From Centroberyx gerrardi (taxonomy: Eukaryota > Chordata > Actinopteri > Beryciformes > Berycidae): a stretch of DNA of 64,000 nucleotides. The translations under genes and the position numbers were made by a program. Every line of letters begins with the position of its first letter. Within the stretch, counting starts at the first letter, position 1. The stretch covers positions 23,592,480-23,656,479 of the forward strand of contig NC_136010.1 in NCBI RefSeq assembly GCF_048128805.1, in the 5' to 3' direction. Under the pieces are notes generated by a model. It ran no database searches. It was not told the DNA's origin and saw only the letters and a list, made by a program, of their open reading frames with translations. Shown here in pieces: positions 1 to 64,000 of the stretch.

Positions 1-409
1 AGACAGACAAACACACACACAAACAAACGGCACCGAAAACATAACCTCCTTGGCGGAGGTAATACTGTAAATGAGTTTGAGCGGAGCTGTCCATGGTGCT
101 GAATCTTTAGGCCAAAATAAAGCCCACTGTGCTGACTAGTGAGATAAGTGAAAATGAAATTGAGTTGTATTGATTGTTTGGTTGTACTGATTTATTTGCT
201 TTTGTTAGTGAAGCAATCTGTTCTATAGTAATAATAATAATAATAATGATGTCAAAATATTATTTACAGACTGTATTTACAGACAATTTTATTTTTTAGG
301 TCACACAAAGGTGGAATTGTTGCAGAGACATTTGCAAGGTCAATTCAATTCAATTCTCAGTTAAATCAACAAGTGATAAAGTCTGGGCGTGACACCCCTT
401 ATAAATGTG

Positions 410-745
410 CTTCAGTTACCACCAACTCTCTGAAGACGCTAATAATTTCACTCTAACTGCGTGTGGCAATTAGCGCCGACCTTTGTGAATTGGACTGTTT
501 TTGCAGTGAGGCTCATTTGCATAGAAAGGGGCCAATTTTGCGCCAAATGTATGCATATTACCTAATTTAAATACGTGCAAATAGCACAGGAGTACCGAGA
601 CGCTATTTGCGTGGCAGCGCAGTTAGCGGGGCATTTCACAATTTGCGAGTGCTTTGTGAATTAGACGGTTTCTTTTTGTCTTATTTGCACAGGTTTAGCG
701 TCAGCAAAATCCGCGCAATCCTTTTGTGAATTCGCCCCTGAAACT
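410..745. repeat. Harbinger-like MITE candidate
   Basis: A GCGC- and TGCAAAT-rich block ending TTTTGTGAATTCGCCCCTGA. Its composition and end style resemble the nested element at 62541-63577. It lies downstream of the last col20a1 exon in the window. The left boundary is uncertain. Confidence 0.35.
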
Positions 746-789
746 TCTATTTTCCTCCTAGCCTTGCTCTAAGCTGAATATTGTCTCAC

Positions 790-2827
790 CTTGTGGAAAC
801 TGCCGTAGAACAGCCTGTGGACCTGCGACTGGTCAAAGGTCAGCTCCTGCACCTCCCCTCTGTAGTCCAGACTGAAGTACACCAGATGCTTGGTAGTCGC
901 TGTGGTAAGCACAAACAGAGGAAGATATTCAGATATTCACAGTGGCGTCTTGCAGAAACCAGGCGTCTGCAATGTTGCATCTTTTGTTCTTTTAAAGTAA
1001 CTGGGAGCTGACACTGACTCCACATGCACAAAATGTTTCATACCTCTGGGATCAAGCCAAAGCATTAATAATGTATTGTAAACTGTTAAAAATGTATCAA
1101 AGAGGGAAATAAGCAGCTTTTTTTTTTTAATCAATTCTTGAAAACTGTTATGCGGCACACTGTCGGTCTGCATTATAATATCTTCGGAGGATAGTGAGAA
1201 ATCCATTCCCAATTATTTAAAGGTTGAGAGAGAGAGTAGGGCAGAGAGATGGTTGAGGTTTGAGCCTAAAACAGCAGGGGCACATGAGGTTGCAGAGGTC
1301 ACTGGCAGTATTTTGAGTTCCCAAATGAATTCAACCAAACACTTATTTGGAGGCCCAAAAAATGACTGCCATTAAAGAGCTGCAGAAGGGTGCTGCACTG
1401 CAAAAAAAAGTACATCTCTCCAGGTCATTTATCTAGTGGAGTCTCTCATTTTTCTTGAAACAGGTGAAAAAATCTGCCAGTGGGGTGAGATCATTTCACT
1501 TGTTTCAAGAATTGTCCTGAATCAAGTGTCATTTTCCTGATCCCAGTGGAGTGATTCACAAGTGAAACAGTATTGGAAAAAAAAATTGAATTACCACACC
1601 CCACTTTTCACTATTTAAGAAAAAAAAATAGCCACCGCTCACCCGGCTAGAGTCTTTGCTAAGGTATTGGAGTAATATGTAAAATCCTCAGGAGAAATGC
1701 AAATTTATCTATGCAAATTTTCATTTAAGAAATTGCAAATTGAAACTACCATCTTCCCATCCTACCTGATCTTCCTCTGTGTTAACCTTTTGCAGTAAGT
1801 CATGATAAAAGGGTCAATAAAGTAGAAAGTGGATAAAAAAAGGTTTCAAGAGGTGATTTAAAAGTTGATACTGATTCTACTAGCTTAAACTTCTCAGGCA
1901 GGTTGTTCCAGAGCCCCGAGGCCCTGATGGCAAAATAGGATTTAAAGACTGAATATGAGACTAAATGACTTGTTCAGGTGCAGTTGTGTAGCTGAAAGCA
2001 GAAAGGTTACTCACGGTCCATCACCACTCCCATCTTGGGCTGGAAGTCGTTGTCGGTGAGCTGCCAGATGGCGAAGGGCTCCCGGGGCGTTTCCTGCAGC
2101 ATGCGGAAGGCGATGCTGATGGTGTGTTCTGGAGAGAAACCCGCTGGGTGGATGAACCTGGAGGAGAGAGAGATGGATAGAGCCATTTCAAGGAAGATGA
2201 AGGGAAACGGCAGCACACTTGTTTGAAGAAACCATGAAAAGAAAATGACTGAGAAGAGAGAAGGGAAAAGGGAGAAACGGAGGAGTTTGAGGCTGGGTGG
2301 CAGAAAGAGAAGTGAGAACGACTGAGGATGTGATGAAGATGTGAGGTTGGGAGAAGGAAAGAGAGGGGAAATCGAGGGGGATGATGGGAATAGAGGCTGA
2401 TGGAGTGAAGGGCAGATGAAACAGTGTGAGTGAAGTAGATCATTAATGCCAGAATAGGTCAGTAGGTGTGTAAATGATGAAAATATACAGATATAACCAT
2501 GGTTTCAAGTCTCATTTTTTACATGCTAGCTGCACACAAATTTAGGGATTTGGGAAGTTTGTAAGTGTCTTGCAGGACAGATGCAGGGTGGGCAGGCTTC
2601 TGATATCAGTATAGAGAAAAGCAAAAGATAAGAGTGAAAGAGAGAAAGTGAGAGTGAACTGAAAACAGAGTGTGTGTGTGTCTCACTTGGTGCTCTGTGT
2701 CAGCTGGACATCTCTGTACAGAGTGTAGGTGGGCAAGGTGTTGAAGACAAAGGGCTCTGCTGCCACGCCTTCCACTGACGAGTGAGCTCTCTGAGTCAGA
2801 CCAAACGCCTCCATCATGTCAAACCCT

Positions 2828-2892
<65 letters not shown>

Positions 2893-4043
2893 TACATAAT
2901 ACAAAGATCAAATGAGGACAATGTTTTACAAAACAACATGGCAACAGTTTCTTGAATTCAGATGTGAAGTTATGGGTGAAGACAGTTTCACCTCACCTTT
3001 GACGATGCTGTTTCTGATGGTGACCTCGGGACAGACTGGAACACAAGAGGGCAGTGTTGGAGCACTAAAGGGATTCTTTAACATTGCCAGCCCAGGAACT
3101 ACTAAGAAATGTGGTCTTTAGTCAGGCACATTAAACCATACAGGTACTCTTCTTCTAACCCCAAAAGATTTGCTTTTGATCAAGGACCCCCATTTGATAA
3201 GATTGTGTCTCAAAGAATTTCATCTGAGAATTTTAGTTGTTAGATATGACTCAGAAAATAATTGCATGATTGTCTATTTTATAGCTGGGGAGATAACAAT
3301 GAGGTGAGGGAAGCTGATGATCAAAACTGTCATTGTTACACACTCCCTCATTGCATTAAAGTCTAGAGAGTGAAAAAAATAATGAAATTGAATGATTATG
3401 AATGATTATGAGTCACCTTCATTGTGGATGGGGTACATCCTGGGGTGGATGGGGATTCTAGCTGGAGCCGTGGCTGTAAAAGGAACAGATAGAAACAGTC
3501 ACGACACACACAAACAACAACATTAACAGTCAGATTATTACTGATTTCTGTTTAAAAGCTATGTGCCTATCTATGTATGTATCTATCTATCTATGAGCAA
3601 AATTACTCCAACAACTAGGGAGTGATTTGACAGAATGTAATAAGGGTGAATCATCGTTTTCCCTCACTTTTCCTCTAAAATATTTAACAAGGCTGACAAG
3701 GCTAACAACAAAGTGTTTAATAATTCATCATAAAAAAGAAGTGTCAGCCCTTTCAACCCCTCTGATTTCCCCAATAACAGCTGATACATGCAGTCTAGGT
3801 ACATACAGTATGTCGGTACAGGAAGCCAATTAGCTCAATATCAAACAGACTAATTATAGTATTATAGATATAATAGTGATCACATCGGACCTGTTGGATG
3901 CAGGATGGAGACGGCAGCGCCCTCTGCTGCGCCCAGACGGGAGTGAACGCTGATGCGGTACAAAGTCTCTGCTTCCAGATCGGAAAAACAGTGACTGCTG
4001 CTGGACTCATCTACGATCTCCTCCTTCGTTTGCTTGTCTAGAT

Positions 4044-4074
<31 letters not shown>

Positions 4075-6601
4075 AAAACACATGCGTAAACAGAGATGCA
4101 TGCACCACACGCACATTTAGCAAAATAAAAGATTCTTCATTAAACGAATCGTCTGCTGTTTCTGAGACAGCTCCAAGTATTAATGAGCTGTTTCAAAACC
4201 ACAATTGTCCATGACTATCAATTACCTTTGACAGACTGGATGACGATGCGGTATCCGTTGACGGCCGACACGGGTCTCCAGGACACACAGATACTGGAGT
4301 GGTCCGACCTGACCACACTCACACTGCTCACCCGCAGACTGGCTGGAGAGACAGACAGACAGATAGACAGATGGAAAGACAGATAGAGATAGACAGAAAA
4401 ACAGGGAGGCCGACAGACAGAAAGGGAGGCAAACAGATGGAGAGGCAGGCAATGAAAAAGATATACAGACAGACAGCCAACAGAGGCAGACGGGGAGACG
4501 AACATGAAAACATAAGGATATTTAAACAAGGACCTTTGATCAAATAAACACAGAGGAATGGGTGTTTGAGATTAGAGCCTGACTAGTTTATATTTAAGGA
4601 ATGCAGGAATGTGTTTGGGAGGTTTGTCAGAGTTAGCATGCACCGGTGTTTCATGCTAACTCTTCAGCATACACCGTGTTGAGTGATAGTCAGCCACTAG
4701 CTTTATCCAAAGTAAGAAGACAGACCTTTTCATAATAAAAGGCTGTTAGTGGTTTTTGTTATATGGCTTCCAAAATTTTTAAAATGAAATTTCATTAACA
4801 CAAAAAGCTACAGCTGATGTTTATTTTTGGAACTATTTTACGTGAGCAAACACGTATTCATCCGCTGTACGTGTTTTTACCTGCACACAGTCTCCTATCA
4901 CCCACCACCTCTGGAAACAAAACTTCGTCATACTCCAAGTCTTTCCACAGGGAAAGTAGTCCCTGCTAGTTCAAAACTGTTTATATCATGTATATTTTAC
5001 GAATCTCATACACAAAACTGTCAAGACTTATATCATATTATTTAAGATTACTCACCTTTTCGCTTTAGACCTGTTACAATTTCTCATTTTTTCACATTTG
5101 ATATAAAGCTAGTGTATGGTAAAGAGTTAGCATGGAGCACCAGAGTCAATGATCTACCGGGGACACATGGATGATTTTGGTGTGTGATGTTCTCATCACT
5201 GGTAAATCATTAACTGGTAAATTGAACAACGGGCCAATTTCCGCAAAACTTGGTCTAGGATATTTCTTTAAGTGTGTTTGACTCACTGGTTTTGCCCTGA
5301 GCCGAACCGCTGCCTCCTTCTCTGTTGCGGTACTCGGCGGTGACCAGAACGCTGTAGCGTGTATCCGGCAGCAGAGACTGCAGCACCACCCGCGTTTCAC
5401 TACCTGGAACCAACACCTGTAGAAAACAAACCCACCTTGTCATCGTCAAACCCTCAAGTAATCTATTCAATAGGTGACACAGTGCAAGAGCTAACTTGCT
5501 CATTGAGTTTAAAGATGAATGGGATAAAGTGATTGAAGCAGTGATGATGTCAGCCCACTCACAGTGCTCTCCTGGCTCTCAGCTCCGGTCAGCGCGGTGT
5601 AAGAGACACGATATTGTAGGACATGAGCGTTGGGGGAAACCCAGCTGACCAGCAGGCTGACCGCCGTCTCCTCAGAGAGAGACACAGTGGACGGGCCTCC
5701 ACCAGACACTGCAGGGACAAAAAACAGACAGCAGAGAGACTCACTACCAGGGACGGGTGTTTGAGTAGCCTGTGGTTAACAGTAATGACCAGACTGGGCT
5801 GGTGCAGGATTGTTCTCACTAGCTAATAAGTCTGAATGGAGGGCTAATGGTGATGGTATGGAGATCACAGCTGAATATCTCTACTGGGCTAGTGCCAAAA
5901 TCTGCTGACATTTGTGAGACAACACAGGACAAAAATACATTTACACAGAGACAGACATAATAGTTGGATTTCCACCAGATACTTAATAAACTATGAGCTG
6001 GGATGCAAAGTGTCTCCTGACTCAGTAACTGACTAAGTAATATACTGCAATATCTATCTTAACAAGTCTTAAAGTCTAAAAATCAAATTTTTCTTAAACC
6101 ATGTGAAGAAATATACCAGTAGGGCGAGATAATTTCCCTTGCTTCTACTGCATCTTCACTTGTATTTACATTTTTCACACAATTTTGAAATGAAGCAGAT
6201 TATTTCACTAGTATCAAGATAATGTCATCTGATCCAAGAAACAAGTTCATTTGGACTGGATACAAGTAAAATGATCTCACCCCAGTGGCAGATTTCTTCA
6301 CTAAATTTGCATTATAATGGTTGAATCTGGGCTGAAAATGTTTTGGTGCATGACAACACATTCTTGCCAGAAGTAACGTGCATTGAAACAGACACGGTGG
6401 CTGAAATCTCTTGTGATACAGAAAGATGTCTAACAAAAATAGCTGTGAAATTGCTAGCTGTGGGTAAGAGAAATTCTTTGAGACTGATGTAGATCTCTAC
6501 ACTGCAAACAAAACCAGAATTTGGCAAGACTAAAATAAAACAAGTGTTTTTCAGAGGAATTTCCTGGAAAGGTCAGCACTGCCTCAAGAGAGTGAGAATG
6601 A

Positions 6602-6648
<47 letters not shown>

Positions 6649-7834
6649 TGCTTGTGTAGAGTATGTGTGCAAAAATAGAAATACCCTGCACATCCTGCCT
6701 TTTTGCCTATTGTCTGGTGCAACAAAACTTGTGACTTAACATCAAAAAAAGCAATAATAGAAAAATGTAACTCTGACAGAACCCAATGCTGCCCAATGCT
6801 GTTGATGTGGACAAGTGTGTGTGTGTGTGTTCTGTATGTGTGTGTGTGTCACTCACAGGTGCTATAGCGTATTGCCACAGCTTCACTCTGGGCTCCATCG
6901 GCATACAGGGCAGACAGAGAGATCTGGTATTCCTTGTCATCCTCCACTCCCTCCAGGATCGCCCCTTCACTGTCACCACTCACCCTCAACTACAACACAC
7001 AGATGGGGAGAGAGAGAGAGGAATTTTATTCACATTATACAGTAACTAATTTACGTGTTAGGGTAAAGTCAAAGATCATGAATGGGGTTTAGATTTGACA
7101 TAAAAAATTAGATTTGACATACAAAATGCTAAATGATACTAAATGATAGACATACATTTCTGTACCAACAGCACTTTCAAAAGTGAAAAAAAAACTTTCT
7201 ACCCATCTATCTATCCATCCATCCATCCATCCATCCATTTCTCCCCACCTGTCGAAGGTCTCCTCCACTGAGGGAGATCCACTTGATGAGGTAGGAGACA
7301 ACATCATCCGCTGCAGCCTCCCAGCGCACCGTGATCTCGCTGCCTGAGAAGTTGGTCACCCTGAGGTCCGAAGGGGAAGGCACCCTCACTGGCAGAGAGG
7401 GAAGATGGGAACATGAAAGAAAAAAAGACTGACTCTACTTGGATGGAAACCTCTTTAACTTACATTGCATCTTGCTTTTCCCTCTATTTATTTATATATA
7501 TGGATTGATTGTGTGATGTGTTTTTACCACGCAACGCAGTGTGTATGATGTGTTTTCATCTAATGGACTGATTGGATCATGTCTTTTACTGAATGGACTA
7601 ACTGGATAATGTGTTTTTATCAAATGGACCAATTCGATGTGCTTTCATCTGAAGGAGGGACTGGATAATGATTTTGTATCTCACAACGATGTGATATGAT
7701 GTATGATGTTTCTGTTTTGTTTTTGTTGCTGTTTTCATGTGCTGTTTTTATGCCCTTGGTGCTGCTGCCACGATGTCTGAGACAAATCTCCCTGCAGGGA
7801 CAATAAAGCTTATCTTATATTATCTCATCTCATC

Positions 7835-7867
<33 letters not shown>

Positions 7868-9086
7868 TTACATGTGGTGACGTTACTGGTGAGCGCTGCA
7901 GACAGGCCTTGTGGGTAATGAGACTGGACCGACACCAGGTATCTGGACAGAGACGACAGGTTCTGGACCAGCACTGAGTTCACTCCTGTTACCTCCACCT
8001 GGACACAGATGGAACGAAAGAGGAAATATGTGAGTGAAGTGAGAAAAAAGGAAGGAAAACACTACATAATTCGGCAGTAGCATGGTTTGGGACGTTACCT
8101 GCTTGACGTCACTGCCGTGGTTGGTGCTGCAGGTGATCCTGTGGCCGGGGACGTCCACGGCTCCGGGCACCCAGCTCACCCTCAGCATACTGTGGGTGAC
8201 CATCGGGAACTGGACGCTCATCGGGGGTGGGAGCGGGACTGTCGGGAGGGGGAGGGAATTAAGAAGGGAGGAGAGAAAGAGAAGATGGAGGGGAGAAGGA
8301 CAGATTGTTAGGAAGTGTACCGCAGCTATTTGATTCATTACATCACTGCTATGTCTGACCTCAGCCATGCTGTGGATGATTGTAAGGAATTGGGAAAGTT
8401 CTGGAAGCGTAAAAGTGGAGATACAACAGAAAATGACATGTGGAGAATGAGAGGTGCATGTAGGTCCTTTTTTTTTTATCTTCATCCATCTCCTGTGGTG
8501 TTGTTGACAAAACAGTTAATCATCAACATGATCTGGTAAAGAGTCTCTTACATGTGGTGGCGACGGCGGTGACCGGGTCGCTGGGCTCCTCGTCGTAGAG
8601 AGCGTACAAAGTGACAGAGTAATCTGTGGCCGGTATCAGCCCCGCCAGCTCCACCACTGTCTGATCGGCACTGAATTTCTCCTGCAGAGACAGAGGAAAT
8701 AAACGTCAGCCTGGGTTTGTTTAGATTAAGGCTTGTTCAACTTGTTCATCCTGAGATATTGAATGAGAAATTAAGTCTCTCACCACAAGGCTCTGGTTCA
8801 TGAGAACACATTACAGGGACAGGTGGGACAGTGATGATGACTGTCATATTATGTCCTGACCATAAAATTTGAATTCAAGCTATATGTTCCTGACATGTAG
8901 TTAAAAAACACACTTAGAGAGGCAAGGAGGCAGTGAAATCCTTAATTTGACTGCATGTTTAAATCTACATTCACAAGGATTTTCATTTTGATTCTCATAC
9001 TAAACATATTTTTACTATAATTAGTTAAACATACACATACCAAAATTGTGAACCATTGCATACAAGCATTTCACGGCCCTCTCCAG

Positions 9087-9128
<42 letters not shown>

Positions 9129-11848
9129 CTCACCTCCTTGGCATCATCAGGCTCTCCGTGGCTCAGTGCGGAGTACAGGATCATGTACTGCGTAGCACCG
9201 GGTGCTGCACCCCAGCTCACCCGCAGACTGCTGGGAGAGGAGGGAGTCACCTCCAGGTTGGCAGGCATGGCCAGGGGCACTGAGGAAGGGAGGGAGGGAG
9301 GGGGAGGAGGATGGGGAGAGAAAGGAAATGACAGGAGAGATGAGGGGATGGATGAAGTGCAGTCTTGTGTCTTAAAGAAGCGGGTGATAATACAGGATGT
9401 CAGAAAAGTCTAGAACATAACATGTAGGACTAATGTAGCTGTCTGTCTTACAGGTGGTGACGGTTCCTCTGAGCGCCAGGCCCACGTTGTCTTCATACAC
9501 AGGGAAGATGGACACGTGGTACAGAGTCTGAGAGGAGAGGCCTCGGAGCAGCACACTGGACTCTGACCCATTCACCACTACCTAGACACACCGACACATA
9601 CAGTCAGGCGGACAAACACATACAGTCAGGCGGACAAACACACACACTCACTAACACAATCACACACCGACACTGTGCACTGTCTACTTTGCCTGTCGCT
9701 GATGTCAGGTGAAAACCACGTGTTTCCTGACACAATTTACTTAAATTTATTGGCTCATTAAAGATAGTGAAGCATTTTTACACATCAATATATCATTGTC
9801 AAATTAATTGTGATCACTTGGTATAATGACCATAAACAAATGAGACCATGGTCGAGACTATCAGTAGTCTCACTAGTCTGATTGATGTTAAAATGCTACA
9901 AGTCACACATTTAATAGATACACTGCTAAAATTGTCTGTTTGCAAGTGAGGTAGAGTTGCGTGTCTGACCTCCTGTGGACTCTGACCCTCGGCGCTGTGG
10001 AAAACCACTCTGTACTGTTGGACGGGCCGGGCTGGACTCACAGGACCGGTCCAGTGGAGCCTCACCTCTCTGGAGCCCAGCTCAGAGAAGCGGAGGTCGG
10101 TGGGACTGGGGTAGGACAAGGCTGGATCCACTGTGGGCCCAGGCTCCATTCCTGCAGACACAGCAAGACCGGTTCATAACAATATTTACAGGTTGCTGTT
10201 ATTGTGAGCTTGAAGTGAAGACTTCTGTCCCTAAAATGAGATATTCATCATCATCTGTCTAATTGAAATATTGACTCATGACGGATCTATCTATCTATCC
10301 ATCTACTGTATCTCACACTCTTTTTTTGAAGAATGGAAGAATGATATAACATTAAGTATGTGTTGGTAGCGCTGGAGTACATAATGTACATAATGAGTGT
10401 ACATAATTAGAGTAGGAAACAAAAGAAAGAAAAGTGTTCTTGTTCCTGTTTTGTTAAAGATGCAATGAATTTGTGTCACAGAGGCTACAGCTAACTCCAC
10501 TAGAGAGCAGACCTGAGTCAAATCATATCTGTAAACACTTTTCAAAGGTTGTTTTAACCTATTTATGTCTCAGATGGGTAGTATTTGCCTTACAGGACAA
10601 GCATTTGAATGTCAAATCAATATAATTTCCAGTAACTGACAACCTACCTGACTCAACCTGAACTGTCCTGACATGGTACCTCCCAACCCTCTGGTACTCC
10701 ATGCAGGTTAAAACAAACAGCGTCACATGGAAATACCAGGTCAGCTTCTGAGTCAGAGTTTATCACTCACCCGCTTATTCATTCAGTGAAAGGCACACAC
10801 TGTCCTAAACATATAAATTCAAAATTCAGAATTCATCTCACGTTTGGTGATGCCGCGGTCCTCTATCCTGCCACAGAGGATGTGCACCAGTCGCGCCACC
10901 AGTTTGCTGAGCAGAGGGAAGTCGTTGACGTTGTAGACGTTCAGCTCCAGCGGCTCGGACGCCACCTGCCTCAACTCGGCTTCGTCAGCATTCTTCACAC
11001 CTGAATAACAAACACAAAAATAATAAAAGAAACCCTCAGGGAGAAGCCCAGTCAAAGCACACACACAACAGCATTCAGAGATTAGAAGGAACATGCCTTA
11101 CTGCAGCTAACAATGAAAACACAGCAGGGCTAAGAACTCATAAGATTCTCAATTCCCAACTGTCAAAATAAATTGAAGAAACAAAACAAGAACAGATTGT
11201 GTACAGTCCCATAGCGCATAGACAGAAATGATGTTAAGTTTAACTATGAAGTTAAGATTCATAGTTAAAGTCAAATTTTCACAATAATAGAGCTTTCACT
11301 TCATTATATTAATTAGATATTGCCCAATACAGAGCATACATCATTTGTATATATTTATTTTCTCAAGTGCTGTAAACTGTGATGATGTTTGATGGCGCAC
11401 AGACATACAGTAGATGAGTGAAGTGTCTCACCGCTGGGTGACTGACCAATAGCACCATGTTGTGACAGCAGGGGTTAAAGATCTCACCCCATGCTCTACT
11501 GTCACTCCTGGCACCCCACTGTTTCCAGTCTTGCTATTCAGCAATAATGAGGAAATACCTGAGACTTGAAGCCTGAGAAAAAGCTGAAAGTAACAGTCAC
11601 CCTTTCCACCACCTCTTCCTCTCTCTGTCTTGTCTACCTGTGTAGAATATCAACCTTTAATGCGAATGATGTCTCACCTACAGCGATGATCTCCACGCCA
11701 GCATTCTTCAGCCGGTCGGCTGCGGCAATGGCATCGTCCTGAGACTTCCCATCAGTCAACAGGACCAGGAAGAAAGGCGTGTCCGACCTGGCGCCTGACT
11801 CCGCCCTCATGTTCTCCTCCATGACGTGGAGCAGCGCCTGGCCTGGGA

Positions 11849-11882
<34 letters not shown>

Positions 11883-14118
11883 TGTTGGGTTGCACATACA
11901 CATACAAACACATCCACATCCACACACAGTATTGGTGGTACAGTGTGTAAGCAAAGAATAATAATATTTTTTTTACCTGTAAAGGTGTTGCCTCCCTTAT
12001 ATCTGAAGTTCCTCACTGCCTCCAGTAACTGGTCTTTGGTGGTGAAGTTGTTGAGCTGCCACTCTGTCCGGGGGTCTCCACTGTACTGAGTCAGGCCTGG
12101 GACAAAACCACATCATTAAAGCCTAGTTTTCATGACATTTTTTGCTTTATTTGCAGTATGCAGCAGAAAGAGGCAGGGGAGATGGGATGGCATCTGACGG
12201 TCACAAGCTGGATAAAAAACTATGACATCTGGAGTATAATGTCTTGCGCCTTATTATAGCTTGCTGAGCCATCATAAAACCCATAAAAAAAGGCATATGC
12301 ATTATACTTAAAGGGGTAATTTTGCCCTCACCGATCTGAATGTGGTTCGGCCCGATGTGGAAGGGAGTGACCAGGCCCTCCAGGAAGTCTCGGACCCGTC
12401 TGAAGTTGGTGCGACCGATGCTCCAGGAGCCGTCCACTAACATCACGATGTCAGCCGCTGCGTTGCTGTCGCACTCAAACGGCTTCCTGGTGGACGCCCC
12501 TGGATACATGGACGCATGAAGTGCAAGCACACACACACACACACACACAGACAGTCTTGAATGGGTGAAAAAATAAAGTAGTGGTTGCATGGGTGTGTCT
12601 AAAGTGGCGAATGATGGAGATGCACCTGTATGCAGGCAGTTAGAAAGTAAAACAGGATATATATGAGTGAATAGAGTGATAAATATATAGTTTTAAAACA
12701 AGAAACAGGTGGCTGCATGCGTTTAGGCAGGCAGAGCGGTGTGTGAAGGTGTGAGAATGTAGGTGTGCAAATACTACATGTATAGACACGGCACATACAG
12801 TATATATACATTAGTTAGTCTACGTGTGTGTGTGTGTGTGAATACCCTCGGATTACAAGAGAGAGAGAGAGAGGACACATGTGCCCTGCAGCCGAACAGG
12901 ATGCCCTGTCATTATCCTTTCCTTTACCTGTCCCTCCCTTGTGTAAACACTGTCATCACATTTCAAACCAGCGCTTACTGCTCCCAAGCCACTGGTTCCT
13001 CTTCTGAGAGCTGAAGATGACGGAGACTGGGCCTTTCTTTAAGAGAGCTAGCAATACTTCCTGCTTAAAGGAGGGATTAACTCAACTGGGAGTAGTCTGA
13101 GTCACTGCCACTGGCATATGTCGTCATATGTTTCTGTAACCCTCGGGTGCAGAGGCTACCTGTGACCGGCTGGGTAGGGAAGGGCGTCTTCCGGGGTTTG
13201 TCCCTGCTGGAGCTCTCCTCCTCGTCTGGTTTCTCCTGCGTCGTTCCCTGCTCCTCCTTGTTATCCGCCTTGGAGCGATCCCTCTCTTTCTCCTTCTTCT
13301 TCTTCCTCCTCTCTCTGGGGGTTTTCTCCGGGGCCTCGTCAGGCAGCGGAGTGGTGCTCTCTGTAGTTGGGGGTTCTGGAGAGTTGAGAGGTAGCGGCAG
13401 GCCCATGGGGTGGGGGTTAGGGGAAGATAAACAGAGATTGTTTAGGGGACCGGTTGAGGCTGTACGAGACAGGAAATCCATTGTTGATATTAGATCCATC
13501 TCACTTCACAAGTATTTAAGGGAAAAGTGAGGGGAATCATTTCTTTATCTCTCCTTTATGATTATTGGGGCACATCTTCCAATCAAGAAGTCTTTTTTAT
13601 GGCATCTTTTGCCTTTATTTGATAGATACAGTAAAGAGAGACAGGAAAGATTAGGGGAGAGAGAGAGGGGGGATGACAAGTGGCAAAGGTCCCAAGCCGG
13701 ATTCGAACCAAGGACATTGCAGTTACATGGTATGAGCTACCAGGACGCCCCAAGAAGTCTTCTTTTACCCTCATCATCTCCCTCCATCTTGTCCCCTCTC
13801 TTTCCTCTCCTGCGTTTCCTCTGCCTAAAATGGCGACTCCACCCACTGTGGCTGGGCTGTCATTATGGCATGTGTGTGTTTGTGTCAAAGCTCTTTGGTA
13901 TGTGTATGTGTGTGTGTGTGTGTACACATACAGTACATATACATGTGTGTACCTGCTTGCTCTCATGTGTGTGTTGGCAGCAGTCCAGTGCCTTGCCCCC
14001 CTCTTTGTCAAACAGGGTGATAATGACAGAGAACATGGCAGATCAGAACATACAGTACAAGCCTTCTCGTTGCACCATGGGAATGTGTTGGAATGGGTGC
14101 TGTTGTGGGTTTTTGTGC

Positions 14119-14153
<35 letters not shown>

Positions 14154-16481
14154 GGCCGCTCCCAGTGGCCACCAGTAGAAGACTGTGGTTGTACTGGGCA
14201 GCTTCCAGGTGTGAACGTGTGGAACTGCATGAATGTAAATCAGATCAGGGTGTTGCTGAATAACAGCATGCATGCTCTGTCATCTTTTTCTGTTGGATAA
14301 ATAAAGTTTAAAAAAAAATTCTGCTTCCCACCCACAACCTGAAAACGTTGGACCTATTTTTAGTGGTAAATGTCGGTGTGGGAGGTATGACATTAAGATT
14401 CTGAAAAGGGAATTGCCCTTAGAACATGAAATATTCCTACAGCTGCCAGGTGTAATTAAGACAAGTTGAGTTAAGCCCAAAGGTTTTTGAACGCTGCAGT
14501 CCCCTTTGATTGTCTTGTTGATCTGTAATGTGAATCTTCAAAAAAAAGTGTCACCTTCGAATTAACGGTATCAGACCTGAGCAAAATTGTAGTCAAGCTC
14601 ATTTTGGAAAAACCATTAGGAGTGTTCGCTGAAAGCTAGCACACTCATATTATTATTCTTATTTACTATTGTTTTAATTTCTTTTGATTCTGTATACTTT
14701 TATACTTTTCAGATACACAGAAACATTAGGTCTCTCTTTCTATTACCATATTTGGAAGGAGAGAGAGAGAATATGAAAGTTCAGTGTTTAACCCATGTTC
14801 CACCATGTCTGGACATCAGGCCTGCCATGTTGAACACAGAACATAAACACATCTTTGATGATGAGGAAGACTTTGATTACGTTATAAGGTGACAACCCCT
14901 AGGACATTACCATGTACAAGGCTCGGTGTGAATTAACTCCTACATGGGACGGACCCGGATCATCATACCGAAATAATTCCCGGGTTGTGTGTGCGTGTGT
15001 GTGAAAGTGGTATTACTACCTACCTGTAGTAGTAGTCATACCAGCAGTGGTTGTGGGGTCCTGGTAGAGAACTGTGGGCAGGCCCAGCAGAGCTTCCGTC
15101 ACGTCATCCAGGTCTCCTGAGCCCGACCCGCCTGGCAAGGTCTTCTTCCGCTCTCGGCTGCCGCTGCGGATCATCTCCTCCTCCCGCAGACCCTCGACTG
15201 GGAGAGAGAAGGATGACGTGCAGGATTGGTGAGGGAAATCACAGATGGATAAGAGGTTCATTCTCCCATTGACAGCCATATAATTATGATATTTTACGTT
15301 TATGTTGATGTGTGACAGCTCTCAGTTATAGAAAAAAATGACACTGAAGGATGCTGATAGACACTGATGGTATGTAATGGGTCAGTAAATAAGTAAAAAG
15401 GCAGTGTTTAGGAGATGGGAATAGATACATTGCATAATACCAAGTGTAAATGAGGTCAAAGGGATCACAATGAACATAATATAACAAAGCAAACATACTG
15501 AATGTAAAGATACTGCGCCTTTGCTGTGATTCACTATAATATAATGTCATTCTCTTGCTTAACCTCTTTACCAGCTCCCTGTAGGGAAATCACTGCCTGG
15601 AGGTAAGAGGAAAGTGCAACAATGGCAAATCGAGGGTGAAATTTCCATGGAAATAAGAATCGGCCCTGGAGGGAGAAGACACACCAGGAAGGAATTCCCA
15701 GACTGCCATCATTCCAGCGTGACAGCCGGAGTTACGAATTTCCAAGTCGACATGTTTTTCTGACCTGCCCTGACACGCTCGCCTCGACACAGTAACCTAC
15801 TATCACTCGGACGACTTGCAAGCAACAACAAGAGACATTATACAATTCATAACCTGCTCTGTGGCGAACCCCGGGATAGAATCAATCACACCCTGTGGCA
15901 GGTAACAATAATATCTCAAAAGTAAAGGGGGGATCACAAATCAGGTGAAAACAACAGAGAGATTATCAGATGTGGTTCCTTCGTTCTCATTGCCGTAGGG
16001 AGAAATAGAGTCCTGGAACCAGAGACAGAGATATTTGGGATAACTTGAGGGACAATAAGGGTGCAAGATTTCTAGACTCTTCCCACGCAAAGCCTAATCC
16101 TCCAACTACTGTTCACACTTCCATCAAATACAAACTGAATTCAAAAATTGTCTGCACACTCGTCTTCAAGACAAACTCCACAAGCTCTGTTCTTTTTTCT
16201 CCAAGCCTCTACTACTTAAATCAAGCAGACCTACACAAAGCTTCAGATGGAAAAGAACACGCTGACATAGTATGTTTTTGGGTAGAGAGGCGTTATCAGC
16301 TGTATAATTTGGTTGGTAAGGTTGGCTTTGTGAGCCACAGAGGAACAAGTGTTGGTGGGCAGATTTACAACCCACCAACACACTCAGCTCGAGTAAGTAT
16401 ACACAGTGAGTTCAAACACTACCCACTTTCAGCCTGTAATCCGGCTAGAGCAGTCTTTAAACTGACAACTGCAGTCGGCCC

Positions 16482-16517
<36 letters not shown>

Positions 16518-18034
16518 TGGACTTGGTCTAGCCTACAAGGGAAGGGGTGGGGGCTCGGGGGGAGTCACTGTGCACTCAAAGAAAGGGTAAAAATGTCAAA
16601 AATGCACCATTTCCTACAATTTCCCTTCACTGGGTTGTAGTGTTGCCAATGTTATCTGATAGTAACTATACCAACTGTGTTAAGAACAGGGCTGATAGTG
16701 TTTCCTATGGATTTTATGAAAGCCTCTTCTTCAAACCCACAAGAACATTGCAGAGATTCCACAATGTGTTGTGAATTCCAGTTAATAAGAAATGAGCTTC
16801 AGGGGTTCTAGATAAGAAATTGTGCTGTATATCATAATATAGCCCAAATCGAGATATGCACACTCTCACACACACATATACACACACATAAATAAACAGC
16901 CTACTTCATCCGTCTTTATCAGTCCCCTCCCTACCTCTATTTATTTCTTTCCTCTCCATAGCTCTCCCTCTCTTGTTCTACCAAGCTCTCCTTTTCACTG
17001 CAGAAGCCAGCTTTACTTCTTACCTTTATATTTTACTAGTTAATTTGACAGGGAGAATGCACATTAATAAACATTTCTGTAAATGCGTCAGTTACACCTT
17101 TGCTGTAATTGTGTTGTAATTGACCTTTTTGTTGTATCCACTTTCCCTCAACCTGCCTTGTCTACTTCAGTCTACTTCTTGTCTACTTCAGTTAGTGATT
17201 TCCAACATTTCCCAGAATGACTTTTGACAACCAGAGAAGGGGGCATGAACTTGTTGCGTTCAGTACATGTAAAAGCAACAGCAATAGCCATGGCGATAGT
17301 GTAGTATGAGCAAGAAAGTGAGAATTTTTTCCAATTCAGTGAAAGAAGAAGAAAAAGCAAGAGTCGCACTCCTTACACAAAACGTGACTGTTTTGGATTC
17401 TGGTCTATTGAGGCTACTGTCAGTGTCGGTGCAAAATGGTGAGTCTAGAAAGAAGCCCTTGCTCTTTGATTCTGAGGTACTTAGACCAAAACCTTTTTTT
17501 CCTATTCACCTGTGGTGCCTCACTCTTGGCAGGTTTCCCCATGATTTCAATGAGCTCTAGGAGTTCTTTTGTTCCTTCTGTTCTCCTCTACCTTAATCCC
17601 TTCCATCCTCCCCTTTCCTCTCCTCTCTTCTCCCACATACCTTTCCCACTCCCCCCCCACCCATCTCTCCATAATGTCTTACTGGTGAATCGTCTCTTGG
17701 CGAGGAGTCTCTCGGTGGTCCCGTTGAGCACCAGGACCTGGAGGGCGTACTCCTGACTGGAGTCCAGTCCTGCCACCGTGGCCCGGCCCCTTGTGGTGGT
17801 CAGCATCAGCTCTGGCTGTGGCACCTCTGGAGAACACAAACACAAGCATTAAGGCAGAGAAATCAGTGTCCAAGAAGGACGATGCTGTAAAAGCTGTTTT
17901 CTCTACATTCCCAACATTAAAACCAGAATTCTCAAGAACAAGAATTATCTAGAAATATCAAGATACATTAAATTTGTCCTAGGAGGGAGACACAAAGAGA
18001 GTTTCTGAGTTCAACAGTTTAACGCCAAATGTTC

Positions 18035-18068
<34 letters not shown>

Positions 18069-18560
18069 GATAAGCACAGAGTCTCTCCTCTCTAAATACT
18101 CTGAAGCACTGATTCCCCTCCCCGTCCATAGCCAGTTGGCCTTGGATGTCTGGGCCAGATCCTCTTCCCTGAGTCTGTGGTCTCTCAAGGGCTCGAGGTG
18201 CAGAAATCAGCATGGTGAAAGCAGTAAATAAGTGAACAAAGAAGTTTAAAAGTTCAGCCTAAATAAAGGTCCAACATGATACAGACATAGGTCTAAGTTG
18301 GCACGTATTTGAAAAATCTGTTACATTCATTTTGGGCATAAGCATGGAGAAAATGTTATGTTGAACAACCTGCTGCGACAGCCACTGAACTATGGACACT
18401 TTTTACTGTACCTGCCTGATTTAACGGAACTATTTTCTAGACAAATGTTAGTGCAAACTATGGGATTAATCAATTTTGACTGTATGGATAAATCCCTAGC
18501 AACTTGTCTGTATGTATATCTCCAGTAGTCATCAGGTCAGAGCACGAATGTTCACGAATG

Positions 18561-18619
<59 letters not shown>

Positions 18620-21600
18620 GGAGAAGCTCCATGGCCAGGTGTGCTCTTGTAGCAGCAGCCAAAACATCAGAAGGAGCCACACTTTGTTCCCCTGAAGCAA
18701 CACCAGAGCAGAGGAGTTCTCAGCGACTCACCAGGTGTAATCCCTCTTTCTTCTCCACCCAATTCTCATTTCTACCCCACTGACTCTCCATCTCCTTTTC
18801 TTTTCTATCCCAGTGATACACCGCCTCCTCTTCTATCCCCTATTCCTCAGATGCTGCGACCTCCCTCCATTCCTTTTAATGGTTTCCCCAGGATCTTATT
18901 CTCCTGCCCTTTTATCTCACCTGCACCACCTCTTCATCCTCTTACTGCCCCCCTCTTTGTATCTCTAGGCTGCAGGCATGACATGTCCCCTGTTGGACTG
19001 AACTCTACTTCTCCCCTCTCTCTTTTAGACCTGCCCGGGCTTAGCTGCACAATGTGGAATGGGAGATAAGAGGGTGACAGAGAGAAAACTATGTTAAGAG
19101 AGAAGTTAGAAGGGGAGGAAGAAGCAGGGAGGAGGAGGAGGAGGAGAGGAGGGGGAGTCGGCTGCATTCTTATCCAACCCATCACCCGTGGAGCGAGAGA
19201 GTTGACACATTCATGGCGGTCTGATCTGCAGTGTGTTGAAAGGCAGTCAGCCACTCTCACACTGCGTTTACAGGCAGCTCTAAACCAGAGGAGAGAGGAT
19301 CAAGAATTGCGCCCCAAGACTCTGTCAGCAGACTCTCAATGGAAGCTGCACGGCTGTATAAGCATGGCATAAACCAACATGCTACTTTTACTCTTACATC
19401 TTTAGTGACTGGGCACTAAATGTAGAGGTGTAAATATGCAAAGGTTATCGTGATGAAAAAAAAAAAGAATAGGTGAAAAGGAAAATGGCAGCCAGTGTGA
19501 GTTTTTTTACCACCACTACCATAGCTGAAAACATAAGAGTTTTTTTCTAACCCTGATGTATAACTCTAGACAAATTGAACTGGAAAACACAGAAAATGTA
19601 AACGTGACAGTATCCAGGATGGTTTTCTTGGAATCAGTGTATATTTTGGTTTGTACCTGATAGCACTACAAGAACATACTACATAGAACATACACACTTG
19701 GATGGCTTAAGGTTCATATAAACAATATATTAGTCCACTAAGCCAGTCTCCTACTGACTGTCACTGGAGCAGTTCCAGACTGTACATCGGTATGGCATCA
19801 CAGGTTAGACTTGAGTCTTGATTTTCTAATTTCAAGCTTTTGTGTTTCTGTTTTTTCATTTGAATGAATGAAAGCTGACTGAAAACAGCAAATATAAAAG
19901 CGTTCATGAACTGGATATAGGTTGAATCACTATTGTATTATATCAGTCGACGATAGGAAAATGGGCATTTATTTATGTGAAAATGTCACAGATTATTACT
20001 TTCAACGCTTCATCACACCCACCTGAGATGGGTCTCACTCGGACCTTGTAGCCCTGAACGGGTCCCTCTGCCTCCTTCCATTTCATCTGCAGTCTGTCTT
20101 CAGACAAGACAGTCAGCTTCAGACGACCTAGACATACAGAGAGAGAGGAGTGAGAGAGAGAGAGAAACAGAGGAAAACAAAGACATTTAAGGCTGCATGT
20201 GTGCGTGTGTTGGCTAGTCAAGGATTTGGGGCGAGAGAAGGCTAGAGGGGGGAGTATGACAGTCGCAGGCTTTGCAGAGATCAAAGAAATCCATCAAAAA
20301 TCTCCGGATGAGCAGGCTTTTTTGTTGTAAAGCTTTCTTCAGTCCTCCAGTTCTGGGAGACGGCCTAACCCCTCGCACTTCCTTCTCCCCAAATCAAATC
20401 CGTCTCTTGTTTCGCGCTCATCTACATAATTTCCGTCAGGGGTTTCCCAACAAGCGCTGTCTTTCATGTGCCTATCCTCCGGCCCTCCATCCATCCCTCT
20501 CTCCAGCTGTCCCTTCATCCATCAAAGCACGTCCTGTCCTCTCGTCTGGTATAGAAACGGGAGCAGGAAGCTGGTGCGGGGCTGGTGTGGGGCTGGAGGG
20601 TCAAAGGTCATTTCAGAGGAACCTCACAGTGTTACAGTATGCCACGGTTTTTGTATGTGCACACGGAGCACTATGTACTATGTGGAAGGGCAAAAGACGG
20701 AGAGGCAGAGGAGGGGGGAGAGGGGGAAACGGAAGCGGAGAAGACAGAGCAGTGCAGACATGAACAACATGAATCACAGAACTTTGAGTCTTAGTCGCTT
20801 TCTGTTGACGTATGACCCTCAGCACTCAACAGCATTGTCTCTGACTCGCCTGCATGCTTGTGCATGTGTGTGTGTGTGTGTGTGTGTGTTGAGCCTGGGG
20901 CCTCTAGAGTTCTAGGGTGCCTGGCAGAGGATCAGATAGGGTCTGGTGGGATTTAGAGAGACTGAGGTCAGGTCAAGGTCTCCTACATCCACTAACAACA
21001 ACAACAGGCACTGTGCCAGACAGACAGGCAGACACAGACATGTAGCTGTGCAGTATGTCTCCTCCCTGCTTGGTAAGTTAAGAGCAGCTGGCTGTGGCCT
21101 TCATGTTATAGTTCAGTATTTAAGCAATAAGCCACATGAGGCTGTGCTATACAGTGATTTTAGAAAAGCTAAGAGGAGCAGTCGGGCACTCATTACCACG
21201 CTTAGCAGCTTATTGCTTTTATAAAACTTTGAAAAAAACTGCAAACGTTGCATTCTAAAATTCTACAAACGGACTGCACCATGCAACATAATGATTTTAT
21301 AAAACGGCAGTAGACAGAATGCTCAATATGTTCACTAAATCCTTTATTTTCAATCAGCGATAATCAAATGATCAGAATATTTAAATGTTACTCATTGAAT
21401 GACACATTATACAGAATACAACTTGTATCCCTCGAAATGATAAACCTATCCATCACTTACTATGGAGGAAATTAGACTATTGTAAATAGGGATGTTTGTA
21501 TAAAAATGCACAAAGGTAGTGGCTATTATGAGATGTTGTTAATGACCATGTGTACCGTACTGGTTATGAGAACATGGGCTTTAACAATTTTATAATACAT

Positions 21601-22036
21601 TTTATGAGAATATTACAGTGGTATGGCACACCATAGAAAATGATAAATACCATACAGTAAGATAAGGTCACTATAAACTGACTATTGAGTACCACAGACA
21701 CACTATAGTCCCTAAAGGAATATTATAGTGATTTTTCTAGGGTCAATGCTGTTAGCATTATGAAGCTTTACCCATATTTATTTGGAGGTGAGTCTACGAA
21801 AGGGAGTGTGTACCCTGTTAGCATGTTTAGCTAGCTTAGCCCCGCCTCTCCATGTGCATCTATGGGGAGATGAGGCCTCATTTTGAATAATGAAAGTGTT
21901 ATATTGGTAATGAAGGGTATGTACCTTGGCCATGGACTCCTGAGGCCAGCAGCAGGAGGAAAGTGACCAGGCAGGACAGCATTAGCGAGAAAGGTGATGA
22001 TGATGGTGGTGATGAAGACAGGAGGTGAGGAGGCAT
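790..22036 (-). CDS. col20a1: FACIT collagen alpha-1(XX)-like chain, N-terminal two thirds (partial, runs off left edge)
   Basis: Secreted fibril-associated collagen of the extracellular matrix. Coding exons, 5' to 3' on the minus strand: 22036-21925, 20127-20023, 17826-17683, 15197-15024, 13375-13160, 12499-12332, 12096-11977, 11842-11678, 11000-10842, 10151-9970, 9581-9452, 9279-9134, 8681-8552, 8238-8099, 7998-7872, 7388-7249, 6989-6857, 5708-5563, 5416-5287, 4342-4226, 4037-3891, 3473-3417, 3035-2997, 2825-2687, 2157-2015, 899-790. All have AG/GT borders and phases join without a break (3519 nt, 1173 codons). Domain order: signal peptide 1-36, FN3 38-120, charged linker 121-250, vWA 251-454, six FN3s 455-1010, 32-residue spacer, TSPN from about 1043. 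FN3 and TSPN blocks resemble collagen XIV, but there is no second vWA, which points to collagen XX. A col14a1 paralogue that lost that domain is the alternative. The collagenous part is outside the window. Confidence 0.9.
1392..1580. repeat. CACTGCAAAAA-family MITE (copy 1)
   Basis: Begins near CACTGCAAAAAAAAGTACAT and has TCTGCCAGTGGGGTGAGATC next to CTTGTTTCAAG-type inverted motifs. The same family recurs at 6060-6560 and 53405-53490. Probably a non-autonomous hAT-like element. Confidence 0.5.
2830..2889. repeat. (CA)30 microsatellite at a col20a1 splice acceptor
   Basis: On the transcribed strand it is (TG)n directly followed by TCCAG|G of the exon starting at 2825, so the simple repeat replaces the usual pyrimidine tract. 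Confidence 0.95.
6060..6560. repeat. CACTGCAAAAA-family MITE (copy 2, inverted-repeat form)
   Basis: GTGAAGAAATATACCAGTAG near 6102 pairs with CCCAGTGGCAGATTTCTTCA near 6282-6300. A CACTGCAAACAAAACC end lies near 6499. Confidence 0.45.
7500..7835 (+). mobile_element. Non-LTR-retrotransposon-like 3' tail with degenerate tandem units
   Basis: About four degenerate units of roughly 48 bp (GGACTGATTGGATnATGTnT) are followed by GACAAATCTCCCTGCAGGGA, CAATAAAGCTTATCTTATAT and a short TCTCA-type simple repeat. This layout is typical of LINE/SINE 3' ends in fish. It lies in a col20a1 intron. Confidence 0.5.
10842..12499 (-). other. col20a1: col20a1 von Willebrand factor A domain (four exons)
   Basis: Exons 12499-12332, 12096-11977, 11842-11678 and 11000-10842 encode about 204 residues. 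The MIDAS motif DxSxS is present as DGSWS (D273 by my numbering), followed by the YSGDPRTEW strand, GGNTFTGQAL, and [10 protein letters not shown] with the third metal-site Asp. It ends with the helix ending in HILCGRIED. All key MIDAS residues seem intact, so divalent-metal-dependent ligand binding is expected. Confidence 0.92.
13160..15197 (-). other. col20a1: col20a1 expanded charged linker between FN3-1 and vWA
   Basis: Two exons (15197-15024 and 13375-13160) encode about 130 residues of low-complexity linker: a run of Thr (residues near [12 protein letters not shown]), then Pro/Thr-rich, then a strongly basic [14 protein letters not shown] stretch, then acidic and Ser-rich. Phases join the flanking domains cleanly, so both exons belong to the message. 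No fold is recognised. It could be a glycosylated (Thr-rich) and heparin-binding (Lys/Arg) spacer; that is inference. Confidence 0.75.
13595..13750 (-). mobile_element. tRNA-derived SINE with intact target-site duplication (col20a1 intron)
   Basis: In minus orientation the element begins GGGCGTCCTGGTAGCTCATA and contains a B-box GGTTCGAATCC (plus coordinates 13699-13709). It then has a pyrimidine-rich body and an AATAAAGGCAAAAGA tail. Perfect 11-bp duplications CAAGAAGTCTT flank it (13584-13594, 13751-13761). Confidence 0.85.
17683..20127 (-). other. col20a1: col20a1 first FN3 domain (two exons)
   Basis: Exons 20127-20023 and 17826-17683 encode one fibronectin type III fold (residues about 38-120). 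The first half carries the conserved Trp ([10 protein letters not shown]) and the GYKVRV strand. The second half carries the Tyr-corner segment ([16 protein letters not shown]). This N-terminal FN3 before vWA is the arrangement of collagens XIV and XX. Confidence 0.85.
18563..18616. repeat. (CA)27 microsatellite
   Basis: Uninterrupted CA dinucleotides in a col20a1 intron. Confidence 0.95.
21590..21745. repeat. TATAGGAATATTATAG-family repeat, copy in col20a1 intron
   Basis: Contains ACCATACAGTAAGATAAGGT, CACTATAAACTGACTATTGA and GTCCCTAAAGGAATATTATA. One of about six copies in this window. Confidence 0.55.
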
Positions 22037-22059
22037 GGAGACGAGTGGAGCCTGGAGGA
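21925..22059 (-). other. col20a1: col20a1 exon with start codon and signal peptide
   Basis: The exon follows an acceptor with a pyrimidine tract (ctttcccag). The ATG is at 22036-22034, giving 37 codons before a phase-1 donor (AAG|GTACAT). The peptide starts MPPHLLSSS and has a hydrophobic core rich in Leu (about residues 18-31) followed by ASGVHG, a plausible signal-peptidase region. An in-frame Met at residue 19 could serve as an alternative start with a shorter, more typical signal sequence. Confidence 0.85.
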
Positions 22060-23344
22060 CTGGGAAAGAATAATACTGTGAATGTTATACTGTATCTGCA
22101 CACACTGTACTGCACATTGTATTCCCCTAATTCACCTTAGCATTGCTAGCTGGGGACGTTTGGGTCATTTTGGTTCTAGGTCTGCTCCTGTTTTGGTCTT
22201 GGTTTTGGTTCTAGTGCACATACAGCATTACAATTCATCTTATTGGATAGTTTTTTTTAGCATAAAAGAAATCGTGGGAGAATAGGACATCCTTCATTTT
22301 TTCAAATTTAGTCAATATTTCAAAATCACAGCTCCTCAAAAACACAGTAGTAACCAGTAATGTGCTTTACATTTGTGCTAGCAATAGCTTTGGAACAGCA
22401 TTTGGCAGCCAAATGGTGGACATCTCATTTTTGGAGTGTCATTTCCCTGCTGTGGAACCACTAGGAATACTGCTGTAGCATCAGTCAATGTCTAAATTAG
22501 ACAAAGTGCACTGCACATAAAATTTCAGTTCAAGTAAAAACAGAAAACCACCATTAGTGTAGTGGAGTTATGAGGTTTTCACCTGACAGCAACAAAATGA
22601 GCCCTGTCACCTTTTCCCATGGGAACTCTTTTACGGCTGACTCACGGTACAGGTGCTTCACTGCTCTCCTCCATTACAGGCCCTCAAACTTCACACAGCT
22701 AATGACACACACACACAGGGCTGTAATATTAACACCCACACAACACTTCTAAAGAGGCCATAACACTAACACACCTCTGTCTGGAATACCAACGTTTTCA
22801 ACTGAACCTGGACCTGGAACCTTGCCCTGCTTATTATTGTTGGTGATCTAGAAATTTAGGGTTATTCTACTGCTGCACTCATATGTCATTCTGGATAAGA
22901 TTATCAACAAACTGCTAAAATGTAATCTAATGAATCATAGAGAGCTGAATATAATTTATCATGAAAAAGCAAAACAAAACACTGAATCGAGGGAAGACCT
23001 AGGCCTAGGGTGCATTGTAGCATGTTCTTTTGACACCATGGGCTCAAACACAGCTCACAACCTTTGGTCAGCCATCCCCCCTTTCTCCCCTATTGCTCCT
23101 GTCACTCTGCATTGCACACTGTCTGATAACACTGAAATGTCTTATAACACAGAAATGTCTAATAACACAGAAAAGAGTTTTGAAGAGAAGTCCATCATGA
23201 ATCTAACATGAAAAACCTCCACAATTGCTCAAAAATACATCGACCCATTTAGAACCAATCATGTTTTAGTACAATAATTAAAGATCCTATTGTACAGGAC
23301 AATATAGAGTCTTATAAATGCTTTTATGCATGTTGGATAAACAC

Positions 23345-23475
23345 ATGGATAGAGAGATAGCTAAGTGGTTAAGTCTACGGCTTCCAGAGGCAGGAAGGCC
23401 TAGGATCAAATACTGCCAAATCTTTCTCTACTCTGTCTCCATTGCTTCTTCCCCACTGTCTGAATAAAGAATAAC
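23345..23475 (+). mobile_element. tRNA-like SINE, degenerate
   Basis: GATAGCTAAGTGGTTAAGTC resembles an A-box region and GGATCAAATACTG a degenerate B-box. A pyrimidine-rich body and an AATAAAGAATAAC tail follow. The organisation is similar to the SINE at 13.6 kb. Confidence 0.5.
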
Positions 23476-25289
23476 AATACCAAAGGTGAGTGAACTGCTC
23501 TTGTGCAAGGGATTTAGCTCTAACTTGCTGCCATGGGGGAAACAGCATGAATCTCAGCTGCTCAGTGTGAGTGTGTGTGTAACCCTTGAGTTTCTCAAGT
23601 GCACCAGTCCGAAACAGGTTTGATCCTAAAGGCCTGGTTGCAAAAAAAAAAAAAAAGATTGCAAATGGATTCTATCATTTTATTTCTGAAATAGTTTTTC
23701 AGTTGGAAATTGCTGCAAATTGAGTCCAACTTGTGTAGGCAGATGCTCTTTAGAAAGCAAGGACAAAACTCCTCTGACATTTTGCCCTTGTGAATAAAAA
23801 CATTGTTCAACCAAGAAGGCAAACTGGACAGAGCTGCCTGACTATCTGGTAGCACAGCAATCATAGCATAGTCCATAGACCTGTGACAGAGAGGGAAGTG
23901 ATAAAACAAATGACCTGGGGCCGGTCAGTAGAGTGGAGGTCAGTGGGGTCAGTACGACTTTGTGAGAAGTGTTAAGAGGAGACTGAAACACACTAGTTTG
24001 TGTCACACAGAGACAGGTCTCCTCACCTGACTGAGACAAAACAGCAATAAACCGTAATATCAATAGTATAAACGTGTTAAGTGTTATGATCATTCTGATT
24101 TTGTAAATAGGAGACAATGCAATTCATTTTGAAAGACAACATCAAACCACTGAGAGACTTTCAGCCTGTCTTAAGACTAATACCAATAAGACCGCCTGAC
24201 ATACACCCATCATGTACGTGACGTGACTATTGCTCTCATCCTTTCCTTTTCTCATGCTTCACATGTAGCTGCTTGCCTGCTTGGTGTAAAGTCTGAGTTT
24301 CTACTTCAGTCGTATTTCATACATGCCTGTCTCTCTGTCTGTCGCACTCAGAGGAAAAGAGGGGTACTGTTATGCAATGCCAGTGGATGAACATGTCAAC
24401 ATGCCGGATGGATTGTGGAGTTTCCTCCTTGCGTGACTCCCTTTGAATGTCTGGGTGCATGCAGTCAAACCTACCACAGTAAAGTAAGCCCTAAAACTCA
24501 GGTCATGGTCAGCAGCACCACATTGGGCTAAAATAACCAAGTCCTACTGAAGGGGAAATACAAGCTTCATCAATACTACTAGTGATGCATCATTGCAAGT
24601 TTTTCCACTGTCAATAACTTTGGTTTGCAATTTTGAGAATGAAACTGTTGGCTTATACTGATTTAGTCCATCTAGTCCATATAGTTCACTTTAACTACAC
24701 AATAAAGGCTCAGATCATTTTGTGGTCACTGGCTTCAGCTTCTTTCTATGCATGGCAACATTTTATATTTCACTTTTATTTCTGACATTTGTTGATCTTG
24801 GTATCACATTATAGAATTTGGGGGAAATTCTCCATTACCCATTATTTAAGACTGATACTGGTCTGATATCCCACATGAGTACTGGGCATCTATAGTTTAT
24901 CACATTCAGTTGCCGACTTCAATAGGATCAATGTGGTCTCACGTCAATCTCAGTATTCATTAAGCCTTTTCTGCTTACAGTGACCTCACTGTGAAAACAT
25001 GACAGCACCACAAAACTGCGTGAACTCCAATAAACTCAGCAGGTCATCCAGGTGTTGATGATGTGACAGAAGAAAAATGTGTAACATTAGCCCTTGGAGA
25101 CTTGCTTTTTTATCTCATGCTCAATCATGTCATTCAACTGCTGACTGGTAAGATTGGCAGGTTTCTTATAGCCAAGGATTGAGTGGAGGGTAAGCCCACC
25201 TAAACTCACTTTATCCACCTTTTTATTTGTGGAATTAGAGGAGTAGTAGTATAGGAGATTTCATCTCTGTTTTTCATATTAGGGCCTGT

Positions 25290-25930
25290 ACCAAGATTTG
25301 ACTGCAGAAGCCAGCACATTCCCTGTACTCTATGACATGCATGTTAAGTTGTGCTTTTATACTAAGGAAATAAGGCACCTGAGGCCGTGCTTAAGTGATT
25401 TTACAACAGCTAAGAAGTTGGAGAACGATTGCCTCGCTTATTGCTTTTATGAAATGGCGGTGATTGTGTTTAAAAAAAGAAATGATCAACAATTCCGATT
25501 TAATATTTGATGATAAATAATATTTAGGCTAAATATTATTCTTCCGTCAAGCAATATAGTCTTTGAACAGTAGCTAAACAAAGTGGTTGCTAAGGGACAC
25601 AGTGATATTGTGGGCCTACCGGTAAGGGTGGTGATTAAAGCAATTAGAGGCAGTACTTTGCAGTGATTTTAGACCAGCTAAGGGTTTTAGGTTTTACTAC
25701 ACTTCGCGCCGTGCCTAAACACCTCTGAGCTGTTCTGTAAAGCACTGCCTGGCGGCGCTTGCTGCTTCTGTAAAATAGCGGTGTAAAGGCTCAAAATGTT
25801 TAATTCTTAATCAATATTAGTTAAATAATAATGCCTAAATATTTATCTCCCGCCAAGCAATATAGTTCGTGAACAGCAGACTTGCAAAACAACGTGGTTG
25901 CTAAGCGACACATAGCCTACTTGGCATGTG
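25290..25930. repeat. Two diverged copies of a ~300-bp unit
   Basis: The blocks about 25380-25610 and about 25645-25915 share GTGATTTTAnAnCAGCTAAG, TGCTTTTATGAAATGGCGG versus TGCTTCTGTAAAATAGCGG, CCGnCAAGCAATATAGT and GTGGTTGCTAAGnGACACA. A third relative lies near 21125-21330. Origin unknown. Confidence 0.5.
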
Positions 25931-26173
25931 TGTGGTGATTTTCGGTTAATATCTAAATTAGCTATTAGCACTTTAAAAGGTGTTCTGCGGTCACAGGTGT
26001 GTGTTTATCTGGTATTTAACTACGGTATCAGACAACTTGAGCCAATCAAATTATCCGTTTTTTAGGCCTATATACAGTATATATTTCACGTTTCCCTGAG
26101 CTGAGAGAGGTCCACTGACAGAAACACCACAGTGCAACGACGATATTGTCAAAGCGGACAGGTGAGTTCTTAC

Positions 26174-26400
26174 CTGGCTGTTTGGTGGGTCCCGGTTAGT
26201 CCTTCAGAGACTCTCCACAGAGCATTCCAGAGGTGGGATGTCAACACGCACCAGTTCCGCTAAACTCTGAAGCCAGCTCCCCCCATCAGGTCCTATCTCT
26301 AGTTGAACTCCTCAGTCAGGGTGAAACCTGAGATCTCTCTGAGACAAGGCCCTCCTGCTGCCCCGGCATGGGCGTGGCACTCCGAGGAAAACTATAAAAC
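26174..26400 (-). promoter_or_regulatory. col20a1: Probable col20a1 5' UTR exon 1 and proximal promoter
   Basis: A consensus donor (CAG|GTAAGA) on the minus strand ends at 26174 and could splice to the acceptor at 22060, just upstream of the signal-peptide ATG. A TATA-like TTTTATAG sits on the minus strand near 26391-26398; the same bases read CTATAAAA on the plus strand, so direction is ambiguous. The transcription start cannot be fixed from sequence alone. Confidence 0.45.
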
Positions 26401-26449
26401 CCTCCAGAGCAAACAAAGCTAAACCGAGGCATCTGAGAGCGCCCACACT

Positions 26450-26982
26450 GATAAAAACTCTCTAGTATAATCCTATGGGGACTGTGGCTGTGGTATTTTT
26501 AGCCCCTATAGTATCACTAAAGTCCTATAGGCCTAATATTCCCATAGGGACTTGTAGCTGTCCTGTGATACTTATGGGCTAGAGTATCCTTCTAAAATCT
26601 ATTAGGCTATAGAATAACTGTAGCCCTTTTACACTTAAGTTATCTGCTCTTGTAGAAAATTAACCTACCACCACCAAAATCCTTTGCCTATTTAATGAGA
26701 ACATATTTTTTACATTCATAATAAACACATTCAGTTTTGTGGCAATCCAAGGCATTGTCACTGTCATGTAGTGCTGAAGGATGGAGGGACAGTTAAAAAA
26801 AAGTGAAACATAATATTCCTATAGTATTCCTATAGGGACGTCTAGTGAGTTTATAGTAACCTTATTGTACTTAATGGTATGATATCCTATGGTATCTTTA
26901 CAACTTCTATCACTATAACTACTAGGCCTACAACGAATACCTTACAGCTAACTTTTCTCTATATGTACCTTTTCTAGTTCCC

Positions 26983-27027
<45 letters not shown>

Positions 27028-27190
27028 TAATAATATATAGTAAGAGAATCATATATTTTTTATAATATAAATTCCTGTAATATTTCTTGTGGTATAGCCT
27101 AATAATTCCTGTCAATAACAATTCCCTTTGAATAGTCCAATAGGGATACTGTGATATTTGTATAGTATCCATAGGATTGTGTTTTCATAC
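26450..27190. repeat. TATAGGAATATTATAG-family repeats with an embedded (TAA)n
   Basis: CCTATGGGGACTGTGGCTGT near the left, AATATTCCTATAGTATTCCT near 26812 and ATCCATAGGATTGTG near 27180 mark a long or double copy in the opposite orientation. A (TAA)15 tract lies at 26982-27026. Confidence 0.5.
26982..27026. repeat. (TAA)15 microsatellite
   Basis: Uninterrupted TAA/AAT trinucleotides upstream of col20a1. Confidence 0.95.
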
Positions 27191-27199
27191 TTCTCTAAA

Positions 27200-29640
27200 C
27201 CCATCATCTGTCAAACTGCTACATTACTTGGCTGAAAACTGCAGGGTGGGACATGTGGCAACACATTAAAGAAACTGGGTTGATATTCAACACTCATCAT
27301 CAAGGGATGAAAGCAATGGCCTGGAGAGAATGTTGGTTTATCTCATGCTCTTGTTTTTTTTAGTGAAGACTGCATTAATCTGGCTGACATAATATGCAAA
27401 CAGCTGTGTTGGAACATAACCATAATCTGAGGCTAAACTACAGGAGTCCAGACTGATTAGGTCTACCAGGTGCAGGGTTGGGAATTAAGAAGTTACATGT
27501 AATGTTATTACAGTAAAGGGATTACAAAATCATAGTAATCAGATTACAGAAGCTTCACAGAAAAATAGGTGATTTCTTGTTGGATTACTCAGAAGCATGT
27601 TCAGAGGGAAAAGACATTTAGTTTGTAGATTAGACACTAACATAATTTTATAATTCTAAAAATAATGTTTGGTGTCTGAAAATAGGAATACATCGTTTGT
27701 CTGCATATTCTATGGATTTTGCAGGATAATAAACCCAAAAGTGACTGAGATCCAGATTTAATTTCTTTTGAAAGTAACCTCTTCAACCGTGAATCTAGTA
27801 GACTGTCACGCTGCCAGAACTAATGAGACATGTGCTCCCTGCAGGGCTACAGTTAATCAAGAGTTTATATACTAAATAAACTCAATTACAATGATGAAAG
27901 CTCCTGCTACTAGCATGTCATCCTGACTGCTAATGGGTAAATCTAACGGTCGGCCAAGAGTGCAATGAAATGTAATCGAGTTAATATGGCAGCGGGAGAA
28001 GAGCACATGACATGTCGAAGTATCACTTTGCATATTATGTAACTTCAGTACTGTATGGATTCATTGAACTTCTGCACTGTCAAAAAGTATTTCTTCTCTT
28101 TCACTTAATTTATTATTTATCATATTGCAAAAATGCTGTTTTACAGAAAAAAACATGTTATTTGAAGATCTCAACATTCACAAACAGATTTCTTTTCTTG
28201 AATGGCTTTTAACTCAGTAGCTACATAATCACCGATTCAACACAATTCATTGCTTTTGAAAATAGCTCTTTAAATTAATGTTCTTGAGCATTAGTGGTCC
28301 TCTGCTCTCAAGTAAACAAGGCACATTGAGGTTTAGTCACTTCACGTCAAATAATGAGCCACATGGTTGGATCATTCATTTTCAATTCAGTCAATTCAGC
28401 ACAAAGCCTTTGTACTATGACAAGCAACGGACTCTTCCCTGAAACGTCACAATATTAGGACATAAACCATAAAACCACCTGCAGGCTTCTGCAGTGGACC
28501 ATGCGCGTAGCGAATTTCAGCCTTTAAACCGGACATCATTCTGTCCCTCCAGCCCATCGCATGGTGCAATACACACCAGCATTTATGTCATCTTGCTCTG
28601 AGCTGTAGACTCAGGAGGATTGAGCATCAATCCAGGTGTCTGACCCATACAGAATGACAACTTTACATGTAGTTATTTCAATATGTCATGTGTAGGGCCT
28701 CGACTCTAGGATTACTTGGAGCAGACCTGGTCAGTCTATTCATATTAAATGGTCTATTAGCTCTCATTACTCTACACACACAAGCACCATTGCAAATGTT
28801 TCTGCAAATATATGAATCCAAGAGGCCGTGTATTATAGAACTGAATATCTGGTTTTTCATGTAAAATATTTAAAGATGTCCTTTTTGTTGGAAATTGGGC
28901 CATGTACTTTTCAGAAAGAAATCACGTCATCTGAAGTTAGTTTAACACTGCTCCTACTATGCATTAAAAAGATACCTTGACATTTTAAATGTTAGTTTCC
29001 TTCACCAGACACTCGTCACACTGTGGGAAAAAGTCTTGGCATTTGTCTTTCAGTTTCCTGCAAGCTTAAGGCTAGCTGTGCCCCTTTGGTTTCAAAGAAT
29101 GCCAACAATTCAAACTATTTCAGGGAAACTATGACAAATTTAGAAAAAAAATTCTTTTGAAAAAGTGTCAAAAAAGTGGTAAAGAAAAATGACCCACTCC
29201 AACATGTCAAGGTACCCCTTCAATGCCTTAACACTATTTCTCTTTCAATACATCATACTTTGTTGACACTTGCATGTTATTAGCTACATTTTTGAAGCTC
29301 ACCTAAGGCAACAGTTCATAACTTGTGTCACGTTCAAACAGTCTACAGTTACTGTACAGCTGGTGAAGACGCCCGGGGCTCACAGAACACCCAGACTGAA
29401 GGAAAGGAGCTGAAGACGTGATCGGTGGAAGAGACAAGCTGAAGAGTTTGTTCCCCTCTTTTTGTGGCGGTGTGTCCCAAACAAAACCCCCAAAAAAGTC
29501 TTTGGAAGCCCTAAAGCACTTCCTTTCCCTGCAGCCTTTCTTTGACTTCACTACTGAAACCATCCAAAGGAAGAGTTGCAAAGGAAGGGAAACGTTCAAA
29601 TACTATGAAAACAATATAACACTACGTTGGCCCCCGTCGT
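27200..29640. other. Intergenic stretch, no gene seen
   Basis: Between the col20a1 upstream region and the end of slc35c2. A/T-rich, with one MITE fragment (27465-27640). The slc35c2 3' UTR must lie at its right side. Minus-strand AATAAA candidates occur near 28109-28114; none close to the stop is convincing. Confidence 0.5.
27465..27640. repeat. GATTACA-type fish MITE fragment
   Basis: CAGGGTTGGGAATTAAGAAG, then ACATGTAATGTTATTACAGT and AGTAATCAGATTACAG, typical of a dispersed fish repeat related in style to the one at 40.2 kb. Confidence 0.4.
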
Positions 29641-29646
29641 GTGATG

Positions 29647-32600
29647 TCAATGTAGAGTGATTTCTTGTTCCTCATCTTCATCATTGTATTCATCAGCAGC
29701 TGAATCCTCGCCCTTGTGTCCGTTCTGCCGCAGCAACGGCAACTCCAGTTCTGGACTCTTACTGCTTAGCTGCCTTAAAGAAGGGCCTTTATCTGGTGGA
29801 AAAACAAAAAATGACACTACTGAGTATACAATGTATAGTATAGTATACAATGAGTATACTATATTGTGCATCAAAGTATTGGTATATTGAGATACAGTAT
29901 GAATATATGCATTGCAATGTACTAGTATTTAATGGAGCCAATTAGTACACAGTATGCATTACATATTTTTTTCTTCACTGTTTGCCTAAACAATTGTATA
30001 ATACTGTCATCACAACCTCTATGAATCATCTTGGCTGATAATTTGATTGACTCTTTTGATATTTTCTTACAAGCATAAATAATAATTCAAAACTAAAACC
30101 AGTATAATGAACCCTTACTTTTGGAGTAGTAGGTCTTGAGCCCCACATGCAAAGAGATGCCAGCCAGACACACAGCAAATCCCAGCCAGTTGAGAGAGGT
30201 CATCCTGTCTCCCATCAGACGTGTTGCCAGCAGCAGAGTACACACCTCCTACAAAAGAAGCAGAATGACAGGGGACAAGGGAGGATATATTAGACCGAGC
30301 TGGAAAAGGTACATGAACTTTAGGTGTAAGGGAGGAAAAGGGAATGAAGGATGGAATAAAGAAAAGGACAGAGGAGGGATGTCATCCTGACCTTAAAGAT
30401 CCCTGCTATGGACAAAGTGAGGCTGGAGGTTCGGGAGACTAGCAGGAACTCTGAGAAGCCCAGACCGAAGGCCAGCACCCCGCCGATACTCAGTGTGAAG
30501 AGCGAGTACAGCAGAGGAGAGAGCTCCGTCACACGGAATAACTTATCTGATGTGCTGAGGCTCACCGCTGTAGATAGACAGAGGGGAGAGAATGGGGACA
30601 GAGATGTGAAACAATGAGGAAATACTGTATTCACAGCTGCTTGTCACAAAGGCACATTGGCTATCTGACATTAACAGCAAGAGTAATGAAATGTAAGAAA
30701 AAATACCATAATTAGGGTTACAGGGTTTTGTTGACTGCAGTGATAAGGTGAATAGAACAGAATGAGGCTGACGAACTGCAGCCAAAGCCAACGCCTCACC
30801 TTCGTTAAAAAGGAAGAGGGGAAAGAGGCCCAGGAACATGAGGGGCTGCAGGTGGTACATGGTGTCCACTGGGTTCTGGAGGCCTGGAAGGAGGTACAAG
30901 AGGTGAAAAACAAGGTTAAACAGGAGGCAGTGAAAACATGGAGATGTCATGTCATTAATCAATCCAACCCCTTGGGGCATTACGTGCCAAACTTAGTTAT
31001 ATTGCATTAAACAAAATGTCATTAAGCTCTCTACTGCCGTGGATTCCATACACTAGAGAACAATTGAATGCTGTGTGAACAGATGACTGCTATCAGTGAA
31101 GTGCTGCTGCGGTCATGAGTTTTGCAAACACAGGCTACTCAGAGGCAAATGGCCTGTTAGTTCACAGTGTTTGTTTGAAACCTACATTACTACCAACTGA
31201 CATTAATTTGTACGGCCAATTAAACAATTCCTCTACCTGAGAATCAGCAGAATGTTGTTTATTGAAAGCCATTATTCATATCAGGACATGAAAATGCATG
31301 ACAGCTGTATGAAATTACCAGTATGAAAAGAGCCAGTTGACTAGCAAGTGAATCCAGGATGATGGGATTACCAACCCAGCTCCGTGTTTTGCATATGCTA
31401 ACTCAGTTCTTCACTGTCATGGGGGCCTTACTGTACAAACATTACAAGATAGCAGTGACTCACGACTGACCCAGCTCTGCTTTCTGCATGAGGACCTGAG
31501 TGAGGGTCCAGCGGATCCCCCCTATGAAGGAGGCCAGCAGCACCATGATGAAGCCCTCCATGTTGAACTGGGTCGACTCGAACGTAAACATGAACAGACC
31601 GCTGGAGATCAGCAAGACCACCAGGATCAGGAATGGGTTCTGGTCCAGAGGAAGAGAAGAGAGAGACAGGGAGAGACAGAGTGAGAGAGAGACAATGGAA
31701 GATGAGATTAAGAAAATGTATTTAGGTTTTCCTCTTTATAAGTAACCTCAGTCCATACAGTTTAAAAGTGGTTCTGTTTGGAGTTGCATTAAAACGCATT
31801 TGACGATGGGTTACACAGCTGGGGTATGATGTAATTTGACATATATAATCTATGTTAACTATGACAGTTGTTATGATTGGGTAAAATATTAATCGCTTAT
31901 TAATATGTTATATATATGTTGCCAGGGGATTGCTTTAGTAATTTTAATCATAATGTAGAGGTTAAAAAAATACATTTCCATATTTGTGACTGTATCATAC
32001 ACATGTTGTGATGTAGTTGTGGAGTTGTTTAACTTACTTTAATTTAATTTATTCACATTAGTTAATATGAGTTACAATTTTATGGCAGTTTGTATTCTCT
32101 TTCAATTTAAAAGCTGCATCCCTATGGTAGCATTTTATTATTGTTTTATTATATTATTTCTTGTATTAAGCAACAAGGAGGCTACATGTAAAGATATATT
32201 TATTTTCTTTTATTGCAATAAAAATGCTTTCAAATGTTAACAGCATGAGCTGAACAACAAAAGCAACAGCCTACATAACTTAAAACGATTCATTTAAAAC
32301 AGTTATCATTCTGTCTGCATTTCATGAAAATTTCTATTTTACCTTGTTTTTTTTAAGGCTGCAGAACATTGCAAAAATCCCATACCCTATTTTTGCAATA
32401 TTCTGCATATATTTTAGAAATCCCAAATATTGCATAAGTCCTATTTTTCTAACTCTAGATTTTTGACAAGTGACCAGAGGATTATGATTTTTCTTCCCCT
32501 CCCTATTATGTAGTTGCTGGACTCCACATGTGACTCTTAAAGTTTTACTTTATGGTATTTATGGAATATTACATATTCTTCCCCTGCCCAGACTAATACA

Positions 32601-35457
32601 ATAAATGCTTTTCATTTACCAAGGCTATTTATATGTAATTGGTCTCCACTAAAATAAGAGAGAAATAAATGCATTTGACTGCTTGGCAGAAGAATATGTC
32701 TCCATCGGGAGGGCTGTTTCTACACTCAAGATGGCTATTCAGAGGTTCTTTGTGAACTTAGTAGCACTTTATACAGTCTTTACCATAGAGACCGTATCGA
32801 CCGTAACAAATAAGGTCTTTACTTCTTGAAGAAACATCATAGCATCTAAATGGTTCCTCACTGTCACTTGAAGAATCATTAGCGGTTCCATATATCACCT
32901 AGTGGGTTCCTGTAATGGTTCTCCAGTGGTTCTCTTGTTCATGTAATGATTCCAAAAAGAGCCGCTGATAGCTCTCTTTGTTAGTGTAATGGTTCCACTG
33001 AGAACAGTTATTGGTTCTATTTTTATCTAGTTCTTCAATGGTCCTTATCACAATGACGCAGTCCAAGCATCTGCCTTGGGAACAGTGTCCATGTAATAGA
33101 TTTTTCACTTTATTATGAGCTAAAGAATCCCTGTTTGGTTTCGTTGAGGACCTTTTCTGAGCGTACGCACCGATGGAGGAAACGAGGAAATGACTGTTAA
33201 GAACACTCGTTAGGACCTATGCGGCTTTCCGGTACATATTCAGCATGCTGTTATCCGGTACAAAATAAACCTATTTGCAGCTTAAGTCTAATGGACAGTG
33301 AATGGAGTGTAGGCAAAACGCATGTTGTGGACACAGCAAGGTTCTGGGTTAGATTTTTTTTTTTTTTTTAAAAAGCAGTGAGGTATCAGCACGTTACTTC
33401 CGTGATGCAGTCATTCAAGGTTGGTGAAATTTCTATTCTTACTCATGTCCAATTGTGAAAGCCAGAAAAGAGGAAGCCCTATTACTCCTGAGTGCACTTA
33501 CAGCCTTTTGTCTAATTTCAGCCAAATACTGTATGCTTCTTGCGCTTCACTTCACTGTCACTGCAGGTGGCAGAGTGATAACTTTTTTCCTATCGTTCCT
33601 TTTCCTGTCATTGTTATATGGATTGTTTTATCTTGGCCGTTGTTTGGCCGACCACAAAGCAATCATTTAGTGCAACATTTGCCTTTAACATAAGTCGTCA
33701 CGTTTCAGTTTGCCTCAGTCTCCCCTGCTTAACATGAATTTATTGGGATTTCTTTTTCCAAGTTGAAACAAACAGTCACTCACCGGCTCCTCTAGTTTGA
33801 AGACCAGGGAGAAGAAGAGGATGAAAAGCACGGCTGAAGACTTGGTCATGGTGTACCTTGAGTAACACGCAGAATATTTGTAAGCAAAAAAACCAAACAA
33901 ATAAAAAAACAAAAACTTACAAGTCCATGAGTCCACATAAAACAAAAAAACAACTGCAGTACTGACAACTGCAATTTCCAATTACATGTGTACTTACAAG
34001 GACATTCCACTGGCTGCATTCACTCACTAACCCCTAACCCTTATTTACATATGCCTAGACTTAACTAGACCTAACTTTAAGTCTAAACCAAAAACAGCCC
34101 CTCAGGACCAACTGCTTTTTCTAATGCAAATAGTGTCTTTTTTATGATGAATCCTCACTTATTATAGCTGCAAAACTCAAACTTCTACTCACAGGTACAG
34201 TTATGGATGTATATGCACAAACTTACAGGCTGATGGTGATGAAGAGGAAGCTCCAGTTGGAAAGTCCAATATCCAGAGCTGTTGCCAGGGCTGGAGGAGA
34301 GGAACAGAGTTTAGGACTCTCTCAAACACACTATCATGACACAGACTAGGCCTTCTGCAAGACCAACATCTTGCAAAAAAGATGTTGTCGTATCACTGAA
34401 GTGTCACTGTGTTTATAAAGGAGTAGCCTATGTTGTGACTAAGCATTGTGAATGAGACAGTAGTGTAAGAAAGGTGAAAAGGAAAGCTTTTGCCATAATT
34501 CACATATAACTGAATAACAACTAATACCAGAACTTATAATTGAAATGGGACATTTTGACATGAAGATAGACAGTATATTCTGCAGGCTTCTGTCCATGAC
34601 TGATTAAGGACAAAATAGGAAATGGGTAATCTCATCCAAAGTGTCTACACAATGGCTGCAGAAAATAAATCAGCCATAGCACACAAAGCAAAAATGCTCA
34701 TTTATGAGGGTTTCTTAGTGTGTACATTTATTAGAATCTCTTAATCGCAGACAAGTCTGATGTAATGTCACTATCAATATGGACTTTGGTCAATGCAGTC
34801 TTCACCAAAAGCTCAGTCAATCAGTGAACATGATAAGAGCTGACTGCAATCCTTGCCCCCCTACTCCGTCTGTTCTCTGAATTTGCAGTCTGCTGTCTGT
34901 GAACACTTTGTGCCCCCCTCTCAACACACACAGTCAAGCATGCATTCACGCACCCACCCACACACATCACATAAAAGACAGATTCAGAGTCCACCAAAAT
35001 CTCACCTGTGGGAGCCACCTTACGGAGGTAGTCGGTCCAGCTGAGAATGATGCGGGGTTTCCCTGTCCAGCACTGCATGGCCTGCCGTGTCAGAGCCGAC
35101 AGGCAAAAGATGATGGTGAGGTGGACCAACGTCATGAAGAGGGGATAGTGGAAGCCCTGAGAGAGAGAGAGAGAGAGAGTGTCACTCAGGATGGCCTGGT
35201 GGTTAGTTAGGTTGTCCCCCGAGGGTTCAATCTCCTGTGAGGCCCTACAAATACAACTGGCATTCCACCTGTATAGGCCAAAACTATATAGACAAACAGT
35301 CATGTTGTTGCAGTCAGAGCAAGAAGTTAGGAACTTCATCACTTACCTTCATCAGCCATTTGTTATAGAAGGTGATGCCTATGGAGAAGACATAGTAGAA
35401 GAGAACTAAGCCAACGGTGCGAAGTGTCCGGCAAAGGAACTGGAAGGGGCACGCCAT
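29647..35457 (-). CDS. slc35c2: Solute carrier family 35 member C2 (DMT-superfamily nucleotide-sugar transporter-like)
   Basis: Multi-pass membrane protein of the drug/metabolite transporter superfamily; the family acts in the early Golgi/ERGIC and affects protein fucosylation. Nine coding exons: 35457-35347, 35156-35006, 34290-34227, 33856-33784, 31639-31471, 30883-30800, 30567-30392, 30248-30119, 29792-29647. Together they give 1104 nt, 367 residues plus TGA, close to the human protein. Recognisable segments in order: [14 protein letters not shown] (exon 1), [11 protein letters not shown] and [12 protein letters not shown] (exon 2), [18 protein letters not shown] (exon 3), [20 protein letters not shown] (exon 4), [11 protein letters not shown] (exon 5), [16 protein letters not shown] (exon 6), [20 protein letters not shown] (exon 7), [20 protein letters not shown] (exon 8) and a hydrophilic acidic tail (exon 9). 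The start ATG follows a 5' UTR and aligns with the family start. It is divergent from taf13. Confidence 0.95.
32770..33130. repeat. Degenerate (ATGGTTC)-type interspersed repeat in slc35c2 intron
   Basis: Many irregular copies of TAATGGTTCT/CAGTGGTTCTC spaced by 15-30 bp. Common in fish introns. No coding potential. Confidence 0.35.
35183..35268 (+). mobile_element. tRNA-like SINE fragment in slc35c2 intron 1
   Basis: GATGGCCTGGTGGTTAG (A-box-like) and GAGGGTTCAATCTCC (B-box-like) at tRNA spacing. The tail is not well preserved. It lies between coding exons 1 and 2. Confidence 0.45.
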
Positions 35458-36170
35458 ATAGGACTGCCTGGATCTGCTGTCCAGTAAAGACAGCTACTGT
35501 AGGAAGGCAAACTCCAAACTGTATCTACACACGTCCATGACACCCATAGCTGACGGCTTTAAGAGACAGAGAGGGGAGAGGGGAAGAGGAGATTGGAGTT
35601 GCTTAGTAATTTGTTTGTTTACAGTAATGTTACAGCTGACCAACCTTAACAGGTTGCACAAGCAGAGGGTTAGTTGTCAGAGTTGTAGCTCCGCCTGCAG
35701 CAATGTAGTTATGCATTAGCTTAATGTTAACGTTAGCTCACGTGACAACCACTTGTCAGCTAAGTCACTTTGTCAACAGATATTCAGCTACCTAATGTCA
35801 CCCACAGTTAACCAACATGACCTTACTTAATACAATCAGTATCGGTACTAAATTATTTGACAGGGTTTGGGTTAGCTTTCTGCTTACCTTGCTAATTAGA
35901 GAACGTTAATGTTAGCTGGTGAACTCACCAGATGGTTGCACGGCTAAGTTTGACAGGTCCAGTTGTTTTCTCGGTTAAAGATACGCTATTAGCTAACGTT
36001 AGCTTGCTCTACTTAGATAGTAGTCTGGTACTGTAATGGTTATTATCGGTTTATTTTAGATGAACATAAAGAAACAGCTGTATCTCAGACAACGCGCCAC
36101 GTTCATCTTCCAACATCATCAGCCCCCTTTCTGCTACGTAGTGGTGACAAGGTACTTCCCTGCCCTGATC

Positions 36171-36706
36171 TGATACGTGCCGTTCTCTCCGTTATCTTGT
36201 ATGGCAAGAATGAATGGACCAAACTCCATTGAAAAATCTGTCAATTTCATGTGGTATTGCTTATCGGCAAAGATACACGCCATATGAAATATGACTCAAA
36301 CCGTTCCTAATTTGATAGGAGCAGCTCTTCAAATCGGCATACATATAATCCACCAAGCAATAAATTAATTCAATAAATATTTAACTTTTATAATTGGTTC
36401 ACTGAGCTCGCTACCGCCCCCACGGGGTGTTTCGATGGTAGAAGATAGACTGTAGAAAATGCACCAAAATGAGTGAATCTTTTATTTTATTTCATTTTTT
36501 TCTGTTTTTTAGTTTACAAAAATGTGCTGCTTGGTGGATGATATGCAGGCCGAATACACCTTGATGCTACCAATAGAAAACTATATTGAGTCAAAAGTTA
36601 TATGATATGCACTTTTGCCGATAAGCACGGCCTCATTGAATTGCCATACTTTTGAATGGACTTTGGCGTGACGATGTCTACATGCATTAGAGAACGGCAC
36701 GTATCA
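36171..36706. mobile_element. 536-bp inverted-repeat MITE between slc35c2 and taf13
   Basis: The ends are a perfect 18-bp inverted repeat (TGATACGTGCCGTTCTCT at 36171-36188; its complement at 36689-36706). Further inside, the arms keep matching in pieces: GCTTATCGGCAAA near 36257 against TTTGCCGATAAGC near 36612, and ATGACTCAAA near 36290 against TTGAGTCAAAA near 36587. It has no coding capacity. A target-site duplication is not clear. The element lies in the short interval shared by two divergent genes. Confidence 0.7.
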
Positions 36707-36847
36707 CGGCTAGGTACTTGGAGGACTTCCCTACAGTGGATTTGTATGCGAAGAAGAAGACAACTGGAGTGAGCGACAAAGTAGGAAAGTTACAAGTGCA
36801 GTTGAAAAGACAACTTTTTTGGGGGTGTAATGCCGTAGAAAAACAAT

Positions 36848-36861
36848 CCACGAGGGGGCGC
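36848..36861 (+). promoter_or_regulatory. CTCF-like motif upstream of taf13
   Basis: The sequence CCACGAGGGGGCGC matches the vertebrate CTCF core at 13 of 14 positions by eye. It lies between the MITE and the probable taf13 5' UTR, about 260 bp upstream of the ATG. A nearby GCGGAAGT (about 36926) resembles an ETS site, common in housekeeping promoters. Motif matches only; occupancy is unknown. Confidence 0.4.
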
Positions 36862-37123
36862 TATTTCCAATTGCTTTTTTTCATAGTCGGCCACTTCGAC
36901 AGTCGAGAAAGACGAAGAAGAGAGGCGGAAGTCAACAGAACGGGAGCAGAGATTGTTGTTGTGATCGGCATCGGCACATCAAAGTAATTTCTTGAGATTA
37001 ATCGTTTTATTTGAACAAATTAGAATCTAGAAAGCCACCCTATGGTAATGTTTCATCTATGTATCTAGTTATGCGGTGGGTAGCATGCTAACAGTCCGTT
37101 TTATCTGTGTGTTTCTCAGCAGA

Positions 37124-37495
37124 ATGGCGGAGGAGGAGGACGAGGCTGGTTTCGACGAGGAGCTGGACGACTCCAGCGGGGTGGATATGGGCCACGGAAA
37201 AAGAAAGAGGCTTTTCTCCAAGGAGCTCCGGTGTATGATGTACGGATTTGGAGACGACCAAAACCCGTATACGGAGTCCGTGGATATTCTGGAGGACCTG
37301 GTGATCGAGTTTATCACCGAAATGACCCACAAAGCAATGTCCATCGGGCGCCAGGGCCGCGTCCAGGTGGAGGACATCGTTTTCCTCATCCGCAAAGACC
37401 CGAGGAAGTTCGCCAGAGTCAAAGACCTGTTGACGATGAACGAGGAGCTGAAGAGAGCCCGCAAAGCTTTCGACGAAGCAAATTATGGCTCCTAA
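37124..37495 (+). CDS. taf13: TFIID subunit 13 (histone-fold TAF)
   Basis: Nuclear subunit of general transcription factor TFIID that pairs with TAF11 through a histone fold. The single uninterrupted ORF encodes 123 residues: an acidic N-terminus (MAEEEDEAGFDEELDD), a basic KRKRLFSKELR, then the histone-fold region (MYGFGDDQNPY, ESVDILEDLVIEFITEM, GRVQVEDIVFLIRKD), ending ARKAFDEANYGS. From KRKRLFSK onward it looks essentially identical to the mammalian protein. The ATG at 37124 was chosen over an upstream in-frame ATG because a good acceptor (gtttctcag at about 37111-37119) lies just before it and family homology starts there. A 5' UTR intron is likely, with a possible donor near 36986. The human gene has several coding exons; here there are none, suggesting a retrocopy that is intact and probably functional. 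Confidence 0.95.
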   Translation: MAEEEDEAGFDEELDDSSGVDMGHGKRKRLFSKELRCMMYGFGDDQNPYTESVDILEDLVIEFITEMTHKAMSIGRQGRVQVEDIVFLIRKDPRKFARVKDLLTMNEELKRARKAFDEANYGS

Positions 37496-37830
37496 ATTCA
37501 CCTTGACCTTTTTTATTTACCTACAAGTTGACTCAATTGTGCTCAATTCTTGTTTAACACACACACACACACACAATGCAAATTTGTATGTTTTGATTGG
37601 GATCCAGAGTTATTAACCTGCAATACATTCATTAACTAATACCTTCATGGGCTTTTGTTCAGACTTGAGTTGCTGTCCAACTTTACAGTGTTTGTTTCTT
37701 TTGCAAAGTACAGGCCACTGCTGTGCATAGTGACATGTTACTTACATTGTTTTATGTATCCTATGTACTGATGAACAATGACACAGTGAGTGTTACAGAT
37801 ACCTGATGCGATGCTGTCTAGGACTGTTTG

Positions 37831-37836
37831 AATAAA
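37831..37836 (+). terminator. taf13: Polyadenylation signal of taf13
   Basis: AATAAA on the plus strand, about 335 bp after the taf13 stop codon, followed by a T-rich stretch. It is the first canonical signal downstream of the gene. Confidence 0.65.
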
Positions 37837-38392
37837 GAAAGACATATTCTTAAACTGATTTGCTCAGTCATGAATTTGAATTTGAGATGCTGCCAGAATT
37901 CCCAGGTTAGACTGCATCTAAATTCTGGAAACATTTTTGGCACTGCAATACTGTGATACAAATCAGTTGAAGCCTCCAGATGAATTACCATCCGTTCTGA
38001 TATTTTCTGAACAGCCAACACACTTACAATTGCATAGTTAAACCATATCACTTGTAAGGTTTTAAAATGTTTAAATGTCCCCTGAAAATGCATGGCATCT
38101 GCCTCATGCCTCAACTATGAATGCACAGGAGGCTTGACTGTAACGTTACAGTGTTTTGATGATGACATTTGAAATGATCTGTCAGTCTAAACTGACTGTT
38201 TGCCTGGAGGATTCAACAGGCATGCAGCATTGTTGCTCAGCACATCCTGAATCATACTGCATGGTTCATAGTGTCACTGCATTATTCCAATCATGACTTT
38301 CTGACACTTTCAAACCCTGTATCGGTCGATAGAATAAAGACAAAGATGCCTGTGGGTCAAACAAAATGGAAAAAAAGAAGAAACAAACAGAT

Positions 38393-38398
38393 TTTATT
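38393..38398 (-). terminator. tnnc2: Polyadenylation signal of the first tnnc2 copy
   Basis: TTTATT on the plus strand (AATAAA on the minus strand), about 590 bp beyond the stop at 38985. The resulting 3' UTR would be GC-rich near 38600-38800. taf13 and this gene are therefore convergent, with ends about 0.5 kb apart. Confidence 0.55.
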
Positions 38399-38984
38399 TA
38401 TAATCCTCAAAACAAAATCTTACACAGACCGTAAATATGTCAGACCAACTACGAGTGAGCATGTGTTAATTCATTTATTATCTTCCGTTCAAGCAGATTA
38501 CTTGTTTTTGTACAGTGAAGTGGTTGGATTGATTGGTCTACGCAGCAGGTAACAGGCTGCCGATCTATCTAGACTACATCTAGATCAGAACTTTCCCAGC
38601 AGAGTGTACAGGTAGGGGGTCGCCGATGACAAAGCGCCTGCTATGCCAGCATACCGCAAAGGCGCGTGCGGGGAGTTTCACACCGCAGCCTTGCCGTCCT
38701 GTCATTGGGGTTATACAGTTTCAGCGCAGCGTCTACATTCACAAGCGAGCCGGGGGAAAGGTGGAGCCCGGCTGGCGACCCCCACCGGGCGCCCTATCTG
38801 TCTGTTGAGGATGTCTAGTAGAATGGAGAAGAGAGGCAGTGAACCAGGTGGACAGGAGGGAGGAGGGAGGAGGGGAGAGGAGGGGGGGGGGAGTTTAGGT
38901 GGGTCAGTGGAGGATGGGATGCGTTCAGCAGGAGGACATGGGGGTGGGGGGGGGGAGGAGGAATGTCCATGAGTCTTTGTGGTT

Positions 38985-41819
38985 TTACTGCACGTTCTCC
39001 ATCATCTTGAGGAATTCTGGAAATAGAAGACACAGATGGGACGGTGTTATTGAGATGGAACGTGGCGGTGACAGTGTGACACATCACCATCATATGATCA
39101 CCATCAACTGTAGCCTATGCTAATCTTACCCTATAGGAATATTATGGAATATAAAAAAATAAATACAATTAAGTGCGATAAGGTCTTGATGAGTACCAGA
39201 CACAGTAATAGTCCCTATAGGAATATTATAGGGGTATTATGGTGCTACCATAGGAGATTTAAAAAATACCATAAGTACAATAATGTCACTAAAAACTCAC
39301 TATTGAGTACCCCAGACACACATTATAGTGTGGAACATTATAGTGTTTTTTCATTGGGGCCAATTCCCAACTGGAACAATAAGGTTTCTCGATTGAGTAA
39401 TCACGTTTGCCACTATCAAAGTCACTCTCATCATCACCTGGCATAAAATTGTAAAATTGTAACCGGCGGCCTACCGTCAAAGTCCAGCATGCCGTCGGCG
39501 TTCTTGTCTCCATCCTTCAGCAGCTCATCGATCTCCTCCTCTGAGATGGACTCGCCGGTGCTGCGGATGATGAGGGCGAACTCTTCTCTGTCGATGTAGC
39601 CGTCGGCGTTCCTGCGCAGGAAGAAAGATGAAATTTTAAAAAATGACCTCGAGGAAATCAATACAGAATACCAAGCATACAGTGATAACGCGGCTTGGAC
39701 GTACTTGTCGAACACACGGAAGCACTCTGCCAACTCTTCCTCGCTCTTGCCGGCCTGGTCCTCCTTTAGCAGCCTCACCATCATGACCAAGAACTCCTCG
39801 AAGTCGATGGTACCGCTACCTGAGGGTCACATAAAAGACACGTGATTGATGAACTTGGGTCAGGCCGACAAAGGCCTGTTGCACACGGTGGCAAAGTCCT
39901 GCGTTCCTGGACAAATTTTACGCATTAATGCATGGCATGCAGCAATGTAACATATGTAATGGTCAGATATGTATGTTTTTTTAATAGTCTCCGTTGCTCA
40001 CCGTCCTCATCGACCTCCTCGATGATTTCATCCAGCTCCTCTCTTGTCGGGTTCTGGCCCAGCATCCTCATCACGGTACCCAACTCCTTGGTGCTGATGT
40101 CACCGCCACCGTCGGTGTCGAACATGTCGAAGGCAGCCTTGAACTCTGCAGAGATCACAGTCGATATAAGTGCAGGGCCACAACGAATTGCCAACGAATA
40201 CGGCACATTTTTGCTTTATCAAATATGGCATTGTTGGGTTCGTTATTAGTTATTACTTCCCAGGGGCAGTAATTCGTTACTAGTTACATTACTTTTCCGT
40301 TACACTCCCTAAAATTGACAATTGCATCTTCTCCAACCTTCAAAAATCGGCATAACTGAAATTCTGTGTGAATGATTGAGGAACCCAAAGAGCGTTGATG
40401 TCCAATATTGTTGTCACCCCTTTCCTCGATAAAATAAAAGTAAATTATTTTTTCAATTTCTCATCTAGCCTATATCAATAATAATTTAGATAATTCAACT
40501 TAAATTTGATATATAAAGGGGATGATAAGAAAGGAACAAAAATAACTTCTTATGTTGATAACTGTCATTCCAATTAGTTACATTACTTGTTATTGGGGAA
40601 AGTAACGACATTACTCTATTACTGTAACGCGTAACTGTAACGCGTTACCAACTTTCAAGGCCTCGGCCTTCACTCACCGGCAAGCATCTCCTCGCTCAGG
40701 TAGGAGCGGGCCTCTTGTTGCGCGTCAGTCTGGAAGAAAACAGGGGCAACATTGTCACTTTATTAACGACACAGGCCTCATTTATACATCATTACTGATC
40801 ACAACTAAAACCCAGGAGATGTATCCTATTTGATAGTCTGCTTATGAAATCAACTGTGGTGAAATACACAAATACACTATAGTTCCCTATAGGAATATTA
40901 TAGAAATATGTTTTTTTTTATACATATATGTATTCATATATGATATAAAATACCAGTAGGCCTACTATAAGTTCACTATAGCCTACATTCACTACACACA
41001 ATATATCCCTATTGGAATATTATAGGAATATTATCCTGATACCATGGGAGATAGAAAAATACCATAAAGTACGATAAATGAACTATTGGGTACCACTGAC
41101 GCGCTATAGGAACATTATAGGAATATTATAGTGATTTTGTCGTTTAGGTGTTATTGCTGTATGCGGTAATTGCATGCTTTAACATCAGTTAGAGGATGTA
41201 TTGACGGATATAGGCTAGTGAATGCGTCTCTATAGGGTTCCAGTGCGGTACTTCTTGAGCCTGGTGAAAATTAGCCGGGCTATTTCAGGCTCAACACATT
41301 AGGCTCGCTCTATATGGCGATGTGGACATCCAATCCCACGGAATCTGTCGCCTAAGCAGAATCCGCACCTTGCTGACTGCCGCATCAACACTGAGTCTTA
41401 GCTTTCTTCAAGGATTAAAATTATCTACACTGGCCAGCAAACAGGCCAAACTGTCAAACGCGCATGTAGGCTATATTATTATGAATTGTACAAAATATGC
41501 CTAAAATTATATCAAATGCTGTATTTATTCTTTTTATAAATAGCTTATTTGCAGAAAATGATGTTTCAAACTCAATAATTTCAAAGAAAGTCAACAGACA
41601 TTAATTATGCTTCAGATACTTTCAAAACCGCATCAAGAGACAGAACATGCTTCTCAGACAAATTTGCCAATTAACTAATTAACTATCACATGCCTTTATT
41701 ACTCAAACAGTAAAGCAATGTACAAAGGCTATCACTATGGGTTAACTTTACTGTTGGTTGACTGATCAACTTGGAATAGTGCAAAGCAGTCGTTTTGCGC
41801 AATTGATTGGTCTTACCAT
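38985..41819 (-). CDS. tnnc2: Fast skeletal troponin C, tandem copy 1
   Basis: Calcium sensor of the thin-filament troponin complex in fast muscle. Six coding exons: 41819-41817 (ATG only), 40729-40678, 40145-40002, 39819-39705, 39611-39475, 39016-38985. They give 483 nt, 160 residues plus TAA, the normal length. Four EF-hand loops are intact: [12 protein letters not shown] (28-39), [12 protein letters not shown] (64-75), [12 protein letters not shown] (104-115) and [12 protein letters not shown] (140-151). The N-helix ([15 protein letters not shown]) distinguishes it from calmodulin, and a functional loop I separates it from cardiac/slow troponin C, whose site I is degenerate. The intron directly after the ATG (ATG|GTAAG) is shared with calmodulin-family genes. 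A paralogue lies about 2.3 kb upstream in the same orientation. Confidence 0.95.
39120..39365. repeat. TATAGGAATATTATAG-family repeats inside tnnc2 copy 1
   Basis: Lies between exons 5 and 6. Repeats CCTATAGGAATATTATGG, ATAGTCCCTATAGGAATATT and AAAACTCACTATTGAGTACC. Confidence 0.55.
40225..40655. repeat. GTAACGCGTTAC-type fish MITE in tnnc2 copy 1 intron
   Basis: TTGTTGGGTTCGTTATTAG at the left, and TGTAACGCGTAACTGTAACG then CGTTACCAACTTT at the right, with repeated TTAGTTACATTAC motifs. A well-known style of fish DNA repeat. It ends about 20 bp before exon 2 of copy 1. Confidence 0.55.
40860..41140. repeat. TATAGGAATATTATAG-family repeats in tnnc2 copy 1 intron 1
   Basis: Repeats CTATAGTTCCCTATAGGAAT, CCCTATTGGAATATTATAGG and ATTATAGTGATTTTGTCG. 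Confidence 0.55.
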
Positions 41820-41935
41820 GTTTGTGGATTAGTTTTTCCCCCCAAATATCCACGAAAAAAAAAAGCCCAAAGGAGTGGTCAATCCGTGTGCACCCCAACA
41901 GAGAGACTAGACGTCAAGTGAGGGTTCAGACACAC

Positions 41936-41941
41936 TTTAAA
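41936..41941 (-). promoter_or_regulatory. tnnc2: TATA-like element of tnnc2 copy 1
   Basis: TTTAAA on the minus strand, about 120 bp upstream of the ATG-only exon. A GC box (GGGGGCGGG, near 41955-41965) and an inverted CCAAT (GATTGG, near 42029) lie farther upstream. The spacing suits a compact muscle promoter with a 5' UTR of roughly 90 nt. Confidence 0.45.
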
Positions 41942-41989
41942 CGGGACAGCCAGGACCCGCCCCCTGGCTCTCACAGGCCTCCAGATTTA

Positions 41990-43680
41990 GTATCCTGAAC
42001 TTTTAGGGTTCTGGGGCCACGGCAAGCCAATCACACTGTGGAGTGGAAAGCTCTCGTTTCTTGAAGCTGCAGGGAGAAGGGTGTAAAAGAGGTAAACCCA
42101 GGTTTTGAACACTTCCATGAGCTAGGTCAAGATACAAAATAAAAAAATGAATGAATGAATGAATGGAGTATGGAATGGAATAATGCAGCGATGTGTAAAG
42201 TACACAGATGTAGGTAGTATTTCAGTTTGGCTGTCACCATGGTTTGATGTCGTATGTTTTGTTACATCGAGATTATCAGAGGCAACGTGTAAACAAAATT
42301 TGTGAGAGACTGTGAAATGATTCCTAGTCAGTAATTTTATTATATATTCCCTCTTTGAATAAAATAACTGCATTACACCCTAGGAATTGTCTCATAGTAG
42401 CCTTCAATGGCGCAATGCTCAAATCAGTAATAATGATCTAAATTGAAAAAGGACAGAAATAAACAGCAAAACCATACACATTGATGCTCATCAGTGTACG
42501 CTGTTGATTTCAAGCAAAAATCAACACAGTAATTGTGGCACTGCGTACTATGAGGGCCTTGCAGATATAAGATTAGAGTGTGTGGGGGGGGAGGGGGGCG
42601 CTCTCTTAAAGTGGGTTATGGTTTGTGTGATGATGGAGTTTCACTCTGGGCGTGAAACTCAAACCCAAGACAAAAAATACTCCCCCCCCCCCCGACACAC
42701 ACACCCACACACACACACCACCCCTTGGCTGTGCCCTGAATAGCAGGCCGATCCGCAGGCTGAGCGGGGACAGAGACGGGAGGCAGGGCCGGCAGGCTCT
42801 AACACCCACATCCTGAAGCCGCGTCGCTGATAAACACAACCTGATGCTCCTTATACGGCGGTGGGGAGGTTCCTGAGGGGAGGGAGGGCCGAGGTGAGAG
42901 AACGAGACGGGAGAGCAACAGAGAGAGAGAGAGAGGAGGAGGAAGGATGGGTGATAGGATGCGAAGGAGAGAGGAGCAATGGAGAAAGGGGAGGGAGGTG
43001 GTGGTGGTGGGGGGGGGGGGGGGGGGGGTGCAGGCTATATACCCAGAGAGAGAGAGAAGTGCGTCTTCTCTAAGGAAGCGTTTTGCTCGGCTTGCTCTGA
43101 CCGCACGTCTCAAGCCTCTGTGCTCTCAGGCCGGGCTTTCGTTTCTGTGCTGGGGGACGGCAACACGAAGACCCATCGTTATCACTGCGATCTCTGGCCG
43201 TGTGCGTGGGGAACAAAATGGGAAAAGCTCCATTCGAACCTTTCTCAGATAGCTGAAAATCTTCCTCAGATATTATCACACGTGACATTTCTGAAGTGTT
43301 GAGTGACACAGAGAAGCTGATTGCCTTCGCTCGGCATGGCGCTATCTATGCAAATAGAGGCATTTCAAAGGCCTGCGTGGAGGCTAGGCTGAGGCTGTGG
43401 TTGGATTAGGGAGATGAGACTGAGAAAATGTGTGTGTGTGTGTGTCCTTAGTCATGTCTAAAATGTGTATGAGGAGCTGGTCTTGTGTGTATAAATGTGT
43501 GAGTGTGTGTTGATGTGTATGCATGTGCGTCTGTTGTTGTGTCTATGTGTGTCATCTATTTACAGGCAGGGCAGTGAAAGATTAGAAACTGAAACAGACA
43601 GGAATCACACAAGATAACAGGTGTCAGAGGGGAAGCATGGCAATAACTCGCAACGCTGAACAGTGAAGGGAAGGAGGAAA
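41990..43680. other. Spacer between tnnc2 copies, regulatory candidates only
   Basis: Holds upstream sequence of copy 1. The part from about 42570 to 43250 is GC-rich with simple repeats (C-run near 42681, poly-G near 43009, GA runs). No ORF with recognisable similarity. Confidence 0.5.
43009..43028 (+). repeat. Run of 20 G after a (GTG)n stretch
   Basis: Poly-G preceded by GGTGGTGGTGG. It could form a G-quadruplex. It lies between the two tnnc2 genes, about 1.2 kb upstream of copy 1. Confidence 0.9.
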
Positions 43681-43685
43681 GTCGG

Positions 43686-43691
43686 TTTATT
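43686..43691 (-). terminator. tnnc2: Polyadenylation signal of tnnc2 copy 2
   Basis: TTTATT on the plus strand (AATAAA on minus), about 445 bp past the stop at 44135. It leaves only about 1.7 kb between the end of copy 2 and the promoter of copy 1. Confidence 0.5.
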
Positions 43692-44134
43692 TAGAAAGCA
43701 CAGAACAGGGTGGAGGAGAGAGACTCAGTTTAGAGGAGTAGGGTGGGGGGTCAAAGCTGGGGGGTGGGGGGGGTGGAGGGTGGGGTGGGGTGTAGCATTT
43801 CTGGAGAAGCAGCAGCTGCCAGGGGGACAGCTGGGTGGCCGGCGCAAGGAGGCAGCCAGGGGAAAGTGCCTTCGTCTTAAAAGGTTTGAACGGATATTTA
43901 TAGGCCTCCCCCGGGCTAACATGAGAAGAGGGGCGGTGATGGTATTCATTTTCTTATCTCCCAAACTGCGTAATATTCATCATCCTGCGGCGTTGTCTAG
44001 CAGAGTTCCCTCTGGGCTCGGAAGAATAGGTGAGTTGGAGGAGGTTTCTTTTGGAGAGCGTGCTTCATGTTCTCGCCAGGCTTGAGAAGGAGTCAGAGGA
44101 AAGGGGAACACTGAGGAATGTTGAGCTGGTTTCA

Positions 44135-44169
44135 TTACTGGACGTTCTCCATCATCTTCAGAAACTCTG

Positions 44170-44217
<48 letters not shown>

Positions 44218-47200
44218 AGAGTCAGTCAACCAACCAACCTCCCATTCATCTGATTGATTCATGAATGAATGAATGAATCAGTCAATCAGTCAATCAGTCA
44301 ATCAATCAAACTCAATCCAAGAGTGAAGGCATAAGGTTATTTGAAACGCTGGAGATCACATGATCATCATGCATAATTATCTGTTAGGCATATTCACATT
44401 CCTGCTACTCCACATTTGCGTTCTGCTTGTTTCCATAGTAGAGATACATGCATTATTCATCACTGTTGTCTTTTTAAAATAATGAATAATAAATACACAT
44501 AGAGCTTCTACTAATCCCAATCAATTAGACATGTATGCAGATTTGTGAGGATACAGTACAGTACATTGTGGCAGATGGCTGTTTTCTATTTGCCATATGA
44601 TCATGTTTATACTCCTAAAAAGATGGATATGAATGATTGAATGAACTTTACAGTTGTCTTCAAATCCATATATTGTAGAGGAACAGGTGTTGATTTAGTG
44701 GTAAATAAAAATGTGGGTAAACTAAACCACAAATTAAAAACAAAAAGCTATATTGTCAGTATATCATCAATTTGTATTATATTTCCTCAGAACGTCCCCA
44801 GTTCAATATTATCTAATACGACATACTGTGATATGAAATGAGTTTCAACTGGGTTTACCCTCCATTACATCACTTTTCTGAATATAAGACTTATAACTCT
44901 GCCAGTATTAAAGTCCACTATGCATCTATAGATCAAATTATACATGTATTTTGCAAATCCATGCATTTTGTCTTCTGCAGAATCCTTGCCTCACCATTCT
45001 CATTCTCATTTGTTTTTCTGTAATAGACAGCTGACACATGTAGAAAATATTTCATTCCTTTAGCTGCAGCTGAACCATTGAAAATGTAGTCAAACAAAAG
45101 TCAAACATGCATGAGCACCAACTGGAATGTTTTCTCAATTTGTGAAAGATTAACTGACGACACATTGGTGCGGTCCATAGGAATGGCGTCACTCTTTTCA
45201 CTCTGAACACATGAGGCTTCATCTCACCATCAAAGTCAAGCTTTCCATCTTTGTTTGTGTCAGCGTCCGCCATCATCTCATCAATGTCTTCTTCTGCGAG
45301 TGGTTCTCCAGTGAGATGGAGGATGTCTCCGAATTCCTCCCGGTCGATGAAACCATCTCCGTTCCTGCGGCACAGAAACAATATCAAGGTCACTCAACAG
45401 TAGTCATTGTAATGTACTGTAACAATACTGATGTCAGTTCTGGCTCAGCCATGAGACGAGACTTCAGTCTTATTTCCGATGAGGATGGAATATGGTTTTT
45501 TGGCTTAAAGGGACAATAATACTGAATTGTTCAAATAATCGCTTAACTGTCTTACTTCTATGCTGTGGGACACTTTTTTCTTATTTTACTCACTGCATCA
45601 TTCTGACCTTTGTTTTGCAAATTCAAAATCAAGAAGTTTGTCCGGACCCTGAATGTGTGATGTCACACCAAAGTGCAGCTTCAATGAGAATGAATAAAAA
45701 AAGGAAAAGGTGATGTTAACAGTACCCAGGATGTCATCCACATATTGACATCCACATATTGTTTTGGCTTGTAACTGATAGCACTTTTACCATATAGCTC
45801 GGTTGGATATACTACAACTTATCCTATTCACTGTCAATACAAAGTGTGAGTGGGAAAATTATTCATGTTCAGAAATACTGGGGCTGTCCTATGCCATAAG
45901 GAGTTAAGGACCATATACACAAAGTATTCCCATATACAAAGGGTTTTTCAAAGGGGTTTGTAAGCCTATGGGTTGTAAAACATGAATGTCAATAAAACAG
46001 CAATATGTGGTTTTCCATTCGTTTCTGTTGTCATACTTGTCAAAAATACGGAAGCATTCTGATAGCTCCTCTTCACTCTTTCCAGCCTGGTCCTCCTTTA
46101 GCTGTTGCACCATCATGACCAAGAACTCCTCGAAGTCGATGGTGCCGCTACCTGAGGAGGTGAAGAGGGGAGGCGGATGAGCGGAGAGGGAGAGGGGAGG
46201 AAGAAAGCGGAGTAAAGGAGGAGATGCAAGATGGAGTGGTGGAGAGGAGGCAGCACCTGCACTGCACCTTCACTCCCACCTCAGCCTTAAAGGAAGTAAA
46301 ATCCTCCCTCGGATCCTCAAACACTTTTATATATCATCAATTTGTGATGTTCAGTGCATTCCAGGAGATATTTTGTTATGATGTGTTGTAATTTACTTTG
46401 TTGTTGTTTCCACTTCTCCATAACCAGTCATTTCCCAGAATGACTTTCAACAACCTCCAGCGAATGCGTGAGAGTCACGCCACTTACTCAAAACACAACA
46501 TGTTTTGTGGCTGCATTGGATTCTGGTCTATTGAGGCTACTGCTTGTGAAGAAATTTGGTCTCTCTGCCTCTTCTACCACGGATTTCTCCCTGTATGTTT
46601 ATTGAAAGTCTCTACAAACTCCATTGTAGCTGCACTAGAAATATCTTGACATCATACAAACAACGGCAAACAACAAAACAGACCCAGAGAGTGTTCAAGT
46701 GTTTTAGGGTGGATTTTTCCTTTAATTCCTTGTGCACTGACCCACCATCACTAAGATTTAACACATATGATAAGTGTTAAGTAAGGTGCTCAATGCAACT
46801 CTCTTTCTGGTGAGAGAATCTGGATGCAGGTAAGAAGCTCACAAGGTTACAGGAACACGGGCTACACAGAGGATCATGATCCAAGGGCTTTACAAGGGCT
46901 GTATTTTGTAACTGAAATGAATTATGATTAAGAACCACTCTAACATTACTTCCCTATATATCACTGATTGCCTATGCCATTTACCACCCAGGTGCAATAA
47001 AGTGCTCTTTACCAGCACGTGTGGGTGAGTTGAACTACTCCTTTCAGCTTATGAAAAAAAAACAACTCAACTCAAAATTGCTTGTCCTGCTGTGCTGGCA
47101 TTTCAACCATACAAAAAAAGCAATTCAAAAGTGAAATGAAAGTGTAATTAAAGCTAATAATGTTCAGGACGGCAACTTGGTCCCGTCATTCATCTCTGTT

Positions 47201-48898
47201 GGCATCTCCTTTGTCAGGGCACCGTTTTCTCTGTTTTCGATTAGAAAGGGATCTCACCGTCCTCATCCACCTCCTCAATGATGGCATCCAGCTCCTCTCT
47301 GGACGGGTTCTGGCCCAGCATCCTCATCACGGTACCCAGCTCCTTGGTGCTGATGTCACCGCCGCCGTCGGTGTCGAACATGTCGAAGGCAGCCTTGAAC
47401 TCTGGAGAGAGAGGGAGATGGTTAAAGTTAAACTTAAAAGGAACCGAGGGAAATCAATAAGAAAATTGTTTGAAAATAACATTACATGAAAGGTTAGAAT
47501 AGAATAGAATAGACTGACTCTTTTTCACAGTGGAAAAACTTCAATTTGAACTGTGCTAATACGTGATTCATGCACAAAAGCCATAGAGTTATAAAAAAAA
47601 AAACAACATTTCCATTAGTGCTTATTCTTTGTCATTATGGAGCTATTTCCAGCTGGTCAAAATGACCGGTACACAAACTATGTGAATTGTTACAAATAGC
47701 AGGAAGTCATAGAAATCAAAGGAAGAATTGCACCATGGGAAATCTATTAAGTGAATCAGTCAATGAAAAAGACCTGTAATCATGTCCTCGCTCAGGAATG
47801 AGCGGGCATCGCTTTGGGCGTCAGTGGGCTGAGGGGGGGTGAATGAAAGGTGGGGAGGGCAGTGGTGGAAAAATGGAAGGGTAGAAGAGAGAGAGAGAGA
47901 GAGAGAGAGATGAATGATCATTTGAATCTGCTGCAATCAACAGTTGAATACATCCTGAGGTTAATGTAAAACTGTCTAAACACGTTAGTGATTCAGTTGA
48001 TAACAACCCACATGGCTGAAATGAAGACCTGTCAAAAACAAAAATAGCAACATTGTATCTTGCATGAATATTACAGGATTTTGCAAACAATTCCTCTTTG
48101 GGGTGGAGCAGCAGTGCAGCAGCTATCGACTCACAGGTTGCTTCTTCTGATATGGAGGACTGTCAATAAAGACAGAGCAACCTAAGGTTCCCTGGCATTT
48201 CTTAGAAAACTGGAATCTCCTTAAATCTATAGATCAGATTGGCAAGAAAATGTAGGAGTTGAGCAGAATCTGTTTTCTCTAACTTGAATAGGCTTTGTGT
48301 CACATTCAGTGCAATAGTTGTGGCGATATAGAACAGTCTAACCAAAAACAAAAATGAGGCAGTCTGTTCTACAGGAGTTGAGGGAATAAGGAGAGAAAAA
48401 AAAAACAAAAAAAAAACAAAAACAATGTCACTGTACAAAGTGTATTTCTCCTTGCATTTTTCTCAATAAATTGTTGTTAAAAAACAAACAAAAAAGGCAG
48501 TCAGTAGCCTGCTTTATCCCACATCCCTGCAAATGCTGAAGGCCTTGTAAGTTACTAGTTGTAACTTATGCATGTCCTGTCATGTAGACCAAATTTTATT
48601 TAATGATAATCCAAATCCAATTTGAGTTGTAAACTATTATGTTATAGGCCACACCCACAACCCCACATTTTGTATAATCTGAAATAAAGCTGGGACAGAT
48701 GTGGCGCCCCCTACAGGTTAATATTAAAATGCCTTTCCAGACATTGTTGCATGCAAGTTTCACGGTGATGAGACAAGTGGAGTTTTGGGCAATTTTGAGA
48801 AAGGCAACAATATATGAAATAAGCATTTACAAGATCATTCTGCTTTTGGTTACATGGCACTTTCTTGAACCTTTGAGAAGACATGTTGGTGGACAGAC

Positions 48899-48941
<43 letters not shown>

Positions 48942-48965
48942 ACACACACACAGACACACACACAG

Positions 48966-48998
<33 letters not shown>

Positions 48999-51259
48999 TG
49001 CAGACATAAGCAGACACAATTAACTCAATACATTTCTACATCTCTAATGAGGATGCATTAATTATCAGTACAATAATCTGTGTGGACAAATTTGATGAAG
49101 ATTCCATAATAACCAGTGTGTGTCGTTGTAGACGGACAGCACTCCCAGCAGCACCTAACAGAGTGAGACACATGCTCAAAAATGTGTTCTATTATTTCCT
49201 GGCAACAAGATGCCTCTATGCGATTATCATTGTCCTAATAATAACTACGACCATAATTGGAGGCACTCACTGAATAAGAAAATTCCTTTCCCTCTCTCGA
49301 AATGAATCATAGGCAATATCTTGTTAAAACTATATTACATTAAGTGCTACAATATATTGATAATACATTATTAATTTTGTTTTGATATGTAACTCATTAA
49401 CTGATTTACGCATGCAGATGTATAATTAGACCAAAAATGGAATATGCATGCTAAAAAGTTTTTTAAAAGTTTTCTCATGAAATGAAAATGACATAAAGTT
49501 CCACAACATTGCAGGCTATTTTAGTGAAGAGGCTGTCTCCACAAATGAAGTTGTCAATAATGTTGATATGAGGAAATAGCCACAGAACATTTTGGACTAT
49601 AAAAGTATATTTATAAGGTGACAATCATCTGAATGAACTCCTATTCTTTCCTGATCAATGCACAGTTACTTACTAAGGAACCTCACTAAAGTATCACTAT
49701 CAGACTCAGATGAATGATTTGGTTTAAAGATGTGTTCCAGATTAAGGCTCTCTAACAGGATCTGATCAGAGGGGATGTTACTAAAGTTAAGTGTTGTTCT
49801 CCTTTGCATTTCATCATTTTTGTTAATCTATCATTTGTGTTAACAAGTGGTAAGACATTTCCTCTCTACCTCCTTAAAGTCAACCCCTCCCTCTCCATCG
49901 AGCCAGAGAAAACCAGAGAAACCCGAAGCCAGAGAGAGAACTATCACTGACGACGTGACAGCCAAGGACTGGAAACGGCCTTACGTCAGGTAAGAGGCGA
50001 AGAGAAGTAAATATTCAAGTAAGTCAGCAACTCATGTTTAATCCCCTGCCAACTGGCCGCACTCGTCAATGACGGGTCTTAAAGAGGAACGCCACTCAAT
50101 GTAAGAGTTCCTCTGTCAAACTTGTAAGCAGGTGTGAAGTCTGGAACTGCTCATTAGATAATGAACGGGAATTAATTTTGTGGGCATGCAGAATGTTTGC
50201 TTGAGGTTTTATACTCAAACCAGCTTTATTCTGTACTATTCTTGTCTGAACCTGCAAAATGTACCGTTACCCTCACTCCCAGTCTTCCCATCTTTCCCAG
50301 TTCATTCTCTATAGATCATCTCCAGACTTTATGCCTGATGACATCACAAGTTTGAATCTTAGGTTATGTGTCCACTGGGAACCTCTCTTTACAGTATTGG
50401 CTTCATTTTCTTTTTATTTAGAATGGAAATTAGTTCAGTAGTCACTTTGAAACAGCAAGAACCACCACTAGTGCTTCTTCTAAGTGTTTTTAGGGGAGTC
50501 AAATATTGACTGCAGTATCTCAAGGAATAGCATGAATGACATGAAGGAATTCCTAATTTGAGTGGTATTCCCCTTTAAACGTTGCACCCCTGTCCCTCAG
50601 TGGTTTGGGACGGCAACTACACCTAAAGCCATGTCCAGCATTACTGCAAATCCATCTATCGCTAACTAGCTTTCATTTTCATTCTTTCCATGTTATCTAG
50701 ACAATACTGTTGATGCCAGAGCCTCATGTTAAGACATTAATACCTTGGAAATAATAAAGGTCAAACTAACGCACAAGCTCAGTTATTCACTGGCTCACTT
50801 TAAAGCTATTTTTGAGGTGTGACTTGGGAGGGGATTTGAGAGGGATTTTCTAAAGGTGAATGTCCCAACTAAGGACGCTCAGAAAAGGCGGTATGCCTTC
50901 TCACTTTACTCAGCTGTGCGGTTTGTCTCTTTGGTAACGCTCTATCGAATCAGAATTTCCAGCTCATAGAGTTTAGTTAAAAAGCACTGGAATCCAAAAG
51001 CAAACTGAAAACGCATCAATCTGTTAACAAACAACAAAGAGGAGTAATATCATTTGGGATCATCAACAAACCAGTGTAAAATAGATTCCAAAAGCATGTT
51101 ACCAGTCAGCAACACAGCAGAAAATTACATTCTCTGTGTGTAGCCAGCATCACTTTGACAACAGCAACAGAACAGAAGGTGCTCGCCCCCAAATTAAATT
51201 CCAAGTTGAACATCACCTGTATGGAAATCCATTCTACTCCAGCTGTTAGGTGAGTGTTG

Positions 51260-51299
<40 letters not shown>

Positions 51300-51529
51300 A
51301 CATGTGCCCCAGTGAGAATGTGTGTGGGTGTGCAGCACAAGTCCATTTTCACGTCAACTCATAATCCCCATCTTCTGCCATTTAGTTTTTTTCCTCATCC
51401 GTCGAAAAAAGCAGAAAGAATGAGAAAAAAACAAAAAAACAAAAAAATCCTCAAACATTTCATCAGCTTAAGTTTCCTCCTCCTTTCTGTTCCCCCTCTC
51501 CTCACTCTCCCTCTTCAGTCTCTTACCAT
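44135..51529 (-). CDS. tnnc2: Fast skeletal troponin C, tandem copy 2 (diverged C-lobe)
   Basis: Six coding exons: 51529-51527 (ATG only, in a strong GCCACCATG context with donor GTAAGA), 47828-47774, 47401-47258, 46151-46037, 45364-45228, 44166-44135. They give 486 nt, 161 residues; the extra residue is a Pro after Met1 from the acceptor position of exon 2. Loops: [36 protein letters not shown] and [12 protein letters not shown], all with plausible Ca ligands. Exons 3 and part of 4 are almost identical in DNA to copy 1, while exon 5 is only about half identical in protein (e.g. [20 protein letters not shown]). The exon-2 donor (ACAG|GTCTTT) is weak. Intron 1 is about 3.7 kb. Likely the counterpart of the zebrafish second tandem tnnc2 gene. 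Confidence 0.92.
44170..44214. repeat. (GA)n microsatellite at the last-exon acceptor of tnnc2 copy 2
   Basis: About 22 GA units. On the transcribed strand it is (TC)n leading into TCTCCAG of exon 6, a natural pyrimidine tract. Confidence 0.9.
48903..48993. repeat. Compound (CA)n/(CAGA) microsatellite
   Basis: CA dinucleotides interrupted by CAGACA and CACGCA units, in intron 1 of tnnc2 copy 2. Confidence 0.9.
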
Positions 51530-51714
51530 GGTGGCCGGCTCTGCTGCACGACAGACACCAGTGGGAACAACAGATGGCTGGGAAAGACAGTCTCCCTACT
51601 ACACGGATCAGACGGCACTGTGGCCTCCCTGCCCCCCATAAGTACCCTCTCATCCCATCACACTTTTACTGAAAATGCTCAGGATTGGGCAACAAGCCCC
51701 CTCCTCGGACACGA

Positions 51715-51724
51715 GGCGGCCAAT
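51715..51724 (-). promoter_or_regulatory. tnnc2: Inverted CCAAT box upstream of tnnc2 copy 2
   Basis: GATTGGCCGC on the minus strand, about 190 bp upstream of the ATG exon. A second CCAAT (GCCCAATCC) follows nearer the gene. No convincing TATA box was seen; an A/T-rich ATCTAAATATGG near 51803 is a weak MEF2/CArG-like candidate. Confidence 0.3.
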
Positions 51725-53404
51725 CAACTCCCTGCTTAGTTTGCACCCTCTCACAACCTCCTGACGGACATCCCCTTGTTTAGCACGCTCTCTGATCCCC
51801 CATATTTAGATAAAGGACAAGAGCAGTCGTCTCAATGACATTTATTAAAAAAAAAAAAAAAAAACACAGCGCAGGCATTAGGCAGGAGGTTATTTTGGCG
51901 GAGGATCAACTGGGCATCTCGCAGCAGATGGACTCTCTTGATTTCACATACTGTACAAGCACTGGCATGCACGCGGCCGAGCACGTGCACACACACGCTC
52001 ACACACACACACAGAGGCACGCGCGGCTTAACACCCCGTCCACACACAGATTCTCTGCCCCTCTCTCAGTGTCTGTTAACCCATCTATCTGCCTGTCTCC
52101 CTGTCCTCGCTGCCTCTGACTTGTCCTTGCACTTGTGACATCTGTAACCTAAGAGCTGTGCAAATGGACTTGTGACAGTTCTCGCACAGCTGTACCGTCT
52201 CGATCAACCGCTCTACCCATTGCCTTCTCTCGTCATAAACCAAAAAATCTCATACAGCCACAAGCAGGACGTGCAACCCACAATTAGTACATCAATCAAC
52301 CGCAAGGCATGCTTACCGCAGGTTTTTTTTCTGGCATATTAAGCTCTGTTGTGACAACAAAACTGTCACCATAGCAGCTCTTAACTCATGCTCCCTTGTT
52401 GGTAAATGACAAATACAATATGAATATGCAGAAAAGGGGAAGAGTTTTGTTCCTTAATCAGATATCTGCCATTTGAAAATGATGCCTGTTCTGACAAAAC
52501 AATTGCGGGCATGAAAGCTTGAGCTCACTATAAGAGTCGGCTAAATGTCTAGATTATTGTTGATGTGATCATAATCCGTAAATTCTCTATCCTCTAAGAG
52601 TTTCAGTAGTGTTTCTGTCTCTTCCTGTTCCCTTCCTTTAGCTATATACCACATGACAGAGATGGATGATTGTGGCACTGTTGCAAAAAGATGAAGATAT
52701 TAGAAGATATTGTTTTATTTTGTCTCCATCTCTGGTGCTAAGCGCGAGTTTCTCTTTTGTCTGTTCAGCCATGGTGGCTATCGCTGCTCACGCTAACTAC
52801 CCAGTTCTTCTTCTATGTATTCCAAACAAACCGCTGCTGCCGGAAATGTAAAACGCATCACTTCCTGTGTGGCAGAACATTTTTCCCAGTAAAGACCTAC
52901 CAGACACCGGGTGTTTAGAACAGCAAATATAAAAGCTTTCATGAACAACAATTTGCTAAATCCTTTGTAGAATGAAAGAATGAAGAATAGTCATTGCTCT
53001 CCTTGTTTTGTAGCTTGTTTGTTCAGTCACTGTCTTGGTCCCTGTTTTAGCCTCACTTTACTTTTCTGTTTCAATCTCTCCCTCCCTCAGTTTTAGCTTT
53101 TGTCTCTCTATCTGGCTTTTCTCCATCTCTCTTTCTGTCTCTCTCTCTCCCTCTCGTCCCACTTTCTGTTGCATGTTTAGTGGCCTGTCTGAGGCAGAAA
53201 GAATGACCTTCTCAGCTGCTAATCTCTCCCTCTGCCTCACTCTCCCACAAGACCTATCTTATTTCATTTTGTAATCCTTGAACTGCTAGAGTTTCGTTGG
53301 CTTTGCAAATATAAATATTCCCAAGGCCCAGAGTCGGAGTGGTCTGTAGTGGCAATTATCACACACACCTGCAGGTTTGTGAGTGTGTGTGGGCTTGTGT
53401 CTGT

Positions 53405-53490
53405 GCACTGCAAAAAATGTCCATCTTGACAAGTCATTTAGTCTAATATTGAGTCTTAATACTTGGGTGAGATCATTTCAGGTGATTATT
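53405..53490. repeat. CACTGCAAAAA-family MITE (copy 3, fragment)
   Basis: GCACTGCAAAAAATGTCCAT followed by GGTGAGATCATTTCAGG, matching the ends of the copies at 1.4 and 6.1 kb. Confidence 0.4.
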
Positions 53491-53734
53491 TAAGCACAAA
53501 CACACTTATGCATACACTGCACACATGCACACACACACACAGACACACTGGCGCATACTTGTACTGTGTGCATCCAGCATGTGATGAATTGCAAACAACT
53601 CTCATTAAGACATTCACAGGAGGCAAAAGATAAACACTGACAACCACAAGACCGACCGTTACAGTCAATCACCATCTCTTTAGTGTCCATGAGATTAGTA
53701 TTGACTGGAAATTTAGGCATCAAATGGCCAAAAT

Positions 53735-53893
53735 TGGTCTTGCACTTGGCTTGGCTCCTGATCCTGCTGGTCTGCTATTTGGGCTACAGCCTTTTAAGTG
53801 CTCATATCTGCAACTTGTCTGTTTGCCTTGGCCAGGTCTTTCTTGAAAGAGTCTCAATGGGACTACTTAGTTAAGTAAAGGTTAAATAAAAGA
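53735..53893 (+). mobile_element. L2/RTE-type LINE-like 3' end
   Basis: The text CTTGGCCAGGTCTTTCTTGA ... TCTCAATGGGACTACTTAGT ... AGGTTAAATAAAAGA is a familiar fish retrotransposon tail. No ORF precedes it. Confidence 0.55.
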
Positions 53894-54425
53894 TGAGTGA
53901 CTCAATCATGAACATACTACATCTAGAATCAGGACTGAATGTTAGCGTGTCCTCTTTAGACTTGGACTTTGTAACTGTTGTGAAAGCTAATCTTAGGATA
54001 AGAAAGTTTGGATACGAACATAGATTTAAATATTACAGCACACAATAGTGACCAATTTGAATTGGCTGACCTACTCTTACTGGTTGAATGTCCATCTATA
54101 AATAGTGTATAGTAGACTAATTGAATGGATATTGATGGATAAGGAACAGACCTATAATTTAATTATTACAGCAATTACTGCCAAAGTATCTAACATGACA
54201 CTTGAATGTGATATCACAATATTTAACTTATTTAATCTTGCTCCTTGCTCTGTGATATCGTGACATTGGTGTGAAATATGACTGTTCTAAAGCAAGGGAT
54301 CTCACTGACTGTGAAATATGGTCGACAGAACTGAAATGAATTGCATTAGGGAGTCGTGTGGGAATCTTGGTAGAGATAGGATGGGGGTTGAAAAAGAAAG
54401 GAGTAGCCGCACACTCATAGCTCCA

Positions 54426-55010
54426 ATGAGAAGTTTATTATTAAAAACCAACATTTCAGCAGCAGCTGCCTTCTTCAGGGTATTTGAATAAAAATGACAG
54501 GAACCATAGACTCTGGGGTGACAGGTGCACCCGATCACATCATTAAATGGTAATGTCAAACATTACTCTGCTGCAGCCCACTTTGTTGAATGTAATCATC
54601 CTGTCTCATCCATTAGATACATAGGGATTGAAAAAGCCACCCCTCCTAGGAGAGGTGGTGACTGGGACAATCTATTGTTGAGACGAGAGGCGGCTTAGAT
54701 CCATAGTCTTAGGACCCTCACCCCTCTCGGCCTCAGTGTGGATTTTGACCTAAAGCCTTTTTTGTGAGGGGTCTCTCACTGTCAATTTGTAAATAGACCC
54801 TAAGTTTCTCTGTATTGTATATTTATGTAATTGCTTGGTCCCACCACCAGGCTATGCTGATTATGTCCTCACCTATTATGTAAAATGTTCGACATTACCA
54901 TATTTAATGACGTGATTCTATAAAGAATGGTTCCTGTCATTTTTACTCAAACATACCCTGACGAAGGCAGCTGCTGCTGAAATGTTGGTTTTTAATAATA
55001 AACTTCTCAT
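54426..55010. mobile_element. 585-bp inverted-repeat element
   Basis: Arms 54426-54506 and 54928-55010 are inverted copies (AAGTTTATTATTAAAAACCA ... GCAGCAGCTGCC ... AATGACAGGAACC), with weaker pairing continuing to about 54565 and 54887. The arm motif CCTGAAGAAGGCAGC...GAAATGTTGG is a common type of fish interspersed-repeat end. No ORF. Confidence 0.7.
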
Positions 55011-55432
55011 CCCCCAAACTCATTCCCCAAACTTATGTTTATTTCCTTGTCAACATTATCTATAGCAGATGTTTTAAATGCAACACATGAAATATTCAAT
55101 GTGGAATATAAATTTCAGCGGGAATGCCCTTTCTTTATCCATTTCAGTTTTGCCATCTGTCCTTAAAAATCAATCCAAAACCAGTTCAGGATAAAATGAA
55201 CTCCTAACTCAATGGAAGAATACAAATGCAACCACTTTATTAACCTGCTCAGAAGATTTAGCGGTCTGTCATCGCAGACTATTTTTGCTGCTCTCCCAAT
55301 CACCAACTCTTGTAAGTAAGGAGGTATTAACAGTCCATTTCCATCTCGCTCTACTAATCCTCCCTTCTTCCCTTCCCTTCTCACCCTGTCCTTTGCCTGC
55401 CCCTCCTCCCCTTCCCCTCTTTTTCTCATCGA

Positions 55433-56300
55433 ACCTCATCTTGTCTCGCCCATCGTCATCTTGTCTCACTCAACCTCATCTTCTCACACCCAAACGCATC
55501 TTGTCTCACTGAACCTCATATTGTCTCACCAAACCTCATGTTGTCTCACCCAATCTCATCTTTTCTCACCTAACCTCATGTTGTCTCACCCAACCTCATT
55601 TTGTCTCACCTAACCTCATCTTGTCTCACCCAACCTCATCTTGTCTCACCCAAACCCCTTCTTGTCTCACCTAACCTCATCTTCTCTCACCCAACTTTAT
55701 CTTGTCTCACCCAACCTCAACCTCATCTTGTCTCACCCAACCTCAGCCTCATCTTGTCTCACCCAACCTCATCTTGTCTCACCTAACTTCATTTTGTCTC
55801 ACCTAACCTCATCTTGTCTCACCTAACCTCATCTTGCCTCACCCAACCTCATCTTGTCTCACCTAACCTCATCTTGTCTCACCCAACTTCATCTTGTCTC
55901 ACCCAACTTCATCTTGTCTCACCCAACTTCATCTTGTCTCACCTAACTTCATTTTGTCTCATCCAACCTCATCTTCTCACCTAACCTCATCTTGTCTCAC
56001 CCAACTCATCTTCTCACCTAACCTCATCTTGTCTCACCCAACTCATCTTCTCACCTAACCTCATCTTGTCTCACCTAACCTCATCTTGTCTCACCCAACT
56101 TCATCTTGTCTCACCTAACTTAATTTTGTCTCATCCAACCTCATCTTGTCTCACCTAACTCATATTCTCACCCAACCTTATCTTGTCTCACCCAACCTCA
56201 TATTCTCTCAACGATCTTCAACGTGTCTCACCTAACCTCATCTTGTGTCATCCAACCTAATTTTCTCTCACCCAACCTCATCTTCTCTCAACCAACCTCG
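55433..56300. repeat. Minisatellite of a 20-bp unit, about 40 copies
   Basis: Tandem copies of CTCATCTTGTCTCACCYAAC with substitutions and a few deleted units. One strand is almost free of G. Because 20 is not a multiple of three, a 60-bp triple repeats in every frame, which creates artefactual repetitive ORFs with 20-residue periods. The flanks to about 57.1 kb are also C/T-rich. Confidence 0.95.
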
Positions 56301-57833
56301 ATGTTGCTCCCCCATCCCTTCAACCCCACCCCTTCTCATCGCCTCTTCCTCTCCTCCTCCCCCCTCCACTTTCCCCCTCTTTCCCATTACACACATCACA
56401 CTCCAAGCCTTTTCTTTACCCCTCCCCCTTCCCTCTTTTTAACCGTCCTCCTCTCAACCACGCTCCTGTTTTCTCTTCTATCCCCATATTCTCCCCCCTT
56501 TTCATCTCCTCCATCTCTTCCTCCCCACTTATCCTCCTCTCACCCCTCTCGGTCGTCACCCCTGCCTTCCCTGAGGGCCGCAGTGTGAGCTCAACTTCCT
56601 CGCAGTCCTCTCATAGCTCCTCTGTTGGACAACTGATGTCACCTCCTCGGCTTCATCAAGTGTCCGGCCGGCATCTGAGTGACAGCACCAGCTGATGCCT
56701 ACGTGGCTCAAGATTCTTCAACAGTATTCCTCCTCTCCTGGGTGAGAGAAAGGGGGGTGGAAGGGTGAGAAGAGAAAGGGAAGGAGTGGGAGGGTTGAGT
56801 GCTAACATAGCGGAAACTAACGCGAAAGAACAAATGAGGAGCTCAGCTGGGTTGAGAGAAATAGAAACAGAAAGGAAGGCGGCTAAAGAAATAAACTACA
56901 AATGAGAGAATTGAGGACATCCACTCGCTCTTTCATTCTCTCTCTTTTCTTTTTCTCTGTCTCTCCTATCTCTTTCTCCTTCTTTTTCTCTTCTACCTCC
57001 ACTTTTCCTCCTTCTATTCCTGGACATTCCCCAGGGGAGCAGCTGGACCCTCTAGACAAACCACATGATATTCCTCCCTAAATAAGGCTGGAGGCATGCC
57101 ATCTCTCCTCCCCCTCTGGCCTTCTATCCTTCCATCACCCCTCCCTCTATTTCTCTTGATCCCTCCTTCACTCCTCCTCCACCCCTCTCTGCCCTTCTTC
57201 TCCTCCTGTGCCTTTCCTCGCTATTCCCTTCATCTCCCCCTCTCTTCTATGCCTTTCGCACGCCCATACTGTATTTCCCCTTATACTCTTCACGTAATGC
57301 CCAGTTTCCCTAGTGCAGTGTTGCCCTGGGCAACTCTTTGGGCAGCACTAGCAGTGATTGAGTAGCTTGTGGTTTTATTCAAACTGACATGTGTTGTTGC
57401 CAGGTAACATTTGAACAGAATTTTGGCATAGATTGAGCTTTCACTTAGTGGTACTCTTTAGGATCGGTAGTGGGGACTGAGAGACAGCACTGATTGGTAC
57501 ATAATTTCATACACAGTAGTTCATAGTTCAGTGATTGGATGGGTAATATATTATCTTATTCGTGTATCTGTGTACCTGTCTATGTCTTTGTTTTTGTGTT
57601 TTGTCTCTGTCTTTCTCTCTTTGTGTGTTGTGTATTTTATTTTGTTCTCTTATTAGTTATGACCATTTCTGTTTCAGTGTATATATTAATAATTAAATAA
57701 AATGAATGAAAGTATAAATCCAACCTCAGAGGTTTGCACTGCAATTACCAGTCTTAAGCACCGGAGGTCAGTCTGTCTCCCTCTAAACTCACTGATAGAT
57801 CTTCAGCAGAATGTGACAAAAAGAGTTTAAATT
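56300..57833. other. C/T-rich intergenic stretch, no gene seen
   Basis: Pyrimidine-rich to about 57250 and A/T-rich after that, up to the target site of the long-TIR element. ORFs are Pro/Ser/Leu-rich translations of the CT-rich strand. Confidence 0.5.
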
Positions 57834-57841
57834 GTGCATTG

Positions 57842-58559
57842 GGTAACTCTTTATAATAACTTTCATTTATAAGCCATTCACAAGCAGTTAGTTAATGATG
57901 AATTAAACATTAATTACTTATTACTTATTATATTATAGATGTTAGAATCTGATTAGTCCATCATTAGTATTCATATTAGTTCAACATTTATATCTGAATT
58001 ATAAGCAAGGAATAAAAATATTTTATAAGTCATTTGTAAAACATTAGCTGATGCTGGTAAAATTCACTTAGACCTATAAAAACTTACATAAGTTGTAGTG
58101 TTAACTGATTATTTACTCATGTTTTATAAATGATTTGTTACTATGTTGTAAATAAGCTATAAATATATGAATAAATACTTAGCTACTCATTTATAAACTT
58201 GTTGCAACACCTAATCTGAAGTAGCAACTTATTCCAGTCTATTAAGGATTAATAAGACATCTGTTAATACCAGAATGGCCTAGAAATGAGAGAAACAATG
58301 CAGTGACAGCAATGACAATTTATTGTCCACTTTTGTTTACAAATTTCAACATGACAACATGGCATTCAACAATTCACATACACACCTCTTTGTGAACATG
58401 GAGCTTGCCCTGGAGGCAAACGCATTTCTTAACATTGTAAAATATTGTGCCCATGCACAAACATACACACTGCTTAAAGAACATGAAGCTTCTGTAGTGG
58501 TATTTCTTTGTTAGGAAGAACTGAACCAAATCCAACAAATGTGGGCATGGCATGGTAAA
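57842..58559 (+). repeat. Left terminal inverted repeat of the CCDC106-like element
   Basis: Outer part is A/T-rich with many copies of ATTTATAA-like motifs. Inner part (from about 58290) is 3'-UTR-like sequence with a minus-strand AATAAA at 58319-58324. It pairs with 60791-61508. Confidence 0.85.
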
Positions 58560-58671
58560 CATTGTTATAAAAACATGGTTATCTATGCATCAATAACCAT
58601 TACCAACAATACTATGGCAAGAACACAGGACTCTACAGAATGTATGTCCTAATCCCTATCTGTACAGTTTC

Positions 58672-58960
58672 AGGAACAATGCAGTGACAGCAATGACAAT
58701 TTATTGTCCACTTTTGTTTAACAAATTCAACATGGCAACATGGCATTCAACAATGACATTTTAAAACATTGTTAAAAAATTGTACTTTTGCATATACTGT
58801 ACATACAGTACACCCCTCTTTGTGAACAGGGAGGCAAATGCATCTCTTAACATTGTAATTGTGTGCCTATGCACAAACATACTTTACATACACACCTCTT
58901 TATTATTGTGGGGCCTGCCCAAGAGGCTTATGCAGCACAACAAGCAAACTGCCTAACATG
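58672..58960 (-). repeat. Tandem degenerate copies of the CCDC106-like 3' UTR
   Basis: The block 58295-58470 inside the left arm recurs at about 58676-58880 (offset about 381 bp) and in part again at about 58880-58960. Shared landmarks are GCAGTGACAGCAATGACAAT, a minus-strand AATAAA (58700-58705) and CCTCTTTGTGAACA. The inner copies are clearly more diverged than the two arms are from each other. Confidence 0.7.
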
Positions 58961-58999
58961 TAACATGTTTAACACTCGAGCACCACTTAACATAATTAG

Positions 59000-59998
59000 T
59001 TATTTTCTCATTGTAATCGGCAGAAGTTTAACTTTGGCTTTCATATCATCTACTTTGGCCTGCAGTTGAGCATCTTTTGTTATGACATCGGCACATTGCT
59101 TTGCAATAGCCAGCAGCTTTTTCTCTTTGCGGTGAATTTGTAAGAGCTCTCTGTATTTTTCTGGTGACACAATCGCAAGTTCTGCTATGGGAGCTGTTGT
59201 CGCGACAGTATTTCTGTCAACACCTACAGCCTTGTATGCTGCTCCAAGGTTCTTGGTCCTCTTGTATTCTCGAAGAATGGCATTATATCTTTGTAACACC
59301 TGGTCAGGATGTTGCGCTACAATTGGAATAGAAATGAATTGAAATGAACCATGTTGCTAACCCTCCCAAAATAAAGACCCATTCAACATTTAGAAGCTTT
59401 TATCATTTACCTCTTTGTCCAAATGTACGTTTCCGCTCTCTCTTCGCTTTTTTCCCCTTCTTTCCTATTGTCTTCTTTCGCTTTTTCTTCCCCTTCTTCA
59501 ATTTCTTCCTCAGACGAGGAGGAGGAGGAGGAGGTTGAGGAAGAACGAGAAGATGAGGATGAAGAGCTTGACTGATGAGTCTGTGGTGCTGCCAAGGTCC
59601 ATCAGCTTGTCTTCGTCCTCGCCCTCTTTTTTCTTACCAGAAGCTAATTCCCAGCAAAAATAAAATAAAAATACAAAGATAAGATATGTGCAAGATGTTG
59701 GTAGTAAGTGTAGACAGTTTCTCTACTTTGCAAGCTAATTTCCCTCTAATATATTTACAGTATGTATATGTATATATACAAAAAATAGTATATGTGTGGC
59801 CAAATATCATCCCAGGATACATAAATAAGCAACTTTTTCCAATGTGGCACTTACTCTCAGCCAACTGCTTCACAAGGGAGTCCCTCTCTTTGGTTAGCTC
59901 AACTATCTTCTCCGCTAGTTTAGCCTCTCTGTGCTCTGACGCGACCAGTTTTGTCTTGTAATTCTTAGCAGAAAGTTGGGCTGTAGGACATGCCACAC
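59000..59998 (-). pseudogene. CCDC106-like coiled-coil/HTH gene, frame-disrupted
   Basis: Three exons on the minus strand. Exon 59998-59855 encodes a coiled coil (AEKIVELTKERDSLVKQLAE). Exon 59643-59411 holds an acidic start (GKKKEGEDEDKLMDLG), a Ser-rich run and a Lys/Arg-rich nuclear-type region. Exon 59316-59000 encodes the conserved block VLQRYNAILREYKRTKNLG, YKAVGVDRNTVATTAPIAEL and a helical tail ending LPITMRK. The order matches CCDC106-like proteins of fish, and splice sites join exon 1 to 2 in frame. In exon 2, however, the acidic, Ser-rich and basic parts lie in three different frames, and the entry frame stops at 59512-59510. Only the third frame joins exon 3. It is therefore probably a pseudogene, unless a different splice pattern is used. 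Upstream coding exons were not found. Confidence 0.75.
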
Positions 59999-60079
59999 CT
60001 GTAATGATACCAATACAGTGATATGATTACCATGCTACCGTACTACGGAGCCCCTAAAATCCCGAAAGGTGATATTTTT

Positions 60080-60168
60080 TTTATCTTGTGCGCACAACTT
60101 AATTATCTTGTGGGAACAAGTTATTATCTTGTGCGCACAAGATAATTAACTTGTGCGCACAAGATAAC
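60080..60168. repeat. Array of four palindromic TTATCTTGTGC/GCACAAGATAA units
   Basis: Four units with roughly 22-bp spacing. The third (60123-60146) is a perfect 24-bp palindrome centred on TGTGCGCACA; the others carry a few changes. Such dyads can bind a homodimeric factor or extrude as cruciforms. Confidence 0.75.
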
Positions 60169-60628
60169 AACATGAAACAGCTCGACGAGCATATAAGACT
60201 GGTTAGCCATGGGTAGCCAGCAAGTGTTAGCTAGATGTATAATTTATGTCTGGCTACATATTGCATGGTACATGGTGGTTAACATTATAATATATCAAGC
60301 TAGCGATGCTAACAAGCTAGTGACGCTAGCAAGCTGTCTAGGCTGGTGCATAGCTAGTGGTTAGCAAGTTAGCTCGTCAGTTGGGTAGCTATGGGAAGAG
60401 GGAGATCGGGAGCTTGAACACATTTTATGTTCATGATAACCTTATCAAGAGATGTCTGACCATCTAATTCTTTGCACTCCCTAACTTAGTTGTTGCTCAG
60501 TTGATGAGATCCACTTAAAACGAATAGTGGCTAGCTTCCTAGTAGTTATGCTCTGTTATGCTGTATCACGATGTTACTTTAGGGGCATTCCCAACTGATT
60601 TATGCTCGTCGAGCTGTTTCATGTTGTT
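60166..60628. repeat. Nested 28-bp inverted repeat
   Basis: 60166-60193 and 60601-60628 are perfect reverse complements (core GAAACAGCTCGACGAGC, itself containing a small dyad). They enclose about 407 bp rich in GCTAGC-like motifs, which may be a small element nested inside the larger one. Confidence 0.7.
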
Positions 60629-60634
60629 AACTAT

Positions 60635-60708
60635 CCAAGCCAACGTGTAGCACTAATTAATAGCTAGTGTTACAAGTAGCTATTAATTAGTGCTACAAGT
60701 TGGCTTGG
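60635..60708. repeat. Strong stem-loop, 32-bp stem and 10-nt loop
   Basis: 60635-60666 pairs with 60677-60708 with one mismatch (CCAAGCCAAC...AATAGCTA). The loop is GTGTTACAAG. It lies just inside the right arm of the element. Confidence 0.75.
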
Positions 60709-60790
60709 CTGGTTGGCTTGGCTGACTCACTTCTTTAGCCACCGGGCTACATCGATTGTTTTTATAGTCCAGAAAGGTGATTTTTTTTTT

Positions 60791-61508
60791 TTTACCATGC
60801 CATGCCCACATTTGTTGGATTTGGTTCAGTTCTTCCTAACAAAGAAATACCACTACAGAAGCTTCATGTTCTTTAAGCAGTGTGTATGTTTGTGCATGGG
60901 CACAATATTTTACAATGTTAAGAAATGCATTTGCCTCCAGGGCAAGCTCCATGTTCACAAAGAGGTGTGTATGTGAATTGTTGAATGCCATGTTGTCATG
61001 TTGAAATTTGTAAACAAAAGTGGACAATAAATTGTCATTGCTGTCACTGCATTGTTTCTCTCATTTCTAGGCCATTCTGGTATTAACAGATGTCTTATTA
61101 ATCCTTAATAGACTGGAATAAGTTGCTACTTCAGATTAGGTGCTGCAACAAGTTTATAAATGAGTAGCTAAGTATTTATTCATATATTTATAGCTTATTT
61201 ACAACATAGTAACAAATCATTTATAAAACATGAGTAAATAATCAGTTAACACTACAACTTATGTAAGTTTTTATAGGTCTAAGTGAATTTTACCAGCATC
61301 AGCTAATGTTTTACAAATGACTTATAAAATATTTTTATTCCTTGCTTATAATTCAGATATAAATGTTGAACTAATATGAGTACTAATGATGGACTAATCA
61401 GATTCTAACATCTATAATATAATAAGTAATAAGTAATTAATGTTTAATTCATCATTAACTAACTGCTTGTGAATGGCTTATAATTGAAAGTTATTATAAA
61501 GTATTACC
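60791..61508 (-). repeat. Right terminal inverted repeat of the CCDC106-like element
   Basis: Reverse complement of the left arm. It carries an AATAAA on the plus strand at 61026-61031, so each arm offers an outward-reading polyadenylation signal. Confidence 0.85.
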
Positions 61509-61689
61509 GTGCATGGGTGTATTAAACATATTTTCCAGTGTCCTGTCTTTTTACAACACAGCATTTTGATTAGTTCTATATTAGGCTGACTGTGCATTGT
61601 TGTTAGCCCCATAACGTAATGGTAATATTAAATCCCACCCCCACTAATGGATTTAGAAGGATAGGCTACAAATGTCACAGCAAAAATAT

Positions 61690-61880
61690 AAACTACATAT
61701 ATAGTATGATATCCTATAGGAATATAGTAGGAACATTGTAGTGATACCTTACGAGATAGGAGGAAATGAGAGTAGGATAAGGTCACTAGGCTATAAACTC
61801 ACTATTGAGTAGTAGGCTACAGAAACACTTTGAGTCCCTATAGGAATATTATAGTAATATTATGGTATTTTTTCGTTAAG
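61690..61880. repeat. TATAGGAATATTATAG-family repeat next to the long-TIR element
   Basis: ATCCTATAGGAATATAGTAG, CTAGGCTATAAACTCACTAT and GTCCCTATAGGAATATTATA lie about 180 bp beyond the right arm. Confidence 0.5.
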
Positions 61881-62057
61881 GAAATACTGAAATCTATTTT
61901 TAAAAGCCTTGTTTAACATTAAAATCCTTCATGTCAAATCAAAAATTAAATTAATTATTCGGAACCATATGAATTGAAGCCTAAGTTTAAATATTTATAG
62001 CCCTTTCTGAACAGACGACCAGAGACTGACATGATGATAATCCATCTGAAGTGATCT

Positions 62058-62063
62058 CACACA

Positions 62064-62136
<73 letters not shown>
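62058..62136. repeat. (CA)n microsatellite, about 39 units
   Basis: One T interruption near 62070, otherwise uninterrupted. Intergenic. Confidence 0.95.
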
Positions 62137-62137
<1 letters not shown>

Positions 62138-62540
62138 AAACAAAACACAGGAGTGGTAGAGGCTTCATATATTCCTATAGTGCTGTATAACATCTGTCAT
62201 ATATTCTACAGGTGGATCACCGCATGTTATGGAGTGCTCCAGAATCGATAGTGCAAACAGGTGGTGCGTCCACTGAATGAATTCAATTACCTTAATGAAT
62301 ATAGAACAGCAGGAGGGCGTTCTTCGGCTTTATCCATGCGCTATTTCCAGAGGTGGGGACTCGAGTCACATGACTTGGATTCGAGTCAGACTCGAGTCAC
62401 AATTGTAATTGCTTGAGACTTGACCTGATGCATGAAGAGAAGACTTGAGACTTGACGTGGGTTCTGCTTACTTGGGACTTGACTTTGACTTCTGCTTTGA
62501 TGACTTGAAAAGATTTCTAAAGTCTTGACAAAAGATCTTG

Positions 62541-63577
62541 GCCCGGATCTACTAAACGTTTGCGCCAGTGCAAATCGCATTTGCCAGTGCAAATCTGCAC
62601 AGCGCATTTTGCGCCTGAAATCATGGGTTGATCTGATATTTTTTGCGGTTTGATATAATTGTATATGCATTTGTGGGTGTTCCAAGGATGAAGCGCAAAA
62701 TTAAGGGAGGGTTTTTATGGAAATTGGCAGAGGACGTGATTTATCAAGAGGCGGTGGCCGTTAACACCTGCTGATTGCGCACGGAATTTAAGACCTAGGA
62801 AAAGCATGTCATCTACACATCATAACATGTAGACATTAGATCGCATCCCTATTATAATTACAATCAGGTTTAAACGGGTATGCTGATTTAAAAATACACC
62901 ATTTACGCGTCATTGGCAGAGTAGCAGAATGCGCACTCAATATGCAGAGTATTACCTAAATATACAAAAAGGAAAACGCATGCTCGCACTCTTGTCTGGA
63001 TTTGCTGACACTTATTATGAGCCAATATCTGAGCGGCATAGCCTTGATGTAAACAATGCAGCTAAAACATGTGTGCGTAATAACCTCTCCGTGGATTAGT
63101 GTGTGTGCGGCTTCATACCTTCACCAGGTCTCCATCCCTCCCACACTGGCACCTGCGTCTCAGTCAGGCTGCTGCTGCTCCTCATATCATACCAGCGCTT
63201 TTAGCTCCGCTAAATCGCGCTTGTGGTGCCCAGCTGCATTCACTTTATTTGTCATATCGTTCCAGAGTGACTTTTTACGCGCGGGTAAAACATCACTTTT
63301 TTGCAGCTCTTTGTGGTTTTCTCTGCCACCAACACTTCCAGCTCCACTGGAGAGAAATTTGCGATTCTTTTGTCCATCATTACGTTGCCGCAAATTGTGC
63401 TATTGTGCGCATTGTTTGGCCCTTATATTTGCGCATTCGCAATTATAACTAATTATCTGCGCCTCCGCTCATTTGCGTGCGCTACTTTAAATAAATAAAT
63501 GCGCTGGCGGTACAAATTTCACCCGCAATTGCTTTTGTGCTGCGCCTGGAATTACGACATGTTAGTAGATCCGGGCC
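62541..63577 (-). mobile_element. Nested DNA element with GCCCGGATCTACTAA ends and a decayed Myb/SANT-like ORF
   Basis: Left end GCCCGGATCTACTAA at 62541; right end TTAGTAGATCCGGGC to 63576. CTTG flanks both sides (62537-62540, 63578-63581). The interior is GC-rich with many TGCGC motifs. It sits within the GACTTGAGAC repeats of the hAT-like element, so it inserted later. An accessory Myb/SANT-like frame suggests PIF/Harbinger affinity; the CTTG duplication is not the canonical TWA, so this is tentative. Confidence 0.6.
63187..63380 (-). pseudogene. Decayed Myb/SANT-like DNA-binding ORF of a DNA transposon
   Basis: One minus-strand frame starts MMDKRIANFSPVELEVLVAE, the opening of a Myb/SANT trihelix domain. 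A different frame then gives KKSLWNDMTNKVNAAGHHKR, the continuation expected in the family, and stops soon after. The two halves are in different frames, so the ORF is broken. Such proteins accompany Harbinger transposases; no transposase remains here. Confidence 0.55.
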
Positions 63578-64000
63578 CTTGAAAGTGATGAGATTTGTTC
63601 CAGCAGACGACTGAATTTAAATTCTGTTTTCTGAATTTGTATGGAATGATTGAATTTATTGAAGTTGAAACTGATTATAGAAATCAAACTCATGATGCTC
63701 TTACCAAGTTTTTATCCTATTAAAACCATATTGCATTGAAAAGTCCTATATTACTTTTCTTTAAGATATTAAATTGATAACTGGACTCTTGATTTGTTCT
63801 GACTTGACTTGCTGTTCTACATTTAGACTTGAGACTTGACTTGAGACTTGACATAAATGACTTGGACTTGACTTGGGACTCGAGCAAAGTTGACTTGGTC
63901 ACACCTCTGGGCCTATTTCTATTGCGCACAATCTGAACTGCTAGACTCTCACAGTCAGTCACAGGTGGATAAGTCCGACAAGCAAGACGCAAACTGCAAG

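What the first reader, a model, noticed from the sequence alone, without database searches (positions are those of the whole stretch)
57834..61516. Long-TIR mobile element whose only recognisable gene is CCDC106-like rather than a transposase
Seen directly: two 718-bp arms in inverted orientation with only a few mismatches, 2.2 kb apart, flanked by GTGCATTG/GTGCATGG, and between them a three-exon gene with the coiled-coil, basic and VGVDRNTVATTAPIAEL blocks of fish CCDC106-like proteins. Inference: CCDC106-like proteins, multi-copy in fish, may be spread as cargo or DNA-binding accessory protein of a long-TIR transposon family; the conserved block looks like a helix-turn-helix that could bind the A/T-rich arms. 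I know of no described family with this arrangement, but I cannot search.
Basis: partly seen in the sequence, partly recalled or inferred. Interest (0 to 1): 0.85.

Follow-up and report, generated by a model that had tools for sequence, protein, structure and literature searches.

The report
Jumping gene with a helper protein
The window holds a fish transposon of the Merlin type that has lost its transposase, and relatives in the same genome carry a CCDC106-like gene back to back with the Merlin transposase, so these CCDC106-like genes look like the transposon's own helper gene.

Summary
In detail: 718-bp inverted arms (99.2% identical) with an 8-bp flanking repeat (7/8) enclose remains of a CCDC106-like gene. 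Other copies in the same 779-Mb genome explain it. The copy on C2 keeps what the window copy lost: the CCDC106-like start exon and, divergently transcribed, a Merlin (IS1595-type) transposase gene. A stretch of 18.5 kb on C16 between 410-bp inverted arms (96%) has the same divergent pair, its CCDC106-like protein only 35% identical to the window's. Two further CCDC106-like families (C5; C7+C4) share ends with copies that carry Merlin exons. Altogether 7 of 15 CCDC106-domain loci are tied to such elements. So this is a Merlin derivative deleted for its transposase, and CCDC106-like is a companion gene of long-TIR Merlins here. The window gene is dead (no start exon, frame-broken exon 2). The conserved block models as a helix-turn-helix domain; its best structural neighbours are plant LEAFY DNA-binding domains, a lead that Foldseek does not find significant. 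A helper role like that of Harbinger's Myb-like protein is inferred. My literature searches found no paper joining CCDC106 with Merlin.

The parts
57834..57841 (.). left target-site duplication GTGCATTG
   Evidence: 7 of 8 with 61509-61516
57842..58559 (+). left terminal inverted repeat (GGTAACTCTTTATAATAACTTTC...)
   Evidence: near copy on C2
58672..58754 (+). 83-nt repeat of arm sequence 58291-58373 (94%), possible protein-binding repeat (inference)
59000..59316 (-). exon 3 of CCDC106-like gene, helix-turn-helix block, open
59411..59643 (-). exon 2 of CCDC106-like gene (Ser/acidic then basic), frame-broken
59855..59998 (-). coiled-coil exon of CCDC106-like gene; its start-codon exon is missing from this copy
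60043..60173 (.). nested ~130-bp palindromic repeat, many copies elsewhere in the genome
60588..60601 (.). deletion junction: homology to the C2 copy stops at 60588; start exon, intergenic region and Merlin transposase gene follow in C2
60791..61508 (-). right terminal inverted repeat
61509..61516 (.). right target-site duplication GTGCATGG

Best explanation
The window element is a Merlin-superfamily (IS1595/IS1016-type) DNA transposon with long TIRs that has lost, by internal deletion, its transposase gene and the start exon of its second gene. The plan of the family, pieced together from several copies, is: long TIR - CCDC106-like gene (leftward) - shared intergenic region - Merlin transposase gene (rightward) - long TIR. 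Shown here: the divergent gene pair in two elements (C2, which lacks a right arm, and C16, with both arms), shared ends in two more families, the deletion in the window copy. Inferred: the transposase cuts at GG-ended TIRs with an 8-bp stagger; the CCDC106-like protein (coiled coil + basic stretch + helix-turn-helix domain) dimerises, binds repeated sites in the long arms and helps bring the transposase to the ends or into the nucleus, as the Myb-like protein does for PIF/Harbinger; deleted copies such as this one were moved in trans.
For: C2 copy: arm 96-97%, body about 93% to the window element. It holds CCDC106-like exons on the minus strand, including the ATG exon L009:7880-7971, and Merlin exons on the plus strand, L009:8149-8328, 8544-8752, 8951-9277; PF12762 50.4 bits, cut-off 27. 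C16: arms C16:3773699-3774105 and 3791665-3792074, 410 bp, 96% inverted; between them lie CCDC106-like (-) and Merlin exons (+); left end GGTAACACTTTACAATAAGGT, right end the same with 4 mismatches. C5 locus L027: CCDC106-like exon inside 51-bp perfect TIRs; L041 shares those ends, has a perfect 8-bp TSD ATCAGGCA and Merlin exons by tblastn (Pfam below cut-off). C7/C4 CCDC106-like copies: right end 94% identical over about 700 bp to L051, which has Merlin exons. L040: Merlin and CCDC106-like exons about 190 bp apart. The end motif is rare: 42 sites in 779 Mb at up to 1 mismatch, 6 of them at four CCDC106-like loci, expected 0.008; but the motif was chosen after these six had been seen. Merlin hallmarks (5'-GG ends, 8-9 bp TSD, DDE_Tnp_IS1595) from passages of PMC8101967.
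Against: No copy seen here has both genes whole. The C2 transposase reading has a gap where its relatives have the Asp I take for the second catalytic one, and no right arm was found in the 6.6 kb read beyond its last exon. Of the other Merlin loci read, L049 and L051 have a stop, L041 a gap, L050 is partial, and in L040 only the last exon was found. L041 and L051 show no CCDC106-like exon; L050 (C7:3.746 Mb) has none in the 4.8 kb read. Two weak Merlin matches (C16:9036694, C2:25284901) were not read. In L040 the two exons lie on the same strand, not divergent. 8 of 15 CCDC106-domain loci are not linked to such ends, though all eight were read only about 1.5-2.8 kb either side. No clear TSD at C16; L027 shows 6 bp, not 8; the window TSD has one mismatch. 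DNA binding and helper function were not tested.
Confidence: 0.87

Rival explanations
1. Repeated capture: Merlin elements picked up host CCDC106 genes or fragments by chance, as passengers with no role in transposition.
For: Genes that look like host CCDC106 exist in the genome (C12, C22, C19). In L027 only one exon was found. Tree support for one transposon clade is weak, 57/88.
Against: Same divergent gene order in two elements whose CCDC106-like proteins are about 35% identical. Four or five element families carry the gene or share ends with carriers (C16 and L040 have similar ends and may be one). No close parental gene was found: other matches to exon 3 are 50% or less, apart from the C2 copy.
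Confidence: 0.1
2. The arms belong to a hAT transposon and CCDC106-like is hAT cargo.
For: 8-bp TSD; element L032 with similar ends (about 70% over 160 bp) encodes a hAT transposase with DUF4371 and Dimer_Tnp_hAT.
Against: The hAT in L032 is a nested insertion: sibling elements L011 and L013 show the filled site empty. The C2 copy of the window element has Merlin exons. No hAT search of the C2 copy was made.
Confidence: 0.02
3. Local inverted duplication, not a mobile element.
For: The full-length arm pair was found once in the genome.
Against: Near copy on another chromosome, flanking 8-bp repeat, related elements with the same end motif, one with a perfect TSD.
Confidence: 0.01

Closest known systems
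Merlin superfamily DNA transposons (IS1016/IS1595-like)
   Same: 5'-GG ends, TIRs, 8-bp TSD, DDE_Tnp_IS1595 transposase in the C2 and sibling copies
   Different: 718-bp arms (24-462 bp in the passage seen), and a second, divergently transcribed CCDC106-like gene. In the passages I saw of PMC8101967 the one extra frame mentioned, in a Symbiodinium family, overlaps the transposase, has no known similarity and is judged chance by the authors.
PIF/Harbinger transposons with Myb-like second protein
   Same: works-like analogy: DDE transposase plus a small helix-turn-helix DNA-binding protein in one element (PMC9179366, passages)
   Different: Different transposase, TSD (8 bp here) and ends; the second protein is CCDC106-like, not Myb/SANT; interaction untested
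CCDC106 family (PF15794); vertebrate CCDC106 is a p53-interacting protein (abstracts in the listing)
   Same: coil, basic stretch and conserved C-terminal domain
   Different: transposon-borne, diverged (26-50% to the three host-like genes here), dead in the window copy
LEAFY DNA-binding domain (plants)
   Different: no sequence match up to E 10; Foldseek lists it at E 1.0-5.0 for the transposon model and not at all for the host-like model

Membership tests
Merlin superfamily | TIR starting 5'-GG | tested here: met
   window GGTAAC.../GGTAAT... at the two ends
Merlin superfamily | 8-9 bp target-site duplication | tested here: met
   window 8 bp with one mismatch; sibling-family copy L041 ATCAGGCA perfect; L027 shows only 6 bp, C16 none clear
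Merlin superfamily | DDE_Tnp_IS1595 transposase in the family | tested here: met
   C2 copy PF12762 50.4 bits, cut-off 27; exons L009:8149-9277
Merlin superfamily | transposase in the window copy itself | tested here: not met
   no Merlin exon in the window by tblastn; lost by internal deletion
CCDC106 (PF15794) | profile match over the curated cut-off | tested here: met
   112.5 bits vs 30.2
CCDC106 (PF15794) | complete open gene with start exon | tested here: not met
   start exon of C2 has no match in the window element, exon 2 frame-broken
hAT superfamily | hAT transposase belonging to the element family | tested here: inconclusive
   hAT frame in L032 is nested; near copy carries Merlin; no hAT profile was run on the C2 copy
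PIF/Harbinger | 3-bp TWA TSD (recalled) | tested here: not met
   8-bp repeat at the window element
LEAFY-fold DNA-binding domains | shared fold and recognisable sequence relation | tested here: inconclusive
Zisupton/KDZ | KDZ transposase (PF18758) | tested here: inconclusive
   0 matches in own genome, but no control genome rang

The most novel reading that the evidence does not exclude
CCDC106-like is an ancient second gene of animal Merlin transposons with a LEAFY-like DNA-binding domain, and the vertebrate host gene CCDC106 (a p53 regulator) is a domesticated copy of it.
Probability: 0.3. Interest if true: 0.9.

Novelty: new variant of a known kind. Interest (0 to 1): 0.72.

Why it matters
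The Merlin account I saw in passages describes a transposase gene and no companion. Annotation of such transposon genes as host genes in fish would be a practical consequence (inference).

Tried and rejected
hAT as the parent superfamily: rejected, because the hAT frame in L032 is a nested insertion. Zisupton/KDZ: no match, but the test had no positive control. Matches of the window arms to the L011/L012/L013/L032 long-TIR family (66-75% over the first ~212 bp): related ends, but no Merlin exon found in the four loci, so their superfamily stays open. L040's end was first taken for an unrelated short repeat; the C16 element has nearly the same end, so it is probably that element's own end.

Literature, all seen as listings: CCDC106 with transposon and fish, 3 papers, unrelated; at least two of Merlin, DNA transposon, CCDC106, 12 of 168 listed, none of the 12 with CCDC106; CCDC106 with transposase, 5 papers, unrelated; LEAFY DNA-binding domain or CCDC106, 20 of 102 listed, none with both; long TIRs with fish, 0; the end sequence itself, 0; Merlin transposon, accessory protein, teleost, 12 of 287 listed, nothing usable. 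So a paper holding Merlin and CCDC106 that was not listed is not excluded. Passages of PMC8287900 on LEAFY gave nothing on a transposon origin. LEAFY by sequence: no match up to E 10. Empty site of the window insertion: asked three times, never answered.

Full report
Observation. The arms 57842-58559 and 60791-61508 are 718 nt, inverted, with 6 mismatches, flanked by GTGCATTG/GTGCATGG. Between them, on the minus strand, lie three exon remnants: a coiled-coil exon (59855-59998), a Ser/acidic/basic exon (59411-59643) and the conserved block (59000-59316). The last is a clear PF15794 CCDC106 match (3.5e-32).

The genome. The window is part of a held 778.9-Mb genome. The arm has one near copy elsewhere, on C2 (96-97%); the matches at other loci are short and mostly 66-76% (35 of 35 candidates scored). 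The interior was found only in the window and on C2, apart from a nested ~130-bp repeat common in the genome (40 of 73 candidates scored). On C2 the left end lies 23 kb away because another element has inserted in the arm. The C2 body is about 93% identical over element positions 235-2312.

What the window copy lost. Homology between window and C2 stops at window 60588 = L009:7826. Just beyond, C2 has the CCDC106-like start exon (L009:7880-7971, minus) and then, on the plus strand, Merlin transposase exons (8149-8328, 8544-8752, 8951-9277), found independently by PF12762 (50.4 bits). So the window copy is a deletion derivative: no start exon, no intergenic region, no transposase. Its exon 2 is also out of frame with exon 3; the C2 copy is broken too, by other lesions, with two stops in exon 3. 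The gene in the window is therefore dead.

The pair is not peculiar to this family. PF12762 gave 4 matches and PF15794 20 matches at 15 loci in the whole genome. (a) C16: 410-bp arms at 96% in inverted order, C16:3773699-3774105 and 3791665-3792074, enclose CCDC106-like (minus) and Merlin exons (plus), the same divergent plan as C2. The left end reads GGTAACACTTTACAATAAGGT at C16:3773644, the right end the same with 4 mismatches, 18.5 kb away. I saw no clear TSD, and the stretch also holds a 207-aa frame that I did not search. (b) C5 locus L027: a CCDC106-like exon inside 51-bp perfect TIRs. L041 on C22 shares those ends (94-98%), has a perfect 8-bp TSD and Merlin exons by tblastn; Pfam alone scores its longest frame below cut-off (18.2 vs 27 bits). 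(c) C7:3.62 Mb and C4:33.69 Mb: two dispersed CCDC106-like copies, 93% alike, whose right end (GGTAACACTTTATAATAACC) matches over about 700 bp at 94% a Merlin-bearing copy L051, which has its own inverted arms at 97%. Their left ends were not found, nor L051's. (d) C7:9.33 Mb (L040): Merlin exon and CCDC106-like exon about 190 bp apart on the same strand, a differing order, with an end of the C16 kind some 850 bp on.

Tally. Linked CCDC106-like loci: 7 of 15 (C14 window, C2:5157093, C5:8755657, C7:3623470, C4:33696126, C16:3775251, C7:9334992). Not linked: 8 of 15 (C12:12424815, C22:6251820, C19:22915491, which I take for host genes because several exons match; C2:5170493; C12:31277375; C5:4129434; C17:27320017; C14:29800864), all read only about 1.5-2.8 kb either side. 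Merlin protein search: 9 matches at 8 loci; six were read. Three have CCDC106-like in the same element or beside it (C2, C16, L040), two share ends with CCDC106-like carriers (L041, L051), one (L050) shows none in the 4.8 kb read; two weak ones were not read. The end motif GGTAAYACTTTATAATAACT at up to 1 mismatch occurs 42 times in the genome (reversed control 1), 6 at four CCDC106-like loci, against 0.008 expected within 5 kb. The motif was chosen after those six had been seen, so this shows rarity rather than an independent test. The nearness of 2 of 4 PF12762 loci to CCDC106-domain loci (expected 0.0005) did not depend on that choice, but the 3-kb limit was set afterwards.

Mechanism. Shown: ends, TSDs, divergent gene pair, deletion. 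Inferred: the CCDC106-like protein is a DNA-binding helper, by analogy with the Harbinger Myb-like protein, which binds the TIRs and enters the nucleus with the transposase (PMC9179366, passages). The 83-nt repeat shared by arm and interior could be its site. With arms 0.84% apart, the window insertion is young, unless conversion has evened them. Whether the deletion came before or after insertion is not known, since this deleted form was seen once.

Known or new. Merlin passages (PMC8101967) give GG ends, TIRs of 24-462 bp, 8-9 bp TSD; the one extra frame they mention, in a Symbiodinium family, is judged chance there. The listings show no paper joining CCDC106 with Merlin or treating it as transposon-borne (one search listed 12 of 168); Repbase and Dfam could not be searched. 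I rate it a new variant of a known kind.

Noticed in passing
L032:3046-7304 (C1:35512950-35522150): A hAT transposon with a 638-aa open frame (DUF4371, Dimer_Tnp_hAT) nested in a long-TIR element; L011 and L013 show the site without it.
   Followed up: yes
L012:3993-6638 and its relatives (68 matches, 40 of 101 candidates scored): A separate family with ~640-bp TIRs and GGTAACACTTTAAAATAAT ends, one short copy (L020) with a perfect 8-bp TSD GTGGCATG; its transposase was not found. Its ends resemble the window's (66-75%).
   Followed up: partly
C2:5132831-5156166 (L010:4831 to L009:5166): A 23.3-kb insertion splits the left arm of the C2 copy, with ends AGGCCTTTGCACAC and a TTA-like TSD, Harbinger-like by recall.
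   Followed up: no
L040:3695-3712 and C16:3773644: Ends GGTAACACTTTACAATAAGG..., shared by the C16 two-gene element and by a short repeat elsewhere (L015:6145), hint that some short fish repeats are Merlin-derived.
   Followed up: no
window 60043-60173: A ~130-bp palindromic repeat (TTATCTTGTGCGCACAAGATAA) present at dozens of places in the genome, nested in both copies of the element.
   Followed up: no
C2:5168533-5170786 (L030): Another CCDC106-like gene lies about 10 kb from the C2 Merlin exons, on the other strand from the C2 CCDC106-like gene; whether it belongs to a transposon was not settled.
   Followed up: no
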